Assembly: GCF_024125425.1 (NCBI RefSeq)
Contig: NZ_JAMXWN010000005.1
Coordinates: 62,001-126,000, forward strand
DNA length: 64,000 nt
Source of the DNA: Sporolactobacillus kofuensis
GTDB taxonomy: Bacteria; Bacillota; Bacilli; Bacillales; Sporolactobacillaceae
Direction of reading: 5' to 3'
Within the stretch, counting starts at the first letter, position 1, and each line of letters opens with the position of its first letter. Below, one piece after another: positions 1 through 64,000 of this stretch. The translations under genes were made by a program, and so were the position numbers. Below the pieces are notes generated by a model. The model searched no databases. It was not told where the DNA came from and worked only from the letters and a program-made list of their open reading frames with translations.

Positions 1-876
1 TCGATGCTTACTTATTTGCAAACGCAGCTACAAGATGAGCCCGTTGTCAGCTTGTCTGCGCCGTTAAAGACAAAAGAGGATATCAGCCGCGGAGAGCACC
101 GCTTACTAATTTACGAGCCGCTAAATCTTGATACAGATGTCCAGATTATCGCTTATTCGAAGTATCCGCGCTCAAATAAGCCACCTGAAGTCACTTTTAG
201 TAACTCAACGAAAAACATGGTTGATGTTATGTCGAGTTTTGCTAACGTTGGAACGACAGTAGGTAAGGTGATTGACGACAACGGTCAGGTAAGAACTGAA
301 GCACTAGGAACGACTGTTGCAGACGCGGTACAGAAGATTAATAGTGTAGTGACAAGTGATGATCTGCTTGACTTAACGAAATCGACTGGAAAAATACAAG
401 AATCACAGGCGCGTATTGGACCCGGTACCACGTTTGCGGCTGGGTATGATCCTATACAGCAAGACGGCATACCACTTGCCACGGATGCCATTGACGGCTT
501 ATTGAGCAAAGAGTATCACCAAATTGTTGCTTCACTTCCTGAGGTCGGCATTGTCGGGCCAGGTGGACAAGTTACTTATAAGGTTCTTGTTTCAGATGTC
601 GTATTCGGCGGTCTAATGTCGCCTGAAGATGTTAAAAAGGTACACTCATTACTTGCTAATGAGGATGGCAGTGTTGCTGAAGCCACAGAAACAGATGATG
701 GGTTACTCGGTTTCATAGATAAGCAGAACCTAAATAAATTGTCACTTTGGTTTAGCGGAAGTGGCTTTAATCCGAAAGTCGAAGATCCTAAGAATTCAGG
801 AACGTATGTGAATCTTTCGGACGTTTTATCTAATTTTGAAACAAGGATTGCAACACTCGAAGGAGGTACACCCTAA
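1..876 (+). CDS. Phage tail/baseplate-region protein, probably 5'-partial
   Basis: The frame is open at the left edge, so the first visible ATG (position 4) need not be the true start and no ribosome binding site can be seen. The 290 visible residues are polar, with no membrane segment. The C-terminus (LSDVLSNFETRIATLEGG) looks like a short coiled coil, as seen where fibre or baseplate subunits trimerise. The stop overlaps the next start (TAATG). Its place directly before a tail-fibre gene and the lysis cassette makes a baseplate or upper-fibre structural role likely. I do not recognise a named family. Confidence 0.6.
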   Translation, partial: SMLTYLQTQLQDEPVVSLSAPLKTKEDISRGEHRLLIYEPLNLDTDVQIIAYSKYPRSNKPPEVTFSNSTKNMVDVMSSFANVGTTVGKVIDDNGQVRTEALGTTVADAVQKINSVVTSDDLLDLTKSTGKIQESQARIGPGTTFAAGYDPIQQDGIPLATDAIDGLLSKEYHQIVASLPEVGIVGPGGQVTYKVLVSDVVFGGLMSPEDVKKVHSLLANEDGSVAEATETDDGLLGFIDKQNLNKLSLWFSGSGFNPKVEDPKNSGTYVNLSDVLSNFETRIATLEGGTP

Positions 877-3188
877 TGAAATGGCCATATAGTTTTGACA
901 TGATCGAATCCATGAAAGCTTTTTATGATCGATTAAAACAGCTATTTGCTGATGTTGGCAGTGACATGCAGGAACAGAAGACACGTGTAGATAACCTCGT
1001 CAATGGCGTAGAGCAACCGTCTGAGGTTGTCGACATGCATCTTGGTAGAGATAGCCAAACCTATCCAGTTGCTAGGGATATGGTACTTGGCGAGATCGGG
1101 AAAACAGAAGCTGCACAGGCGGTAATTAATGCAGACACTGCTGCGCAGTTGGCGACTCAGAACGATTCTGTTGCTGCGCAGTTGGCGGATGAGGCGCAAC
1201 AAAGACAAATTAAAGATGAAGATTTAGAAATTAAAAAGGCTCAAAAAAGCGATGTAGTTTCTCTACAGTCACAATTTAATACTTTGGTCGCAAATGCTGG
1301 AAATACTGATGGCAATGCAGAACTTTTAGGGATACGATCAGATTCGATTGGCAGTTCTTTTACAACATCTGGTGACAGGATAACAAATATAGAAAAAACC
1401 ATGGTAACAGGTCTATCTAAATTTGAACCCGGTGATTGGGAGTCTGGCAATTTAGATGCAAATGGGAATAATGCATCATCAAATCAACGAATAAGAACAG
1501 CGAACTTTCACGGCTTTAGCGGGGAAACAATTCATCTTCATGTGAATGCTGGTTATGGATTAAGTATGTTCTATTTTGATGACGATAAAAATTATATTGG
1601 GAAATCTTCATATAATTCAGATATGGATGTTGTGATGAGTCACCCATATTATAAATTCGCTATTGGAGCAAATGGGGATCCAGTAATTAATGTGTCAGCC
1701 GCATTAAATATTGAGATGTATGTTAAAGTAAATCTTTATATAAATGATGGGGCAGTTACTACAGAAAAGTTAGGAAATAAGTCTGTAACTGATGATAAGA
1801 TTAATCTATCAAATATAGCAGCATTTAAAAATTTGATTTACAATTATGCAACAAATATTGGTGCGCCCAAAACTGGAGGCTATCTTAATTCTGGATTATT
1901 AACAACTGAATTAAGTTCTAACGTTGAATATTTATTTCTTGTTGATTTATCCACAGCTTTTAACAAGATTGAGGGATACTCTAACCCAGGATTAACTATA
2001 TTAATATATAGCGGTAATAACAATCTTGGCGTTCAGGCAGTTGTTTCTCCAATAAATGTCAACGAGAGAAGATTTATACTGTTCAGTAGATCGTTTTCAG
2101 ATTATGAATTGTCTGGGGACATTAGATTGTATATAACTGTAACTAATAAAACAGCCGATCAAGCACTAACGTATACGATAAATAGTCTTATGCTTATTCC
2201 TATGGATAATCCTAATTTAAGTACTGATACTTATGGAAAATTGCTTAAACTATGGAATGATGAAAAAGGTTTTTCGGAACTGTATTCTATAGTAATTAAT
2301 ACGGTTAAAGCTATTGAAAGTTCATCTGATGATAGTGATAAAAGTGAAGATTCATGGGGGGACAGCTTGACTCAAGGAGCGGGCGGAAATGGCATAAGAT
2401 ACCCAGATGTTTTACAGTCTTTGTTAGGCACTGACCACACAGTAACTAACTATGGTGTAGGAGGAGAACAGACGCAAACCATAGCATCCAGGCAAGGTGG
2501 CATGGTGATGTTAGTGAATAACATAACCATTCCAGCGGATACAAATCCTGTTCAGATTGGTGGGACAAATACTGGAATTTTAACCAATTACGGAACATAT
2601 TCATTTCCATTGCGTCAAGGTAGTTCTGGTGTAAATCCTTGCTATATAAACGGGGTCAAAGGAACACTATCTATAAGCCAAACATCTATTTCATCTACTG
2701 ATGTTATTTATTATTTCACAAGAGAAACCGCTGGTGATGCAGTCATTATTAATCGTCCAACAGCATTGATTACAGACTATCAAAAGAATAAAAAAAGGAG
2801 CATTCCTATTATTTGGATAGGTCAAAATGGCGGCTGGAATAACGATCCTCAAACTTTAGTTGATCAGTATGAAATGATGATTGATTATGCGGGCAATAAA
2901 AAATATCTAGTGATCGGACTAACATCAGGTTCTGCAGCAGATAGACAGTCTCTTGAGGCCTTAATGAATAAAAAATTTGGAAGGCATTATGTAAACTTGC
3001 GTGATTATATATCACAATATGGCATGGATGACGCAGGATTAATACCAACTAGTACTGATATGGATCAGATGTCCCAAGGAATTGTTCCTGACTCGCTGCG
3101 TGTAGATACAGTACATTTCAATGAACATGGATATCCAATTGTTGCTAATCAAATATATAAGCGTGGACAAGAATTAGGATATTGGTAA
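876..3188 (+). CDS. Prophage tail fibre with C-terminal SGNH/GDSL hydrolase domain
   Basis: This 770-aa protein has an AAGGAGG site nine bases before its ATG. The N-terminal 130 residues are helical and polar (phage fibre/baseplate attachment type). A low-complexity middle follows, and residues from about 495 to the end form an SGNH hydrolase domain. Visible blocks are GDSLTQGAGG (nucleophile Ser), the GVGG turn, GQNGG (block III Gly/Asn) and DTVHF (block V Asp/His). Such domains in tail fibres usually de-acylate or trim host surface polymer during adsorption. The domain is close kin to the protein encoded next. The hydrophobic strand that normally precedes GDS is replaced by an acidic Ser/Asp linker, so activity is uncertain. 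Confidence 0.8.
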   Translation: MKWPYSFDMIESMKAFYDRLKQLFADVGSDMQEQKTRVDNLVNGVEQPSEVVDMHLGRDSQTYPVARDMVLGEIGKTEAAQAVINADTAAQLATQNDSVAAQLADEAQQRQIKDEDLEIKKAQKSDVVSLQSQFNTLVANAGNTDGNAELLGIRSDSIGSSFTTSGDRITNIEKTMVTGLSKFEPGDWESGNLDANGNNASSNQRIRTANFHGFSGETIHLHVNAGYGLSMFYFDDDKNYIGKSSYNSDMDVVMSHPYYKFAIGANGDPVINVSAALNIEMYVKVNLYINDGAVTTEKLGNKSVTDDKINLSNIAAFKNLIYNYATNIGAPKTGGYLNSGLLTTELSSNVEYLFLVDLSTAFNKIEGYSNPGLTILIYSGNNNLGVQAVVSPINVNERRFILFSRSFSDYELSGDIRLYITVTNKTADQALTYTINSLMLIPMDNPNLSTDTYGKLLKLWNDEKGFSELYSIVINTVKAIESSSDDSDKSEDSWGDSLTQGAGGNGIRYPDVLQSLLGTDHTVTNYGVGGEQTQTIASRQGGMVMLVNNITIPADTNPVQIGGTNTGILTNYGTYSFPLRQGSSGVNPCYINGVKGTLSISQTSISSTDVIYYFTRETAGDAVIINRPTALITDYQKNKKRSIPIIWIGQNGGWNNDPQTLVDQYEMMIDYAGNKKYLVIGLTSGSAADRQSLEALMNKKFGRHYVNLRDYISQYGMDDAGLIPTSTDMDQMSQGIVPDSLRVDTVHFNEHGYPIVANQIYKRGQELGYW

Positions 3189-3228
3189 CGGTATTTTTTC
3201 CAACTACACAAATTCATTATTAATAATA

Positions 3229-3237
3229 TGATATAAT
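3229..3237 (+). promoter_or_regulatory. Extended -10 promoter of the anchored SGNH gene
   Basis: TG-A-TATAAT matches the extended -10 consensus exactly and lies about 40 bases before the GTG start at 3276. No good -35 is visible, as is usual for extended -10 promoters. It suggests transcription of the next gene independently of the phage late operon. Confidence 0.55.
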
Positions 3238-3275
3238 TTTTTAGATTGTATATATCTAGTTAAGAAGGTGTGTTT

Positions 3276-4340
3276 GTGAAAAAAATATTCGTTATATTCG
3301 TTGCAATTTTATGTTTAAGTGTTATTTTAATTGGAAAACATCACTATGATTCTAATCTAGCTAATACAAATCATCGAGCTTTAGCTTATCAAGCTGAAGT
3401 TGACAAAAAAACAGGTGAAATTAATTCAATTAAAAAATCAATTTATAATGATATACCAGGTATTGTAGTTTGGGGAGACAGTTTAACCCAGGGTGCAGGA
3501 GGAAATGGTACTACCTATCCTGACGTACTACATCAATTGATCACAAAAAATATTTTTGATATTCCCGTTATTAATATGGGTGTAGGCGGAGAGAATACTC
3601 AAACAATTATGGCAAGGGCAGGTAGTCAAAATTTTGTGACCGATTCTTTCACTATTCCAGATGATACATCAAAAGTTAAAATTAATATAAAATCATCTAA
3701 TGGAAATCAGGTTGCTCCACTGCGTCAAGGTGACGGAGGAATAAATCCAGTAACTATTGATGGTGTTAAAGGGACTATTAGCATTGAACAAGACTCGGTT
3801 TCTAGTAAAAATTTTGCTTACAATTTTCAACGATTGGGAACAGGGATAAGTAAAGAAGCTAGAGATGGAACAGTTGTAAAAATAGATTCACAATCTAAAT
3901 TTGAAAACTATGTTCCCGTTGTTTTCATGGGACAAAACGGAGGATATGCTTCCCCAGATGACTTAATAAAGCAAATTCATTCAATTTTAAATTTGAGCAA
4001 ATCAAATAAAAAGTACCTAGTTCTTGGCTTGACCTCAGGTAATGCGGTTAATAGATCTGAATTAGAAAAAGCTATGGAAAATGAATTTGGCAAAAAATAT
4101 CTAAACCTTCGAGAATTTATCAGCAAAAACGGAATTAAATTAGCTGGTTTAAAACCTTCCTCAGCTGATAAGCAAGCGATGAGTGAGGGAGCCGTTCCAC
4201 CAAGCTTATTATCTGACCAAGTCCATTTTAAATCATATGGATATGAAATAATTGGTAAAGCAGTGTACGAAAGAATGAACAAATTAGGATATTTTAATGG
4301 CATATTGAAGAGTGCTGAAAAGATAAATGCGTTGCAGTAG
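3276..4340 (+). CDS. Membrane-anchored/secreted SGNH hydrolase, prophage cargo
   Basis: Start chosen at GTG 3276, five bases after AAGGTG; an upstream in-frame GTG at 3270 overlaps that site. The protein has 354 aa. Residues 1-20 are a Lys-led hydrophobic segment (signal peptide or N-terminal anchor), and the rest is an SGNH hydrolase. It has VVWGDSLTQG with its preceding hydrophobic strand, GVGGENTQT, GQNGGY and DQVHF. Much of it aligns with the last ~275 residues of the fibre protein upstream. It has its own promoter and terminator, so it reads as a moron expressed in the lysogen. A role in modifying the host surface, perhaps excluding related phages, is inference from context. Confidence 0.75.
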   Translation: MKKIFVIFVAILCLSVILIGKHHYDSNLANTNHRALAYQAEVDKKTGEINSIKKSIYNDIPGIVVWGDSLTQGAGGNGTTYPDVLHQLITKNIFDIPVINMGVGGENTQTIMARAGSQNFVTDSFTIPDDTSKVKINIKSSNGNQVAPLRQGDGGINPVTIDGVKGTISIEQDSVSSKNFAYNFQRLGTGISKEARDGTVVKIDSQSKFENYVPVVFMGQNGGYASPDDLIKQIHSILNLSKSNKKYLVLGLTSGNAVNRSELEKAMENEFGKKYLNLREFISKNGIKLAGLKPSSADKQAMSEGAVPPSLLSDQVHFKSYGYEIIGKAVYERMNKLGYFNGILKSAEKINALQ

Positions 4341-4396
4341 GACACTACTGCGCAACAACTTAAAAATTGATTAAGAGCCTATCATGGCTCTTTTTT
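4331..4396 (+). terminator. Tandem hairpins and terminator after the SGNH gene
   Basis: A GTTG-CAGTAG / CTACTG-(CG)-CAAC hairpin overlaps the stop codon. It is followed by AAGAGCC-TATCAT-GGCTCTT with a T tract (4373-4396), a standard Rho-independent terminator. Confidence 0.75.
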
Positions 4397-4476
4397 CATA
4401 CCCCATTAAAAGAGGTGAACCATCTTCAGACCTTTTCGAGGTCTATTTTTTATGCATAATTTTCGAGGTGATGAGG

Positions 4477-4806
4477 ATGGAAGTGGGAGACGACAGGGTG
4501 TGGGCAATGCTTCTGCAGATAAGGCAGGAGCTTTCAGAATTAAAGGGTGAGTTAAAAGGTTTTAACGCATCAGTCGCAAAAATTGATGAAGCAGACGCAC
4601 GATCACGTAAGGCGCTGGCAATCGCAATGGAAGGTCAGCACGATCTTCAGGAGGTTAAGGCTGATATTGAACAGCACAAGGAAAATCAAGCACGCCGAGA
4701 GGACAAGCTGCAAGCAGACCGAGTCAGCACACGCAGGTGGCTTGTCGGTGTACTGTTATCGGTTGTCGGGTTGATCGTAACTGTATTAATTAGCTTATTT
4801 CATTAA
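4477..4806 (+). CDS. XhlA-like phage membrane protein of the lysis cassette
   Basis: The start is set at ATG 4477, four bases after GAGGTGAT; an earlier in-frame ATG at 4384 lies inside the terminator and has no site of its own. The 110-aa product has a charged coiled-coil region (about residues 10-75) and one C-terminal membrane helix (RRWLVGVLLSVVGLIVTVLI). This is the architecture of the haemolysin XhlA/BhlA family found next to holin and endolysin genes in Bacillus prophages. Its role is likely in lysis, together with the holin at 5817. Confidence 0.65.
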   Translation: MEVGDDRVWAMLLQIRQELSELKGELKGFNASVAKIDEADARSRKALAIAMEGQHDLQEVKADIEQHKENQARREDKLQADRVSTRRWLVGVLLSVVGLIVTVLISLFH

Positions 4807-4847
4807 GGCACTCAATCGGGTGCCTATTTTAATTGGAGGGATTTACT

Positions 4848-5111
4848 ATGTATGATTTCAATTTCGTTTCTAGAGCAAAGGAACTGGTTGCTGAGTACAC
4901 AAATCACCACATTGATAAAACAGACTCAGTTTCAGTTAAACCAGAAGAAGTTTACATTGTTTGGTTTACTAAAACTCTACAGAACGCTAAGGTGCTTCTA
5001 AGTACGAACCTTCCTGACGGTATGTACTATGAGGTGACCTACAACGGTGACAAAGAAGAATATTATCTTGATGCTTACAAGAAATTTAGCAACGGTCGTT
5101 ACAGCAAATAA
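4848..5111 (+). CDS. DUF6275 family phage protein
   Basis: ATG 4848 lies eight bases after GGAGGG; the longer in-frame reading from TTG 4833 overlaps that site. The 87-aa soluble protein carries VYIVWFTKTLQNAKVLLST, DGMYYEVTYNGD and LDAYKKF, the conserved pattern I recall for DUF6275 proteins. These are small proteins of unknown function found in lysis regions of Firmicute prophages. No catalytic motif is evident. Confidence 0.65.
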   Translation: MYDFNFVSRAKELVAEYTNHHIDKTDSVSVKPEEVYIVWFTKTLQNAKVLLSTNLPDGMYYEVTYNGDKEEYYLDAYKKFSNGRYSK

Positions 5112-5124
5112 GGAGGGGATTCAC

Positions 5125-5817
5125 ATGACATTATCAGTAGATTGGTTAATCAGTAAGGCAAATAGAAAACTAGACGATACAGGCATGTTGGCGGCGGTTG
5201 CCGACAAGACACGAGCCGTGATTAAAAAATTGGCGGCTGAAGGCATCTATATCTGCGTGGCACAAGGATATCGTTCAAAGGCTGACCAGGATACATTGTA
5301 CGCACTTGGTCGTACCAAGTCAGGCAAGATTGTCACCAACGCACGTGGTGGTCAGAGTAATCACAACTTCGGTGTTGCCGTGGATCTATGCTTGTACTCG
5401 GCAGACGGCAGCTCCGTATCCTGGCAAACAGGCGGACTATTCAACAAGGTTGTCGCGGCCATGAAGGCAGAAGGTTTCAAGTGGGGCGGTGACTGGCGTT
5501 CATTTAAGGATAATCCACATTTTGAATTGTATGACGCAGCAGGTGGAGAGAAAGCACCGACTGCCGTCAAAAAGTCTGTTAAACCTACGAAACCGAAAAC
5601 ATCGAAAAAGGCGACAATATCCGTCGTTAAGTTCCCCGGTATTTTGAAACAGGGAAGCAAAGGTAAAGACGTTCAACGCGTGCAGAATGCGGTTGGCGTA
5701 AAAGCGGATGGCAAGTTTGGTCCTGCAACTAAAAAAGCGGTACAAGCCTACCAAAAGCGGCATGGGCTTGTTGCTGATGGCATTATCGGTGAAAAAACTT
5801 GGGGAGTGATGTTTTGA
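5125..5817 (+). CDS. Endolysin: M15 peptidase plus peptidoglycan-binding domain
   Basis: AAGGAGGGG precedes ATG 5125. The 230-aa protein has an N-terminal M15 (VanY/CwlK-type) domain with zinc ligands predicted at H80 and D87 (SNHNFGVAVD) and H132 (NPHFEL). A Lys/Pro/Thr-rich linker (about 145-165) leads to a C-terminal PG_binding_1 domain (VQRVQNAVGVKADGKFGPAT, about 175-228). Members cleave the L-Ala-D-Glu or a related stem-peptide bond of peptidoglycan to release virions. There is no signal peptide, which fits export by the holin encoded immediately after. The stop overlaps the holin start (TGATG). Confidence 0.85.
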   Translation: MTLSVDWLISKANRKLDDTGMLAAVADKTRAVIKKLAAEGIYICVAQGYRSKADQDTLYALGRTKSGKIVTNARGGQSNHNFGVAVDLCLYSADGSSVSWQTGGLFNKVVAAMKAEGFKWGGDWRSFKDNPHFELYDAAGGEKAPTAVKKSVKPTKPKTSKKATISVVKFPGILKQGSKGKDVQRVQNAVGVKADGKFGPATKKAVQAYQKRHGLVADGIIGEKTWGVMF

Positions 5818-6095
5818 TGGCAAAGATTAATTGGAAACTTAGATTACAAAACAAGGTAACAGTGATGGCAATTGCCACTGCAAGTATTGCTGTAGCATCA
5901 GCTGTGGTCAATCTAGGTAATGTGGCAGGATTATGGTCGATTAAGTTTGATAGTGCTCAGGTGACGAGTGTGACGCTTAATGCAATCACCGTAGTGTTTG
6001 GGGCACTCGGTTCACTCGGCATCGTCCATGACCCTACAACTGCAGGTGTGGGTGATAGTGAGCAAGCATTGACATACACAGAACCTAAGAAATGA
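5817..6095 (+). CDS. Phage holin, phi LC3 family
   Basis: This 92-aa protein begins MAKINWKLRLQNK and has two hydrophobic stretches (about 16-37 and 45-68). It ends with LGIVHDPTTAGVGDSEQALTY, the conserved C-terminal signature of phi LC3 holins (family usual length about 80-140 aa). It makes the membrane lesion that lets the endolysin reach the wall. It is translationally coupled to the endolysin gene by the overlapping stop and start. Confidence 0.85.
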   Translation: MAKINWKLRLQNKVTVMAIATASIAVASAVVNLGNVAGLWSIKFDSAQVTSVTLNAITVVFGALGSLGIVHDPTTAGVGDSEQALTYTEPKK

Positions 6096-6108
6096 CATAA
6101 TGATTTAT

Positions 6109-6172
6109 TGCCTGGCATAGCCGGGCATCATGGTGTCGGATGGCGAAAGCCAAAGGATGCCTCCATACATAA
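6109..6172 (+). ncRNA. Candidate structured RNA segment after the lysis genes
   Basis: TGCCTGGC-ATA-GCCGGGCA (6109-6127) can form an 8-bp hairpin. GGCATC (6124-6129) can instead pair with GATGCC (6156-6161), enclosing TGGC-GAAA-GCCA, a GNRA-capped hairpin (6141-6152). The two folds exclude each other and sit just before a terminator. This may be a regulatory 3' UTR or a decayed element. I could not match it to a known RNA class. Confidence 0.3.
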
Positions 6173-6202
6173 TAAAACCCCGGTCAACTGCCGGAGTTAT
6201 TT
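6173..6202. terminator. Bidirectional terminator between holin and HTH gene
   Basis: AACCCCGG-TCAACTG-CCGGAGTT has one C/A mismatch. T-rich tracts lie on both sides (ATTTTCC on the right, TTTTATT on the complement), so it can end both the rightward lysis operon and the leftward gene that stops at 6197. Confidence 0.65.
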
Positions 6203-6667
6203 TCCTTTTATTTTAATTAGGTCATTTTTGTCCATAATCCATGTCTTACCTATCTTTTTTGCAGGTATTTCTCCGGAAGCACATTTATTTTTTACTGTAC
6301 CAGGAGATAGGTTTAGAATATCTGCTGCATAGTCAACACCTGCTAACATATCTAAATCAGTATTTTTTTTGTAATATCCATATAAAAATTTAGGATCGAG
6401 CGGATCGTTTGTATATTCGTCGTCATCAAGCGAACTGATAATTTCTTCTAGCATTTTAAACAAATAGCCTTGTGACGGTTTAAATTGTGGCGCGTATTGC
6501 ATCACGTCCTTATGCAACTCCATCAATCCATCAACAGGGCGTTGAGCAAAACGGTCAAACTTTTCTTTGGTCAACAATTGTTGTTTGTGATTAAAAAGTT
6601 GATTGTAAAGTGTATCTAAGATGCTTAATGCCTGACCAAATTTTACTGCCCTAAGTTCCTTGTCCAA
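6197..6667 (-). CDS. Prophage protein with C-terminal helix-turn-helix (excisionase-like)
   Basis: The protein has 156 aa with a TTG start, supported by GGAGGG seven bases upstream and no better ATG nearby. Residues 1-105 are an unrecognised helical region. Residues about 108-152 (YAADILNLSPGTVKNKCASGEIPAKKIGKTWIM, written here as the span only for its HTH-17 pattern) resemble MerR/excisionase-type winged helices, in which the W in TWIM is typical. It could regulate the accessory genes or act as a recombination directionality factor. Neither role can be chosen from sequence. Confidence 0.6.
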   Translation of the reverse strand: MDKELRAVKFGQALSILDTLYNQLFNHKQQLLTKEKFDRFAQRPVDGLMELHKDVMQYAPQFKPSQGYLFKMLEEIISSLDDDEYTNDPLDPKFLYGYYKKNTDLDMLAGVDYAADILNLSPGTVKNKCASGEIPAKKIGKTWIMDKNDLIKIKGK

Positions 6668-6709
6668 TGTAATCCCTCCAATTATGCAGTATAGCCAATG
6701 TCGATTAGA

Positions 6710-7102
6710 TCAAAACAGTTTAGCGATTACCTTTGCGTTTTTGATAACGACTTCGCCAACATCACCTGTTTCGTTCGTGCGTCCATAGTCTCCAGCGATA
6801 AAGTAGCAATGGTTTGTTGTAAAACTGCTGTAACTATAATTATCAATGTCACGGATAAACTCACAATCGGTATCCCATGCGCATGTGCCATCAAGTTCTT
6901 CCATTTCTTCATATTCGTCTGTTCCATATTCCGGAAAATCTCGCTCATCTTCACGATCTTCGTTGTGGCGGCTGTTTTCACAAATTTCACCGATCACACG
7001 ATCCTTATCCTCGAAGCGTACACCGACAACATCGTAATCATAGTACAAATCATCAGCCAATTTTTTGATTGTTTCGGACATGTTAGTGAGTACAGTAGTC
7101 AT
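6710..7102 (-). CDS. Acidic prophage protein of unknown function
   Basis: This 130-aa soluble protein is very acidic in the middle (EDREDERDFPEYGTDEYEEM) and has Cys at ENSRH-flanking, TCAWDTDC and NHCYF positions. An AAGGAGCG site lies before the ATG, and a strong promoter with two inverted repeats lies upstream. Charge and size recall DNA-mimic or anti-restriction/anti-repressor proteins, but I recognise no family and that reading is speculative. The tight promoter control argues that it is a real, regulated gene. Confidence 0.6.
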   Translation of the reverse strand: MTTVLTNMSETIKKLADDLYYDYDVVGVRFEDKDRVIGEICENSRHNEDREDERDFPEYGTDEYEEMEELDGTCAWDTDCEFIRDIDNYSYSSFTTNHCYFIAGDYGRTNETGDVGEVVIKNAKVIAKLF

Positions 7103-7120
7103 TTTAATCGCTCCTTTATA

Positions 7121-7176
7121 ATGCGTTATCGCATCTCATGTATATAATATACCATGTGCGACACCGCATGTAAAGG
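7121..7176 (-). promoter_or_regulatory. Strong promoter with two TGCG-N4-CGCA operators
   Basis: On the minus strand TTTACA (7171-7176 complement), a 17-bp spacer and TATATT preceded by TGG form a near-consensus promoter for the 130-aa gene. Inverted repeat TGCG-GTGT-CGCA lies inside the spacer (7157-7168). A second, ATGCG-ATAA-CGCAT, lies just downstream of the -10 (7121-7134). Their centres are 35 bp apart. This layout is typical of repression by a dimer bound at two operators. Confidence 0.65.
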
Positions 7177-7222
7177 GTTTTATAAAAAAATATTTTATAA
7201 GATGGATCATTAAAAAGCGCAT

Positions 7223-7253
7223 AAAAATACCCGTCCTGACCTAAGGACGGGTA
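7223..7253 (-). terminator. Terminator after the anchored 204-aa gene
   Basis: TACCCGTCC-N8-GGACGGGTA is a perfect 9-bp stem, followed on the minus strand by TTTTTA. It lies in a gene-poor stretch (7177-7412) where I see nothing else of note. Confidence 0.7.
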
Positions 7254-7412
7254 CTATGCCATTTAGCCGCTGACTAGGCAGCCTTCCCAACAACTTTATT
7301 ATGCATAAAACTTTTAAATACCGCAAATTACCTTTTTGCTAAAAATAACGGTTAAAAGTAGTTAATTTGAATAGTTTTATACACTACGAATGGTTAAATG
7401 CTACGATTTTTT

Positions 7413-8027
7413 TTAATTCTGTAGTGTTTGAAGTTGGCTTGCCACGTCATTATCGTACTGGTTAAAATCTTCTGTATAGGACTGCAACGTACCTGAAGGA
7501 TCAATTGATAAATTGTAAAATTTGCTTACTAAGTCGTATAGCTTTTTGGCATCATCATATTTTGCTTGATTGGCTAATGTTAACGAATCAGTCATAATGT
7601 CAAACTGTACTTTCATCGAATCGAAAGCCTCTTTGGCATCTTTATTTTTACCATTGGCTTCGAACACATCATACTGTGCTTGGATTGAGTCATTGAAATC
7701 AGTGTATCGTTTCCCCTTGATTGTCACGCTATCATCAAAAATTGTCTTCTGCCATACATCGTGGTATTTTCCGCCGATTTCTTCAGCATCTTGAGCCGTA
7801 GTCGTTGCAAAACCGACGAATAAATCGTATGCACCTGAAAAGTCTTTTTTCTTCTGCTTTTCTGCTTTGGCTGCTTTTGCTTGCACTGCAACCGCTTTTT
7901 CATGCGCAGCGGCTTTAGCGTTGCGCTCCTGCATCTGCTGTACTTGGTTGACGCTAAAAATGACGATGGCTACGAGTAGGATAGCACCGATAATGCTACC
8001 ACCGATGATGGCTAATTTCTTGTTCAT
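7413..8027 (-). CDS. Membrane-anchored extracytoplasmic prophage protein
   Basis: The product has 204 aa. Residues about 5-26 (LAIIGGSIIGAILLVAIVIF) form an N-terminal anchor, followed by an Ala/Lys/Gln-rich coiled-coil stalk (30-62) and a soluble helical domain facing outward. There is no lipobox and no recognised catalytic motif. AGGGG lies before the ATG, and TATAAT lies about 25 bases further upstream. It sits in the region between lysis genes and attR where lysogenic-conversion genes gather. A superinfection-exclusion role is possible but not shown. Confidence 0.6.
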   Translation of the reverse strand: MNKKLAIIGGSIIGAILLVAIVIFSVNQVQQMQERNAKAAAHEKAVAVQAKAAKAEKQKKKDFSGAYDLFVGFATTTAQDAEEIGGKYHDVWQKTIFDDSVTIKGKRYTDFNDSIQAQYDVFEANGKNKDAKEAFDSMKVQFDIMTDSLTLANQAKYDDAKKLYDLVSKFYNLSIDPSGTLQSYTEDFNQYDNDVASQLQTLQN

Positions 8028-8062
8028 TAAATTTTCCCCTGTCTTTTTTCCTTAATTATACA

Positions 8063-8350
8063 TTAATCGTCCTCATGTGCGGCATCAATTTTCCGGTCTA
8101 TCTCCCTCGCTTCTGCCTCTAATAAACCGAATATCTCATGTTTATTCATTCCGCTCCTACGGGCATTGATATATGCAAGCACAAATGCTTTTTGGGCCAA
8201 TAATTTATGCTTTAAAAATTCGCTCTCAAGTTCCGAAATCCCAAGCGTTACCTTTGCCTTACCTGAGAGGTTAATCATATTGTTATAATTTTTTCTACAA
8301 TCGTTATTAAGTTCGGCCCAAAAAGAGATAATTTCTTCATAGCTTTTCAT
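8063..8350 (-). CDS. Small helical protein, last gene of the FtsK operon
   Basis: This 95-aa, mostly helical and charged protein has no Cys cluster or membrane segment. Its ATG overlaps the stop of the replication-relaxation gene (ATGA, 8347-8350), so it is translationally coupled and probably works with it. I recognise no family. Confidence 0.55.
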   Translation of the reverse strand: MKSYEEIISFWAELNNDCRKNYNNMINLSGKAKVTLGISELESEFLKHKLLAQKAFVLAYINARRSGMNKHEIFGLLEAEAREIDRKIDAAHEDD

Positions 8351-8943
8351 TTTTGAACAGCTCCTTTTAATAATTCTTCAACATTGCGTGTTTGCAGCAC
8401 TCCTGCGCCTTCAATACGACGATCGCCGATGATCCAAATATTTGGGAATAGCTTCTTATCATGACGCTGCCAGTCGAGTTTTTCCCATTCACGGCTGTAC
8501 TTATAGTTCTCGTATCTAGCCAACTTTTTTGTAATAATGCTGTTAATATAATTGGATTGCTGGACCTCGATAAAAAACGGTGCGCGTTTCCAAATGGCAA
8601 AGATATCGGGCTCAACTGTTCCTTTCGGTCCAAGCTTTGGTTCAACATCAAATCGCTCGAGCAATCCGTTTCGACGCAGATCCTTATACACTTTAAAGAT
8701 ACCTCGGAAATGTTCAATCTTTTGGCTATTGGTATTAATGTTAAATTCGGCTGGAAAGTAAAGGTACGGGCTATGCGTCCGATCGACTTTAATCAATCCT
8801 CGATCTGCAAGCCGGCGCAGAACTTCATTCGCTCGAGATATTTTTTTAACCAGGCCACTAAAATGAAGATCAATTAAATCGTCTCGAGACAGGCAGCGGA
8901 ACCGTGCCAGGTCTTTGAGTATCCGGGTATCTCGCTCACGCAT
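8347..8943 (-). CDS. Replication-relaxation family protein
   Basis: The start is placed at ATG 8943 (MRERDTRILKDL), with GGGGGTG about seven bases upstream; it overlaps the FtsK stop by 8 nt. The product has 198 aa. Residues 1-65 form a winged helix (RFRCLSRDDLIDLHF, then a wing ending VDRTHSPYLYF). The C-terminal half contains VEPDIFAIW and FFIEVQQS, as in replication-relaxation proteins (PF13814), with an acidic/Lys core that resembles a nuclease-like fold. Family members occur beside FtsK-like ATPases in Bacillus phages and plasmids. Binding to a DNA site in cis is the likely role. Confidence 0.7.
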   Translation of the reverse strand: MRERDTRILKDLARFRCLSRDDLIDLHFSGLVKKISRANEVLRRLADRGLIKVDRTHSPYLYFPAEFNINTNSQKIEHFRGIFKVYKDLRRNGLLERFDVEPKLGPKGTVEPDIFAIWKRAPFFIEVQQSNYINSIITKKLARYENYKYSREWEKLDWQRHDKKLFPNIWIIGDRRIEGAGVLQTRNVEELLKGAVQK

Positions 8944-10066
8944 CGTCAGCACCCCCGAGTAGGTCAAAGAGTTGTTTCGGTTCTTGCTCGGGTACGATTT
9001 CAGACAAGCCGTCATCTACCCGAGTACGGATTGGATCAAGTAGCGTTCTTGCCCGGGCAACGTCCAAGTATGGAGACTGTACAGCCCGAGTATCCATAAT
9101 CTTTAACAGACCTCTACCCGGGTGAGTGAGATCTTCCGCACCGGAATCACCGAGTACAATCCGACTATTAACTTTATCCGCTTGTTTGTAGGAGATCCGA
9201 ACAGTCAAGTTGTTTTTTAGCTTGCCGTCTAATACCTGTGCATCTGGTCTCTGCATGGACAGGATTAGATAAACACCAAGTGCTCTTCCGATTGCACTAA
9301 TATCCTCAATTGCAGCCATGATCTTTTTCTCTTTTTTGAGTAGAGCAACCTCGTCAATCGCAACGATGATATCTGGAAGATCCGTTTCTGCCGTACTAGT
9401 CAATCCTTTATCATCAAGCAGTTTGCCACGCTTTTCTAGTTCGGACATCACTTTATCAAGAGCGATGGATAACTGGCCAGCATCTGTACAGAGTGCATCA
9501 ACTGGTTCGCAATTTCGGAAAACGTGAAACTCTGAACGCTTAAGATCACCAAGAATAAAACGCACAGATGGTCGGCAGATCATGAGTGTAGTAAGAACGG
9601 CCCGGAGCTCCGTAGACTTGCCATATCCTGTTTCACCAGCGATGAGTAGGTGTGGATGTTTTCGCATGTCATAAGCAATAAGTGAAGCAGTTTGGTCGTA
9701 GCCAGCAATGATTGGTATAGCCATATCGCCGATGGCCGTTTTAACATCATCCGGCTTATATTTGATCGCTGCTGGCATGCTGTGCCGATAAATGTGAACG
9801 GTGAACTTTTTTAAGTCACCGACAACTACCGTGTTGCGGCCAAACTCTTGTTTAAAAGCATAGTCGCACTTTTTTACCGATGACGGATCCATACCAGTCG
9901 GTAGAGTAAAGGTCAGGATGGTTTCGGACAATTTGCGCTGCACCGCATGAATCGTAGGGCGCACCTCATACGTATTGTTGCCGATCGTCCATTGTCGGCA
10001 GAGACCAGCAGCACGAAAACAATGCCGTAGTCTTTTATAGTACGGATCCCATTTTAAGAAGATCAT
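8936..10066 (-). CDS. FtsK/SpoIIIE-type DNA translocase ATPase of the prophage
   Basis: The start is at ATG 10066, eight bases after AAGGAG; an upstream GTG at 10075 lies inside that site. The product has 376 aa, with an N-terminal non-catalytic region (1-120). The P-loop is GETGYGKST (about 144-152), and Walker B is IIVAIDE with D238 and E239. SMQRPDA at about 280 is the conserved FtsK-type sensor region. There are no membrane helices and no gamma domain, unlike chromosomal FtsK. Similar short FtsK genes lie after the lysis module in Bacillus phages such as the Wbeta/Gamma group. It probably moves or partitions phage DNA together with the overlapping replication-relaxation protein. Confidence 0.8.
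   Translation of the reverse strand: MIFLKWDPYYKRLRHCFRAAGLCRQWTIGNNTYEVRPTIHAVQRKLSETILTFTLPTGMDPSSVKKCDYAFKQEFGRNTVVVGDLKKFTVHIYRHSMPAAIKYKPDDVKTAIGDMAIPIIAGYDQTASLIAYDMRKHPHLLIAGETGYGKSTELRAVLTTLMICRPSVRFILGDLKRSEFHVFRNCEPVDALCTDAGQLSIALDKVMSELEKRGKLLDDKGLTSTAETDLPDIIVAIDEVALLKKEKKIMAAIEDISAIGRALGVYLILSMQRPDAQVLDGKLKNNLTVRISYKQADKVNSRIVLGDSGAEDLTHPGRGLLKIMDTRAVQSPYLDVARARTLLDPIRTRVDDGLSEIVPEQEPKQLFDLLGGADDA
8954..9123. repeat. Cluster of CTCGGG-core repeats in the 3' end of the FtsK gene
   Basis: CCCGAGTA occurs at 8954 and 9085, CTCGGGTA at 8987 and TACCCGAGTA at 9017. CCCGGG variants lie at 9052 and 9117, and a weaker ACCGAGTA at 9149. The same core makes a perfect inverted repeat in the operon promoter (10530-10551). 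The motif sits in different reading registers of the coding sequence, which argues against a protein repeat. It is likely a binding-site cluster. Confidence 0.5.
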
Positions 10067-10164
10067 CTGCCACACTCCTTACAATAAAACCCTTCATGTT
10101 CTGTTACCCTTCCGCAACGCCCACAAAAAGAAAAATAATTGAGATACATAAGTAGATAGATCAT
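10063..10164 (-). CDS. 33-aa zinc-ribbon microprotein
   Basis: The ATG at 10164 overlaps the stop of the preceding membrane-protein gene (ATGA), and its stop overlaps the FtsK ATG (ATGA again). GGGGG lies nine bases upstream. The peptide contains CGRC and, 12 residues later, CKEC, a complete four-Cys zinc ribbon, after a hydrophobic N-terminus (MIYLLMYLNYF). The double overlap and the paired Cys motifs make it a real gene despite its size. It may be a DNA- or protein-binding accessory of the translocase. Confidence 0.6.
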   Translation of the reverse strand: MIYLLMYLNYFSFCGRCGRVTEHEGFYCKECGR

Positions 10165-10463
10165 CGAAACAACCCCCATAATGGATTTTTTATAACAAGC
10201 CAGGCAAAGCCGACAAAGCCAAGCACCATTAAAGTGCCAATTACAAAAACGGCAACTTCATGTGCTCGATAGCTCCCACGTTCGGCAAGCTTTCGTTCCA
10301 GATGTGCAGCTAAAATTGCGCTACCTCCAACAATGACAATAACTCCAAGACCAAGTGCCATTTGAGGAGAAAGAGTGAGCAAACTTCCGGCTGTTACAGG
10401 AGCAATTCGGCATTTTTTTTGCTCATCAAAAATTTCGCGCCAGTCGACCACTTGTAAATACAT
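10161..10463 (-). CDS. Two-helix membrane protein, first gene of the FtsK operon
   Basis: This 100-aa protein has hydrophobic segments at about 35-52 (MALGLGVIVIVGGSAILAA) and 70-92. AAAGGTG lies before the ATG. It heads a chain of overlapping genes that includes the FtsK-type ATPase, which itself lacks membrane helices. A membrane tether for that ATPase is a reasonable guess. Confidence 0.55.
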   Translation of the reverse strand: MYLQVVDWREIFDEQKKCRIAPVTAGSLLTLSPQMALGLGVIVIVGGSAILAAHLERKLAERGSYRAHEVAVFVIGTLMVLGFVGFAWLVIKNPLWGLFR

Positions 10464-10513
10464 TTTTTTTAAACACCTTTCATTACAAATTTTAAAAACC
10501 CTTTTGTATTAGG

Positions 10514-10637
10514 TAAGGACAAATTATAAACTCGGGTACGTCTACCCGAGTGATGCCCTGGGCAGCTGCTCTGGTAGATACTATGGTCAATTGGGCTTGT
10601 CCGTTGCCTGTCCTTTACTAAAAATAAATAAAGGACA
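10514..10637. promoter_or_regulatory. Divergent control region with two kinds of inverted repeat
   Basis: A minus-strand TATAAT (10523-10528 complement) serves the FtsK operon. Directly upstream is a 9-bp perfect inverted repeat, ACTCGGGTA and TACCCGAGT with spacer CGTC (10530-10551). Towards the rightward HTH gene, TGTCCTTTA (10609-10617) and TAAAGGACA (10629-10637) form a second inverted repeat. Further GGACAA/TTGTCC half sites lie at 10516 and 10597. These look like operators for two regulators acting on divergent promoters. Confidence 0.55.
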
Positions 10638-10673
10638 AGCAGAAAATTTGAAGAAATGATAAGCAGAGGTGAA

Positions 10674-10874
10674 ATGGACGTGAATAAAATTGCACGGATT
10701 ATCGAAGAAAAAGGATTACGCAAAGGATTTATTGCAAACAAGTGCGGAATCTCGCCGGGTACATTATCGAAGATCATTAGTGGAGAAACAAAAGAGCCAT
10801 CCTTAAGTGTAGCTATAAGACTGGCCAGAGCACTCGGAACGACTGTAGAGGATCTATGGGGAAATATGGATTAA
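10674..10874 (+). CDS. Small Cro/CI-type HTH regulator
   Basis: The protein is 66 aa from ATG 10674, with AGAGGTG upstream; GTG 10680 is an alternative start. The whole protein is an HTH_3 domain (KGFIANKCGISPGTLSKIISGETKEPSLSV pattern, recognition helix around GTLSKI), ending EDLW as Xre-type regulators do. It is transcribed away from the FtsK operon, with GGACA-type inverted repeats just upstream. It is the obvious candidate regulator of this divergent region. Confidence 0.75.
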   Translation: MDVNKIARIIEEKGLRKGFIANKCGISPGTLSKIISGETKEPSLSVAIRLARALGTTVEDLWGNMD

Positions 10875-10940
10875 ATTACTAATAAATTGGTTACATTTAC
10901 CATTTCAAAATTTACAGAAAAATCTTATACTGTATTCATA

Positions 10941-10989
10941 ACTTGGTCAACAACCAAGTACCCCGCAGGGATGGCGGATAAAAACCGCC
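10941..10989. repeat. Two inverted repeats between convergent HTH genes
   Basis: ACTTGGT-CAACA-ACCAAGT (10941-10959) and GGCGG-ATAAAAA-CCGCC (10973-10989) lie between the two convergent regulator genes. Neither has a T tract, so operator or weak transcription end are both possible. Confidence 0.35.
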
Positions 10990-11201
10990 TAAAGCCGTTT
11001 ATACTCAATCCACTCATATAAGTCCTCAACCTTACAATGCAGGATTCTGGAAGCCAGGACAGCGTTGTCTAAATTCATTTTTTGTCTGCCAGTAATCCAA
11101 TGTGATACGGTCGATTCTGTGACTTCCATCTTTCGGGCAAATTCAGCTTGAGAAATATTGAGTTGATCTTTTAAACGACATCTCCCTTTACGGAGTGCCA
11201 T
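10989..11201 (-). CDS. Small Xre-family HTH regulator
   Basis: The protein is 70 aa, with AAGGAGG ahead of the ATG. A single HTH domain is visible: LNISQAEFARKMEVTESTVSHWITGRQ, with the recognition helix around ESTVSHW, followed by a short helix ending VEDLYEW. It converges with the HTH gene at 10674. Possible roles are repression of accessory genes or control of excision; the main phage repressor is more likely at the unseen left end. Confidence 0.75.
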   Translation of the reverse strand: MALRKGRCRLKDQLNISQAEFARKMEVTESTVSHWITGRQKMNLDNAVLASRILHCKVEDLYEWIEYKRL

Positions 11202-11264
11202 ATTTTTCCTCCTTAATTACATATCAACATTATAGCAAACAACAAACGAAAGTGGGGACACGGT

Positions 11265-11450
11265 ATGACTGATGAGAGAAAAAATAAGTATTGCCGCTTT
11301 TGTGGAAATGAGGTACACATTTTCAAAACGTTTGATTATGACACAATGAGGGAAACAATCATCAGAGAGTGCGGTAACTGCAAAAAAATAACGGAGTGGC
11401 CAACAAAAAAAGAGACCCCACAATGGAGTCTCAATAGGGGTTTGCCTTAA
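11265..11450 (+). CDS. Small zinc-ribbon protein
   Basis: The protein is 61 aa with CRFCG near the N-terminus and CGNCK 26 residues later, a treble-clef or zinc-ribbon arrangement. The site upstream (GTGGGGACAC) is weak. It overlaps the convergent small gene by 3 nt. Small proteins of this type are common in phage accessory regions; the function is unknown. Confidence 0.55.
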   Translation: MTDERKNKYCRFCGNEVHIFKTFDYDTMRETIIRECGNCKKITEWPTKKETPQWSLNRGLP

Positions 11451-11620
11451 TCGGCAAGCTCCTTATTTTGTTGTTCAAGGTATTCGATCTCATGAACGAC
11501 TGCCCAGTAAATCGCATCTACTGGTAAGTTGTGACGATGGTCTATTTCGTATTTTCTTAGAACACTCAGTTTGTGATTATTTGCTGTAATCAGCGTATCT
11601 GATGCGCTAAATTTAATCAT
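11447..11620 (-). CDS. 57-aa helical prophage protein
   Basis: ATG 11620 is preceded by AAAGGAGCG, a strong site. The peptide begins MIKFSASDTLIT and ends EYLEQQNKELAD, with a short coiled-coil-like C-terminus. It has no Cys motif. It is the last gene before the prophage/chromosome junction. I recognise no family. Confidence 0.5.
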   Translation of the reverse strand: MIKFSASDTLITANNHKLSVLRKYEIDHRHNLPVDAIYWAVVHEIEYLEQQNKELAD

Positions 11621-11820
11621 TTTTTGTTCGCTCCTTTTTAACCTACATAAACACTAGAGTTTTTGCGAAAGTTAATTAAGTCATCAGGTGACACAAAAGT
11701 GACAAACCAAATAATTTAAGGCAAGTTTTATCAAGCTAAGTTAATCAATCAATAAAATTAAAAAGCATTAGACAAGCTGTTTAATTCTTAATTAACACAA
11801 GATGATATTTCGAATACCAA
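11621..11820. other. Right prophage/chromosome junction (attR)
   Basis: About 180 AT-rich, gene-free bases separate the last prophage gene from the point where RadC coding sequence resumes ([11 protein letters not shown], from about 11818). RadC usually reads [12 protein letters not shown], but here the codons before NAS encode FRIP, which places the crossover near 11810-11820. The core sequence cannot be set without the other end. Confidence 0.6.
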
Positions 11821-12053
11821 ACGCATCGATCGTCCATCCCCGTGAAGTGTTTAAGGAAGCAGTAAGACAGTCAGCGGCATCGATCATTTGTTTTCACAAT
11901 CATCCGAGCGGAGATCCCACGCCTAGTAGAGAAGACATCGATGTGACCAAAAGACTTGTCTCATGCGGAAAAATGCTTGGTGTTGATGTATTGGATCATA
12001 TCGTCATAGGTGACCGTAAATTTATTAGTCTAAAGCAAAAAAGTTTAATCTAA
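11802..12053 (+). pseudogene. radC: radC 3' fragment, interrupted by the prophage
   Basis: The residual 83 codons match the RadC C-terminus: [14 protein letters not shown], then the JAMM metal site [16 protein letters not shown], then [12 protein letters not shown]. The N-terminal half, about 140 residues with the helix-hairpin-helix region, is missing. The available ATG (11802) has no ribosome binding site and adds foreign residues. The mreB gene follows, as in B. subtilis radC-mreBCD. If the prophage excises precisely, full radC would be restored. Confidence 0.85.
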
Positions 12054-12131
12054 GGGTCTATGTCTAAACCGTTAGTGAGCAGTTTTTGTGTTCATTTTAG
12101 TCAAGCCCTACAAATTCAAGATCAATTAAGA

Positions 12132-12137
12132 TATAAT
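12132..12137 (+). promoter_or_regulatory. Probable -10 element for mreB
   Basis: TATAAT stands 40 bases before the mreB start in the radC-mreB gap; a matching -35 is not clear. It would keep mreB expressed despite the prophage insertion upstream. Confidence 0.4.
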
Positions 12138-12177
12138 AAAGTGCATGAGTTTTGCAACTTGAAGGGAGATTACATAG

Positions 12178-13221
12178 ATGTTTGGCGGATTTTCTAAAGA
12201 TATGGGCATTGACCTCGGAACAGCCAACACGTTGGTATATGTTAAAGGAAAAGGTGTGGTTGTTAGAGAACCATCAGTCGTCGCATTGCATACGGACACT
12301 GGTCTGATCGAAGCGGTCGGCACGCCAGCCAAGAATATGATTGGGCGAACACCAGGTAATATCGTAGCTGTACGACCAATGAAAAATGGTGTGATTGCAG
12401 ATTTTGAAACAACAGCAACAATGATGAAATATTTTATAGATGAGGCTCAAAAACAACGGTCAATTTTTTCCCGTAAACCGAATGTAATGGTTTGCGTACC
12501 TTCTGGAATCACAGCAGTTGAAAAACGTGCGGTAGAAGATGCCACCAAGCAAGCAGGTGCACGTGAAGCTTATACAATAGAGGAACCTTTTGCAGCTGCA
12601 GTTGGTGCTGATCTTCCGGTTTGGGAACCAACAGGAAGTATGGTTGTTGATATCGGCGGAGGAACGACTGAAGTAGCGATTATTTCATTAGGCGGTATTG
12701 TAACGAGCCAATCCATTAGAATCGCTGGCGATGATATGGACGAGGCAATTGTCCAATACGTGAAGAAAACCTATAATTTGATGATTGGTGAGCGATCTGC
12801 TGAATCATTGAAGATTGAAATAGGCTCTGCCGGTGGATCGGAAGAAATGGAAAATGCAAAGATGGAAGTTCGTGGTCGTGATCTGTTAACCGGTCTTCCA
12901 AAGACAATTGAGATTTCCGGAAAAGAAATTGCATCAGCACTGCATGATTCGGTGAATCAAATTGTTGAAGCCGTCAAAGTTACATTGGAAAAAACACCAC
13001 CGGAACTTGCGGCAGATATTATGGATCGTGGTATTGTCCTGACAGGTGGCGGTGCGCTGCTCAATAACCTGGATCACGTACTTAGTGACGAAACGAAAAT
13101 GCCGGTTATGGTTGCGGAAAATCCACTTGACTGCGTGGCCATCGGAACAGGTCGTTCACTGGAAAATTTGCCGTTAATTCGTGCAAAAGCTAAGTCAGTA
13201 TCAATGTCAAATAAAAAATAA
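12178..13221 (+). CDS. mreB: Rod-shape determining protein MreB
   Basis: The protein has 347 aa, the family's usual length. Actin-fold nucleotide motifs are clear: phosphate-1 [14 protein letters not shown] at 8-21, phosphate-2 [12 protein letters not shown] at about 158, and adenosine [11 protein letters not shown] at about 281. MreB polymerises under the membrane and directs lateral wall synthesis with MreC, MreD and RodA/PBPs. GAAGGGAG lies nine bases before the ATG. It is first in the mreBCD-minCD run and sits just after the broken radC. Confidence 0.95.
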
Positions 13222-13263
13222 TTTCGCTTGAAACGGAATGTAAATGATTAAGCAGGTGTCCCT

Positions 13264-14133
13264 ATGCCTTCATTTTTCTCAAATAAAAAATTGATTATCC
13301 TTCTCACTGGACTTATCGTATTGATTGCCCTGATTAGTTATTCGTTAAAAGAGGGTGCCCGAGCAACTTGGTCGGAACAATTTGTTCAGGATATTGTCGG
13401 AGGGTTCCAATATGTAGTCAATGTACCCGCTCGCTATGTAGCGGGTTTCTTTCAGAATGTCAATGATATAGAAAACGCTTATAAAGAGAACAAGCATCTT
13501 AAAGAAAATCTAGCAAATTATGCAAGCGTTGAGCAACAGAACAGCGATCTTTCTGTTCAGAACAAAGAGCTAAAAGCTCAACTGAAAATGCTCAATGATC
13601 CTTCTTTATCCGATTTCAAAAAGTACTCAGCTACTGTGGTTGGTAGATCTTTTGACCAATGGAATCAACTGGTGACGTTGGACAAAGGGAAAGTTAATGG
13701 CATTAGAAATGGTATGCCGGTTATTACTTCAGGTAAAAGGTTAATCGGAAGTATTACCAAAACTGGTAATTTTACAAGTAAGGTCTCATTGATCTCTGAT
13801 CATCAAAATGTGAATCAAATTTCGGCAGTAATTGAAGGCACTCGAGTCTATGGGATGATCGAAGGTTATGATCAGAATAAAGGTGTATTGCTCTTTCAAA
13901 AAATTCCTATTAAAGCAAAAGTCAAGAAGGGCCAGGTTGTTTCAACTTCAGGTCTGAGTGGCAAATATTCACGCGGTTTAATTATCGGCAAGATCACACA
14001 TGTGACTACAGATCAATACGGACTTACAAAGGCAGCCGAGGTGAAGCCTGCCGCCGACTTGAATGATCTGACGAATGTGATGGTCATTGAGAGAAAGGCA
14101 GCAACTGTTGGCAGTGGGGTGAAAGGCAATTGA
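13264..14133 (+). CDS. mreC: Rod-shape determining protein MreC
   Basis: The protein has 289 aa. A single membrane helix lies at about 9-27 (LIILLTGLIVLIALISYS), followed by a coiled coil (about 68-110) and the double beta-barrel MreC domain (VVGRSFDQWNQLVTLDKGKVNGI and VVSTSGLSGKYSRGLIIGKI). The protein links the cytoplasmic MreB filament to periplasm-side wall enzymes. It overlaps mreD by 4 nt, and an AGGTG site precedes the ATG. Confidence 0.93.
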   Translation: MPSFFSNKKLIILLTGLIVLIALISYSLKEGARATWSEQFVQDIVGGFQYVVNVPARYVAGFFQNVNDIENAYKENKHLKENLANYASVEQQNSDLSVQNKELKAQLKMLNDPSLSDFKKYSATVVGRSFDQWNQLVTLDKGKVNGIRNGMPVITSGKRLIGSITKTGNFTSKVSLISDHQNVNQISAVIEGTRVYGMIEGYDQNKGVLLFQKIPIKAKVKKGQVVSTSGLSGKYSRGLIIGKITHVTTDQYGLTKAAEVKPAADLNDLTNVMVIERKAATVGSGVKGN

Positions 14134-14645
14134 AGCAGATAAAAGTCTTCATTTTTCTTTTCATCCTTTTTCTCATTCAAGGTACGGTTATGCCGTTGAT
14201 TCCCATGAATGGACTGTGGAAAAATCTACAGTTTATTCCGGACTTTGTGCTTGTTGCCCTGCTTATGATTGCTTTCTTTGGTTCGCTCAGTTGGGGACTT
14301 AAGTATGCTATGGTATTTGGCTTTTTAATCGATCTGACTTACTCAACAGTTCTGGGTGTTTATGCTTTCTGTCTGGTACTCACGGTCTATTGTGTGTACA
14401 CGATCTCACGATGGGTGAACATGAATACGGCGATGACGCTATTATTAAGCGCTGTAGGTGTATGCTTCATGCAGTTAGGTGTGTACGTAATCTATTTGAT
14501 GATTGGTTTAACGGATCAAACATTTGTTGATTTTATACAATTGCGCCTTTTACCTACAGTTGTTCTTAATGCTTTATTCGCAGCGATTATTTATTTACCC
14601 TTTAGAAGATATTTGGAAAAGATAACGAACGGGCCTGAAAATTAA
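14130..14645 (+). CDS. mreD: Rod-shape determining protein MreD
   Basis: The 171-aa integral membrane protein has about five hydrophobic helices, in keeping with MreD. Start codon TTG 14130 overlaps the mreC stop, with AAAGG upstream. It forms a membrane complex with MreC in the elongasome. Confidence 0.9.
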   Translation: MKQIKVFIFLFILFLIQGTVMPLIPMNGLWKNLQFIPDFVLVALLMIAFFGSLSWGLKYAMVFGFLIDLTYSTVLGVYAFCLVLTVYCVYTISRWVNMNTAMTLLLSAVGVCFMQLGVYVIYLMIGLTDQTFVDFIQLRLLPTVVLNALFAAIIYLPFRRYLEKITNGPEN

Positions 14646-14762
14646 TCGTTATTCGTCCGATAAATTAAACAGTATCACTATTTTTTTGCGAATACCGATT
14701 CAAAAATGAAGGAATTTAGTACTTCTACATTGAATATCAAACGTATCGAGGTGAAAATCCCG

Positions 14763-15461
14763 ATGTCACTCAATCATCCATTTGTGACGATTAAAGGCAG
14801 AAAAGACGGGCTTGTACTTGTCATGGATGATTCTTGTGCTTATAACGATTTGTTGCATGAACTGAAAGAAAAATTGACGATGAACACCAATATGTATCAG
14901 AAAAATGGTCCGGATATCTCAGTAAAAGTTCAAGCAGGAAATCGTTATCTCAGCGAGTCTCAAAGAGAAGAATTAAAACAAATGATTCATACATTTGACT
15001 ATTTAAAGGTTGAAGATATACATTCAAATGTGATGACTGTTGAGGAATTCTCTAAGAAGAAGGCACAAGAAAGGATCGTGCCGATAGCAAGAATTATCCG
15101 TTCCGGACAAAAGCTTTCCGTTGAGGGAGATCTGTTATTAATTGGCGATGTAAATCCAGGAGGTACCGTTATTGCAACGGGAAATATTTATATTCTTGGT
15201 ACACTACGCGGGGTTGCGATTGCTGGCTCATTAGACGATGGCAAACACGCTGTAATTGTTGCATCAGTTATGTTACCGACACAGTTGAAGATTGGTCAGG
15301 TAATCAGTCGGACTGATGATGAAGAACGTCGAGAAGACACAATAAATAAACATATACCGGAATGTGCCTATCTGGATGGAACGATTGGTAAAATTGTCAT
15401 TGACAGGATGCAAGCCGTACTGAAAAAACATAATTTGCCTTACTCACTTGAGAAAATGTAA
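14763..15461 (+). CDS. minC: Septum site-determining protein MinC
   Basis: The start was moved to ATG 14763 (MSLNHPFVTIKGRKDGL), nine bases after GAGGTG; the longer reading from 14706 has no site. The 232-aa length fits B. subtilis MinC. The N-terminal domain inhibits FtsZ polymers. The C-terminal beta-helix (VEGDLLLIGDVNPGGTVIATGNIYILGTLRGVAIAG) binds MinD and dimerises. It acts near poles and new septa to block extra divisions. Confidence 0.93.
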   Translation: MSLNHPFVTIKGRKDGLVLVMDDSCAYNDLLHELKEKLTMNTNMYQKNGPDISVKVQAGNRYLSESQREELKQMIHTFDYLKVEDIHSNVMTVEEFSKKKAQERIVPIARIIRSGQKLSVEGDLLLIGDVNPGGTVIATGNIYILGTLRGVAIAGSLDDGKHAVIVASVMLPTQLKIGQVISRTDDEERREDTINKHIPECAYLDGTIGKIVIDRMQAVLKKHNLPYSLEKM

Positions 15462-15484
15462 CATTATTGAAGAGGGGTGCAACC

Positions 15485-16282
15485 ATGGGGGAAGCAATCG
15501 TTGTGACTTCAGGCAAAGGCGGTGTCGGCAAGACGACAACTTCGGCAAATGTCGGCACAGTTCTTGCTTTGCAGGGAAAGAAAGTTTGTCTTGTGGATAC
15601 GGATATCGGTTTACGGAATCTAGACGTAGTCATGGGTCTAGAAAATCGTATTATCTATGATCTTGTTGATGTCGCTCAAGGCCGGTGTAAATTAAATCAG
15701 GCACTCGTCAAAGATAAACGCTTTGACTGTTTGAGTATGCTTCCGGCTGCCCAGACGACTGACAAAACCGCAGTAAAACCTTCAGAGATGAAGAAAATGG
15801 TTGATCAATTAAAAGCTGACTTTGACTACATCATTATTGATTGTCCGGCGGGGATCGAACGTGGTTTTCGAAATGCCGTAGCGGGTGCCGACCATGCGAT
15901 TGTCGTCACCACTCCGGAAATTTCATCGGTCCGGGATGCCGACCGAATCATAGGACTACTCGAGCAAGAAAAGCAAATTACACCGCCTCGCTTGATCATT
16001 AATAGAATTCGCCAACATATGCTCAAAAAGGGAGAAATGCTGGAGATCGACGAAATTATGAACATACTCGCCATTGATTTATTGGGTATTGTTCTGGATG
16101 ATGACGGTGTTATTTCTTCCTCAAATAAAGGGGAACCGGTAGCACTCAATCCGTCTTCTAAGGCCGCTCAAGCGTACCGTAATATCGGGCGTAGAATTCT
16201 TGGTGAGACAGTCCCATTAATGGCGATTGAAGAGAAAAACGGATTTTTCCAACGCTTCAAATCATTGCTTGGAATGCGCTAA
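15485..16282 (+). CDS. minD: Septum site-determining ATPase MinD
   Basis: The protein has 265 aa from ATG 15485, with AGAGGGGTG upstream. Its deviant Walker A motif is SGKGGVGKTTTS (9-20), with the signature Lys of ParA/MinD ATPases. VDTDIGLRNLDVVMGLENR and IDCPAGIERGF are MinD-specific. The C-terminal amphipathic helix FFQRFKSLLGM is the membrane-targeting sequence. It recruits MinC to the membrane. Confidence 0.95.
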   Translation: MGEAIVVTSGKGGVGKTTTSANVGTVLALQGKKVCLVDTDIGLRNLDVVMGLENRIIYDLVDVAQGRCKLNQALVKDKRFDCLSMLPAAQTTDKTAVKPSEMKKMVDQLKADFDYIIIDCPAGIERGFRNAVAGADHAIVVTTPEISSVRDADRIIGLLEQEKQITPPRLIINRIRQHMLKKGEMLEIDEIMNILAIDLLGIVLDDDGVISSSNKGEPVALNPSSKAAQAYRNIGRRILGETVPLMAIEEKNGFFQRFKSLLGMR

Positions 16283-16304
16283 AAAGAGAATACTTGACTA
16301 AAAC

Positions 16305-16342
16305 CGTCACGTAGAAAATACTGCGTGGCGATTTATTTTTTT
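16305..16342 (+). terminator. Terminator after minD
   Basis: CGTCACG and CGTGGCG (one G-T pair) flank a 12-nt loop and are followed by ATTTATTTTTTT. It ends the mreBCD-minCD transcript. Confidence 0.7.
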
Positions 16343-16349
16343 GGGCTAA

Positions 16350-16500
16350 AAAGCAGCAAAGAAGCGAGACGCCAGCGGGACTGTTCCAGATGATCGGCGT
16401 GCCAGCGAGACCCCGCAGATTCTGGCCTGTTCGAGGAGGCTCGCGGTGCGCCCGCGGCAAACGAGCAATCGAATCAAAACCGATGCAAAATAAGGACCGG
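16350..16500 (+). repeat. Dispersed GC-rich palindromic repeat, copy 1
   Basis: The element has GCGAGACGCC (16364), GCGAGACCCCGCAG, GAGGAGGCTCGCGG, GCGCCCGCGG and CGAGCAATCGAA (16462). This is the word order of a GC-rich repeat common in intergenic regions of Bacillaceae genomes. A related copy lies at 62782-62955. The rest of the minD-spoIVFA gap (16501-16780) is AT-rich, and I see no gene in it. Confidence 0.6.
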
Positions 16501-16780
16501 ACAGTATTTTCTCAGTGTTTTCTCAACGCGTTAATACGATATAAAAAAAATGCAACTAAGCCCCATCCGTCGCTGACGATTGGCTTCGCCAAGCATTCTA
16601 ATAGTCTCATTTTTGTTTCTATGATTATCAAAAACCGTGGATATTCACAAAGATAACAAAATACATAAAGTTGTCCACCTGCGCATAAAGTGTCCATAGA
16701 AGCTTTGTTCTGACATACGCTTAAACCATCCATGATTAATCCTTACGATTAAGTCGGACAATGGAGAAAGGGAGCTTTTT

Positions 16781-17569
16781 ATGAGCGCACTTATGGACTA
16801 TAAAAAAAGGCATTTAGATCGTAAAAGAAAAAAATTGATGGCTCTTCACTCTTACCCGAAAGCCTACCAGGAACCGAAACAGACAAGCCATTATCGGAAC
16901 GGTTCCCCCTATTGGGAATTTCCCGATGAACCGAAACGACCTCAGGTCAATCCTACACGTCGTTTTCTCGTTCAGTGTATGGTTTCGGCAATGCTTGTTG
17001 GTTCCGTTTACTGGGTCAATACAAGCGGTGGAAGTCACTTTCACGCATTAAAAAGTTCTGTTCAAACGGCAATGACACAAGAATTTCAATTTGTCGCTGT
17101 CTCCAACTGGTATGAGAAAAATCTAGGCGATCCGATGAGCTTCTTGCCCAGTTTTTCCAGTAAAACAACGCAGTCAGCCACTACGGATCATTCGTTAAGT
17201 GCAGAAAACAAACAGTCCTCATTTGCTGAGCCGGTGATTGGGGAGGTAAAATCTCCTTACAGCAACACAACCAAAGGGGTAACCGTAGAAACTTCATCTC
17301 ATTCATCAGTTAGAGCGGTTAAAGACGGACTAGTTGTCTTTGTCGGTCATAAGAAGAACATTGGTGAGACGGTCATCATCCAGCATAAAGATAGCGATGA
17401 GTCTTGGTATGGTAAGCTTGATAAAGCAAATGTAAAAGTGTACCAGGAGGTGAAGAAAGGCCAGAATATCGGCATAACCTCCGGAAAAGATAAAAAAGGA
17501 ACGGTTTACTTTGCTCTGAAAAAAGGTGAAAAATTTATTGATCCAATACAGGTGATGTCTTTTGAATAG
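16781..17569 (+). CDS. spoIVFA: Stage IV sporulation protein FA (SpoIVFA)
   Basis: The protein has 262 aa (B. subtilis about 264), with GAAAGGGAG before the ATG. The cytoplasmic basic N-terminus is followed by one membrane helix (about 55-76, LVQCMVSAMLVGSVYWV). An M23-like domain facing the intermembrane space follows (about 145-260). The M23 zinc residues are absent (no HxxxD; YFAL replaces the HxH strand), so it is a structural, non-catalytic domain. It holds and inhibits the SpoIVFB protease until SpoIVB cleaves it. Position between minD and spoIVFB is diagnostic. Confidence 0.88.
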   Translation: MSALMDYKKRHLDRKRKKLMALHSYPKAYQEPKQTSHYRNGSPYWEFPDEPKRPQVNPTRRFLVQCMVSAMLVGSVYWVNTSGGSHFHALKSSVQTAMTQEFQFVAVSNWYEKNLGDPMSFLPSFSSKTTQSATTDHSLSAENKQSSFAEPVIGEVKSPYSNTTKGVTVETSSHSSVRAVKDGLVVFVGHKKNIGETVIIQHKDSDESWYGKLDKANVKVYQEVKKGQNIGITSGKDKKGTVYFALKKGEKFIDPIQVMSFE

Positions 17570-18404
17570 TCATCGATTTTCAAAGATCAGCATACATCCA
17601 CTTTTTTGGCTGATGATCGCTGCTGGAATACTTACTGGACATCTTTGGGAGACAGTCATTGCTTTTACGGTTGTGTTTATTCATGAACTTGGTCATGCGC
17701 TTGTCGCACAATGGTTTGGCTGGGACGTAACCGAAATAGAATTGCTGCCCTTTGGGGGAGTAGCAAAAATTGATAGCCATAATGAACATCCTTTTCATGA
17801 AGAATGTCTTGTGTTGATTGCCGGTCCATTGCAGAATCTCTGGTTGCCGCTGCTCTCATTTGGACTTTTGAATTTTTCCTTTTGGGGGGAGGCGCAACAT
17901 CAGATTTTTCTTGCTCAGAATAACGCGTTGCTTTTGTTTAATTTGCTCCCTATTTGGCCACTGGATGGTGGAAGACTTTTGCATGTCTTTCTAGACATGG
18001 TGTATCCGTATAAGTCCGCCTACAAACGCGTACTTTACTTCTCGACTGCTGCACTTTTTGTTTTTGGGTTGCTCGTCTGTTGGCACTATCCATTCTCTGT
18101 AAACCTTTGGATGGTTGTCATATTTATCCTATTTGCAATCTATAAAGAGAGGCGGTTACTCCCTCTTCGTCTACTTCGCTTTCTACTCGCTGTCTCGAGC
18201 AGAAAAAACGTATACCCGCGTTTCAAAAATCTTACAGTCACAAAGGGCACAACCTTTGCAGAAATCTTCACTCTGTTCTATAGAAATGCAGAACATCATA
18301 TTCGGATCAAAGATCGGAATGATCCACCCATTGATGGGAAAAGATTAGCCAATGCCTATTTTAATGGCACTTTAGAAGGCGATACAATCGGCGACTATCG
18401 GTGA
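17562..18404 (+). CDS. spoIVFB: Intramembrane metalloprotease SpoIVFB
   Basis: The protein has 280 aa and overlaps spoIVFA by 8 nt. S2P-type zinc motif HELGH at H41, E42, H45 and LDG with D135 supply the three ligands and the general base. About six membrane helices are visible. The C-terminal soluble part (about 200-280) is the CBS-like region that senses ATP. It cleaves pro-sigma-K in the mother cell membrane around the forespore during sporulation. Confidence 0.93.
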   Translation: MNSHRFSKISIHPLFWLMIAAGILTGHLWETVIAFTVVFIHELGHALVAQWFGWDVTEIELLPFGGVAKIDSHNEHPFHEECLVLIAGPLQNLWLPLLSFGLLNFSFWGEAQHQIFLAQNNALLLFNLLPIWPLDGGRLLHVFLDMVYPYKSAYKRVLYFSTAALFVFGLLVCWHYPFSVNLWMVVIFILFAIYKERRLLPLRLLRFLLAVSSRKNVYPRFKNLTVTKGTTFAEIFTLFYRNAEHHIRIKDRNDPPIDGKRLANAYFNGTLEGDTIGDYR

Positions 18405-19642
18405 TCACCCTCTATGTTGCACCTGTCTCTGTCATTTGCGATAATATTTGGAGAATACAGGTAGCGGGTGATGCTGTGTCGAGTGAACAGATAACGTTGG
18501 TTGTGGAAAAAGAAGATGAAGGAATGCGGGCTGCTCTCATAGAACATGATGAGGTTGTCTCATTCTACTTCCAATCCGACACAAAAGAGGGCTACCTAGG
18601 GGACCTCTTTCTTGGCAAAGTATTAGAGAACCGCTTAAGCCAAGTGGGTTGGTTTATTTCCCTAGGTAATGACTTAACCGGATTTTTACCGAGGAATAAA
18701 TGTGGGAATGGACCACTGCCTGAGACGGGAGCGTTCCGTCTTGTTCAGATTGATAAAGAAGCACGGGACGGTAAAGAAGCGGGGCTAACTGAGAATATTC
18801 AAATCACAGGTGAGCACATTATTTTGCTGCCCCGACGATCGTATGTAGCGGTATCGAAGAAGATTCTTGTTCAGTGTGGTGAGCGCTTAAAAAGGATGGT
18901 ATCCGGTTGGTGTTCCGAGGGGGAAGGCGCAATCATTCGTACTGCTGCGGCACAGCTGGACGATGACACCCTATACGCGGAATTTATGGCGTTGAAACAA
19001 AGATGGCATAAACTAATCAATCAACTTGAGGTTGAGAACGAACAGAAACGGATCTTTCGCCAGTTCTCATTTGTTCCCGCATTGATCAATGAAAATCATT
19101 TTCCATCAAAATGTTTGCTGTATTCCAATGTTGCACTTTCATTAGATGGATTGTCCGCATCTACAATCATTCAATCGACGATCCAAGCACATCCATTCCG
19201 AGCTCATCATCTTGAATCTATTTATGAGGCTGCATTGCAACCTTCAGTACCGCTTCAATCAGGTGCCTCATTGATTATTGAATATACGGAGACTTTGACA
19301 ACCATTGATGTGAATTCGGGTGCAATGCGTTTTCATGATAATTGGGAACATACTGCCTATCAGATCAATTGTATGGCAGCAAAAGAAATAGCAAAGCAGC
19401 TGAGACTTAGGCAGATTGGCGGTATGATTCTGATTGATTTTCTCAGAATGAAAGAAGCATCCAGTAGGGAAAAGTTGCTTGAAAAATTTTCAAAGTACAC
19501 AACAGCAGATCCAAGTTTAGTACATATCCATGGCTATACGAAGATGGGACTTGTCGAATTGACAAGGAAAAGAAAGCGGTATGGGCTCCGTGATCGAACC
19601 GTAGATCGCCGAAGGAACACCAGAAGAAATGTTGACAGTTAA
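18401..19642 (+). CDS. rng: Ribonuclease E/G family endoribonuclease
   Basis: This 413-aa reading starts at GTG 18401, overlapping spoIVFB (GTGA); GTG 18476 is an alternative that removes 25 unaligned residues. An S1 domain is visible (YLGDLFLGKVLENRLSQVGWFISLG, about 66-105). The catalytic DNase I-like part has LTTIDVNSG and GGMILIDFLRM, whose Asp residues bind magnesium. The usual Zn-link CPxC is not evident, and S1 carries an insertion. It cuts single-stranded RNA at 5'-monophosphorylated ends. B. subtilis has no RNase E/G, so this is a lineage difference; linkage to mre and rplU is seen in other bacteria. Confidence 0.85.
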   Translation: MITLYVAPVSVICDNIWRIQVAGDAVSSEQITLVVEKEDEGMRAALIEHDEVVSFYFQSDTKEGYLGDLFLGKVLENRLSQVGWFISLGNDLTGFLPRNKCGNGPLPETGAFRLVQIDKEARDGKEAGLTENIQITGEHIILLPRRSYVAVSKKILVQCGERLKRMVSGWCSEGEGAIIRTAAAQLDDDTLYAEFMALKQRWHKLINQLEVENEQKRIFRQFSFVPALINENHFPSKCLLYSNVALSLDGLSASTIIQSTIQAHPFRAHHLESIYEAALQPSVPLQSGASLIIEYTETLTTIDVNSGAMRFHDNWEHTAYQINCMAAKEIAKQLRLRQIGGMILIDFLRMKEASSREKLLEKFSKYTTADPSLVHIHGYTKMGLVELTRKRKRYGLRDRTVDRRRNTRRNVDS

Positions 19643-19661
19643 TTGATCTTTGTGTTACTAT
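19632..19661 (+). promoter_or_regulatory. Promoter of the rplU-prp-rpmA operon
   Basis: TTGACA (19632-19637), 18-bp spacer and TACTAT (19656-19661). The -35 lies within the last codons of rng, so ribosomal genes are transcribed separately from the sporulation genes. Confidence 0.75.
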
Positions 19662-19667
19662 CAACTT

Positions 19668-19838
19668 GTTATTGTGTTGTTAGAGGACTAAGGAGCATCT
19701 CGCTCCAACCGCTCAGAACAGGCCTTCAATGCCCAATCCGGCAGCCTTTCTCTGGCGAGTCTGAGAATGACAGAGTATGTTTTGAAGACATGGTATGTCC
19801 ATGTATTTCAAACATGATCCTAAAGGAGGTGCATCAGA
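19668..19838 (+). ncRNA. L21 ribosomal protein leader
   Basis: About 170 bases of transcribed leader lie between the promoter and rplU. They contain GC-rich pairing segments and an AAAGGAGGTG site at the end. Bacillales have an autoregulatory L21 leader here, bound by ribosomal protein L21. I infer the class from position and length; I did not derive the full fold. Confidence 0.65.
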
Positions 19839-20147
19839 ATGTACGCAATTATTGAAACTGGCGGCAAACAGCTTAAGGTAGAAGAAGGAAAGTCGATCGT
19901 TGTTGAAAAACTTGCTGCTGAAGCAGGTGACACGGTTACGTTTGACAAGGTGCTTTTCGTTGGTGGCGAATCTGTGAAGGTTGGCGCTCCAACTGTTGAT
20001 GGTGCAACAGTTACAGCGAAAGTTGTAGAACAAGGCCGAGACAAGAAAATCATCGTGTTCAAATTCAAGAAAAGAAAGAATTATCGTCGCAAACAAGGAC
20101 ACAGACAACCGTTCACGAAAGTCATTATTGAAAAGATTAATGCCTAA
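19839..20147 (+). CDS. rplU: 50S ribosomal protein L21
   Basis: The protein has 102 aa and starts [17 protein letters not shown]. Its C-terminus [21 protein letters not shown] is the L21 signature that binds 23S rRNA with L20. AAAGGAGGTG precedes the start. It is first of three genes with prp and rpmA. Confidence 0.97.
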
Positions 20148-20159
20148 GGGTGAACGCCA

Positions 20160-20489
20160 GTGGTTAAGCTAACCATTCGGCGGGATCATTATGGAAAAAT
20201 TGTCGCATTTAAGTTGACTGGGCATGCGGACAGCGGACCTCACGGACAAGATTTGGTCTGCGCAGCCGTCTCTGCCATAGCATTTGGCTCAGTGAATGCC
20301 GTAGAATCTCTTGCTAAACTAAGAATGGATGTGGCGCAAAGGGATGAGGGCGGATATCTTGAATGTGAAATTTCCGATTGTCCGGCTGATGCTCATCTGG
20401 AGAAGGCCCAATTGATCTTGGAAGCAATGCTTGTTTCAATGCGAACGATTGAAAAGTCCTACGGGCAATATATACGAATAACTGATTAA
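20160..20489 (+). CDS. prp: Ribosomal-processing cysteine protease Prp
   Basis: The protein has 109 aa with a GTG start after AAGGGTG. The catalytic His lies in LTGHADSG and the catalytic Cys in DLVCAAVSA, the conserved Prp (YsxB) dyad. It removes the N-terminal extension of L27, which is encoded by the next gene and has the matching cleavage motif. The gene always sits between rplU and rpmA in Firmicutes. Confidence 0.92.
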
Positions 20490-20502
20490 GGAGGTGCTGA
20501 AC

Positions 20503-20799
20503 ATGCTTAAACTTGATCTTCAGTATTTTTCATCCAAAAAAGGTGTCGGCAGTACAAAAAACGGTCGTGATTCCATCTCAAAACGTCTGGGTGCGAAAAG
20601 AGCAGACGGACAATTGGTAACAGGTGGATCAATTCTCTATCGTCAACGCGGCACGAAGATTTATCCGGGCACAAATGTTGGCCGTGGCGGTGACGATACT
20701 TTGTTTGCCAAAGTGGACGGCGTTGTTAAGTTCGAAAAGTTCGGACATGCTCGTAAAAGAGTTAGCGTTTATCCTGTAGCAGCTGTTAAAGAAGCGTAA
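20503..20799 (+). CDS. rpmA: 50S ribosomal protein L27 with cleavable N-terminal extension
   Basis: The start is at ATG 20503 after AAGGAGGTG. The 98-aa protein begins MLKLDLQYF followed by [15 protein letters not shown]. The LQYF extension is the Prp recognition site, with cleavage expected after Phe 9. Mature L27 places its N-terminus near the peptidyl transferase centre. [16 protein letters not shown] is typical. Confidence 0.96.
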
Positions 20800-20828
20800 T
20801 TTCTCCTTTAAAGCACATAGCAATTTGA

Positions 20829-20880
20829 GGCGGCAGATGATTTTTTTGCTCAAGCAAAGAATGACATCTGCCGCCTTTTT
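20829..20880 (+). terminator. Strong terminator after rpmA
   Basis: GGCGGCAGATG pairs perfectly with CATCTGCCGCC across a 25-nt loop that holds a further TTTGCT/AGCAAA hairpin. TTTTT follows. Confidence 0.85.
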
Positions 20881-20990
20881 ATTCTGTTATCTTCAAAATG
20901 GGGAGAAGTGTCTAATCACTCAGAGGATCCGAAAAAATGAATCGAGGCTAATGGGTTTAGGCACGAATTCAATCCGAACCAGACTATTTC

Positions 20991-20999
20991 TGATATACT
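20991..20999 (+). promoter_or_regulatory. Extended -10 promoter for spo0B-obg
   Basis: TG-A-TATACT lies 39 bases before the spo0B start and after the rpmA terminator; the -35 is weak. Confidence 0.45.
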
Positions 21000-21037
21000 T
21001 AGAAATAGGATTTTTTTGGAGAGGTTGGCAATGTACT

Positions 21038-21592
21038 ATGTTCAATCCGAAGGATGAAGTCGATTTATTGTGTTCTGCTCGGCATGATTTTCTCAATGAT
21101 CTTCAATTGATTAAAGGATATCTTTTTTTGAAGAAGCCGGATAAAGCAGAAGAAATTATCGGACGAGTCACACAAAAGTTGAATCAGCAATCGCGTCTGT
21201 CGCATTTACACTTGCCAAACTGCTCGGTTTATCTCATGCAGTATGGTTGGTCCTCATCTCATGCGTTTCGATTGACTTATGAAGTTCTTGGACATGAAGA
21301 CAATCTTGCACAGTATGATGACGATCTGACAGAAATGTTTCAGCAATTGTTCGCTTTTCTTGAAGAAAGTTCTTCACCAGTGGGGAATAATAGTGTTCGG
21401 ATTGTGCTCGATACGGAAGAGAAATTGCGTATTCTTCTTATTTTTGAAGGAAAATTACAGGAGAAAGAAAAAGCTTCACAGCAATTAAGCAAGGTGCCAG
21501 TGAATCAATCTTTTCAATGGGTTGAACACTATATGATAAATACAGACAGTGATGGAAGTGTGAGGTGGACGATGTGTTTGTCGATCAAGTAA
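21038..21592 (+). CDS. spo0B: Sporulation phosphotransferase Spo0B
   Basis: ATG 21038 gives 184 aa (B. subtilis about 192). GGAGAGG is 13 bases upstream, longer than ideal, but no other in-frame start fits. [16 protein letters not shown] carries the phosphorylated His (H16 here) in the helical hairpin that dimerises. The C-terminal half resembles a degenerate histidine-kinase ATPase fold. It passes phosphate from Spo0F to Spo0A in the sporulation phosphorelay. Between rpmA and obg, as in B. subtilis; it overlaps obg by 19 nt. Confidence 0.87.
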
Positions 21593-22857
21593 ATGTATTC
21601 GTTAAAGGCGGCGACGGAGGAAACGGAATGGTTGCCTTCAGACGTGAAAAATATGTACCTGACGGTGGTCCTGCTGGTGGAGATGGAGGCAAAGGCGCCG
21701 ATGTTGTGTTTGCCGTTAATGAAGGACTACGAACTTTGATGGATTTTCGCTATAAAAGGCATTTTAAAGGTCAAAAAGGTGAAAACGGACGTACCAAAAA
21801 TCAACATGGGAAAAGTGCGAGTTCGCTCGTTGTTCAGGTTCCGCCAGGTACTGTGGTACGGGATAAAGAAACTGGTGAAGTGATTGCCGATTTGACAGAG
21901 AATGGTCAAACTGCAGTAATTGCTGCAGGTGGACGAGGTGGGCGTGGCAACACACGTTTCTCAACGCCAGCAAATCCTGCACCCTATATTTCTGAAAATG
22001 GTGAGCCTGGGGTTGAACGAGAAGTTCAGCTCGAACTAAAATTACTGGCTGATGCCGGACTTGTCGGTTTTCCAAGTGTTGGGAAATCAACGTTATTATC
22101 CATTGTAACCTCAGCAAAACCGAAGATCGCTGCTTATCATTTTACAACGTTGGCTCCTAACTTAGGCGTTGTTTCGGTTGATGAAGGGCGAAGTTTCGTT
22201 CTTGCTGATCTTCCTGGTCTTATTGAAGGTGCGAGTAGCGGTGCGGGTCTCGGTTATCAGTTTCTGCGTCACATTGAACGCACAAGAGTGATCATTCATG
22301 TTGTGGACATGTCAGGAAGCGAAGGAAGAGATCCTTACGAAGATTATTTAAAAATTAACGAAGAATTAAAGAGCTATCAGCTGCGCTTACTTGAGCGTCC
22401 ACAAGTTATTGCTGCAAGTAAAATGGATATGCCGGATTCAGAGAAGAATCTTGAACAATTTAAAAAGAAAATTGATCCTGATGTTCCAGTTTTTCCGATC
22501 TCTTCTGTTACTCAAGAAGGATTGAAAGCATTAATCAATGCTGTTTATGATCGCATTTTAACTACTCCTGAATTTCCTTTAGAAGAGGAAGAAACAACAG
22601 ATGAAAAGGCTCTCTATACTTATGAAAAGGAAGAGGCACCGTTTGTTATTTCGAGGGATGATGATGGTGTATTCAATGTATCTGGGCCAAAAGTTGAATT
22701 GTTGTTCAAAATGACAAACTTTCAGCATGACGAAGCGATCCGAAGATTTGCACGGCAATTGCGAGGTATGGGTGTAGATGATGCACTAAGGGCAAAAGGC
22801 GTGACTGAAGGAGATACCGTACGGATCATGGATTTTGAATTTGAATATACAGACTAA
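21574..22857 (+). CDS. obg: GTPase ObgE/CgtA
   Basis: GTG 21574 ([18 protein letters not shown]) was chosen because the family starts this way and GAGGTGG lies six bases upstream. The protein has 427 aa. The Gly-rich OBG fold covers 1-158. The G domain has GFPSVGKS at 165-172, DLPGL, and AASKMD in the NKxD position. The C-terminal OCT domain is about 345-427. It assists 50S assembly and is needed for growth, sporulation initiation and stress response. Confidence 0.95.
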
Positions 22858-22891
22858 ACAGGCGGGTTACAGCAGATAACCTGCCTGTTTT
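22856..22891. terminator. Bidirectional terminator between obg and niaR
   Basis: AAACAGGCGGGTTA and TAACCTGCCTGTTT form a long stem with one mismatch, with T residues after it. It overlaps the niaR stop codon and ends both convergent genes. Confidence 0.8.
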
Positions 22892-23403
22892 AATGAGTGA
22901 ACTGCTTCTTCCATTTGTTCAGGCTTCTCCGCTTCGAGTTCGTGTAGGTGGACACCATCTGTCAATGATGAGAGTAATGATGCACCTGTACTTTCGAGAT
23001 TCTGAACAAAATTTTGGACATCAGATCGATTGCGAATCATTAATGAACGTGTTATTTCTCCATACAAAGGATGTTCTACGGTTACATTGAGAATAGTTAC
23101 ACCACAGGACACAATTCGTGTTAATTCATCTTCTGTTTCGCTTACAGTGTGATTGCAGGCGACAATTTTTCTAATCCCATTTGTTTGTGCTTGATTTAAT
23201 AAGAGGTAACCCTGTGAAGTGGCAATGATGGGCTGACCCTCTGCTTTAAGTAAAGAAATATCCTGAACGATCACTTGTCTGCTTACGTTCATGAATTCAG
23301 CAAGGTCATTTCCCTTTATCGGATCTGATGTTTTTTGCAAACGCTTTAAGATTGAATTTCTGCGTACCTGAGCGGATATACGTTTCTCTTTTGCCTGTGT
23401 CAT
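22867..23403 (-). CDS. niaR: NAD biosynthesis transcriptional repressor NiaR (YrxA)
   Basis: The protein is 178 aa from ATG 23403 with GGAG nine bases before it; longer readings lack a site. Residues about 8-62 form an HTH_11 winged helix (GNDLAEFMNVSRQVIVQDISLL). The C-terminal 3H domain has three characteristic His positions (CNHT, EHPLYG, GVHLHEL) that bind metal and nicotinic acid. The family represses nad biosynthesis genes. No nad genes are nearby, so it acts in trans here. Confidence 0.88.
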   Translation of the reverse strand: MTQAKEKRISAQVRRNSILKRLQKTSDPIKGNDLAEFMNVSRQVIVQDISLLKAEGQPIIATSQGYLLLNQAQTNGIRKIVACNHTVSETEDELTRIVSCGVTILNVTVEHPLYGEITRSLMIRNRSDVQNFVQNLESTGASLLSSLTDGVHLHELEAEKPEQMEEAVHSLKQAGYLL

Positions 23404-23497
23404 AGGGATACACTCCAATCGTTCATTTGTGTTGTGGTCGGTTAGGACATGAAGTTTCTTGTTAAAAAAGATCAGAACCATTCATGACTCACTTGGG

Positions 23498-23656
23498 GCG
23501 GTGGGACACCGCTTGAATGAAAATATAAAATCCTTGTCAAAATAGAGGATCAAACACGAATGTGCGAGATTCCTGCCGGACCGGCTCTAGTGATGCGCGT
23601 TCGGGGAGACCCGAAACAGCGGATCAATCAGGCTTCCGGATCACCCACGGTCGCAC
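23498..23656. repeat. GC-rich structured intergenic element
   Basis: GCGGTG-GGA-CACCGC (23498-23512) is a perfect hairpin. GTGCGA (23562) pairs with TCGCAC (23651), enclosing TTCGGG-GAGA-CCCGAA (23600-23615), a GNRA-capped stem. Phrases such as GCGAGATTCCTGC and GGGGAGACCC weakly recall the dispersed repeats at 16350 and 62782, so it may be a diverged copy. The remaining bases to 23892 are AT-rich with no gene. Confidence 0.4.
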
Positions 23657-23892
23657 CCGTTTATGTCAGCAACTGAAGTGTCAGTGATGGTATTGATGCA
23701 CAACTATGAAGATTTAAGCTGCATAAAGAGTGACAGCCAAGAACGTCGCTTAACCAAATTTTTCTCACTGAGAAAGTTTGGCTACTTATAGTATAAACAA
23801 AAGACAACTTCTGCGCATAATTTTCAAAAGGAAAGAGTGGCAAAAAGCCTAAACCGGCCATATATATAAAATGACTTTCACAGGAGGGATGA

Positions 23893-25248
23893 ATGACCGT
23901 GAAACTATATGTTGTCCAAAAAGATGATACATTGGCGGAAATTGCGCGTAAGCATGGCATGACCATTGACGAATTTAGGAAAATGAATACAGGATTATCC
24001 GAAGAATCGCTAACACAAGGGATGAAAGTAAAAGTAGCAATTGGAAAGCAGCCACTCAAACGAGTTATTCAGGCAAATGACCGAGCTGAGGCACCACATG
24101 TTCAAGCACCACAGACGCAACAAGTGCCATCAGCTCCGGTTGACCAACAACCAACAAGCCAACAACAACCAACTATGGAAGCACCAACACCTGCCCCAAC
24201 ACCAGAACAAATGCCAATGACACCAAACGTTACATTAGGAGCAACAGCACAACAACCATCGGCGAATACAGGTTTGCAAGGTACAGAAGCAGCACCGACA
24301 GAGTATCCGAATATTTTTTATCCGAAGCATCCCATGATGCAAGAGAATTGGACTACATCGGGAGCAGACGCTTATCCAAATAGTTCGGGACCTCATGGCC
24401 AAACAGGCATTAGTCCTGCGACTCAAGGTACGATGTGGAATGCAGTTAGCCCTGCTTCCCAAGGAGTCTCAAGTCCATACTATCCGAATACTGGGGGGAT
24501 GGTTAGTCCGGAAACTCAGGGAAATGCGCTCAATCCTTATTACCCCACAGACGATGGCGGCAGTTTAATCAGTCCTGCCATGACCCCGGGAAGCAATGCA
24601 GCTGGTACTATGGGGAGTTTTGTGAATCCGATGATGCAGGGAGCAAGTGTCAACCCTTATTATCCAATGGGAAGTGGCGGAAATGTCATGAGTCCTGCGA
24701 TGCAGGAAAATAATGCAAAGAGTTACCCTCAACCGACAAGCATGGCAGGCGAATCAACACCGCAGGTCGCACCAATGAATCCCTATCATCCGACCACTCA
24801 AATGGGGCAGATGAGTCCCTATTATCCACCGATGACGCCATGGAGCGGGAATAAACCTCAGTATCCGGTTAGTCATGGAACAATTAAGCTTGATCAGCCC
24901 TATGCAGGTGTAAGTGAAACAATGCCGAAAACACTTCCTTGGTCGAATACGCAAAACGCGAGCGCATCGACGCAAAGTAATCCATCAATGATGAAACCAA
25001 GTACAGGAAAATTATCCCCGGCAGGATCGGGAAAAGTTGGTGGTTATTCTTCTCCATACATGCCGGCAGCGAAGAGACCATGTACGGATTGTGGAGGGCC
25101 AACACTCTATTCTCCATATGCACAAATGCCTGTTGGAAGTTATTATGCAGGAAATCAACCGCCGCAAGCGCAGCCTATGCCCTATTCAGCATTGTCAAAT
25201 CCAAATGCACCGATTTATCAACCAGAAGCATCAAAAAAACGTGAATGA
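23893..25248 (+). CDS. safA: Spore morphogenesis LysM protein SafA
   Basis: The protein has 451 aa, with AGGAGGG before ATG 23893. The N-terminal LysM domain (about 4-50, YVVQKDDTLAEIARKHGMTIDEFRKMN pattern) binds cortex peptidoglycan. The rest is low complexity, rich in Pro, Gln, Tyr, Met and Asn, with recurring NPYYP and SPYYP units, and then a CTDCGGP motif near the end. SafA directs inner-coat assembly at the cortex/coat interface and is cross-linked by transglutaminase. The locus before yebC and ruvAB matches B. subtilis. Confidence 0.85.
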   Translation: MTVKLYVVQKDDTLAEIARKHGMTIDEFRKMNTGLSEESLTQGMKVKVAIGKQPLKRVIQANDRAEAPHVQAPQTQQVPSAPVDQQPTSQQQPTMEAPTPAPTPEQMPMTPNVTLGATAQQPSANTGLQGTEAAPTEYPNIFYPKHPMMQENWTTSGADAYPNSSGPHGQTGISPATQGTMWNAVSPASQGVSSPYYPNTGGMVSPETQGNALNPYYPTDDGGSLISPAMTPGSNAAGTMGSFVNPMMQGASVNPYYPMGSGGNVMSPAMQENNAKSYPQPTSMAGESTPQVAPMNPYHPTTQMGQMSPYYPPMTPWSGNKPQYPVSHGTIKLDQPYAGVSETMPKTLPWSNTQNASASTQSNPSMMKPSTGKLSPAGSGKVGGYSSPYMPAAKRPCTDCGGPTLYSPYAQMPVGSYYAGNQPPQAQPMPYSALSNPNAPIYQPEASKKRE

Positions 25249-25398
25249 AAGCATTCGTTCAAAAATCGCCGGGATAATGGGTTTAACGTAGGATGAATGA
25301 CACCTATTTCTTCTAATTTTTGTTAATTAAACGGAAAAAATTCTTAAGCGTAAAAAAGCTCCTCTTCACACATGCTAAATGTGAAAGGGGGAGTAAAA

Positions 25399-26019
25399 GT
25401 GAAAAAAGCATTTATGAAATTGGGAACAGTACTGACATTAAGCGCATTTCTTGCTGGCTGTCAGGCAGATAATGCTGCTTATAATCGACCGGGAACACCA
25501 CGTGACGTAAATTATCGCACAGGGTATAACAATCCAAATGGCACAGGGTATAACAATCCAAATGGAATGGGATATAACAATCCGAATGCCAATGGTGTAC
25601 CGCCTACATCACCGGACTACACAAACTTTAATGGTAATGGTAACCAAATTAACAGGGTCAGCTACACGGATCAGAAACGGTTAGCGAAACGGATCGCAGA
25701 TCGTGCGAATTCGGTAAAGGGCATAAAAGAGGCTCATGTTATTGTGACAGGGAATAATGTAGCGATTGGTGCCATTCCTGAAAAAGGACAGAACAATTAC
25801 GCAAATCTTAGAAAAAAAGTACGTTTAGCTGTGTTGCCACTTGCCGGTGATCGTGAGGTACTGGTCTCTACCGACAAACGGTATGTCAAACGTATTACGG
25901 CAACAGAAGCCAACTTTAATGCAGGAAAAGCCACTCGAGAAGTCCGTTCAGACATTGTTGGGATCATGGATGACCTTTCCAAAGCAATCAAACGTCCATT
26001 TCAAAATAACACGAAATAA
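25399..26019 (+). CDS. YhcN/YlaJ-family sporulation lipoprotein
   Basis: GTG 25399 follows AAAGGGGGAG; the product has 206 aa. The signal peptide ends in lipobox LAGC (Cys about 21). A repeat unit GYNNPNG occurs three times (about 40-62). The C-terminal domain (about 85-200) has RIADRANSVKGIKEAHVIVTGNNVAIGA, the YhcN/YlaJ pattern of lipoproteins made during sporulation and involved in germination. It holds the place of coxA in B. subtilis, a related spore cortex lipoprotein. Confidence 0.82.
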   Translation: MKKAFMKLGTVLTLSAFLAGCQADNAAYNRPGTPRDVNYRTGYNNPNGTGYNNPNGMGYNNPNANGVPPTSPDYTNFNGNGNQINRVSYTDQKRLAKRIADRANSVKGIKEAHVIVTGNNVAIGAIPEKGQNNYANLRKKVRLAVLPLAGDREVLVSTDKRYVKRITATEANFNAGKATREVRSDIVGIMDDLSKAIKRPFQNNTK

Positions 26020-26036
26020 GTAAAGTATGTTCCAGG

Positions 26037-26070
26037 AAAAGAGCAAGGGCAAACCCTTGCTCTTTTTTTT
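26037..26070 (+). terminator. Terminator after the lipoprotein gene
   Basis: GAGCAAGGG-CAAA-CCCTTGCTC is a perfect stem followed by eight T residues. Confidence 0.9.
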
Positions 26071-26085
26071 AGTATAAAAAATGGG

Positions 26086-26198
26086 TATAATGGGAACGGA
26101 ATGAGTTTTGCGGAGTACGTTGAACGTATGGCGAGGAACATAACCCGCTAAAAAGTGGGGTCATCAGGGGTACGGCTGTGACCGGCTCTTTTTAGTGT
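26086..26198 (+). ncRNA. Candidate small RNA or leader upstream of yebC
   Basis: TATAAT at 26086-26091 would start transcription near 26098. A perfect hairpin TACGTT-G-AACGTA (26116-26128) lies within a possible GCGG/CCGC enclosure. It is followed by CTAAAAAG (26148), GGTCA (26159), TGACC (26179) and CTTTTTAG (26188), a long stem whose 3' arm contains a T run, like an intrinsic terminator. The roughly 100-nt unit could be a free-standing sRNA or an attenuating leader of yebC. I could not assign it to a known class. Confidence 0.4.
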
Positions 26199-26263
26199 TT
26201 ATGTTTTTTTCTGTACAGTTTACGTTGTTCGAACCCGCAATCATCTTGAGAGGAGAAAAGACA

Positions 26264-26992
26264 ATGTCTGGACATTCAAAGTGGAATAACATACAACATA
26301 AGAAAAATGCAATGGATGCCGCACGTGGAAAAGTGTTTATGCGGCTATCTAAGGATATCTTTCTTGAAGCCCGTCATGGGGGCGGAGATCCGAGCATGAA
26401 TGCCGGCTTGAGGCATGCAATCGAAAAGGCCAAAAGTGCAAATATGCCAAACGATAACATTTCCCGGGCAATCAAGAAAGCGACTGGTAACTTGGATGGC
26501 GTCACTTATGAGGAGATTACCTATGAAGGTTACGGACCAGGCGGAGTTGCTGTCATGGTTGACGTATTGACGGATAATCGAAATCGCTCAGCTTCAGATA
26601 TCCGTCACGCCTTTACAAAAAGCGGTGGTAATCTTGGTGAATCTGGGAGCGTATCTTTCTTGTTTGATAAACAAGGAATTATTGAGATCGAAGCCAAGGA
26701 CGGTCTGGATGAAGACGAAGTCATGATGGATGCTGTTGAAGCCGGTGCCGATGATATGAGAACTGAGGATGATCGTTTTATTATCGTAACAACACCGGAA
26801 GCATTCGAGGATGTTCGGAAATCGTTGACGGAAGAGAAAGGTTATGAAATTGATCGTGCTGAAGTCACGATGATTCCAACGACAAAAACAGCGTTGACGG
26901 GTACGGATCTGGAAAAGATGGAAACTCTGATTGAAACACTTGAAGATAACGATGATGTTCAGGATATCTACAGCAATCTTGATGAGGATTAA
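26264..26992 (+). CDS. yebC: YebC/PmpR family protein (TACO1-like)
   Basis: The protein is 242 aa from ATG 26264 ([14 protein letters not shown]), with GAGGAG nine bases upstream. The start motif and [13 protein letters not shown] are conserved across the family. The protein is soluble, in three acidic domains. Family members help translate polyproline stretches and some bind promoters. The gene stands before ruvA as in many bacteria. Confidence 0.93.
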
Positions 26993-27024
26993 TGATTGAA
27001 TAAATAATGTGGATAGACTTAATG

Positions 27025-27053
27025 GGACATTCGACTCCGAATGTCCTTTTCTA
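27025..27053 (+). terminator. Terminator after yebC
   Basis: GGACATTCG-ACTC-CGAATGTCC is a perfect 9-bp stem followed by TTTTCT. Confidence 0.8.
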
Positions 27054-27079
27054 TCGGTTGAGCGTCTATTTGGTTTTTC

Positions 27080-27109
27080 TTGGGGCAAACGTCTGCCTTA
27101 TGATATGAT
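27080..27109 (+). promoter_or_regulatory. Promoter of ruvA-ruvB-queA-tgt operon
   Basis: TTGGGG, 18-bp spacer and TATGAT (27104-27109) preceded by TG one base earlier (extended -10). It lies 50 bases before ruvA. Confidence 0.5.
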
Positions 27110-27161
27110 AGACGAAGGTTAAGTAAAGATCGAAGTTATCGATAGATGAGGGGTTAAATTC

Positions 27162-27761
27162 GTGTTTGATTATATCAAAGGCATTCTGACGTATCTCTCT
27201 GGTAATGGTATTGTTATCGAAAATGGTGGTTTCGGCTACCGTATACTTTGTGCCAATCCCTTTAGTTATCAGCCGTTGCTGAACAAAGAGACAAAGGTTT
27301 ATCTCTACCAGTATTTACGTGAGGATGCAAGCCTGCTCTATGGGTTCCAAACAAGAGAAGAGCGAGAACTTTTTGTTCGATTACTCTCTGTTTCGGGAAT
27401 CGGTCCTAAAAATGCACTGGCCATTCTTGCTTCGGGTGATCCGGATGAGGTGATTCAGGCTATCGAAGCAGAGGACGAAAAATTTCTGACACGTTTTCCG
27501 GGTATTGGTCGTAAAACCGCAGGACAAATTGTGCTTGATTTAAAAGGGAAACTTAAAGAATTTTCGATTCAACCTTCCCTTTCAAAGGAAAGTGAAACCG
27601 ATACACAACTGGAGAACACATTGGCTGAAGCCGTTGATGTTCTATCCATGCTCGGTTATTCCGAACGTGAGATCCGCAAGGTTGTTCCAGAATTAAGAAA
27701 ACAGAACCTATCTGCTGAAAACTATGTGAAAGTAGCTCTGAAACAACTATCAAAACGCTAA
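27162..27761 (+). CDS. ruvA: Holliday junction helicase subunit RuvA
   Basis: The protein has 199 aa with a GTG start after GAGGGG. An OB-fold N-terminus ([14 protein letters not shown]) is followed by helix-hairpin-helix motifs ([16 protein letters not shown] and [24 protein letters not shown], about 70-132). The C-terminal three-helix domain III (about 150-199) contacts RuvB. It binds four-way junctions as a tetramer. Confidence 0.96.
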
Positions 27762-27774
27762 GGAGGGCGATGTT

Positions 27775-28782
27775 TTGGAAGACGATCATTTACTTTCAAG
27801 TGACTCCATGCTTGAAGATCAAGGGCTTGACCGGTCCATTCGCCCTTCAGATCTTGACCAATATATTGGTCAGGAAGAAATCAAACAGAATCTAAAAGTG
27901 TTTATTCGTGCAGCGAAAGAAAGGCAGGAACCACTTGATCATGTACTGTTGTATGGACCGCCAGGCCTTGGAAAAACGACACTTTCTATGATTATTGCAG
28001 CGGAGATGGGCGCTGGTATTCGAACAACTTCAGGGCCGGCACTTGAACGCCCAGGAGACCTTGCAGCAGTACTGTCTTCGCTTGAACCCGGTGATGTGCT
28101 TTTCATCGATGAAATTCATCGCTTGCCACGCCATGTTGAGGAAATCCTTTATCCGGCGATGGAAGATTTTTGTATGGATATTGTCATTGGAAAAGATGAG
28201 ACCGCACATTCAGTACGGATTAACTTGCCGCCTTTTACATTAGTTGGTGCGACCACTCGTGCGGGATATCTCTCTCCGCCGCTTCGAGATCGGTTTGGCG
28301 TTATCAGCCGATTGCAATTCTATACACCGGAAGAGTTGGCGATGATTATTAAGAGAACCGCTTCAGTGTTGGTCACAGATATCGAAGAGGATGCATGCTT
28401 CGAAATTGCGCGCCGCTCACGTGGTACACCTCGGATTGCCAATCGTTTGTTGAAGCGTATACGTGACTTCGCACAAGTGGAAAGTGACGGTATTATTGAT
28501 CAGAAAACCGCACGTAATGGTTTGAAACGTTTGCATGTTGATGAAGCAGGCTTAGACCGCGTCGATCACCAGCTGCTGCTCGGGATCATCGGCCAGTTCC
28601 ATGGGGGACCGGTTGGATTGGATACATTGGCCGCTGCGATTGGTGAAGAACGCCATACCATTGAAGATGTTCATGAGCCCTATCTGCTTCAAATTGGCTT
28701 TATTCAGAGAACGCCCCGCGGACGTGTTGCAACGGAACAAGCCTATGCGCACTTTCATATGGAGAGGAAGGAACGGAACTGA
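27775..28782 (+). CDS. ruvB: Holliday junction branch-migration ATPase RuvB
   Basis: The protein has 335 aa with a TTG start after AAGGAGG. Walker A is [10 protein letters not shown] (about 62-71), Walker B is FIDEIHRL, sensor 1 is GATTRAG, and the arginine finger region is SPPLRDRFG. The C-terminal winged helix binds DNA. It forms a hexameric motor with RuvA. The stop overlaps the next ATG. Confidence 0.97.
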
Positions 28783-28982
28783 TGGGTGACTTCGGCAAAG
28801 TTCTTATGATCATTGGTGTTGTCCTCTTTTTAATTGGCCTCTGTTGGCCGCTCATGGGTCGTTTGCCCGGTGACCTCTTTGTTAAAAAAGGGAATGTCAC
28901 AATAATTTTCCCTATTGTTTCATGCATTATCATTAGTCTTGTTTTATCACTAATTATGTATATTATTAATCATTTTAGATAA
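28782..28982 (+). CDS. DUF2905 family small membrane protein
   Basis: The 66-aa protein has two hydrophobic helices (about 6-24 and 40-64), separated by GRLPGDLFVKKGN, the DUF2905 signature. It lies between ruvB and queA, with a TGATG overlap to ruvB. Function is unknown across the family. Confidence 0.82.
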   Translation: MGDFGKVLMIIGVVLFLIGLCWPLMGRLPGDLFVKKGNVTIIFPIVSCIIISLVLSLIMYIINHFR

Positions 28983-29000
28983 ATGGAAGAGAGTGCTCAA

Positions 29001-31189
<2,189 letters not shown>

Positions 31190-31210
31190 AATGAGAAGGG
31201 AAGATATTCA

Positions 31211-31513
31211 TTGAACCTGATGCAATTTTTACCGTTATTAGTGTTCGTGGCGATTTTTTATTTTCTTCTGATTCGCCCGCAGCAAAAAAGAACGAAACAA
31301 ACTAGAGAAATGCAGGCTTCATTGTCCAGAGGCGACAAGGTTATTACGGTCGGTGGACTCCAAGGTACGATCGATTCCATTGACGATCAGAATGCAGTAC
31401 TTCGTTGCGGCGGAAACAAGTTGACTTTCGAACGTAATGCAATCCGTTCGGTCCTGAAAAAGGCTAATGCACCTGAACCGGCTGCGGAAGCGGAAGAAAA
31501 AAGCGAAAAATAA
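31211..31513 (+). CDS. yajC: Sec translocase accessory subunit YajC
   Basis: The protein has 100 aa from TTG 31211, eight bases after GAAGGGAAG; ATG 31220 is possible. One membrane helix (about 3-22) is followed by LIRPQQKRTKQTREMQASLSRGDKVITVGG, the YajC signature, and an acidic Ala/Glu tail. It associates with SecDF, encoded 3.5 kb downstream. Confidence 0.93.
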   Translation: MNLMQFLPLLVFVAIFYFLLIRPQQKRTKQTREMQASLSRGDKVITVGGLQGTIDSIDDQNAVLRCGGNKLTFERNAIRSVLKKANAPEPAAEAEEKSEK

Positions 31514-31607
31514 AGATCATGAACTGTCAGTTAAGCCATCGTTCCGGCCTAGACTGAACCTTCTTTGCACATACTTCAGATTTTGCAGAATTACTTTATT
31601 AATGATG

Positions 31608-31644
31608 AAAAAAGCGCCCGAGTATTCTTTCGGCCGCTTTTTTT
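31608..31644 (+). terminator. Terminator after yajC
   Basis: GCGCCCGA and TCGGCCGC (one mismatch), flanked by A and T runs, form a bidirectional-looking terminator. Confidence 0.75.
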
Positions 31645-31708
31645 CATGCATATAAGTAGGATGCGCTCAAATACATACAACGTTTCTTTACACAACCTTC
31701 TTGATCAC

Positions 31709-32086
31709 TTAATGCTTTAAGGAAAAAAGATTAACGCCAATTACGCCGCCGAGTGATGAAGCAGCAATGTTGGCGATAGAAAAGAGGTATTGATTTAGAC
31801 TTGGGTGCTGATCGAGTCCAAGAAACTGAAAAAAAAGACTGAACAAGCTATAAGCAAGCCCTGTTAAAGCACCAATTACTAATCCTTTTTCTTTCATCTT
31901 TGATCCTGAGATCATTCCGCCAATGAATAAAGCGAGAATTGAGATGATAATGGGAAGAATCGATCCGCTGCCTTCAGCAAATGACGTGAAACGCAAAAGT
32001 GAAGCCAGTAAGAAGGCAGAAGCGAGCACAATGATGATCGCAGCGATCATTCCGTAAGTGACGGCACTTAGCCAATTTCGAGACAT
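31709..32086 (-). CDS. yrzE: TIGR04086 family membrane protein (YrzE-like)
   Basis: The 125-aa protein has four hydrophobic helices and the GGMISGSKMKEKGLVIGALTGLAYSL region typical of the family. Location between yajC and the yrbG gene equals that of B. subtilis yrzE. No function is known. Confidence 0.78.
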   Translation of the reverse strand: MSRNWLSAVTYGMIAAIIIVLASAFLLASLLRFTSFAEGSGSILPIIISILALFIGGMISGSKMKEKGLVIGALTGLAYSLFSLFFQFLGLDQHPSLNQYLFSIANIAASSLGGVIGVNLFSLKH

Positions 32087-32270
32087 GTATCATTCCTCCT
32101 TTGGATAATATCAATGAAAAAAGTAACTTAAGGTAACTGTCAAATGCTACACCATGACCTATTCATAGTTATGTTTATTCGGACAAGACACTTTTGATGA
32201 CCTGTCCGATTCATGAAATTCTGTGCTTTGCTCATAATAAATACGAATCAGAATTATGAGGAGGAGCGGA

Positions 32271-32813
32271 ATGGGGACTTCATCAACACGGATCATTGTA
32301 TTGGCGTTACTCATGTTTTTTGGATTTAGAAAGTCATTATCCACCAAAATGTCGGATCAATCATGTTCGGAAGTTCTGATGATTTTTTCTGCTGTGGAAT
32401 TCGCCGTTGCAGCGATCCTTCAACCGTACAAACCGTTGCTCCCTATTTTAGTTCCTCTTCTTATTCTTATTTGTTTCTACCGAGGACGATTTTTGTGCTA
32501 TCGGATCATGGCGGAATGGTCGAATCGAAATCGCCTTATTGAATTTTTGGATAAACACGAGCTAAAAAAGAAACGTCAAACATCGACGAAACACGAATCG
32601 GCGATTAACGAGCCGCCTAGGATGGGAATCGCACTTATCGAGGACGGAAAGGTTCGCGGTGATCACTTGAAACAGATCGGAAAGACGCCACTTTGGCTAA
32701 GACAGGAATTAAGAAAGTTTGGTTACCGCAACCTTCGACAGGTGAATTATCTGACCATGGATCTTCTTGGTAATTTCTACATGGACGTAAATAAACGCTT
32801 GCGTAAAGATTAG
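32271..32813 (+). CDS. yrbG: DUF421 family membrane protein (YrbG-like)
   Basis: The protein has 180 aa from ATG 32271 after GGAGGAG. Three N-terminal membrane segments (to about 85) lead to a cytoplasmic domain. There MGIALIEDGKVRGDHLKQIGKTPLWLRQELRKFG and VNYLTMDLLGNFYM show the DUF421 (YetF-type) fold. Relatives are found in spore membranes of Bacillus. Order yajC-yrzE-yrbG-spoVB is conserved. Confidence 0.75.
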   Translation: MGTSSTRIIVLALLMFFGFRKSLSTKMSDQSCSEVLMIFSAVEFAVAAILQPYKPLLPILVPLLILICFYRGRFLCYRIMAEWSNRNRLIEFLDKHELKKKRQTSTKHESAINEPPRMGIALIEDGKVRGDHLKQIGKTPLWLRQELRKFGYRNLRQVNYLTMDLLGNFYMDVNKRLRKD

Positions 32814-34363
32814 TTGAACCATTTCCCAATCATAGGAAGTTGGCTCAGTTGTTCTTTTTGCAGGAGGCCAAGAAACAAAGCAAGCATCAGGTAAAAGATG
32901 GTGATTAAGCTGAGCAGAATGAACGTGCGAGGCAGAAGCGCTAAACCTGTGAAACTACGCTGAATCAGAATGTGTGCAACAAAACCTGAAAAGGCAATGA
33001 GGATGCCAGTCCGAATATAGTCTCGAATAATTAGTGAGAATCCAATCGCTTTGAACATGACCACCGCATGGAGAACAGTAACCAGGACAACATTCGTACA
33101 AATTGCTAATGCCGTGCCCCTAATTCCAAACTCAGGGCGACAGGTAAGCACGAAAAGCATTGCTGTTTTCACAATCATTCCGATGAGGGTGTTATACATA
33201 GCTGCTTTGGCAAGATCAAGGGCCTGAAGTACCGCATGCATGGGCGCTTGGAAATAAAAAATAAGAAAGAATGGGGTCATCCAATATAAAAATTGTGCAG
33301 ATTCCGGGGAATCATATATGATCTCCATTAAAGGCTCTGCAAACATATACGTCACAACAATGGAAAGACCACCGGTGAGCATTGCGATTCGAAGTGCTTG
33401 GTTTAAGCGATAGTGAATCAAATGATAAGATTTACGGGCATACGCTTCACTGACTGCAGGGACGAGTGAAACGTGTAGTGCATGAGTAATAAAGCTCGGC
33501 AATAAGAGCAGCGTCATGGCGTACCCTGTTAATTGTCCGTAGAGTTGTGTAGACGTTGCGACGGAAAAGCCAGCAATTACCAATGCATGTGAAACGATCA
33601 TAGGTTCAAAGAAGTTACCGAGCGATGAAATGAGACGGCTTCCCATCGTCGGTAAACCGATACGGAGCAATTCACTGAGAATTTCACGTGTTCCTCTCAA
33701 AGATTTCCTCTTTGGCCCTTTAAGCTTAATGCGCTCTTCGCGTTTAAATACATGAAGCATATAAAGGAGAGAGGCACATTCTCCAGCTGAACCGGCAATC
33801 ATTGCACCCGCAGCAGCATAGGCAACACCGTAAGGCATAAGCAGATTAGCAAGCGTTGCCACAAGGGAAATACGAACGATTTGTTCGACAATTCCTGAAA
33901 AAGCATAAGGCTTCATATTTCGTATCCCTTGAAAATAGCCGCGAAGCACTGAGCTCACCGCAACAATCGGTATAACAGGGGTAATGGCAAGCAATGGATA
34001 GACAACACGGGTATCGGCAAATAAATACTTTGCAGTAATAGGAATGATAAGGAGCATCACGGTTGTCAGAATGACACTGACAATACTCACAATAGCGAGT
34101 GACCAAACCAAAACTAATTTTATTTTTCGATAGTTTCCAAATGCTTGCGCCTCTGCCACGAGCTTTGAAATCGCTACGGGTAAGCCAATTTCAGTCAAAG
34201 TGACAACAAGGAGCATTGCAGGAAACGCCATCATAAACAGCCCGACCCCTTCATCACCAATAACTCTTGCCAGAACCATCCCATTAATCATTCCAAGAAT
34301 GCGTGTAACGAGTCCCGCAGACATTAAGATAAAGGAGCCTTTTAAAAAGGATTGTCTTGTCAT
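32810..34363 (-). CDS. spoVB: Stage V sporulation protein B, MOP-family flippase
   Basis: ATG 34363 (MTRQSFLKGSFILMSAGLVTRILG), preceded by AAAGGCGG, gives 518 aa, equal to B. subtilis SpoVB. About 14 membrane helices and the MATE/MurJ-like pattern GLVTRILGMINGMVLARVIGDEGVGLF are visible. It is thought to flip lipid II-type precursors for spore cortex synthesis. It is convergent with yrbG, overlapping by 4 nt. Confidence 0.9.
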   Translation of the reverse strand: MTRQSFLKGSFILMSAGLVTRILGMINGMVLARVIGDEGVGLFMMAFPAMLLVVTLTEIGLPVAISKLVAEAQAFGNYRKIKLVLVWSLAIVSIVSVILTTVMLLIIPITAKYLFADTRVVYPLLAITPVIPIVAVSSVLRGYFQGIRNMKPYAFSGIVEQIVRISLVATLANLLMPYGVAYAAAGAMIAGSAGECASLLYMLHVFKREERIKLKGPKRKSLRGTREILSELLRIGLPTMGSRLISSLGNFFEPMIVSHALVIAGFSVATSTQLYGQLTGYAMTLLLLPSFITHALHVSLVPAVSEAYARKSYHLIHYRLNQALRIAMLTGGLSIVVTYMFAEPLMEIIYDSPESAQFLYWMTPFFLIFYFQAPMHAVLQALDLAKAAMYNTLIGMIVKTAMLFVLTCRPEFGIRGTALAICTNVVLVTVLHAVVMFKAIGFSLIIRDYIRTGILIAFSGFVAHILIQRSFTGLALLPRTFILLSLITIFYLMLALFLGLLQKEQLSQLPMIGKWFN

Positions 34364-34592
34364 TGTTTGTCCGCCTTTTACTGTTGCATTTAGATAAAGT
34401 TCGCCTTGGTTTACCACAAGTGTTTGTACACTTAGCTGTGGGCTAATTGAATTATATGCATTGAGGATGGATAAGCATGACAAGCTGTCACTGATTTCTG
34501 CATATTTAATGAAATAGGCGGTCAGTCCATTCAAATTGTGTTTCGTATTCTTTCTCAAATATGCTATTATAGGCATTATGGGAGGAATCGAA

Positions 34593-34883
34593 ATGCCGGA
34601 TGGACAAATTGATGATATGGAAAAATGGCGAACGATAATCGAGCCATTTCTTAAAAGCAAATTAAATGAGTTTCATCTGCTTGGCCTTAATCACTTGAAA
34701 ATGGATGAGTTCTGGCAATTCGTGAAAGAATCACTGGAAAAAAAGAAAGATGAAAAACCCGAACGAATACATGAAGTGGTAGCGGCGGTCATGGCGCTTA
34801 CAGTGAATGATTATATGAACAAGTTGCGCGTTGACTTGTTCAAAAACAGTTCGAAAGACCGCGACCCGTCGTTCTTCAGATAA
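34593..34883 (+). CDS. comN: Post-transcriptional regulator ComN (YrzD)
   Basis: The protein has 96 aa from ATG 34593 after GGGAGGAA. The helical protein has KWRTIIEPFLKSKLNEFHLLGL and VVAAVMALTVNDYMNKLRVD, the post_transc_reg pattern. In B. subtilis ComN promotes accumulation of late competence comE mRNA. Its position between spoVB and secDF is conserved. Confidence 0.82.
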   Translation: MPDGQIDDMEKWRTIIEPFLKSKLNEFHLLGLNHLKMDEFWQFVKESLEKKKDEKPERIHEVVAAVMALTVNDYMNKLRVDLFKNSSKDRDPSFFR

Positions 34884-34906
34884 ATGAGATTCGCAAACGG
34901 GGGGGT

Positions 34907-34928
34907 GCTTTCGCTTTTAAGCGAGAGC
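34907..34928 (+). promoter_or_regulatory. Hairpin in the secD leader
   Basis: GCTTTCGCTT-TT-AAGCGAGAGC forms a 10-bp stem 30 bases before secD, with no T tract. It could be an mRNA-stability or attenuating structure. Confidence 0.35.
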
Positions 34929-34958
34929 TGGATAAAGAGAAGGGAGTAGGCTTAGACA

Positions 34959-36269
34959 ATGGTTAAAAAAGGACCGATTTTTTCCTTTTTCGCACTTATA
35001 ATTGTGCTGGGAATCATCATTGGTTTTGCAGTAAATCCCATCATACATAGGGTTAACTTGGGACTTGACTTAAAAGGTGGCTTTGAAGTTCTGTATCAGG
35101 TCAAACCACTGAAGGCAGGTCAAAAAATCGACAGTGATACAATGAGCAACGCAGTAGCAGCAATTAATAAACGAATCAATGTGCTCGGTGTTAGTGAACC
35201 AAACATTTCGATTGAGAACGGAAATCGAATTCGGGTTCAGCTTCCAGGCGTTAAAAATGAAAAACGTGCCCGTCAGTTGCTATCGACAACCGCAAAATTG
35301 GAATTTCGCGATTATAAGGATCGGCTGATGATGGATGGCTCGGATTTGAAACCGGGAAAGGCGAAGGTTGCCTTCGATGAAATGAATAAACCGATGGTTA
35401 CCCTTCAGCTCAAAGATCCTGAAAAATTCGCAAATGTTACTAAGAAGATTTCGAGTTATCCAAGCATTCCAAATCGCGATAATGTGCTTGTTATTTGGAT
35501 GGATTACAAGAAAGGCGATTCTTATCAAAAAGAAGTTGGGAAAAAGAATCATAAATTTATTTCAGACCCTAGTGTAACCAGTGAGTTGAATACATCCGAT
35601 GTACAAATTACCGGAAGCTTTACGATGCAAGAAGCAACTACGTTGAAGGATTTGCTGAACTCCGGTTCTTTGCCAGTACGGATGGATGAAATCTATTCTA
35701 CTTCAGTAGGTGCACAATTCGGACAAGACTCCATGAAAGAAACAATCTATGCAGGTGCACTTGCGATAGCAGCGATCATGCTTTTCATGCTTGCGTTCTA
35801 TCGTTTGGGTGGTTTAATCGCAAACATAACCCTGGTCATTTATATGGCGATTGTCATGGGCGTGTTTGTGGGCTTGCAAGCAGTGCTTACGTTACCAGGT
35901 ATCGCCGCGATGATTCTTGGTATCGGAATGGCCGTCGATGCGAATATTATTACGCTTGAGCGTATTAAAGATGAACTACGGGGTGGCAAGTCGGTGCTCT
36001 CTGCATTCAAGGCAGGAAATCATCGAGCGTTGCCGACTGTAGTCGATGCCAACCTAACGACGATCATTGCGGCAGCTGTTCTATTCGTACTCGGCGTCAG
36101 TGCAGTTAAAGGATTCGCTGTAATGCTGTTGATCAGTAATGTGGTTACATTCTTGACATCCGTTTATGGTGCTCGTCTGCTTCTCGGACTTCTAGTTCAC
36201 AGCCGCGTTCTCAATGACCACCCATGGCTGCTTGGCGTGAAGAGGAGGGATATTCGTGGAAATGAATGA
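34959..36269 (+). CDS. secD: Protein translocase subunit SecD
   Basis: The protein has 436 aa. An N-terminal helix is followed by the NLGLDLKGGFEVLYQV motif. The P1 extracytoplasmic domain is about 40-240. Five more membrane helices carry GIGMAVDANIITLERIKDELRGGKS and FVLGVSAVKGFAVMLLI. It uses the proton gradient to pull preproteins out of SecYEG. B. subtilis has one fused SecDF; here secD and secF are separate but overlap by 14 nt. Confidence 0.95.
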   Translation: MVKKGPIFSFFALIIVLGIIIGFAVNPIIHRVNLGLDLKGGFEVLYQVKPLKAGQKIDSDTMSNAVAAINKRINVLGVSEPNISIENGNRIRVQLPGVKNEKRARQLLSTTAKLEFRDYKDRLMMDGSDLKPGKAKVAFDEMNKPMVTLQLKDPEKFANVTKKISSYPSIPNRDNVLVIWMDYKKGDSYQKEVGKKNHKFISDPSVTSELNTSDVQITGSFTMQEATTLKDLLNSGSLPVRMDEIYSTSVGAQFGQDSMKETIYAGALAIAAIMLFMLAFYRLGGLIANITLVIYMAIVMGVFVGLQAVLTLPGIAAMILGIGMAVDANIITLERIKDELRGGKSVLSAFKAGNHRALPTVVDANLTTIIAAAVLFVLGVSAVKGFAVMLLISNVVTFLTSVYGARLLLGLLVHSRVLNDHPWLLGVKRRDIRGNE

Positions 36270-37215
36270 TAAAATGAATTATAAACATTACAATAAATTT
36301 TATGACCACTTTGATTTTATGAAATACAGAAATGTGTTCTTTACTCTTTCTGCTGTTCTTATACTGCTGGGTATTGTTTCACTCTTTGTGTTTAAACTGA
36401 ATCTGGGTATTGATTTCTCAAGCGGTACCCGGGTAGATGTACAAAGCAACCAGCCGATCTCTATTGAGAAAGTTGACCAAGCTTTTCGGGCAATGCATTA
36501 TGACCCGGAACGTCCGGTAATTTCCGGTACACATAAAAATATCGCAACCGTGCGTATTAACAAAGAACTTAATCAGCATCAAATTGCTGCAGTTAAGAGC
36601 AAAATTAAGGATCAATTCGGAATTGAGCCTAATGTAAGCACTGTATCGCCTCAAGTCGGACGAGATCTTGCGAAAAACGGGATTTTTGCTTTAATCCTTG
36701 CATCAATTGGGATCATTATCTATGTCTGGATTCGCTTTGAATTTCTCCAAGGTTTAACTGCTGTGCTTGCCTTGATTCACGATGCATTTTTCATCGTGAC
36801 CGTCTTTAGTTTGTTCCATATTGAGGTCGACATTTTAATTATTCCAGCCATTTTGACAATTGTCGGTTATTCCATTAATGATACGATCGTCACCTTTGAC
36901 CGTGTCCGTGAGAATCTGAAGCTTAGCCGCAGACGACTATCGACAATTGAAGAAATTGGCGAGATTGTGAACTTAAGTATTCGCGAGACATTAACAAGAT
37001 CAATCAATACTGTATTAACGGTACTGTTGCCTGTTATCTTGTTAATGATCTTCGGGAGTGAATCGATTCGTACGTTCACACTCGCTTTGTTTGTTGGGTT
37101 GATTACCGGTGTCTATTCATCCATCTGTATTGCTTGCCCACTTTGGGCTGTGATGAAAGTTCGCTATCTCGATAGACGGAAGAAAAAGAGAACAGTTCAG
37201 ACGCAAGCAGAGTAA
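36256..37215 (+). CDS. secF: Protein translocase subunit SecF
   Basis: The protein has 319 aa from GTG 36256, six bases after AGGAGGG. NLGIDFSSGTRVDVQ, VGRDLAKNGIFALILASIGIIIYVWIRFEF, and GYSINDTIVTFDRVRENLK with TLTRSINT are typical SecF sequences. Six membrane helices are visible. It pairs with SecD. Confidence 0.95.
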   Translation: MEMNDKMNYKHYNKFYDHFDFMKYRNVFFTLSAVLILLGIVSLFVFKLNLGIDFSSGTRVDVQSNQPISIEKVDQAFRAMHYDPERPVISGTHKNIATVRINKELNQHQIAAVKSKIKDQFGIEPNVSTVSPQVGRDLAKNGIFALILASIGIIIYVWIRFEFLQGLTAVLALIHDAFFIVTVFSLFHIEVDILIIPAILTIVGYSINDTIVTFDRVRENLKLSRRRLSTIEEIGEIVNLSIRETLTRSINTVLTVLLPVILLMIFGSESIRTFTLALFVGLITGVYSSICIACPLWAVMKVRYLDRRKKKRTVQTQAE

Positions 37216-37242
37216 TCCGGAGGAATTGGAGGTGTCCGTAAA

Positions 37243-37590
37243 GTGAAAAAGCAATGGAGAATACTGCTTGTATTGGTATTCACGTTAATCATTGTTCTTT
37301 TTTCCATTGCAAATGTGGATACGGTGCGTTTTAGTTACTTGTTCGGATCGTTAAGAATGCCGTTAATCCTTGTCATTATCGGTTCAATCCTTATCGGTGC
37401 TCTATTGATTGGATTCTTTACCTATTCGACAATCTACAAGCAGCGGCACCGAATAAGCAAATTGGAACGTGAACTTCATCGATTAATCGAACTTCATCCG
37501 GAAGATTCCGATCGGATAAAAGTAGAAATCACTGATGAAGATGACACGGCGAGAGAGACACGAACCGCTGAGCGGCGATCAAAACGATGA
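37243..37590 (+). CDS. LapA-domain (DUF1049) membrane protein, YrvD-like
   Basis: The protein has 115 aa with a GTG start. Two membrane helices (about 6-24 and 40-63) and a basic/acidic cytoplasmic tail with a short coiled coil (RISKLERELHRLIELH) match LapA/YrvD proteins found between secDF and recJ. Function is not known in Firmicutes. Confidence 0.78.
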   Translation: MKKQWRILLVLVFTLIIVLFSIANVDTVRFSYLFGSLRMPLILVIIGSILIGALLIGFFTYSTIYKQRHRISKLERELHRLIELHPEDSDRIKVEITDEDDTARETRTAERRSKR

Positions 37591-37640
37591 AGTTAAGCCT
37601 CAGCCGAGGATCCGATTATTGAAGGAGGCGCAGAGGCGGA

Positions 37641-39977
37641 ATGCTGAAATCGAATAACCATTGGACAATAAAAAAAATAGATGAAGAAAAGGTGCAGCGG
37701 CTCTCAGAGTCGCTGCATATTTCTGTGATTACTGCACGTTTACTTGTGGCGCGCGGACTTGAAGATCCCGAAGCTGCTCGGAAATTTTTACACTGTGACG
37801 AGACTACATTCTATGATTCTTTGAAAATGAAAGGAATGCATGCTGCATCTGAGAGAATTTGTCAGGCTATCGATCGTGGAGAGCCGATCCGAATCTTTGG
37901 TGATTATGATGCTGATGGGGTGACGTCTACTGCAATACTTGTCCGTGCATTGCGCGCTTTGGGTGCACAAGTTTCCAGCTATATTCCTAATCGATTTAAA
38001 AATGGTTATGGACCTAATGTTGAAGCTGTGGAACAAGCAAGAAAAGATCATATTCGCTTAATTGTGACTGTAGATTCAGGGATTGCGGCTCGCGAGCCTG
38101 CTGAGTTAGCCAAAAAACTAGGTATCGATTATATTATTACGGATCATCACGAACCACCGGCCCACCTTCCGGATGCAGACACGATCCTTAATCCAAAACA
38201 AACAGATTGCATGTATCCTTTCAAAGGCCTCTCTGGAGCAGGTGTAGCGCTTAAATTGGTTCAAGCAATCTGTCCACCAAATTTATTTGATGAAAATTGG
38301 GTTGCACTGGCTGCGATCGGAACCATAGCAGATCTTGTTCCACTTATCGCCGAAAATCGACTGATTGCGGTAAAAGGGTTGAAAAGGATAAACGAAGGCT
38401 CATTGGTCGGAATTGATGCGCTGAAAACGAAGGCATCAGGAGCAGGTCCGGTTGATAGCGAAGTGATTGGTTTTCAGGTGGCTCCACGAATTAATGCGGC
38501 AGGAAGAATGGATGATGCACAAATTGCACTGGATTTGTTGCTCACTGATGACACAGAGGAAGCGGCAATGTTCGCCGAACAGCTGGAACGTTTGAATCAG
38601 GAGCGAAGAGCAATTGTTGAACAAATCGCGAAAGAGGCAGATGAACAGGCAGCCGGTTACGTGGAACGCGGAGATAAGGCTCTTGTTCTTGCCGGGATGA
38701 ATTGGCATCAAGGCGTGATTGGCATTGCCGCTTCGAAAATTGTAAATAAGTACTACCGACCGGTCATCATTCTAAGTGTGGACCCTGAGACAGGTCTTGC
38801 GAAAGGTTCTGGGAGGAGCATTGAAGGCTTTAACCTTTACCAAGGGTTGGTGGATAGTGCGGATGCTCTGATTCAATTTGGCGGTCACCAAATGGCGGCC
38901 GGTTTAACCCTTGCAAGCTCAAAAATTGATCAATTTAGAGAGACTTTTGTTGCGGCGGCGGAACATGCCCTTGATCCAGAGGATCTTGTGCCTCAGCTTA
39001 TCTGTGATGGAATATCTAAAGTGGATGATCTTTCGGTTGAATTAATTGAAGAAATAGCAAAGCTATCACCGTTCGGCACGGACAATCCACGACCGATTTT
39101 CCAGATTGAAAAGACTCCAATTTCAAAAATTGGTGCGGTTGGACGTGACAGTAGTCATTTGAAAATGACCTTTAAGGGTGAGCAGAAAGAATTAGATGCT
39201 ATTGGTTTTGGCTTTGGAAAATGGATGAACATGATCTCTCCGGATGATGAAGTTGCTGCTGTTGGTGAGTTAAGTATCAATGAATGGAATGGTTTTAGAA
39301 AACCACAACTGATGATTCGAGATCTGCGCGTAGAAGACGTTCAGGTGTATGATTGGCGATCAGAAAAGATGTTCGCAGAGAAAATGAGTCTCTTGCTTGA
39401 TGACTCAGTAACATTTCTCGCTTTTCATCAAGAGACGATTGATCATTTTCAGCTGGGGGCAGATACTCTTCTCTTTGAATCAGGTATCAGCATTTCAGAC
39501 AATGCACTTGTACTGCTCGATTTACCGGACACTGAAGATCAGCTTGTGCAACTTATTCAGAAAAACAGGCATATCAATCGTTTCTATTGTGTGTTTTACC
39601 ATTCGCAGGATCATTATTTCTCTGCATTTCCAGATCGTGAACATTTTGTTTGGTACTATGCACTGATTCGTCAAAGACACTCATTTGATCTCGCATCGAT
39701 GACTCGTCAGATTTCAGGATACAAAGGGTGGACGGAGCATGCGATTTCATTTATGACACAGGTGTTTTTTGATCTTGGTTTTGTTAAAATAGATAAGGGT
39801 ATTTTAACGGACGTTCCTGCACCTGAAAAGGTACCGCTAACAACGTCAACAGTATATCAACATGAGAAGAAGATGCGAGAAATAGAAGCACTTTTCTGTT
39901 ATTCGCCGATGGCAACAATAAAAGAATGGTTTCGTCGTCATCTGAGTGTAGACACAAATCTCGTTGAACGGTCGTAA
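37641..39977 (+). CDS. recJ: Single-stranded-DNA-specific exonuclease RecJ
   Basis: The protein has 778 aa. DHH phosphoesterase motifs are FGDYDADGVTSTAIL (about 80-94), VTVDSGI and ITDHHEPP. The DHHA1 domain has GSGRSIEGFNLYQGL and FGGHQMAAGLT. The long C-terminal region (about 560-778) is of the Bacillus type. It degrades ssDNA 5' to 3' in recombination and mismatch repair. Confidence 0.94.
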   Translation: MLKSNNHWTIKKIDEEKVQRLSESLHISVITARLLVARGLEDPEAARKFLHCDETTFYDSLKMKGMHAASERICQAIDRGEPIRIFGDYDADGVTSTAILVRALRALGAQVSSYIPNRFKNGYGPNVEAVEQARKDHIRLIVTVDSGIAAREPAELAKKLGIDYIITDHHEPPAHLPDADTILNPKQTDCMYPFKGLSGAGVALKLVQAICPPNLFDENWVALAAIGTIADLVPLIAENRLIAVKGLKRINEGSLVGIDALKTKASGAGPVDSEVIGFQVAPRINAAGRMDDAQIALDLLLTDDTEEAAMFAEQLERLNQERRAIVEQIAKEADEQAAGYVERGDKALVLAGMNWHQGVIGIAASKIVNKYYRPVIILSVDPETGLAKGSGRSIEGFNLYQGLVDSADALIQFGGHQMAAGLTLASSKIDQFRETFVAAAEHALDPEDLVPQLICDGISKVDDLSVELIEEIAKLSPFGTDNPRPIFQIEKTPISKIGAVGRDSSHLKMTFKGEQKELDAIGFGFGKWMNMISPDDEVAAVGELSINEWNGFRKPQLMIRDLRVEDVQVYDWRSEKMFAEKMSLLLDDSVTFLAFHQETIDHFQLGADTLLFESGISISDNALVLLDLPDTEDQLVQLIQKNRHINRFYCVFYHSQDHYFSAFPDREHFVWYYALIRQRHSFDLASMTRQISGYKGWTEHAISFMTQVFFDLGFVKIDKGILTDVPAPEKVPLTTSTVYQHEKKMREIEALFCYSPMATIKEWFRRHLSVDTNLVERS

Positions 39978-40061
39978 TGCAAAGGAACTTTTAAAATGTA
40001 AAGACGTACTCATCATCGAAGAGAGACAGGAAACATAATCGAAACGGAGAGAAAACAAAGC

Positions 40062-40574
40062 ATGGATTATGAAAAGTATATTAAGTCAGTCATGGATTTC
40101 CCATCAAAAGGGATTAACTTTCGAGATATTACCTCATTGCTTGAGGAAGGACCGGTTTACCAATCCGCAATTAACGATTTAGCAAAATTCGCAAAAAGCA
40201 AGAATGCTGAAATTGTTGTCGGACCTGAGGCGCGTGGATTTGTGATTGGTGGCCCACTTGCCTATTCGCTAGGCATCGGGTTTGTTCCTGTACGGAAACC
40301 AGGCAAACTGCCTCGTGAAGTTGCCACTGTCTCCTATGAAAAAGAATATGGCACAGACACTTTGTGTATCCATAAGGATTCAATTAAGCCAGGGCAACGC
40401 GTCATCGTCACTGACGACCTTTTGGCAACAGGAGGAACGATTGAAGCGACGATTAAATTGGTGAAGGAATTAGGCGGCATCGTGGTTGGTGTTGTCTTTC
40501 TGATTGAATTGACAGAACTTAACGGAAGCGAATTGCTCAAAGATTACGATGTATGCTCATTGATTAAATACTAA
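40062..40574 (+). CDS. apt: Adenine phosphoribosyltransferase
   Basis: The protein has 170 aa. [18 protein letters not shown] and the PRPP loop [16 protein letters not shown] (about 117-132) define the family. It makes AMP from adenine and PRPP. The recJ-apt-relA order matches B. subtilis. Confidence 0.96.
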
Positions 40575-40585
40575 ATCTTTTTATC

Positions 40586-40615
40586 GGAGTGCCTGAAGAA
40601 GGGCACTCCCTTTTC
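40586..40615 (+). terminator. Terminator after apt
   Basis: GGAGTGCC and GGCACTCC form a perfect stem, followed by CTTTTCT. The gap to relA (40616-40905) holds no gene. Confidence 0.75.
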
Positions 40616-40701
40616 TACTCTATTGGATTCATGTCGGTGGGGTTTTATCGTCCGTTCGAATGGACAAACTGATAAATACTTTACATTATTGGCTGTTTCT
40701 T

Positions 40702-40716
40702 TGATAATGATCATTA
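40702..40716. promoter_or_regulatory. Fur-like box in the apt-relA gap
   Basis: TGATAATGATCATTA differs at two positions from the 7-1-7 Fur box. It is 190 bases before relA and far from any iron gene, so function is doubtful. Confidence 0.2.
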
Positions 40717-40905
40717 AAGGTACAGAGTTTTTTGGTTAATTGCTATCAATAGGACAATGACATAAGTGAACAAATGCGTGTTACGATCTGTGAAAGAATT
40801 AGCTGGGTCTTATTTTAAGATAATCATTTATTCCTCCTTTATTAATGAATGACAAGAATCTGATAACATGAGTCTCGATAAGAGATTGCGCTTATAGGTG
40901 ATGAT

Positions 40906-43086
40906 ATGATGACAATGGATGAACTCATTCAACAGGCTTCTACCTATCTTGATAAAAATGATATTGCACTACTCAAGAAAGCCTATGAATTTGCAAATGA
41001 GGCGCATAAGGGACAGGTTCGTAAATCAGGCGAGCCATATATCATGCATCCCATTGAAGTTGCCGGTATTCTGGTAGAACTGAAGATGGATGTGATTACG
41101 ATTGTGAGCGGCTTTCTGCACGATGTTGTGGAGGATACGCCGATTACTTTAGAGGACATCCGCGAGAAATTTGGTGACAACGTTGCCGAACTTGTTGATG
41201 GCGTGACCAAATTACGGCATTTTGAGTATACATCTAAGGAAGATCAACAGGCGGAAAATCATCGTAAAATGTTTGTGGCGATGGCGCGTGATTTGCGCTG
41301 CGTGATTGTGAAACTTGCAGACCGTCTGCACAATATGCGGACGCTTAAGTTCATGAGCCATGAAAAGCAAATTCAAAAGGCTAATGAAACAATGGAGATC
41401 TTTGCCCCTCTGGCGAATCGTCTCGGTATTTCCACGATAAAATGGGAGCTTGAGGATATTTCTCTGCGCTATCTGAAGCCGCAGCAATATTACAAAATTG
41501 TCAACTTGATGAAGCAAAAAAGAGATGAACGTGAAGCGTATGTTGCACAGGTTGTTGAAGATCTGAAGCAATATGTGAAGTCCGTACATATTGATGCTGA
41601 AATATCAGGTAGGCCAAAGCATATTTACAGCATCTATCGAAAAATGGTGAATCAACATAAACAGTTCAATGAAATCTATGATCTGTTTGCTGTCCGGATC
41701 ATTGTGAAGAGTATAAAAGATTGCTATGCCATCTTAGGTATTATTCATACACACTGGAAACCAATGCCGGGGCGATTTAAAGATTACATTGCCATGCCGA
41801 AAGCCAATATGTACCAATCACTCCATACAACGGTAATCGGTCCTAAAGGCGATCCGCTCGAAGTTCAGATTCGTACTGAAGAGATGCATGATGTCGCTGA
41901 ATATGGTATTGCTGCGCACTGGGCATACAAAGAAGGAAAAGTTAAGAATATCAATAACAAATTTGAAGATAAACTGACGTGGTTCCGAGAAATTCTTGAG
42001 TATCAAAAAGAAACGGATGATGCCAAAGAATTCATGGAATCTCTGAAAATGGATTTGTTTTCCGATACAGTATTTGTCTTTACACCAAAAGGCGATGTGA
42101 TTGAATTACCGGTAGGTTCCGTTCCGATTGATTTTGCCTATAGAATTCACACTGAGATTGGGAATAAGACCGTTGGTGCAAAAGTTAATGGGAAAATGGT
42201 CCCGCTGGACTATAAGTTAAAAACCGGGGATATTGTCGATGTAATGACGTCCTCCCATTCATATGGGCCGAGTCGAGACTGGTTGAAGATTGCGCAAAGC
42301 TCAGCGGTTAAGAATAAGATTAGACAATGGTTCAAGCGTCAGCAACGTCAAGAAAATGTGGCGAAGGGACACGAAATGCTGGAAAAGGAACTCCGCAGCC
42401 AGAATCTGAGCTTGAAGGACAATTTGACTGAAGAAAAAATCATGCACGTTGCGAAGAAATTCAATTTTTCTCATGAAAATGAGCTGTTCGCAGCGATTAG
42501 CTATGGTGGCATTACTGCGAAGCAAGTGGTGACACGGCTGACAGAGGATGATCACAAACCATCTGAAGCAGCAGAAGCAGAAGAACGGATCAAGCAGTTT
42601 TCAGAAAATAAGCCAAGTGCAAATCAACATCGGAAAACATCGCTTGGTGTTCGTGTTAAAGGTGTTGATAATCTGCTGGTTCGGCTTGCACGATGTTGCA
42701 ATCCGGTTCCAGGTGATGCAATTGTCGGCTATATTACCCGTGGCCGAGGGGTAACGATTCATCGCATCGATTGCCCCAATATCAAGAATGAAGAACATCA
42801 GCGATTAATGAACGTTGAGTGGGAAAATAATGAATCGAAATCGAAAGCTTATAATGTCGATATCGAAATTATGGGCTATGATCGAAGCGGATTATTAAAT
42901 GAAGTGCTTCAATGCGTATCGGATGCACATACGCCTATAAATGGTGTTTCCGGTCGAGCAGATAAAAATAAAGTAGCGACAATTCACATGACCATTGCAA
43001 TCACTAATATTGATCATCTCTACCGCGTTGTTGAGAAAATCAAGCGGATTCCAGAAATTTATTCTGTACGCCGTGTGATGCAATAG
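40906..43086 (+). CDS. relA: Bifunctional (p)ppGpp synthetase/hydrolase RelA/SpoT
   Basis: The protein has 726 aa. The HD hydrolase domain has H72 and D73 (LHDVVEDT). The synthetase domain has RFKDYIAMPKANMYQSLHTTVIGP (about 285-310). TGS (VFVFTPKGDVIELP), zinc-finger/CC (RLARCCNPVPGD) and ACT domains follow. It makes ppGpp on stalled ribosomes and degrades it. AGGTGAT precedes the ATG. The intact HD suggests both activities. Confidence 0.96.
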   Translation: MMTMDELIQQASTYLDKNDIALLKKAYEFANEAHKGQVRKSGEPYIMHPIEVAGILVELKMDVITIVSGFLHDVVEDTPITLEDIREKFGDNVAELVDGVTKLRHFEYTSKEDQQAENHRKMFVAMARDLRCVIVKLADRLHNMRTLKFMSHEKQIQKANETMEIFAPLANRLGISTIKWELEDISLRYLKPQQYYKIVNLMKQKRDEREAYVAQVVEDLKQYVKSVHIDAEISGRPKHIYSIYRKMVNQHKQFNEIYDLFAVRIIVKSIKDCYAILGIIHTHWKPMPGRFKDYIAMPKANMYQSLHTTVIGPKGDPLEVQIRTEEMHDVAEYGIAAHWAYKEGKVKNINNKFEDKLTWFREILEYQKETDDAKEFMESLKMDLFSDTVFVFTPKGDVIELPVGSVPIDFAYRIHTEIGNKTVGAKVNGKMVPLDYKLKTGDIVDVMTSSHSYGPSRDWLKIAQSSAVKNKIRQWFKRQQRQENVAKGHEMLEKELRSQNLSLKDNLTEEKIMHVAKKFNFSHENELFAAISYGGITAKQVVTRLTEDDHKPSEAAEAEERIKQFSENKPSANQHRKTSLGVRVKGVDNLLVRLARCCNPVPGDAIVGYITRGRGVTIHRIDCPNIKNEEHQRLMNVEWENNESKSKAYNVDIEIMGYDRSGLLNEVLQCVSDAHTPINGVSGRADKNKVATIHMTIAITNIDHLYRVVEKIKRIPEIYSVRRVMQ

Positions 43087-43102
43087 AAAAGGGTGACATT
43101 CA

Positions 43103-43549
43103 GTGAGAGTTGTTTTGCAACGTGTGACACATGCACAAGTCGAGGTTGAAAATAAAGTTGTCGGGCGTATTGACCATGGCTTACTTCTACTCGTAGGGAT
43201 CAAAATGGGTGATACCGAGGAAGATATTCAATACGTTTCGGATAAAATCGTGGGTTTACGTATTTTTGAAGATCAGGTTGGAAAAATGAATCAATCAATT
43301 ATGGACGCCGGCGGGGCAATCCTCTCTGTGTCACAGTTTACGCTTTATGGGGATACATCAAAGGGGAGAAGACCAAGTTTTATTGAGGCTGCACGGCCTG
43401 AAATAGCCAAGCCGCTTTATGAGCGATTTAATCGGAACTTGAGTGCAAATGGTTTACACGTTGAAACGGGGGTATTTGGTGCAGACATGGCTGTTTCATT
43501 GGTCAATGACGGTCCAGTTACCCTTATAGTGGAAAGTAAAAATCACTAA
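43103..43549 (+). CDS. dtd: D-aminoacyl-tRNA deacylase
   Basis: The protein has 148 aa with a GTG start after [26 protein letters not shown] contains the catalytic SQFTL motif, and NDGPVTLI is the C-terminal GP motif that checks chirality. It removes D-amino acids from mischarged tRNAs. It follows relA as in B. subtilis. Confidence 0.95.
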
Positions 43550-43590
43550 TAAAGCAGCAAATGGTCAGAAAAGGCATTTTTTGCGAACCC

Positions 43591-43619
43591 TTGACATTTT
43601 TATCGAAGATACGTAGTAT
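43591..43619 (+). promoter_or_regulatory. Promoter of the hisS-aspS T-box leader
   Basis: A consensus TTGACA (43591-43596), 17-bp spacer and TAGTAT (43614-43619). Confidence 0.75.
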
Positions 43620-43624
43620 AAAAG

Positions 43625-43918
43625 AACGAACAATGCCAGTGACGAAGAGGTTTTTGGGAAATCGGTCATCAGAGAATGCATGCCATGGGCTGAGAGCATG
43701 TCGGCAAAGATTCCTAGACAACAGACACTTCAGAGGCGTTCCTTTGAACAGGTTGAGGATTGTACATCAACACTCAGTAGGGGGAAACGTATTCCGGGCG
43801 TTAACCGGTTTTCAGAGGAAGCGTTTTTTGAAATGCTTCAAATGAGGGTGGTACCACGAATGTTCATTCGTCCCTTGTCTGTCGGTTTACCGATGGACAA
43901 GGGCTTTTGTTTTTTTTA
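43625..43918 (+). ncRNA. T-box riboswitch controlling hisS-aspS
   Basis: The T-box sequence AGGGTGGTACCACG lies at 43845-43858, ahead of a terminator CCCTTGTC...GACAAGGG with a long T run (43872-43918). A Stem I region lies at about 43640-43750. A plausible specifier is GACAC (43724-43728), which contains both an Asp GAC and a His CAC codon in overlapping frames. Uncharged tRNA bound at the specifier and the T-box bulge would favour the antiterminator and readthrough. Bases 43919-44143 are leader without a gene. Confidence 0.88.
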
Positions 43919-44143
43919 GCTTTTTTTACGACCCAATAAAGGAAGTTGAAATGGACTTCCACTAACCACGCGTACGTCCGCTGTACAATGTGGAAGTCAC
44001 CGTATCCAGCGGAAATTCAGCGATTTCCAAAGGTTTGGCGTGCCCAGTTTACCGGACGCATAAATTAAATTTTTTGCACAGAAAGAGATGTTGCTGCGAT
44101 AAGCGGCATTGATGCGAACATGGTTAAAGGAGGAAACTATTCT

Positions 44144-45406
44144 GTGACTATTCAAATTCCCCGCGGTACTTATGATGTCCTGCCTGAGGATGCAGTAAAA
44201 TGGCAGAAAATCGAAGCAATCGCAAGAGAGATCTGCGCCTTATTTAATTACAAAGAAATACGAACACCGATCTTTGAATCCACCGACTTATTTCAGCGAG
44301 GCGTCGGCGATACCACGGATATCGTACAAAAGGAAATGTATTCGTTTAAGGATCGTGGTGATCGCGATCTGACGTTACGACCGGAAGGAACAGCTTCGGT
44401 CGTCCGCGCTTATGTTGAACACAAGCTATACGGAGCGCCAAATCAACCGCAGAAACTTTATTACATTGGACCGATGTTCCGTTATGAACGGCCACAGGCA
44501 GGGCGCAACCGCCAATTTACACAATTCGGTTGCGAAGTGCTTGGATCAGCGGATCCATCAATCGACGCAGAAGTCATTGCGCTTGCACTGTCTTTTTATC
44601 GCAAAATCGGCTTGAAGAAGCTGAAACTCGTGCTGAACAGTCTCGGTGATCCGGAAAGCCGTAAAGCACACCGAGAAGCGCTGATCGCACATTTCAAACC
44701 GTCGATCGGAGAATTTTGTGAAGACTGCCAAAATCGTCTGGAAAAGAATCCGCTGCGTATTCTCGATTGCAAAGAGGACCACAATCATCCATTGATGGTG
44801 TCAGCACCTTCAATTGTTGATTACCTCAATGAGGCGTCGCATGATTATTTTGAAAAAGTTAAGGCGATTTTGGATGGGATGGGCATTGATTATGAGCTAG
44901 ATCCAACGCTTGTCCGTGGGCTTGACTATTACAACCACACCACTTTTGAGATCATGGGTGCGAGCCAAGGTGCGATCACTACATTGATGGGTGGCGGTCG
45001 TTATAACGGACTTGTCAGCGAACTTGGCGGTCCGGAAACACCGGGTATTGGCTTTGCACTAAGCATTGAACGTCTGCTTCTTGCGCTTGAAGTTGAAAAG
45101 ATTGAGCTCGATGCGGATGCGTTGCTTGATTGTTTTGTCGTCGCAATCGGCGATCCTGCTGAGCAGAAAGCACCGGTACTATTGAATCAATTGCGCCAAG
45201 CCGGTCTACGTGCCGACAAGGATTATATGGCCCGTAAGGTCAAAGGTCAGTTTAAACAGGCAGATCGCGAACGTGCACGATTTGTGATTGTGATCGGCGA
45301 TGAAGAGCTTGACGCACAGAAAGCTGTTGTCAAGAATATGGCAGACGGTACGCAGGAAAACATCGCATTTGATGAATTAACCAATTATCTAAAAGAAAAG
45401 CTTTGA
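44144..45406 (+). CDS. hisS: Histidyl-tRNA synthetase
   Basis: GTG 44144 (MTIQIPRGTYDVLPED), nine bases after AAAGGAGG, gives 420 aa, the usual size. Class II motif 2 is RYERPQAGRNRQFTQFG, the His-specific motifs are LVRGLDYYNHTTFE and GGGRYNGLV, and motif 3 is PGIGFALSIERLL. The anticodon-binding domain is about 325-420. Confidence 0.96.
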   Translation: MTIQIPRGTYDVLPEDAVKWQKIEAIAREICALFNYKEIRTPIFESTDLFQRGVGDTTDIVQKEMYSFKDRGDRDLTLRPEGTASVVRAYVEHKLYGAPNQPQKLYYIGPMFRYERPQAGRNRQFTQFGCEVLGSADPSIDAEVIALALSFYRKIGLKKLKLVLNSLGDPESRKAHREALIAHFKPSIGEFCEDCQNRLEKNPLRILDCKEDHNHPLMVSAPSIVDYLNEASHDYFEKVKAILDGMGIDYELDPTLVRGLDYYNHTTFEIMGASQGAITTLMGGGRYNGLVSELGGPETPGIGFALSIERLLLALEVEKIELDADALLDCFVVAIGDPAEQKAPVLLNQLRQAGLRADKDYMARKVKGQFKQADRERARFVIVIGDEELDAQKAVVKNMADGTQENIAFDELTNYLKEKL

Positions 45407-45490
45407 TTCATACAGCTGATATTTTTCACTGTAAAGTGAACCCTGTGAGCAATGAATTATACCATTGATTGATTCTAAGGAGGAAAAGTA

Positions 45491-47263
45491 ATGTATCGCA
45501 ACGCGAATTGCGGCGAATTAACCGAAGTATCCGCCGGTCAAAAAGTAACCTTAGCCGGATGGGTGCAAAAACGAAGGGACTTGGGTGGTGTCATTTTTAT
45601 TGACCTGCGCGATCGTTCCGGAATCGTTCAAATCGTTTTCAATCCTCAGGTGTCTCAAGAAGCATGGAACAAGGCAGACAAACTGCGCAGTGAGTATTGT
45701 GTGACTGTTACCGGTGAAGTCACAAAGCGCGAACCGGAAGCGATCAATGAGAAGATTAAAACCGGTATGATCGAAGTCATGATCAGCGATATTACCTTGT
45801 TAAATAAATCAAAGACGCCGCCGTTTCCAATCGAAGACGAAATTGGCGCATCAGAAGATGTACGCTTGAAATATCGTTATCTCGATCTTAGGCGTCCGGA
45901 AATGCTGGAAACTCTGAAGATGCGCCACAAAATTACACATACCTTGCGTGAATTTCTTGATGGGAAAGGATTTCTCGATGTCGAGACGCCGATCCTGACC
46001 AAGAGCACTCCGGAAGGCGCACGCGACTACCTTGTCCCGAGCCGTGTTCATCCTGGCGAATTCTATGCGCTGCCGCAATCGCCACAGTTGTTCAAACAAT
46101 TACTGATGGCATCCGGAATTGAAAAATACTATCAAATTGCTCGCTGTTTCCGTGATGAAGACCTGCGTGCTGATCGCCAGCCTGAATTTACTCAGGTTGA
46201 CATGGAAATGTCGTTCTTCGAAGTGGAGACCTTCCAAAACATGATCGAAGACATGCTCGTTCGTGTGATGAAAGACGTGAAGGGGATTGAAATCCCGCGT
46301 CCATTTAAACGCTTGACCTATGCAGAAGCGATTGATTTGTACGGCAGCGACAAACCGGACACGCGTTTCGGCATGACACTGATTAATCTGACTGACATCG
46401 CTGCAGACAGCACACTCAAGGTATTCAAGGAAGTTCAGGAAAAAGGCGGACTCGTAAAAGCGATCAATGCCAAAGGTGCCGCATCGCAATTCTCACGCAA
46501 ACAAGTCGATGAAGATCTGAAAGCTATTGTTACACCTTATGGAGCTAAAGGGTTGGCATGGTTGAAAGTTGAAGAAGGCGGAATGAAAGGCCCAATCGCG
46601 AAATTCTTTGACGAAGCATTGACTGCGCGTATTATTGAACGGACGAATGCGGAACCGGGAGATTTATTGCTCTTTGTTGCCGATAAGAAGAAAATTGTTG
46701 CCGACAGTCTGGGCGCTTTGCGTCTACATCTTGGCAAGATTCTCGGTCTGATCGATGAAAAAGCCTTCAATTTCTTATGGGTAACGCATTTCCCATTGCT
46801 CTCATACAGCGAAGAAGAGCATCGCTATGTAGCAGAACACCATCCGTTTACGATGCCTGTTGTCGAGGATCTCGACCGAATTGAGAGCGATCCGGGTAGC
46901 GTACGCGCCCAATCCTTCGACATGGTCTTGAATGGCTTTGAACTTGGTAGTGGCTCTCAGCGTATTAGCGATCCTGAGATGCAAGAACGTATGTTTAAGT
47001 TGCTCGGCTTTACTGAAGAACGTGCCAAAAAGCAATTTGGATTCTTGCTGGATGCCTTTGAATACGGGGTTCCGCCACATGGCGGTATGGCGCTTGGTAT
47101 CGACCGCATTGTGATGCTGCTTGCCGGCCGCACAAGTCTGCGCGATACCATCGCATTCCCGAAAACCGCAAGCGCGAGTGACGTGATGACTAAGGCGCCA
47201 AGCGAAGTCAGCCTTGCCCAGCTGAGTGAGCTGCATCTTGATGTCGCAACGATTCTAAAATAA
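45491..47263 (+). CDS. aspS: Aspartyl-tRNA synthetase
   Basis: The protein has 590 aa after AAGGAGG. It has an N-terminal OB-fold anticodon domain ([22 protein letters not shown]), class II motif 2 ([23 protein letters not shown]), a bacterial GAD insertion (about 290-420) and motif 3 ([15 protein letters not shown]). It is co-transcribed with hisS under the T-box. Confidence 0.97.
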
Positions 47264-47291
47264 CTGCCAGTATTATCCAGGCTGAACAGCC

Positions 47292-47320
47292 TTGATAAGC
47301 GCTTTCAGATATGTTAAGAT
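47292..47320 (+). promoter_or_regulatory. Promoter of the 6S RNA
   Basis: TTGATA (47292-47297), 17-bp spacer and TAAGAT (47315-47320) with TG one base upstream, an extended -10. Confidence 0.65.
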
Positions 47321-47326
47321 AAATGC

Positions 47327-47535
47327 ATCAGTTAAGAAGAAAATCCTGAAGTGTTAGTCGAATGTCGTTATGTTTTGACCGAACATGTTTTGATAGGGAG
47401 TCTGAAGTTTTCACTCGGAGCGCATGCCCGCGCAAGGGACCCGCAAACTGTGGAACAGGGCACCCACCTGCTTATAAGTGCGGGTTTCAAAGCTGCGGCT
47501 TCGCAACGGCACGTTCGGGATTTTTTTATTTTGCA
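47327..47535 (+). ncRNA. ssrS: 6S RNA
   Basis: A roughly 190-200 nt RNA starts after an extended -10 promoter. The 5' segment ATCCTGAAGTG pairs with the 3' CACGTTCGGGAT (one bulge), closing a long rod, as in 6S RNA. The inner region has GCGCAAGGGACCCGC and GGGCACCCACCTG, typical of Firmicute 6S RNAs as I remember them. B. subtilis has 6S-1 RNA (bsrA) at the same place, just after aspS. It mimics an open promoter and sequesters sigma-A RNA polymerase. Confidence 0.8.
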
Positions 47536-47542
47536 GAAAAAT

Positions 47543-47585
47543 AAATCCGGAGCCGGGAGATCACATCCCCAGTTCCGGATTTTTG
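47543..47585. terminator. Bidirectional terminator between 6S RNA and pil operon
   Basis: AAATCCGGA and TCCGGATTT, with inner GGGA/TCCC, flanked by A and T runs. It ends the leftward pilus operon and the RNA gene. Confidence 0.8.
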
Positions 47586-47604
47586 CTTTATTTTAGAAAT
47601 AATA

Positions 47605-48438
47605 TTATTTAGCTGAGTACAGGGTAATAGTCAGTACCATCTGAGCAGACGGCTCAGATGCAGCAGAAGATGAACTGCTGTCATTCTGTGATTGAGCATC
47701 AGTCTGACTGCTGTCTGACGTGCTTGTCTGGTCATCCGAACCATCCGCGTTTGTCTGAACTGCTGATGGTTCCTTCTGTGCTGTAGAGGAGGAATCATCG
47801 GAGGATGAAACAACAGAACTTTCTCCGGTGTTTGAACTCTGGCTTGTCCGTGTTGAGGTTACCTTATCGATGACCAGCAGCCTTCTCTGTGTTTCAAGGT
47901 AACCGACAAATGCATAAAGTTGAGCATTCGTAGATGAATTTAGGGTGATCTGATAAGTGTTCGCTGTGAGTAATTTATTCAGATCAGCTTTTGATTGCGT
48001 AGCCGCTTTGGCGCCCGTACTTGAGCTGCTGCTTGAGTCGGGGGGACCACTCGATGATGACGTCCCCGACAAAGCGCTGTCTCCAGAATCCGTATTGCTC
48101 TTAACAATTGATACAAAGGAAATGCCCATAGATGCAGCCTTATTCTGAGCAGAAGAGAAGAAGGCTTCCACGCGCGGGTCCTTTGGCAAAATCGATTGAT
48201 CCACTTTCTGCCCGAGCAGTTCTTCCTCTTTCGCTTGTTTCTTTTTTTCCGCTAAAGCTTTCTTTTGCTCTTTGAGCTGTTTCTGCTTGAGTGCCACCGT
48301 GTCTTTATACATAGCTATGTTCTTTTTTGAGTACGCAAGATCATCCTGAACAGGCGCGATTTTTAAAAAATAGAAGAGGGTAAACCCGGTCAAGACGATG
48401 AATATGGATAGAATGCTAATGAAGCCTGTTTTATTCAT
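47605..48438 (-). CDS. pilO: Type IV pilus assembly protein PilO-like
   Basis: The protein has 277 aa. One N-terminal membrane helix (about 7-27) is followed by a coiled coil rich in Lys, Gln and Glu (about 35-75), then a ferredoxin-like domain. Inside that domain is a long Ser/Asp/Gln/Thr-rich insertion (about 190-260), before the last strand (AQMVLTITLYSAK). PilO pairs with PilN to align the pilus motor. The assignment rests mainly on operon order pilM-pilN-pilO and topology. Confidence 0.7.
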   Translation of the reverse strand: MNKTGFISILSIFIVLTGFTLFYFLKIAPVQDDLAYSKKNIAMYKDTVALKQKQLKEQKKALAEKKKQAKEEELLGQKVDQSILPKDPRVEAFFSSAQNKAASMGISFVSIVKSNTDSGDSALSGTSSSSGPPDSSSSSSTGAKAATQSKADLNKLLTANTYQITLNSSTNAQLYAFVGYLETQRRLLVIDKVTSTRTSQSSNTGESSVVSSSDDSSSTAQKEPSAVQTNADGSDDQTSTSDSSQTDAQSQNDSSSSSAASEPSAQMVLTITLYSAK

Positions 48439-48443
48439 GGCGA

Positions 48444-49010
48444 TTAATCCTTTTTCTTAGTGATCGGCAAGCTCGCTGCTGTGTGCATGGTAAAGGTTAG
48501 CTGATAACCCTTAGTTTGATCAATTGATGATCCACTCGAGGGATCTATTTGATTTACTTGAGTTACGACGACCTTTGAGAAGTAACGTTGCTTTCTCAGT
48601 CTATCAATATAGGGACGTATATCGGCAAAAGACGGCACGTCAGCGGTTACGGTCATTTTTCCGGTTGTATCGTAGTCAATAGTTGTGAACGATCCGCTTG
48701 TCGGCAGTTCCTTAGTCATCTCTGCCCAAGTTGTGAAAAGCGTTAATCGGTTAAGTAGAATCTCATTGACAGCATCGGCAGGCGTCGGCTTTGTACTCAC
48801 TTCCGGTTGTTTAAACTCGATCGTTTTATTCGCGCGCGCTTTCCAGGCTGCTTCCTGTTTCTGAACCGACTGCAGCTCGCTATTTAGATGCCAATTGTAT
48901 ACTGCTAATGTAATCAGCCCTGCAAGACAAAATATAGCGAATGCAATAATGAAGAGGATCATTTTCGGTGAAGTCTTTTGTTCATAGGGAAGGAGGTTAA
49001 TATCAATCAT
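48444..49010 (-). CDS. pilN: Type IV pilus assembly protein PilN
   Basis: The protein has 188 aa. The cytoplasmic N-terminus IDINLLPYEQKT is the PilN motif that docks in the PilM groove. One membrane helix (about 18-40), a coiled coil and a ferredoxin-like domain follow. The start overlaps the pilM stop (ATGA), with GAAGGAGGGG upstream. Confidence 0.85.
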   Translation of the reverse strand: MIDINLLPYEQKTSPKMILFIIAFAIFCLAGLITLAVYNWHLNSELQSVQKQEAAWKARANKTIEFKQPEVSTKPTPADAVNEILLNRLTLFTTWAEMTKELPTSGSFTTIDYDTTGKMTVTADVPSFADIRPYIDRLRKQRYFSKVVVTQVNQIDPSSGSSIDQTKGYQLTFTMHTAASLPITKKKD

Positions 49011-49966
49011 TTCATCCCCTCCTTCAATGCGAGACCAATGACGGGAATAAATGCCGTACTCATCGAATCCGAATCTTGAAGGCGCTCACGGTCAAAATAT
49101 AAGGTGTTCACGTCTTGCGTCACCATTGCGCTCAGGGTCTCCTTGAGTTGGTCGCTCTGCTCGGTATCGCCAAGCAGATAGATCGCCGTCACTTCATCCG
49201 TTCCTTTTCGCACGCTGTACTGGTAGAAATTCAGCATCCGTTCGATTTCGGTCGCAGCATTCAGTGCAAAAGCTTCCTGCGCGACTTCCTGATCAACGCC
49301 CTTGAGGCTAACTTGGCGGACGAACATTGGAATCTCCTGATCGAAAATAGATACATAAAGTGCTTCTTTCTCCAGCTGCACATACATCCGTTGTTTGTCG
49401 CTATACTGGGGATAATTTTGCCGCACCCAGCGCTCGGTGCCAAGTGCACTGAATTCGGCATTTACCGGATTCAGACCGGCGTTTCCCTGAAGTTTCCGGT
49501 ATTGTGTCACAATTGCTTCCGGTGCAGCAATCAGCAGTACCTTCGTACCGGTTGCTGCTCGGCTGATGACATGAAAGTCAAAAACAGCTTGTTCAAACGG
49601 AAGCTGTATTTTGTTGCCAATCTCGATGAAAAAGTAATTCTGCAGCTCAGGATCCGATTTAATGCCGGGAAAATCGAACTGCCGAAGGATCAGCTGCGAA
49701 TCGGGAATTGCAAAGTACGTCCGTTTGCCTTTTGCTTTCAACGCATGCACCATATCCTTAAGATGCGCAGTAAATGCTTCTTCGTCTTTAACGCGGCCAT
49801 TCTCAACAATGCCGGGGCTCAGCCATTCTTCCCAATAATCGAGATGCGCAGCATCATTGCTTGTACCGTGAGACAGCACCATGCGGATCGAATAATCGGA
49901 AATGGTAAGGCCGACACGTGCATGCGATTGAAAGAGTTGTAACCATTTCTCAAACACAGACATCAT
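49007..49966 (-). CDS. pilM: Type IV pilus assembly protein PilM
   Basis: The protein has 319 aa with an actin-like (FtsA-related) fold. ISDYSIRMVL starts the first phosphate region; PDSQLILRQFDFPG and LIAAPEAIVTQYRKL are PilM-like. It sits on the cytoplasmic face, binds the PilN N-terminus and links to the PilB motor. ATG 49963 is an alternative start by one codon. Confidence 0.82.
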   Translation of the reverse strand: MMSVFEKWLQLFQSHARVGLTISDYSIRMVLSHGTSNDAAHLDYWEEWLSPGIVENGRVKDEEAFTAHLKDMVHALKAKGKRTYFAIPDSQLILRQFDFPGIKSDPELQNYFFIEIGNKIQLPFEQAVFDFHVISRAATGTKVLLIAAPEAIVTQYRKLQGNAGLNPVNAEFSALGTERWVRQNYPQYSDKQRMYVQLEKEALYVSIFDQEIPMFVRQVSLKGVDQEVAQEAFALNAATEIERMLNFYQYSVRKGTDEVTAIYLLGDTEQSDQLKETLSAMVTQDVNTLYFDRERLQDSDSMSTAFIPVIGLALKEGMK

Positions 49967-49972
49967 TCCTAA

Positions 49973-50725
49973 TCAAAAGATAAGATCAAGGTAAAAAGCG
50001 ATTAACTGGTCGCCAAAAAAGTAGCTGGTCAGCATACCTAAAGCAATGAATGGAACAAAAGGGATCGGCTGTCGGCGTTTGATCATGCCGAAAAGCATCC
50101 CAATCATCCCGATGATTGCGCCAAAGAAAGCGGATAAAAAGAATCCGAGAATAATTGTTTTTATTCCGACCAGTAGCCCCATGATGGCAAACAGCTTGAC
50201 ATCACCGCCGCCCATACCACCGCGGCTGATTAACGCGATCAACGCCAGTAGCGCAAATCCTGCCACCAACCCGGCCGGCGCATCCCACCATGGATCAGTT
50301 GGATAAACGATTCGGAACACTGCAAACAGTGGCAAAAAGAATAACAATAGCTTATCCGGAATCAGCATATAGTCCAAGTCTGAAACGAGGACAATCATCA
50401 GTAATGAAACCAGCAGCCATCCGCACAGCATTTCGGCAATCGACGTTGCATGCAGAAAACTGAACACGAACAAAAATCCGTTCACCGCTTCACTAGTTGG
50501 ATAGATCGGCGAGATTTTGCTGTGACATGTACGGCAGCGGCCACGTAAGAATAGATAGGAAAATACTGGTACTAAATCCAAGATAGTCAAACGCCGCCCG
50601 CACGACGGACAGTGCGAAGGCGGCGTAATGATTGACTGGTTTGCAGGCACCCGCAAACCGACGACGTTGTAGAAAGAGCCTAAGGTGAGGCCAAGAGCAA
50701 ATACATAAATTATTACAAAAATCAT
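49973..50725 (-). CDS. pilD: Prepilin peptidase/N-methyltransferase
   Basis: The protein has 250 aa with eight membrane helices. A cytoplasmic zinc loop has CPSCGRR and CRTCHSK. The two catalytic Asp lie in DLDYMLIPD and in GGGDVKL (GxGD motif). It cleaves after the Gly of prepilin leaders and methylates the new N-terminus. It overlaps the pilin gene (ATGA). Confidence 0.93.
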   Translation of the reverse strand: MIFVIIYVFALGLTLGSFYNVVGLRVPANQSIITPPSHCPSCGRRLTILDLVPVFSYLFLRGRCRTCHSKISPIYPTSEAVNGFLFVFSFLHATSIAEMLCGWLLVSLLMIVLVSDLDYMLIPDKLLLFFLPLFAVFRIVYPTDPWWDAPAGLVAGFALLALIALISRGGMGGGDVKLFAIMGLLVGIKTIILGFFLSAFFGAIIGMIGMLFGMIKRRQPIPFVPFIALGMLTSYFFGDQLIAFYLDLIF

Positions 50726-51192
50726 TCTTCTTGATCTGCAATACTAGAAGCGTCACTGCTTCCAGTAGGCGTTGCACCACTTTTATTAAATGCTAGTAGT
50801 TCTGCTTCTGTAGCGTTGCCACCAAAAGAAGTGGGTAGTTTGGTATCATCAATTGAATAACTATTTGCACTACTATCGTAATGAACTTCGTAATCGCCAG
50901 GTAGTTGACTTTCGACCGAATTATCGATGTATGATTTTAGTTCTGATTCACCAAGATCTTGATTTCCAGTAGTATTATGATCTGCGATATACAATCTTGC
51001 TGCATGAATAGCTGTTAATGCATCCTGCACTGCAGCCTTATCATTCTGCTTGTTAATAATCGAAATCACACTCGGAATTGCGATCGCAGCCAAGATTGCT
51101 AAGATCACGATTACTGCTAAGAGTTCGATCAAGGTAAAGCCTTTTTGATTTTTCTTGTTGGCCTTTGCTTTCGCAATGATTTTTTTGAGCAT
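50722..51192 (-). CDS. Major type IV pilin candidate
   Basis: The start is at ATG 51192 after GGGAGGAAAA; the product has 156 aa. A 17-residue basic leader ends KG and is followed by FTLIELLAVIVILAILAAIAIP, the class III signal with Glu at +5. The C-terminal domain is acidic and Ser/Asp-rich with no Cys pair. As the only pilin in the motor operon, and next to pilD, it is the likely major subunit. Confidence 0.87.
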   Translation of the reverse strand: MLKKIIAKAKANKKNQKGFTLIELLAVIVILAILAAIAIPSVISIINKQNDKAAVQDALTAIHAARLYIADHNTTGNQDLGESELKSYIDNSVESQLPGDYEVHYDSSANSYSIDDTKLPTSFGGNATEAELLAFNKSGATPTGSSDASSIADQEE

Positions 51193-51211
51193 AGATTTTC
51201 CTCCCAATGGA

Positions 51212-52420
51212 TTAAACGTTCTGATAAATTTGAAACATAGGAATAATGATCGCAAGGACAATGAGACCGACGACAACTGCGAGGAAGAGGATGACAAGCG
51301 GTTCGATCAGGACTTTCATGCGTTCGGTCATCTGCTCGACGTCGTCTTCGTAGTACTTGGCGACGCTGTTTAACATTTGATCGAGCATACCTGTTTTTTC
51401 ACCGATGGCGGTCATGTGGTGAACCATGGTCGGGAATACCTTTTCCTGCTGAAAAGCTTCTGATAAAGGCCGACCGAAATCGAGCGCCTCAGCGACATTA
51501 TGTATCGCCTTTCGGATGGCAAGATTTGACGTGATTTTCTCGATGGAATTCAGGGCATCGATCACCGGAACGGAGCTTGAGAGCAATAAAGCAAGCATCC
51601 AAAGCAATCGAGAAAGTTCACTTTTATAGATAATTGTACCTAGTAAAGGTAGCTTGATTATAGCATAATCTAGTCTTAATTTACTAGATTTATTTCGTAA
51701 TAGAACAAATACGCATGTTACCGCAACAATAACAAGAAGGAACAAGAGATACCAAAATGAACGCAGCCAGTCACTTATGCTGAGGATGGCGCGTGTGATC
51801 ATCGGCAGCTGAGTATGCAGACTGGCAAACATCGTCCGAAACATGGGAATAATGCTGGTGAGCAGAAAGAGAACGACACCGATCGACAGAATAAAAACGA
51901 ATGCTGGGTAGACCATTGCGGTTGAAAGTTTCTGCCTGGATTTATGCATACGCTCGTAATAAGTAGCCAGATGATCAAGACTTTCCTCTAGTCGGCCACT
52001 GCCTTCGCCTGCACGAATCATATGGATGATCATTGGACTGAACACCTTTGATTGATTTTCAAATGCTTGCGATAGTGACTGTCCTTCGCGAAGATTATTC
52101 GCCATATCCATGATGACCTGCTTGAAGTACCTGTTTTTCTCCTCTTGATCGGTCAGAATCTCCAAAGCATCTGAAACCGTGACCCCAGCCTTGATAATTG
52201 TGGCAAATTGACGTAGAAACACAACTTTGTCCTGGAGCTTGACACGCTGGCCGATCGACAGTTCTTTATACCATATCGAATCGCTATGCTCATGAATCGA
52301 GCGGATCGTTAAGCCTTGTCGTGCAACCTCAAGCAGGGCTTCCTGCCGTGTTACCGCTGTGACACGGCCTTTTTTGGTCTTGCCTTGCATCGTTGTCCCG
52401 ATATAATCGAACAGCGGCAT
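51212..52420 (-). CDS. pilC: Type IV pilus inner-membrane platform protein PilC
   Basis: The protein has 402 aa. Two T2SF domains (about 65-190 and 265-390) each carry a cytoplasmic helical bundle and membrane helices. The motifs are FLRQFATIIKAGVTVSDALEIL and GEGSGRLEESL, repeated as GEKTGMLDQML. It anchors the PilB/PilT motors and the growing pilus. Confidence 0.93.
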   Translation of the reverse strand: MPLFDYIGTTMQGKTKKGRVTAVTRQEALLEVARQGLTIRSIHEHSDSIWYKELSIGQRVKLQDKVVFLRQFATIIKAGVTVSDALEILTDQEEKNRYFKQVIMDMANNLREGQSLSQAFENQSKVFSPMIIHMIRAGEGSGRLEESLDHLATYYERMHKSRQKLSTAMVYPAFVFILSIGVVLFLLTSIIPMFRTMFASLHTQLPMITRAILSISDWLRSFWYLLFLLVIVAVTCVFVLLRNKSSKLRLDYAIIKLPLLGTIIYKSELSRLLWMLALLLSSSVPVIDALNSIEKITSNLAIRKAIHNVAEALDFGRPLSEAFQQEKVFPTMVHHMTAIGEKTGMLDQMLNSVAKYYEDDVEQMTERMKVLIEPLVILFLAVVVGLIVLAIIIPMFQIYQNV

Positions 52421-52424
52421 GTAC

Positions 52425-53459
52425 TTACCCCCTCAACAAAAAGGTCTCCACCGATTCACTGGCAATCTCGCGTCGCGTCAGCATATCTTGGACGCAAGCG
52501 GACATTGTTTGCATCCCTTGTGCACGATTAACCTGAATCACGCTGGGGATCTGGTAGATTTTCTTTTCCCGAATCAAATGGCTGATTGCTTTATTATTAA
52601 TCATAACCTCGGTGGCTACACGGCGTCCATTGTGGTCCGGTGTCGGGAAGAGACGCTGGGAGACGACAGAAACCAGTTCTGCAGCAAGCTGAATCCGAAT
52701 CTGACCTTGCTGCTCGGCAGGGAAGACATCAATAATCCGGTCGATGGTCGAAACAGCGTCATTGGTGTGCAAAGTAGCAAGGACAAGGTGTCCGGTTTCT
52801 GCTGCGGTGAGTGCGGTGCGAATTGTTTCCAGGTCACGCATTTCACCAACGAGAATCACATCGGGGTCTTCTCTAAGCGCCGAGCGTAACCCAAGAGCAA
52901 AAGATTGCGTGTCCGTACCGATTTCGCGCTGTTGAATGATGCAACGATCATGGCGATGCAAATATTCAATTGGATCTTCCAAGGTAATGATATGCCGACG
53001 TATCGAACGATTCATATCATCGACCAGCGCGGCAAGTGTCGTTGATTTTCCACTCCCGGTCGGCCCGGTAACGAGAAAAAGGCCATGTGGGCGATGAACG
53101 AGCGACTGAAGCACTTCCGGCAGTTGGAGGGAAGCAAGGTTCGGCACTTGCTGCGGAATTACACGGAAGGCGAGACTATAGCAAGAGCGTTGCCTGAAAG
53201 CATTCACACGGAAGCGCGACAGTTTCGGAATGCTATAAGAAAAATCCAGTTCTCCATGTTCCTCAAGTTTCTCCATTTGAGCATCAGAAAGAATGGCGCG
53301 CACCATTTCTTCGGTATTCTCAGGCTTAACATTCGGCTTGTCCAACGCCATCAGTTCACCGTTCAATCGAATCGTCGGCGGGATGCCAACGGAAATATGA
53401 AGATCGGAAGCGCTGCGCGTGCACGCGATCGTCAAACATTCTTTAAGAAAATCAATCAT
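52425..53459 (-). CDS. pilT: Pilus retraction ATPase PilT
   Basis: The protein has 344 aa. Walker A is VTGPTGSGKSTTLAAL, the Asp box is TLEDPIEYLH, Walker B is ILVGEMRDLET, and the His box is TGHLVLATLHTND. The C-terminal AISHLIREKK corresponds to the AIRNLIRE motif needed for retraction. Its presence predicts retractile, twitching-type pili. Confidence 0.93.
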   Translation of the reverse strand: MIDFLKECLTIACTRSASDLHISVGIPPTIRLNGELMALDKPNVKPENTEEMVRAILSDAQMEKLEEHGELDFSYSIPKLSRFRVNAFRQRSCYSLAFRVIPQQVPNLASLQLPEVLQSLVHRPHGLFLVTGPTGSGKSTTLAALVDDMNRSIRRHIITLEDPIEYLHRHDRCIIQQREIGTDTQSFALGLRSALREDPDVILVGEMRDLETIRTALTAAETGHLVLATLHTNDAVSTIDRIIDVFPAEQQGQIRIQLAAELVSVVSQRLFPTPDHNGRRVATEVMINNKAISHLIREKKIYQIPSVIQVNRAQGMQTMSACVQDMLTRREIASESVETFLLRG

Positions 53460-53483
53460 GTTCGATCCCTCTTTTGTGAATGA

Positions 53484-55142
53484 TCAACTAATAATTTTAA
53501 GCAGTTCGTCTACCGTGGTAATGCCTTTAGCGACTTTTGTGAGCCCGTTTTCAAGCATCGAAACGCCACCGGAGTCTTTGACCAAATTTTGAATGTCCTT
53601 AAATGAATGATGCGTGATCAGCATCTCAGACGTTTCTTCGGAAAGTTCGAGCATCTCATGAACAGCCGTCCGGCCAAGATAACCGGTCTGATGACAGGAT
53701 TTGCATCCAGTCCCCTTCATAAGTTCATGTGGACACTCTAGTCCAGCTTTTTCAAACAGGGCATGCTCAATGGGTGATGGATCCACAGGCCGTGCACAAT
53801 CGCGGCAGACGCGTCGCACCAATCGCTGTGAAACGACACCGGTCAGTGATGCGGCAACTAAAAACGGATCCACGCCCATATCAATGAGACGATATATGGT
53901 TGTTGGCACATCATTTGTATGTAAGGTGCTGAGGACCAAGTGCCCTGTCAGCGATGCACGAATCGCAATTTCAGCAGTTTCTGAATCGCGAATTTCTCCG
54001 ACCATGATAATATTCGGGTCCTGCCGTAAAATTGCCCGTAAACCGGCGGCAAAGGTCAAACCAATGGGCGCATTGGTTTGAATTTGGTTGATGCCGTCAA
54101 TCTGGTATTCCACCGGATCTTCAATGGTGATGATGTTTTGCGATTCGCTGTTCAAATGATTCAATGCTGCATACAGTGTTGATGTTTTTCCTGATCCTGT
54201 TGGCCCGGTAATCAAGACGAGCCCGGTTGGCTTAGCGATCATTTTCATAAAGGTTTTCTGCTGTGATTCGGTAAACCCAACATTAGGAATTTTGAGTAGC
54301 AAATCTTTCGTATTGAGCAGACGCAAGACGATCCGCTCGCCGAACAAAGTCGGGAGCACGGAAATACGAAGATCCAATCGGTCTTTTCCAATGGCAACTG
54401 TTACGCGGCCATCCTGTGGCAACCGCTTTTCTGTGATGTCCAGTTCGCTCATGACTTTAATCCGTGTGACCAGTACATTTAGAATTTCTTTCGGGAATGT
54501 TCGGTATGTATGCAGCTCACCGTCGATGCGAAAGCGAACCACCACACTGAACTCGTGCGGATCGATATGAATATCGCTGGCCCGTTCCTCAACTGCGCTA
54601 AGCAGCAATTTATTAATAATTTTTACAATCGGTGTATCATCGCTGGCACTTAATACATCGTCGTCCATCGCATTCTTATTCATGGACGTCAATAGTTCGT
54701 TTACTGAATCTTCCTCGTTATATAAACGATTGATTGCGCTTATGATCTCACTTGGTAGCGCGAGGGCAACGTTGACTTGAAATCCAGTCATCATTTGCAG
54801 GTCGTCAATTGCGAAAAAGTTGAGCGGATTTGCCATGGCAACATAGAGGATGTTGTCCGCTTTTTTATAACAAATTAATTCATTCTGTCGTGAAAACGAT
54901 TGGTCTACCAGGTTCACCGTTTGATGGTCAATCACAATGTTTGCCAAATGAACCTGTGGAATATTCAGTTGAAGGGAGAGCACATCGATTAATTGCTGCT
55001 CGGAAATGTACCCGCGTTCAATCAAAGCATCGCCCAATTTCTGCGAGGCTTCCTTTTGTTCCAACGTAGAGTTCAGCTGCTCCGGTGTGATCATTCCTGA
55101 ATCAACGAGCAAGTCGCCAAGTCTCCGATGTGTGCGTTGCAT
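53484..55142 (-). CDS. pilB: Pilus extension ATPase PilB
   Basis: The protein has 552 aa after AGGAGG. Two N-terminal T2SSE_N domains (about 1-145) precede the motor. Walker A is ITGPTGSGKTSTLYAAL, Walker B is IIMVGEIRDSET, and the zinc site is CRDC...CPHE...CKSC. It powers pilus extension. It is first in the leftward operon pilB-pilT-pilC-pilin-pilD-pilM-pilN-pilO. Confidence 0.93.
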   Translation of the reverse strand: MQRTHRRLGDLLVDSGMITPEQLNSTLEQKEASQKLGDALIERGYISEQQLIDVLSLQLNIPQVHLANIVIDHQTVNLVDQSFSRQNELICYKKADNILYVAMANPLNFFAIDDLQMMTGFQVNVALALPSEIISAINRLYNEEDSVNELLTSMNKNAMDDDVLSASDDTPIVKIINKLLLSAVEERASDIHIDPHEFSVVVRFRIDGELHTYRTFPKEILNVLVTRIKVMSELDITEKRLPQDGRVTVAIGKDRLDLRISVLPTLFGERIVLRLLNTKDLLLKIPNVGFTESQQKTFMKMIAKPTGLVLITGPTGSGKTSTLYAALNHLNSESQNIITIEDPVEYQIDGINQIQTNAPIGLTFAAGLRAILRQDPNIIMVGEIRDSETAEIAIRASLTGHLVLSTLHTNDVPTTIYRLIDMGVDPFLVAASLTGVVSQRLVRRVCRDCARPVDPSPIEHALFEKAGLECPHELMKGTGCKSCHQTGYLGRTAVHEMLELSEETSEMLITHHSFKDIQNLVKDSGGVSMLENGLTKVAKGITTVDELLKIIS

Positions 55143-55245
55143 GTGGACTTCCTCCTGATTTCTTTATATGCTAAGAATCGACACTTTTATTCTATCAGAA
55201 AAGCCATTAAAATAGTATGAGACAGATGCGAAAGGACTGCGACTG

Positions 55246-55686
55246 ATGAACCGAAAACAAGACGGCATGACATTAATAGAGGTCATCCTCGCGATCACTC
55301 TACTGAGTATGGTGATGCTGACCTTCGCTTATGTCTTTATCCAATTTCAGCAAGTCACAACAAACAACGGTGACAGGCTTACGGCACTTCAATTGGCGCA
55401 GAAGAGGTTGTCTGATGTTCTTGAGAATCTTCCAAATGATCCAGGCAAAAACGTTCAATCGCCCACAGCAGAACCAAGCCATACCAATTACACGGTTCAT
55501 GATGGGGCGGATACGGCAACGATTGATCACGGAACCTATCAAACGTACGTCTATGTTATTGCTAAAGACAACGATGGAAAGCAAATGGTTGTTGTCAGAA
55601 CCTATTATTCGAATACAAACTATGTAGAACTTTATAACTATTCTACAACGTCAAGCAGCCAAGGGGCATCGGAAAATGATCACTAA
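55246..55686 (+). CDS. Minor pilin-like protein 1
   Basis: The protein has 146 aa. A short leader MNRKQDG precedes MTLIEVILAITLLSMVMLTFAYVF, a class III signal with Met at +1 and Glu at +5. The rest is a small soluble domain. It is transcribed divergently from pilB, 104 bp away. It resembles PilV/PilI-type minor pilins that prime assembly. Confidence 0.78.
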   Translation: MNRKQDGMTLIEVILAITLLSMVMLTFAYVFIQFQQVTTNNGDRLTALQLAQKRLSDVLENLPNDPGKNVQSPTAEPSHTNYTVHDGADTATIDHGTYQTYVYVIAKDNDGKQMVVVRTYYSNTNYVELYNYSTTSSSQGASENDH

Positions 55687-56194
55687 TTCTAAAGGTGTGA
55701 CTATGGTTGAACTGCTGGCGGTGGTCGTCATCGCAACGATTTGTCTGACATTGATATTCGGAATTTGGTTGTCCGGAGATCAATCGGCAAAACGGACGAT
55801 GACGGAAAATGATTTGCAGGCAGATGCACATCTTGTTCAAGTAAGAATCACGCGGGCTTTCTATGATCAACAAGACCGTCCCTTTTCAGTAAATATAGAT
55901 AATGGAAACGTGATTCTTACCCTAACAAACAGCGATTCATCAACGCGTGACGAAACAATCTCAGACCCTGACTTATTTTACATAAAAGAAGAGGATGCCG
56001 ACACGCAACCACAGTCCATACTTAATGGAAACAATAAAGAGATCGGAAAGAAAATAACGGTCGATTATGTTATAAAAATGAGAAATTCATCCAATGAAGC
56101 CGATATTGGTGGTCCGAGTTTTCATTTAGACACCACATTAAATTACCCATGGACAGATGACGAGGAGAGTGGATCGAGTGATTCCCAAAAATAA
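55676..56194 (+). CDS. Minor pilin-like protein 2
   Basis: The protein has 172 aa. The leader MITNSKG is followed by VTMVELLAVVVIATICLTLIFGIWL (Glu at +5). The soluble domain is Asp/Ser-rich. The start overlaps the previous gene by 11 nt, so the two are coupled. PilW/PilJ-type by position. Confidence 0.75.
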   Translation: MITNSKGVTMVELLAVVVIATICLTLIFGIWLSGDQSAKRTMTENDLQADAHLVQVRITRAFYDQQDRPFSVNIDNGNVILTLTNSDSSTRDETISDPDLFYIKEEDADTQPQSILNGNNKEIGKKITVDYVIKMRNSSNEADIGGPSFHLDTTLNYPWTDDEESGSSDSQK

Positions 56195-57395
56195 ATCATC
56201 AGAGTTAAGAAGCGAGACCGGTTATGCACTAATCGTTGTTCTCCTCGTTATAACTGTGTTCTCTGTGCTTGGGCTCACAGTCATGTCCGTATCCTTCAAT
56301 CATTCCACGCAATTCAGTAAAGAAACTTATAAAACACAGGCAACAAACGCTGCTGAGATGGGGCTCAAAGCATATAATGATCAACTAAATCAGTGGTATT
56401 CAACTATTGATGTGCACAATCCCCCTAGCTTTGCTACTTTGAAAAATCAAATATGGGCGATCAATGTACCTGATCGGACTCTTAATTTACAAGGCAATCC
56501 TGAATATAAAATAAGTAAAGTACAGGTTGATAGTTCAAGCAATCAATATGTGATTAGAATTCAATCTTTAGGTATTGTTCATGGTGAAGAACGAACAATT
56601 TCAATGGAGAAAAAGTTTGTCTATGACGAGAATTATCAAATGACTGAAGAACATGAAGGTCTGTCATTACCCTATATGAATGGGGCAGTCATTGTTGAGC
56701 CAGGACAGTGGCAAATACAAGGTGCAGGTAATAAAGATACGATTCATATCATTGATCAAAATAAAAATCCTACAGAACCCACATATCAATCCGTTGATTT
56801 AACGGAAATGAAAGATCGATTTGAAAATATGCGTATGGCACAACCATCAGACAGTTCGAATTCTGTGACAAGTGCTGACGTGAGTGGAAATGTATATGTA
56901 AGTTCAGGACAAATTGATTGGTCTAAAAATCGAACTTTTGAAGGCGATGTTTATATTAATGGAGATGTGGAAATTTCAGGTGATGTGACATTCAAAGGTA
57001 ATGTACATATAAATGGTAGTCTGGCAGCCACGGGAATCGTGAATGTGGCCGGAAATCTCTATGTTGAGAACGACTTGACATATGGTTTTGGGCAACGTTA
57101 TCAGGGATATGTATTTGTTGGAGGGGATTTCCTAAAAGAATCAAGTAATGGAGGAAATCCACGTGATGACCTCGATGTCCACTTTGACCGTACCGTTTAT
57201 GTAAATGGAAGTTTTGAACCTAGAAATGATGGAAATAAATCTGAATTGTTTTTTTCACAAGGTGTTATCGTAAAAAGTGCAAGTTTGCAAACAAGTGCGA
57301 ATGGCGATATCTATTTCTATCCTCAAAGAAGCGATTCGAATGCATCAGTAAATCCATTAAAACCACCGATGAATGGTAAAATTGTCTATGAATAA
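56178..57395 (+). CDS. PilX-like protein fused to a beta-helix repeat domain
   Basis: GTG 56178, eight bases after GAGGAGAG, gives 405 aa. The N-terminus SETGYALIVVLLVITVFSVLGLTVMSV resembles PilX/GspK-like signals, with the usual Glu absent. After an alpha/beta region, residues about 235-330 contain stacked short repeats (GDVYINGDVEISGDVTFKGNVHINGSL type). These repeats are reminiscent of bactofilin or DUF-type polymer-forming beta-helices. It may be a tip or stalk subunit. Overlap with the previous gene makes it third in the minor-pilin set. Confidence 0.65.
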   Translation: MIPKNKSSELRSETGYALIVVLLVITVFSVLGLTVMSVSFNHSTQFSKETYKTQATNAAEMGLKAYNDQLNQWYSTIDVHNPPSFATLKNQIWAINVPDRTLNLQGNPEYKISKVQVDSSSNQYVIRIQSLGIVHGEERTISMEKKFVYDENYQMTEEHEGLSLPYMNGAVIVEPGQWQIQGAGNKDTIHIIDQNKNPTEPTYQSVDLTEMKDRFENMRMAQPSDSSNSVTSADVSGNVYVSSGQIDWSKNRTFEGDVYINGDVEISGDVTFKGNVHINGSLAATGIVNVAGNLYVENDLTYGFGQRYQGYVFVGGDFLKESSNGGNPRDDLDVHFDRTVYVNGSFEPRNDGNKSELFFSQGVIVKSASLQTSANGDIYFYPQRSDSNASVNPLKPPMNGKIVYE

Positions 57396-57454
57396 GAGCG
57401 TTAACCAATGCTAGGTTATTACTGATCAATTGGAACATTATGTTGAAATCATAA

Positions 57455-57478
57455 AGCGAAAGGCGGATGCCTTTCGCT
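57455..57478 (+). terminator. Hairpin after the minor pilin genes
   Basis: AGCGAAAGGC-GGAT-GCCTTTCGCT is a perfect 10-bp stem with no clear T tract. It probably marks the transcript end. Confidence 0.55.
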
Positions 57479-57544
57479 GTAATTAGATACTATTTAATTA
57501 AACTACTTTTAAAAAGTCTAGTTGGTATTTGAATGTCTGTTAAG

Positions 57545-58243
57545 TTACTTCGCTAATTTCTCCAAATTCCCATTCTGATCCATCTTGAACGTAGGACCTG
57601 AAGCAATTTCCTGGTCTTTGAATGCAACCATGCGTCGTGCTCGATCCATAATACCGATTAGCGCTTGATAGTCATCTTCGACCGTCTGCTGACGATTGGT
57701 TAACGACTCAATTTCACTTTCGAGTTCAGCAATTTTCTTTTTGAAACGATTATTTTCTTCTTTCAAGTGAGTATTCTCTTCATCTAATCTACTGTTCGTT
57801 ACCTTACCATCTTGCATCGATTGCAGAAAACGAATGACATCTGGTAGTTGTATCGCACCTGTTTCAGCAGGGATGGCGTGTTCAATCGTTGAAGGTACAG
57901 GCAGCGTCTCGTGCTCCTGAGTAGTGAGTTCAGAAGGATCGGTAATATACGCCGTTTCCATCACTGGGAAAGTTGCGGCTGACGGTTGCAAGAGGCGTCC
58001 TCGATGCTCCGCGCGTTTCTTTTGTTTTCGCTGTTTCTTTGCTATTTCAATTGCTTGTTCGTATTTTCTGCGGACGATGGCATTCCAACGAAATCCGCAT
58101 GCTGCTCCGGTACGGTTAAGCCGGTCACCTACTTCTTCAAACGCATCTAATTGTGTACTTCCTTCTCTGATGTGGCGCAGAACCGTTTCTGCAAGCAGCA
58201 GGTCATCTTCATGCGACCAAGCATCTTGTCTCACTTTTGTCAT
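57545..58243 (-). CDS. rsfA: RsfA-family sporulation transcription factor
   Basis: ATG 58243 after AAGGAG gives 232 aa. A Myb/SANT-like N-terminus (AWSHEDDLLLAETVLRHIREG, then GFRWNAIVRRKY) binds DNA. A coiled coil (about 150-205) follows. RsfA is a prespore regulator that modulates sigma-F genes in B. subtilis. Upstream, GTATA followed by a 15-bp gap and GTCAATCCT weakly resembles a sigma-F/G promoter, with two -10 mismatches. Confidence 0.8.
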   Translation of the reverse strand: MTKVRQDAWSHEDDLLLAETVLRHIREGSTQLDAFEEVGDRLNRTGAACGFRWNAIVRRKYEQAIEIAKKQRKQKKRAEHRGRLLQPSAATFPVMETAYITDPSELTTQEHETLPVPSTIEHAIPAETGAIQLPDVIRFLQSMQDGKVTNSRLDEENTHLKEENNRFKKKIAELESEIESLTNRQQTVEDDYQALIGIMDRARRMVAFKDQEIASGPTFKMDQNGNLEKLAK

Positions 58244-58334
58244 GGTATACGCTCCTTCTTGCATTCTTGCTGATTTGTAAAAAGGATTGACAACTTGTGA
58301 GATTTTTATACAAAGACATCAGATTTTGAGAGAT

Positions 58335-58366
58335 AAAAGAGGCATCGATGAAGATGCCTCTTTTTA
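58335..58366. terminator. Terminator between rsfA and rarA
   Basis: AAAAGAGGCATC and GATGCCTCTTTTT flank a 6-nt loop. The perfect stem with A and T runs ends the leftward rarA transcript. Confidence 0.8.
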
Positions 58367-58374
58367 TGAGCCTA

Positions 58375-59721
58375 TTACTTATTCTCTTTTTTTTCTCGAT
58401 CTCTCTGAGCAAAATAATCAAGCCTTTTTTGTACCGTTCGTTCATAGCCGCGTGCAGATGGCTGATAGAATGTCTTATGCCGCATAGGTTCCGGCAAATA
58501 GTCCTGAGGGACATAGCCGCCTTCGAAATCATGTGGATATAAATAGCCAATGCCATGGCCGAGTTTGCTTGCACCTTGGTAATGTGCGTCGCGGAGATGA
58601 ATGGGCACCTCTCCGCTCGTTTCGTGCTTTACAGCTGAAAGTGCCTGATCAATACCAACAAGTGCAGCATTGCTTTTTGGTGCGGTGGAGACATAGAGTG
58701 CAGCTTCAGCAAGCGGAATTCTGGCTTCAGGCAAACCAATAAAAGTGACTGCAGTAACTGCCGCATTGGCAACAAGAATTGCATTAGGATCAGCCAGTCC
58801 AACATCTTCTGCGGCATGGATAAAGATGCGACGGGCAATGAATTTCGGATCTTCACCGGCAGCGATCATTTTTGCCAGCCAGTAGAGCGTGGCATCCGGA
58901 TCCGATCCACGCATACTTTTGATAAACGCGGAAACCGTGTCGTAATGATTATCTCCTTTTTTATCGTATTGCAAGACTTTTTCCTGAATAGATTCTTCAG
59001 CGACACTGCGGTCAATATGAATGACGCCATCTTGATCTGGGTTGGTAGTCAGGACAGCAAGTTCAAGGGCGTGGAGTGCACTGCGGCTGTCTCCACCGGC
59101 AACTTGGACCAAATGGTCAAGAGCATCAGCGTCCGCTTTGATCTTAATCGCACCGTACCCTCTGGATTTATCAGAAAGTGCATGCTCGAGAATTTTCCGG
59201 ATATCTTTTGAAGATAATGGAACAAAGCGAAACAATCGGGAACGAGAGAGCAGGGCCGCGTTTATTTCAAACATTGGACTCTCAGTCGTTGCGCCGATTA
59301 AAATAATCGTTCCTTTTTCAACGGAAGGAAGTAGTGCATCTTGTTGTCCCTTATTAAAACGATGAATTTCATCAATAAATAGGATCGTTTTTTGCTGATC
59401 AAATTTTAGACGTTCTTCTGCTTCAGCAATTATTCTTCGTAGATCGCCAACACCGGAGGTTACCGCATTTAACTGTTCAAAATAAGCTGATGTCTTTTGA
59501 GCGATAATGTGCGCCAAGGTTGTCTTTCCGGTTCCAGGAGGTCCGAAGAAAATCATCGGTGTTAATTTATCGGCTTGAATCGCACGACGAAGCAGGCGAC
59601 CTTTTCCGACAATTTGATCTTGGCCAACAAACTCGTCTAAGTTTTGGGGACGCATCCGGTCTGCGAGCGGTCTTCCATTTAAATTGGATTGGTCATCGGT
59701 TGGAAAGTCGAAGAGATCCAT
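58375..59721 (-). CDS. rarA: Replication-associated recombination protein RarA (MgsA)
   Basis: ATG 59721 (MDLFDFPTDD), eight bases after GAGAGG, gives 448 aa. The AAA+ core has GPPGTGKTTLAH (about 57-68), FIDEIHRFNKGQQDALLP, GATTESP and a C-terminal tetramerisation/MgsA domain with YPHDFEGG. It acts at stalled forks with SSB. It is the B. subtilis yrvN homologue and lies beside cymR in both. Confidence 0.94.
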   Translation of the reverse strand: MDLFDFPTDDQSNLNGRPLADRMRPQNLDEFVGQDQIVGKGRLLRRAIQADKLTPMIFFGPPGTGKTTLAHIIAQKTSAYFEQLNAVTSGVGDLRRIIAEAEERLKFDQQKTILFIDEIHRFNKGQQDALLPSVEKGTIILIGATTESPMFEINAALLSRSRLFRFVPLSSKDIRKILEHALSDKSRGYGAIKIKADADALDHLVQVAGGDSRSALHALELAVLTTNPDQDGVIHIDRSVAEESIQEKVLQYDKKGDNHYDTVSAFIKSMRGSDPDATLYWLAKMIAAGEDPKFIARRIFIHAAEDVGLADPNAILVANAAVTAVTFIGLPEARIPLAEAALYVSTAPKSNAALVGIDQALSAVKHETSGEVPIHLRDAHYQGASKLGHGIGYLYPHDFEGGYVPQDYLPEPMRHKTFYQPSARGYERTVQKRLDYFAQRDREKKENK

Positions 59722-59962
59722 CCCGATCATCCTCTCATTATTCGGTATTTTTGTGAATGCTGATTGATCACGTGCAACTCCAACCGTTTTCGTCTATAAT
59801 GATTGAAGGTCTGAACATAGTTTACCATAGATTGGCTTCTCTTTTCGGTTAGAAGCAAAAGCCTGTAGATAACCTAACTGTTGATTTCCCCTGAATCATT
59901 GTTTGAACATATATTTTTCAGAAGTACATGTTGATTAAGGATGAATAAAGAGGTGTAATAAT

Positions 59963-60385
59963 ATGAAAATTTCAACGAAAGGTCGTTATGGTTTGACGAT
60001 TATGATGGCACTTGCAAAAAACAAGGGACGTGGCCCCCTTTCGCTGAAGGCAATTGCTCAAGAACATAATCTATCGGAACACTATCTGGAGCAGCTGATT
60101 GCGCCGCTGCGCAATGCCGGACTCGTAAACAGTGTCCGTGGTGCATATGGTGGGTATGTGTTGTCCAAAATGCCAAGTAGCATTACCGCTGCGGATGTTA
60201 TTCGTGTTCTTGAAGGCCCCATCCAACCGGTGGAAGTCATGGAAGATGATGATCCCGCAAAACGAGAACTTTGGGTTAAAATCAGGGATGCTGTTCGCGA
60301 TGTGCTTCAAGGAACGACTCTTGATGATCTGATTCATTACGATTCGGAGCCTCAAGTTCAAGATCCGGATATGTTCTATATTTAA
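59963..60385 (+). CDS. cymR: Cysteine metabolism repressor CymR (Rrf2 family)
   Basis: The protein has 140 aa. The Rrf2 winged helix has MKISTKGRYGLTIMMALA and LSEHYLEQLIAPLRNAGLVNSVRGAYGGY. No Cys residues are present, so there is no Fe-S cluster, as in CymR. It works with CysK to repress sulfur uptake genes when cysteine is ample. It directly precedes the cysteine desulfurase gene. Confidence 0.9.
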   Translation: MKISTKGRYGLTIMMALAKNKGRGPLSLKAIAQEHNLSEHYLEQLIAPLRNAGLVNSVRGAYGGYVLSKMPSSITAADVIRVLEGPIQPVEVMEDDDPAKRELWVKIRDAVRDVLQGTTLDDLIHYDSEPQVQDPDMFYI

Positions 60386-60452
60386 TAAGTACAGATCGTT
60401 AAGAAAAGATAAGCATCTGTTTATTGGGAAGAAAGTAAAGGAGTGAAAGAAC

Positions 60453-62766
<2,314 letters not shown>

Positions 62767-62781
62767 CCACAGGTAAGAAAA

Positions 62782-62955
62782 AAGCTAACGCTTTTCGCTT
62801 ACGAATGCAGCGAAGCTGCGAGACGCCTGCGGGCCCATCCCTGCTGATCGTTAGCCAAGTAACACCTTACAGACAGCGGGTTGACCGAGGGGCTCACGAA
62901 AGCCCGCAGCTGTCCTAGATAATGCGAGCAATCGAAGTAGAGATAAGGACTGGGT
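62782..62955 (+). repeat. Dispersed GC-rich palindromic repeat, copy 2
   Basis: GCTAACG (62783) pairs with CGTTAGC (62849). The element shares GCGAGACGCC (62818), GAGGGGCTCACG, CGAGCAATCGAA (62925) and ATAAGGAC with copy 1 at 16350-16500, in the same order. Both copies are intergenic. Confidence 0.6.
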
Positions 62956-63027
62956 GCAAGTTTACCCAGTTTTTCTTACAATGAAATAGGCGATGAAATG
63001 AAGAAATCAATTATGGGAGTGCGGCAT

Positions 63028-63687
63028 GTGGAACACACCATGGAACAAGTTCAGCAATTAATTGCTGAAAGAAAATTTGAACAGGCAGCAAAAGCGTTGG
63101 ATCTAGCCATTTCAGAGCACCCTGAGGACCCTGCAGGTTATACGAATTTTGGAAATTTGCTGGTGACCATGGGGGAAAGCCCTCGGTCATTCGCTTTTTT
63201 TGAAAAAGCACTATCCATTGATCCTTTGTATGCTTCGGCTTCATTTGGCTATGGCAATGCATTGTTTGAGCTTGATCGTTATCAAGAAGCTTTGGATCGA
63301 TTTAATGAGGCTCAGAAATCTGGCTTGGATGGCGGAGACCTTTTTTATATGATTGGGAGATCCGCACTTGAACTGGGGCATAGTGGACAAGCACTTGCGG
63401 CATTTCAGCGTGCAGTTGAATTAAATGACCAGGATCTTGAAGCGCGCTTTCAGTATGCGTTGCAACTCGCTCGACTGGGTGACTTAGATACGGCAGAACA
63501 ACAATTTCACTTAGTGATTGAAGGCGATGCAACACATGCAGATGCCTATTATAACCTCGGCGTCATAGCGGCTTTTCAAGATCATAATCATCAAGCAAAG
63601 CAATACTTTGATAGAGCATTGGCATTGAATCCAAAGCATATCCTTGCAGCGAACGCCCTGCGCACTTTATCAGAGAAAAAGGATTAA
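63028..63687 (+). CDS. yrrB: TPR-repeat protein (YrrB-like)
   Basis: GTG 63028 is favoured because GGGAG lies eight bases upstream; the longer ATG 62998 reading is possible. The product has 219 aa with about six tetratricopeptide repeats (AGYTNFGNLLVTMGESPRSFAFFEKALSIDP type). It is a soluble scaffold protein. mnmA-yrrB-recD2 order is as in B. subtilis. Confidence 0.83.
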   Translation: MEHTMEQVQQLIAERKFEQAAKALDLAISEHPEDPAGYTNFGNLLVTMGESPRSFAFFEKALSIDPLYASASFGYGNALFELDRYQEALDRFNEAQKSGLDGGDLFYMIGRSALELGHSGQALAAFQRAVELNDQDLEARFQYALQLARLGDLDTAEQQFHLVIEGDATHADAYYNLGVIAAFQDHNHQAKQYFDRALALNPKHILAANALRTLSEKKD

Positions 63688-63729
63688 TCGATTGTCGAGT
63701 AAAAAAAGTGAGAAAGGACGACAGGGAAG

Positions 63730-64000
63730 ATGGAACAAACCAGCCTCGATTTATTTCCTGAACATAGTCCATGGGTAAAGGGTGAACCTACTCGGATCGT
63801 GTTCCAGAACAGCGAGAATGGCTATACGGTTATGATCGTAAAAATTGATGAAACTACTGAAGAAATCAATGAAAAAGAAATGACGATGGTTGGCTTCTTT
63901 CCTGCCGTTCATCTGTATGAAACCTACCAATTTGCAGGTCGATTGAAGACACATCCGCGATACGGTCAGCAATATGAGGTAGAAAACTATCGGAAATTAC
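63730..64000 (+). CDS. recD2: RecD2 helicase, N-terminal fragment cut by window edge
   Basis: ATG 63730 opens a frame that runs off the right edge (90 codons). The sequence VKGEPTRIVFQNSENGYTVMIV, then GFFPAVHLYETYQFAGRL, is the N-terminal OB-type region of RecD-like ATPases. The helicase motifs lie outside. It follows yrrB as yrrC does in B. subtilis. Confidence 0.85.
   Translation, partial: MEQTSLDLFPEHSPWVKGEPTRIVFQNSENGYTVMIVKIDETTEEINEKEMTMVGFFPAVHLYETYQFAGRLKTHPRYGQQYEVENYRKL

Follow-up and report, generated by a model that had tools for sequence, protein, structure and literature searches.

To our knowledge, few receptor-modifying prophage systems have been worked out in Gram-positive hosts. 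SGNH esterases have been described on phage receptor-binding proteins: in temperate Klebsiella phages, esterase activity is reported for two tail fibres of this type, and these fibres, like gp63.1 of coliphage G7C, are proposed to deacetylate the surface polysaccharide at adsorption (PMC13123978). Receptor modification by lysogenic conversion is exemplified by the O-acetylase Oac of D3, the gtr operon of P22 and O-acetylation by Shigella phages; this prophage cargo is reported to alter the surface glycan and to block the binding of related phages (PMC11436027, PMC13123978). OatA, PatB and AlgJ-AlgX are extracytoplasmic SGNH proteins that act on envelope polymers and are fused to or paired with AT3 or MBOAT donors (PMC12148441, PMC9487903).

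A prophage of Sporolactobacillus kofuensis combines elements of these systems. As in the Klebsiella and G7C phages, an SGNH domain resides on the virion receptor-binding protein; in those phages, the enzymes described are virion proteins, whereas this prophage also encodes another member of the superfamily that, by prediction, is anchored in the lysogen's membrane. The D3, P22 and Shigella phage genes add acetyl or glucosyl groups, whereas for the anchored enzyme the removal of acyl groups is predicted; unlike them, it is homologous to a domain of the phage's own fibre. In contrast to OatA, PatB and AlgJ-AlgX, the anchored protein lacks a fused AT3 domain; Pfam identifies only SGNH families in this protein, which has one membrane helix. 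A literature search, with most subscription papers outside its reach, yielded no prophage in which a fibre SGNH domain is accompanied by a membrane-anchored SGNH enzyme.

Two SGNH proteins in a prophage tail module

The window (the whole stretch of 64,000 nucleotides that was analyzed) opens within a tail gene of a complete-looking prophage of about 42.8 kb that is integrated in radC (Table 1). The small protein that opens the lysis module is presumably XhlA-like. A search with the endolysin against 14 other genomes of the genus detected no related prophage at E<=1e-30.

Table 1. Features of the prophage in the window (coordinates are window positions; C39 is the prophage contig)
Feature	Position	Strand	Remarks
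Tal-like prophage tail endopeptidase, C-terminal part	4..876	+	gene start upstream of window, C39:61245
Tail fibre / receptor-binding protein, 770 aa	876..3188	+	phrog_28673 E=9.9e-88; C-terminal SGNH domain
Fibre SGNH hydrolase domain, residues 494-770	2355..3185	+	
Extended -10 promoter motif TGATATAAT	3229..3237	+	intergenic stretch, fibre to anchored gene
Likely ribosome-binding site AAGAAGGTG for GTG 3276	3262..3270	+	read from sequence
Predicted membrane-anchored SGNH acyl-esterase, 354 aa	3276..4340	+	membrane helix, stalk, SGNH domain
Terminator-like hairpin	4373..4392	+	hairpin scan
Small protein, C-terminal hydrophobic segment, head of lysis module	4471..4806	+	without strong family match
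Endolysin	5125..5817	+	M15 peptidase + PG_binding_1
Holin	5817..6095	+	phrog_297 E=5e-18
attR core, 20-bp direct repeat in radC 3' part	11820..11839	+	attL copy at C39:31034

The fibre gene is open throughout, and the N-terminus of its product resembles the fibre encoded on a viral contig (L090). The profile phrog_28673 (tail protein), which matches the fibre, also matches the anchored protein (1.7e-63). The SGNH domain of the fibre is recognized by Lipase_GDSL (E=0.0013) and Lipase_GDSL_2 (5e-5), both below the Pfam cut-off, and its best Foldseek match in the PDB is modest (E=1.0e-3); in an alignment of 69 domains, all five catalytic residues (S, G, N, D, H) are retained. With a C-terminal SGNH domain, a place in the tail module and likeness to phage tail proteins, the protein can be assigned to the SGNH esterase tail fibres. 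Such a domain is what one would expect of a virion that attaches to an acylated glycan and deacylates it. The first strand before the GDS motif of the fibre is the most polar among the 59 domains in which block I can be read, and an alternative frame at this place reads as a hydrophobic strand; small compensating indels would fit this pattern. Given that AlphaFold2 still models the strand despite its polar residues, loss of function of the fibre domain is not claimed.

The anchored protein is encoded by an open frame that starts at 3270 by rule, but the GTG at 3276 is the better start because AAGAAGGTG is a likely ribosome-binding site. The 17 N-terminal residues have a hydropathy of 3.25, and AlphaFold2 predicts a single helix (residues 2-59) followed by an SGNH fold (mean pLDDT 96), so that the layout comprises one membrane helix, a helical stalk that extends to about residue 59 and an SGNH domain at about 61-340. 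Lipase_GDSL matches this protein above the Pfam cut-off (E=3e-7). Serine of the block I GDS, glycine of block II, asparagine of block III and DxxH of block V are all present, and the protein belongs to the 52 of the 69 aligned domains that have the exact S-G-N-D-H set. In five of the 69, each carrying the label secreted, Ser, Asn or His is missing from the matching places, and the family therefore includes some non-enzymes. The best structural neighbours of the anchored model are GDSL/SGNH esterases and lipases, with VIA-align Z up to 17.7 (4rsh_A, rmsd 2.6 over 165 residues). The best Foldseek E-value against the PDB is modest (3.2e-4); perhaps a beta-rich insertion and the length of the helix account for this value and for that of the fibre domain. 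That a temperate phage here carries, as moron-like cargo, a membrane-anchored SGNH acyl-esterase is a well-supported prediction, and there is moderate support for a substrate of the surface-polysaccharide kind.

Ancestry and setting of the anchored gene

The preliminary description took the two SGNH domains for clear paralogs sharing all SGNH blocks and proposed their phylogeny as a check. The likeness stands: a BLASTP comparison of fibre residues 494-770 with the anchored domain gives 128 identical positions of 281 (46%, E=7e-76), the S-G-N-D-H set occurs in both, and the block I motif is identical. The phylogeny overturns a duplication inside this phage, if that is what the claim implies. 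In a tree of 62 domains, the anchored enzyme is placed among secreted enzymes that are encoded on Bacillota chromosomes (support 99/95; it joins L020 and L012 at this node and L014 at 96/89) and the fibre domain falls among phage fibres (93/94), while the AU test rejects their sisterhood (p=0.007). Given this placement in two separate clades, the domains are homologs rather than a tandem duplicate. In agreement with the tree, the anchored domain is 56% identical to its counterpart in Lysinibacillus and 49% to that in G042, compared to 47% for the fibre domain. The adjacency of the two genes, their shared block I motif and the existence of tandem SGNH genes elsewhere (chromosomal loci L054-L056, four genes each) would suit a duplicate of the fibre's own domain that arose inside the phage; against the supported secreted clade and the AU test, this origin is almost certainly wrong. 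With regard to gene conversion between the two copies, the closest likeness among 40-column windows of their alignment is at block I (88%), where the codons differ.

The tree was built after the removal of duplicates or near-copies (L065, L076, L079, L063 and L064), a domain cut by a contig end (L028), fragments (L049, L061 and L062) and the most distant rows (L080, L081 and L056-L060). L009 and L066, which represent the same matches as L008 and L065, and L090-L094, which were found later and partly come from the same contigs, are also outside the tree. The residue count covers 69 domains, compared to 62 in the tree, as seven distant rows were retained in the count.

The genomic setting points to an insertion. 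The GC content of the anchored gene is 33.3%, compared to 42.7% for the prophage, which puts the gene within the lowest 2.2% of same-size prophage windows. The gap that separates it from the fibre gene is 87 bp, compared to less than 60 bp for 16 of the 19 late-gene gaps. In L090 and in another viral locus (L008), the anchored gene is absent 3' of the fibre, where a small membrane protein or lysis genes are found instead. The high A+T content of the gene, the extended -10 motif in front of it and its absence behind the fibre of two relatives are the reasons for calling it cargo; as far as sequence can tell, it is a moron-type gene that was inserted into the tail operon, 3' of the tail fibre and ahead of the operon's end. 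The middle part of the fibre gene is likewise A+T-rich (GC 32.1%).

The preliminary description gave the anchored gene a promoter and a terminator of its own. The extended -10 motif is present; its chance of occurrence in a stretch of that composition is about 1.6%, the prophage contains four of these motifs on its two strands together, and this one lacks a good -35. A -35/-10 scan omits this site and lists an overlapping weaker one (TACACA/TATGAT, 3205-3232, 9/12 match); over positions 1-7000, the scan detects no excess of promoters (16, compared to 22.7 expected). The same region contains nine terminator-like hairpins, compared to 3.9 expected. The hairpin downstream of the anchored gene is probably the terminator of the tail operon rather than of the cargo gene, because in L090, without an anchored gene, the fibre precedes a similar hairpin, which lies directly 3' of it and was read by eye, being absent from the scan listing.

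Chromosomal relatives and the search for a second pair

The closest tree relatives of the anchored enzyme are secreted or anchored SGNH enzymes of the same architecture that are encoded on bacterial chromosomes, namely L020 from Lysinibacillus halotolerans (56% identity over the domain) and L014 from a Lachnospiraceae genome (two copies); no phage tail genes occur in the flanks that were read, whereas the gene described here lies in a prophage. Both loci, as well as the more distant anchored relative L030, are located in polysaccharide clusters. A flippase at L014 was identified by reading only and has no Pfam match. Flanks were read for 12 chromosomal loci, including L020, L030 and L034, and only three of these show a clear polysaccharide cluster. 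On the viral contig L091/L064, a membrane-anchored form is encoded beside a Wzz-like gene, so called by likeness to the Pfam-identified Wzz of L030; as no phage genes were recognized by reading, this contig looks like host DNA.

No second pair of a fibre and an anchored enzyme was seen in phages, plasmids, genus, family, order, class, phylum, genome_contigs or viral_contigs. With the anchored protein as the query, all 22 matched phage records hold a single place; with the fibre, two of 31 hold two places, both ReqiPepy6, annotated as tail fibre where annotation was shown. Fetched DNA revealed a second SGNH domain in none of the 28 viral-contig loci (some of which share contigs) and in five of the 85 loci outside the own genome (L014 and L053-L056, all from genome_contigs). 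The plasmid search matched four records, all distant. The viral neighbourhoods that were read comprise L007, L008, L010, L090, L091 and L092, plus four annotated phages.

Proposed role and alternatives

The reading that we favour, by a modest margin over even chances, is that the prophage carries a tethered acyl-esterase that remodels the glycan of the lysogen, with exclusion of sibling phages as the simplest benefit. The protein would span the membrane once, and its stalk would hold the SGNH domain outside the membrane, some 5-6 nm away if the model is correct. Given such a short tether, action on the surface polysaccharide during export or assembly is most likely. There, we infer, the enzyme, if expressed in the lysogen, would remove O-acyl (probably O-acetyl) groups, and the altered coat would amount to lysogenic conversion. 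The polysaccharide clusters around chromosomal relatives, together with a glycan cluster in the host genome that includes an AT3 acyltransferase, are in line with such a substrate. For the phage, the simplest gain would be the loss of an acylated receptor from the lysogen and a consequent effect on adsorption, which makes sibling exclusion by the predicted esterase plausible. A more specific version, in which two SGNH esterases were recruited independently and the anchored one strips, during export, the very acyl groups that the fibre needs, so that exclusion works by removal, is tentative and less likely than not; the basis for a substrate common to both domains would be their 46% identity, and the odd first strand of the fibre domain speaks against it. 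If this is true, the system would be a bacterial-virus counterpart of receptor-destroying enzymes. A prophage whose group-removing enzyme is akin to its fibre would tie phage entry to the guarding of the host, and independent recruitment into neighbouring genes would hint that fibre specificity predicts superinfection immunity.

The chromosomal, rather than viral, affinity of the closest relatives and the single occurrence of the pairing in the collections searched are also compatible with a host-type passenger, i.e., a polysaccharide esterase that alters biofilm, adhesion, other traits or nothing and is irrelevant to adsorption. We consider this unlikely because the catalytic residues are all intact and the neighbouring fibre has a related domain; chance adjacency would be a coincidence for a family that is present in two of the 397 genomes of the order, the own one included. 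By analogy to the receptor-destroying enzymes of animal viruses, the anchored protein might instead be a late enzyme, expressed mainly as the final product of the tail operon, that strips receptor groups from dying cells and cell debris and so keeps released progeny from sticking. Its gene follows the fibre gene immediately and in the same orientation, no terminator-like hairpin is listed on the + strand between the two, and the probable operon terminator lies behind it, so read-through from the late promoter is expected; the 87-bp gap and the extended -10, however, suggest independent transcription, and membrane anchoring suits a living cell better than debris. This makes a late enzyme quite unlikely.

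The tethered esterase also has to be weighed against an acyltransferase, in which the anchored SGNH domain, like those of PatB, AlgJ/AlgX or OatA type, would receive acyl groups from an AT3 or MBOAT protein of the host and pass them to the surface polymer, so that the receptor is masked rather than stripped. SGNH domains do act as transferases (PMC12148441), and OatA domains are among the structural neighbours of the anchored model (Z about 15). L014 lies near an AT3 gene; a whole-genome search of the host detected four AT3 (PF01757) matches and one MBOAT (PF03062) match, on C15, C4, C8, C10 and C34, and none on the prophage contig C39, which leaves room for a partner elsewhere in the genome. 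Overall, an acyltransferase is improbable: the fibre homolog acts outside the cell without an acyl donor, block II has glycine where the transferases SpOatA and PatB1 have Ser or Arg, and the best matches in a PDB profile search are esterases.

Prophage setting and late genes

The window corresponds to G000:C39:62001-126000 in a genome of 2.96 Mb and 43 contigs. ORFs up- and downstream of it indicate that a prophage splits radC into a 5' part (C39:30581-31066) and a 3' part (C39:73802-74053). A 20-bp direct repeat in radC marks attL at C39:31034 and attR at C39:73820 (window 11820), which gives a prophage of about 42.8 kb; no tRNA genes were found in the stretches scanned. The integrase gene adjoins attL and is followed by repressor, replication, terminase, head, tail and lysis genes, the names coming mostly from reading of translations rather than from profile matches.

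Late genes of the prophage from Tal to holin
Feature	Position in window	Module
Tal	ends 876	late genes
tail fibre	876-3188	late genes
anchored SGNH gene	3276-4340	late genes
small protein	4471-4806	late genes
small ORF	to 5111	late genes
endolysin	5125-5817	late genes
holin	5817-6095	late genes

Between the lysis module and attR, at 8347-10075 (minus strand), the gene of a Replication-relaxation protein (PF13814, E=4.6e-8) overlaps an FtsK/SpoIIIE-like gene (phrog_1358, E=4.8e-75); the two make up a plasmid- or ICE-like module within the phage end. The HTH_17 (excisionase-like) protein encoded at 6197-6667 (minus strand) has an N-terminal part weakly similar to Cas_Csd1 (E=1.8e-5, below the Pfam cut-off).

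Two SGNH domains of separate ancestry

Fibre residues 494-770 align with the anchored domain at 46% identity over 281 columns, and both proteins match the tail protein family phrog_28673. As the preliminary description held, the SGNH blocks are common to the two: the block I Ser, block II Gly, block III Asn and block V Asp/His are all kept in both aligned domains. The homology behind its paralogue claim stands; the two are not a tandem duplicate. The relatives came from genome_contigs (49 loci), viral_contigs (1, 3, 19 and 6 loci from four overlapping searches) and annotated phage records (22 by the anchored query, 31 by the fibre query). In the resulting 62-domain tree, where the labels "secreted" and "fibre" follow a hydropathy and length rule, the anchored domain groups with L020 from Lysinibacillus halotolerans and L012 from genome G042 (support 99/95), then with both copies of L014 (96/89), all inside a larger "secreted" set. 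The fibre domain falls outside every starred set and belongs to a set (93/94) in which fibres make up 20 of 22 rows; its nearest rows are L008 and Bacillus phage Mater. A tree constrained to unite both window domains is worse by 72.9 log-likelihood units (p-AU 0.007), so that tandem duplication of the fibre domain is rejected. The family matches 2 of 397 genomes of the order, the present one included (the samples behind the family counts range from 15 to 398 genomes).

The full S-G-N-D-H set is present in 52 of 69 domains; Ser, Asn or His is missing at the aligned places in five, all labelled "secreted". One belongs to the divergent pair of anchored SGNH genes in the Lachnospiraceae polysaccharide locus L014 (4488-5558, minus strand, and 5713-6885, plus strand), which lacks Ser, Asn and His in one copy and is possibly an enzyme/pseudo-enzyme pair; the other secreted proteins of this kind are at L030, L039, L041 and L057. 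The related Clostridia MAG loci L054, L055 and L056 each carry four consecutive same-strand SGNH genes, and in another Clostridia MAG (L015, 5767-7761) the domain follows what we take to be a type IV pilin-like N-terminus.

Among the 59 domains in which block I can be read, this fibre has the most polar four residues ahead of the one preceding GDS (mean -2.15; next -0.875; median 1.9), and an alternative frame of this first strand (2337-2363) reads as a hydrophobic strand. Both features would fit small compensating indels in the fibre gene. AlphaFold2 still gives a strand here with high confidence; models of this type judge local damage poorly. Were the fibre domain impaired or inactive, a single reaction shared by virion and lysogen would no longer hold.

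A probable cargo gene within the tail operon

The prophage as a whole has a GC content of 42.7%, the anchored gene one of 33.3% (20.9% at third positions), which places it among the lowest 2.2% of prophage windows; the central part of the fibre gene is likewise low (32.1%). Only three of 19 late-gene gaps exceed 60 bp: one of 160 bp (56778-56939) and those before (87 bp) and after (130 bp) the anchored gene. An extended -10 promoter and a terminator had been assigned to this gene. The motif TGATATAAT is indeed present in the 87-bp gap (one of four such sites on the two strands of the prophage, with a chance probability of about 1.6% in this gap), but a paired -35/-10 scan, in which promoters show no overall excess, lists a weaker overlapping match at 3205-3232 instead. 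The hairpin at 4373-4392 is also present, but its ownership is doubtful. In L090, a 6.4-kb viral contig whose Tal is 39% identical to that of the window over 229 columns and whose fibre is 34% identical over 175 N-terminal columns and 44% over the SGNH part, a similar hairpin, read by eye and absent from the terminator-scan listing, directly follows the fibre gene. Two small membrane-type ORFs come next, the first without sequence likeness to the small protein of the window. No SGNH gene occurs in the 590 bp behind the L008 fibre, and a second SGNH domain is missing from all 28 viral-contig loci, several of which share a contig; the pair is known from one genome among those searched. Given the L090 hairpin and these loci lacking a second gene, the anchored gene probably entered the tail operon upstream of its terminator.

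Predicted function and the host glycan

The best start of the anchored protein is GTG 3276, behind AAGAAGGTG. A hydrophobic core of 17 residues (mean hydropathy 3.25) is present; no usual lipobox was seen by eye. The AlphaFold2 model (mean pLDDT 96.1) has a single helix at residues 2-59 followed by the SGNH fold, in which strands at about 120-203 separate block II from block III. Assuming a membrane span of some 20 residues, the stalk would hold the enzyme about 5-6 nm off the membrane. Since this predicted tether would keep the enzyme inside the Gram-positive wall, its substrate is more likely a nascent or lipid-linked polymer than the outer coat.

In PDB alignments that span about 165-190 residues, the top neighbours of the model are GDSL/SGNH esterases and lipases, and further neighbours, at Z about 15, include OatA domains and Gp82 of phage Moo19; significant profile matches in PDB are likewise esterases or lipases (best E=1.4e-6). 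The block II Gly distinguishes the protein from the Ser- or Arg-type SGNH transferases described in the relevant part of PMC9487903, and speaks mildly against such a transferase. Passages of PMC13123978 report that two SGNH fibres from temperate phages of Klebsiella act as esterases, and discuss superinfection exclusion via acetylation changes; the passages concerned in the review PMC11436027 name acetylation and glucosylation, not deacylation. Prophage GDSL/SGNH proteins are reported in passages of PMC9862828, where deacetylation of polysaccharide or peptidoglycan is suggested for them. On these structural, profile and literature grounds, the anchored protein is taken as a putative acyl-esterase remodelling the glycan of the lysogen, and a reasonable inference is that it may exclude sibling phages.

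Some relatives lie in polysaccharide gene clusters. L020 lies upstream of genes for a glycosyltransferase, a flippase-type protein, a nucleotidyltransferase, an aminotransferase and a sugar-nucleotide dehydratase/epimerase; the neighbourhood of L014 includes a branching glycosyltransferase gene and one for an AT3 acyltransferase (its flippase-like protein has no Pfam match); and L030 adjoins a Wzz protein and an AAA/ParA-like protein, all by Pfam. No clear polysaccharide cluster was seen in the flanks of G042/L086, L015, L016, L017, L018, L025, L027, L032 and L034. Such a context thus accompanies three of 12 chromosomal loci with flanks read, among them two of the three nearest in the tree (L020, L012 and L014). 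The own-genome search gave four AT3 matches and one MBOAT match, none on C39. Contig C15 carries an AT3 gene with glycosyltransferases, UDP-galactopyranose mutase, a flippase-type protein and a PMT_2 protein, which makes an acylated surface glycan plausible in the host. At L100 (6386-8497), a GW-repeat glucosaminidase gene lies within this host surface-polysaccharide cluster and adjoins its AT3 acyltransferase gene.
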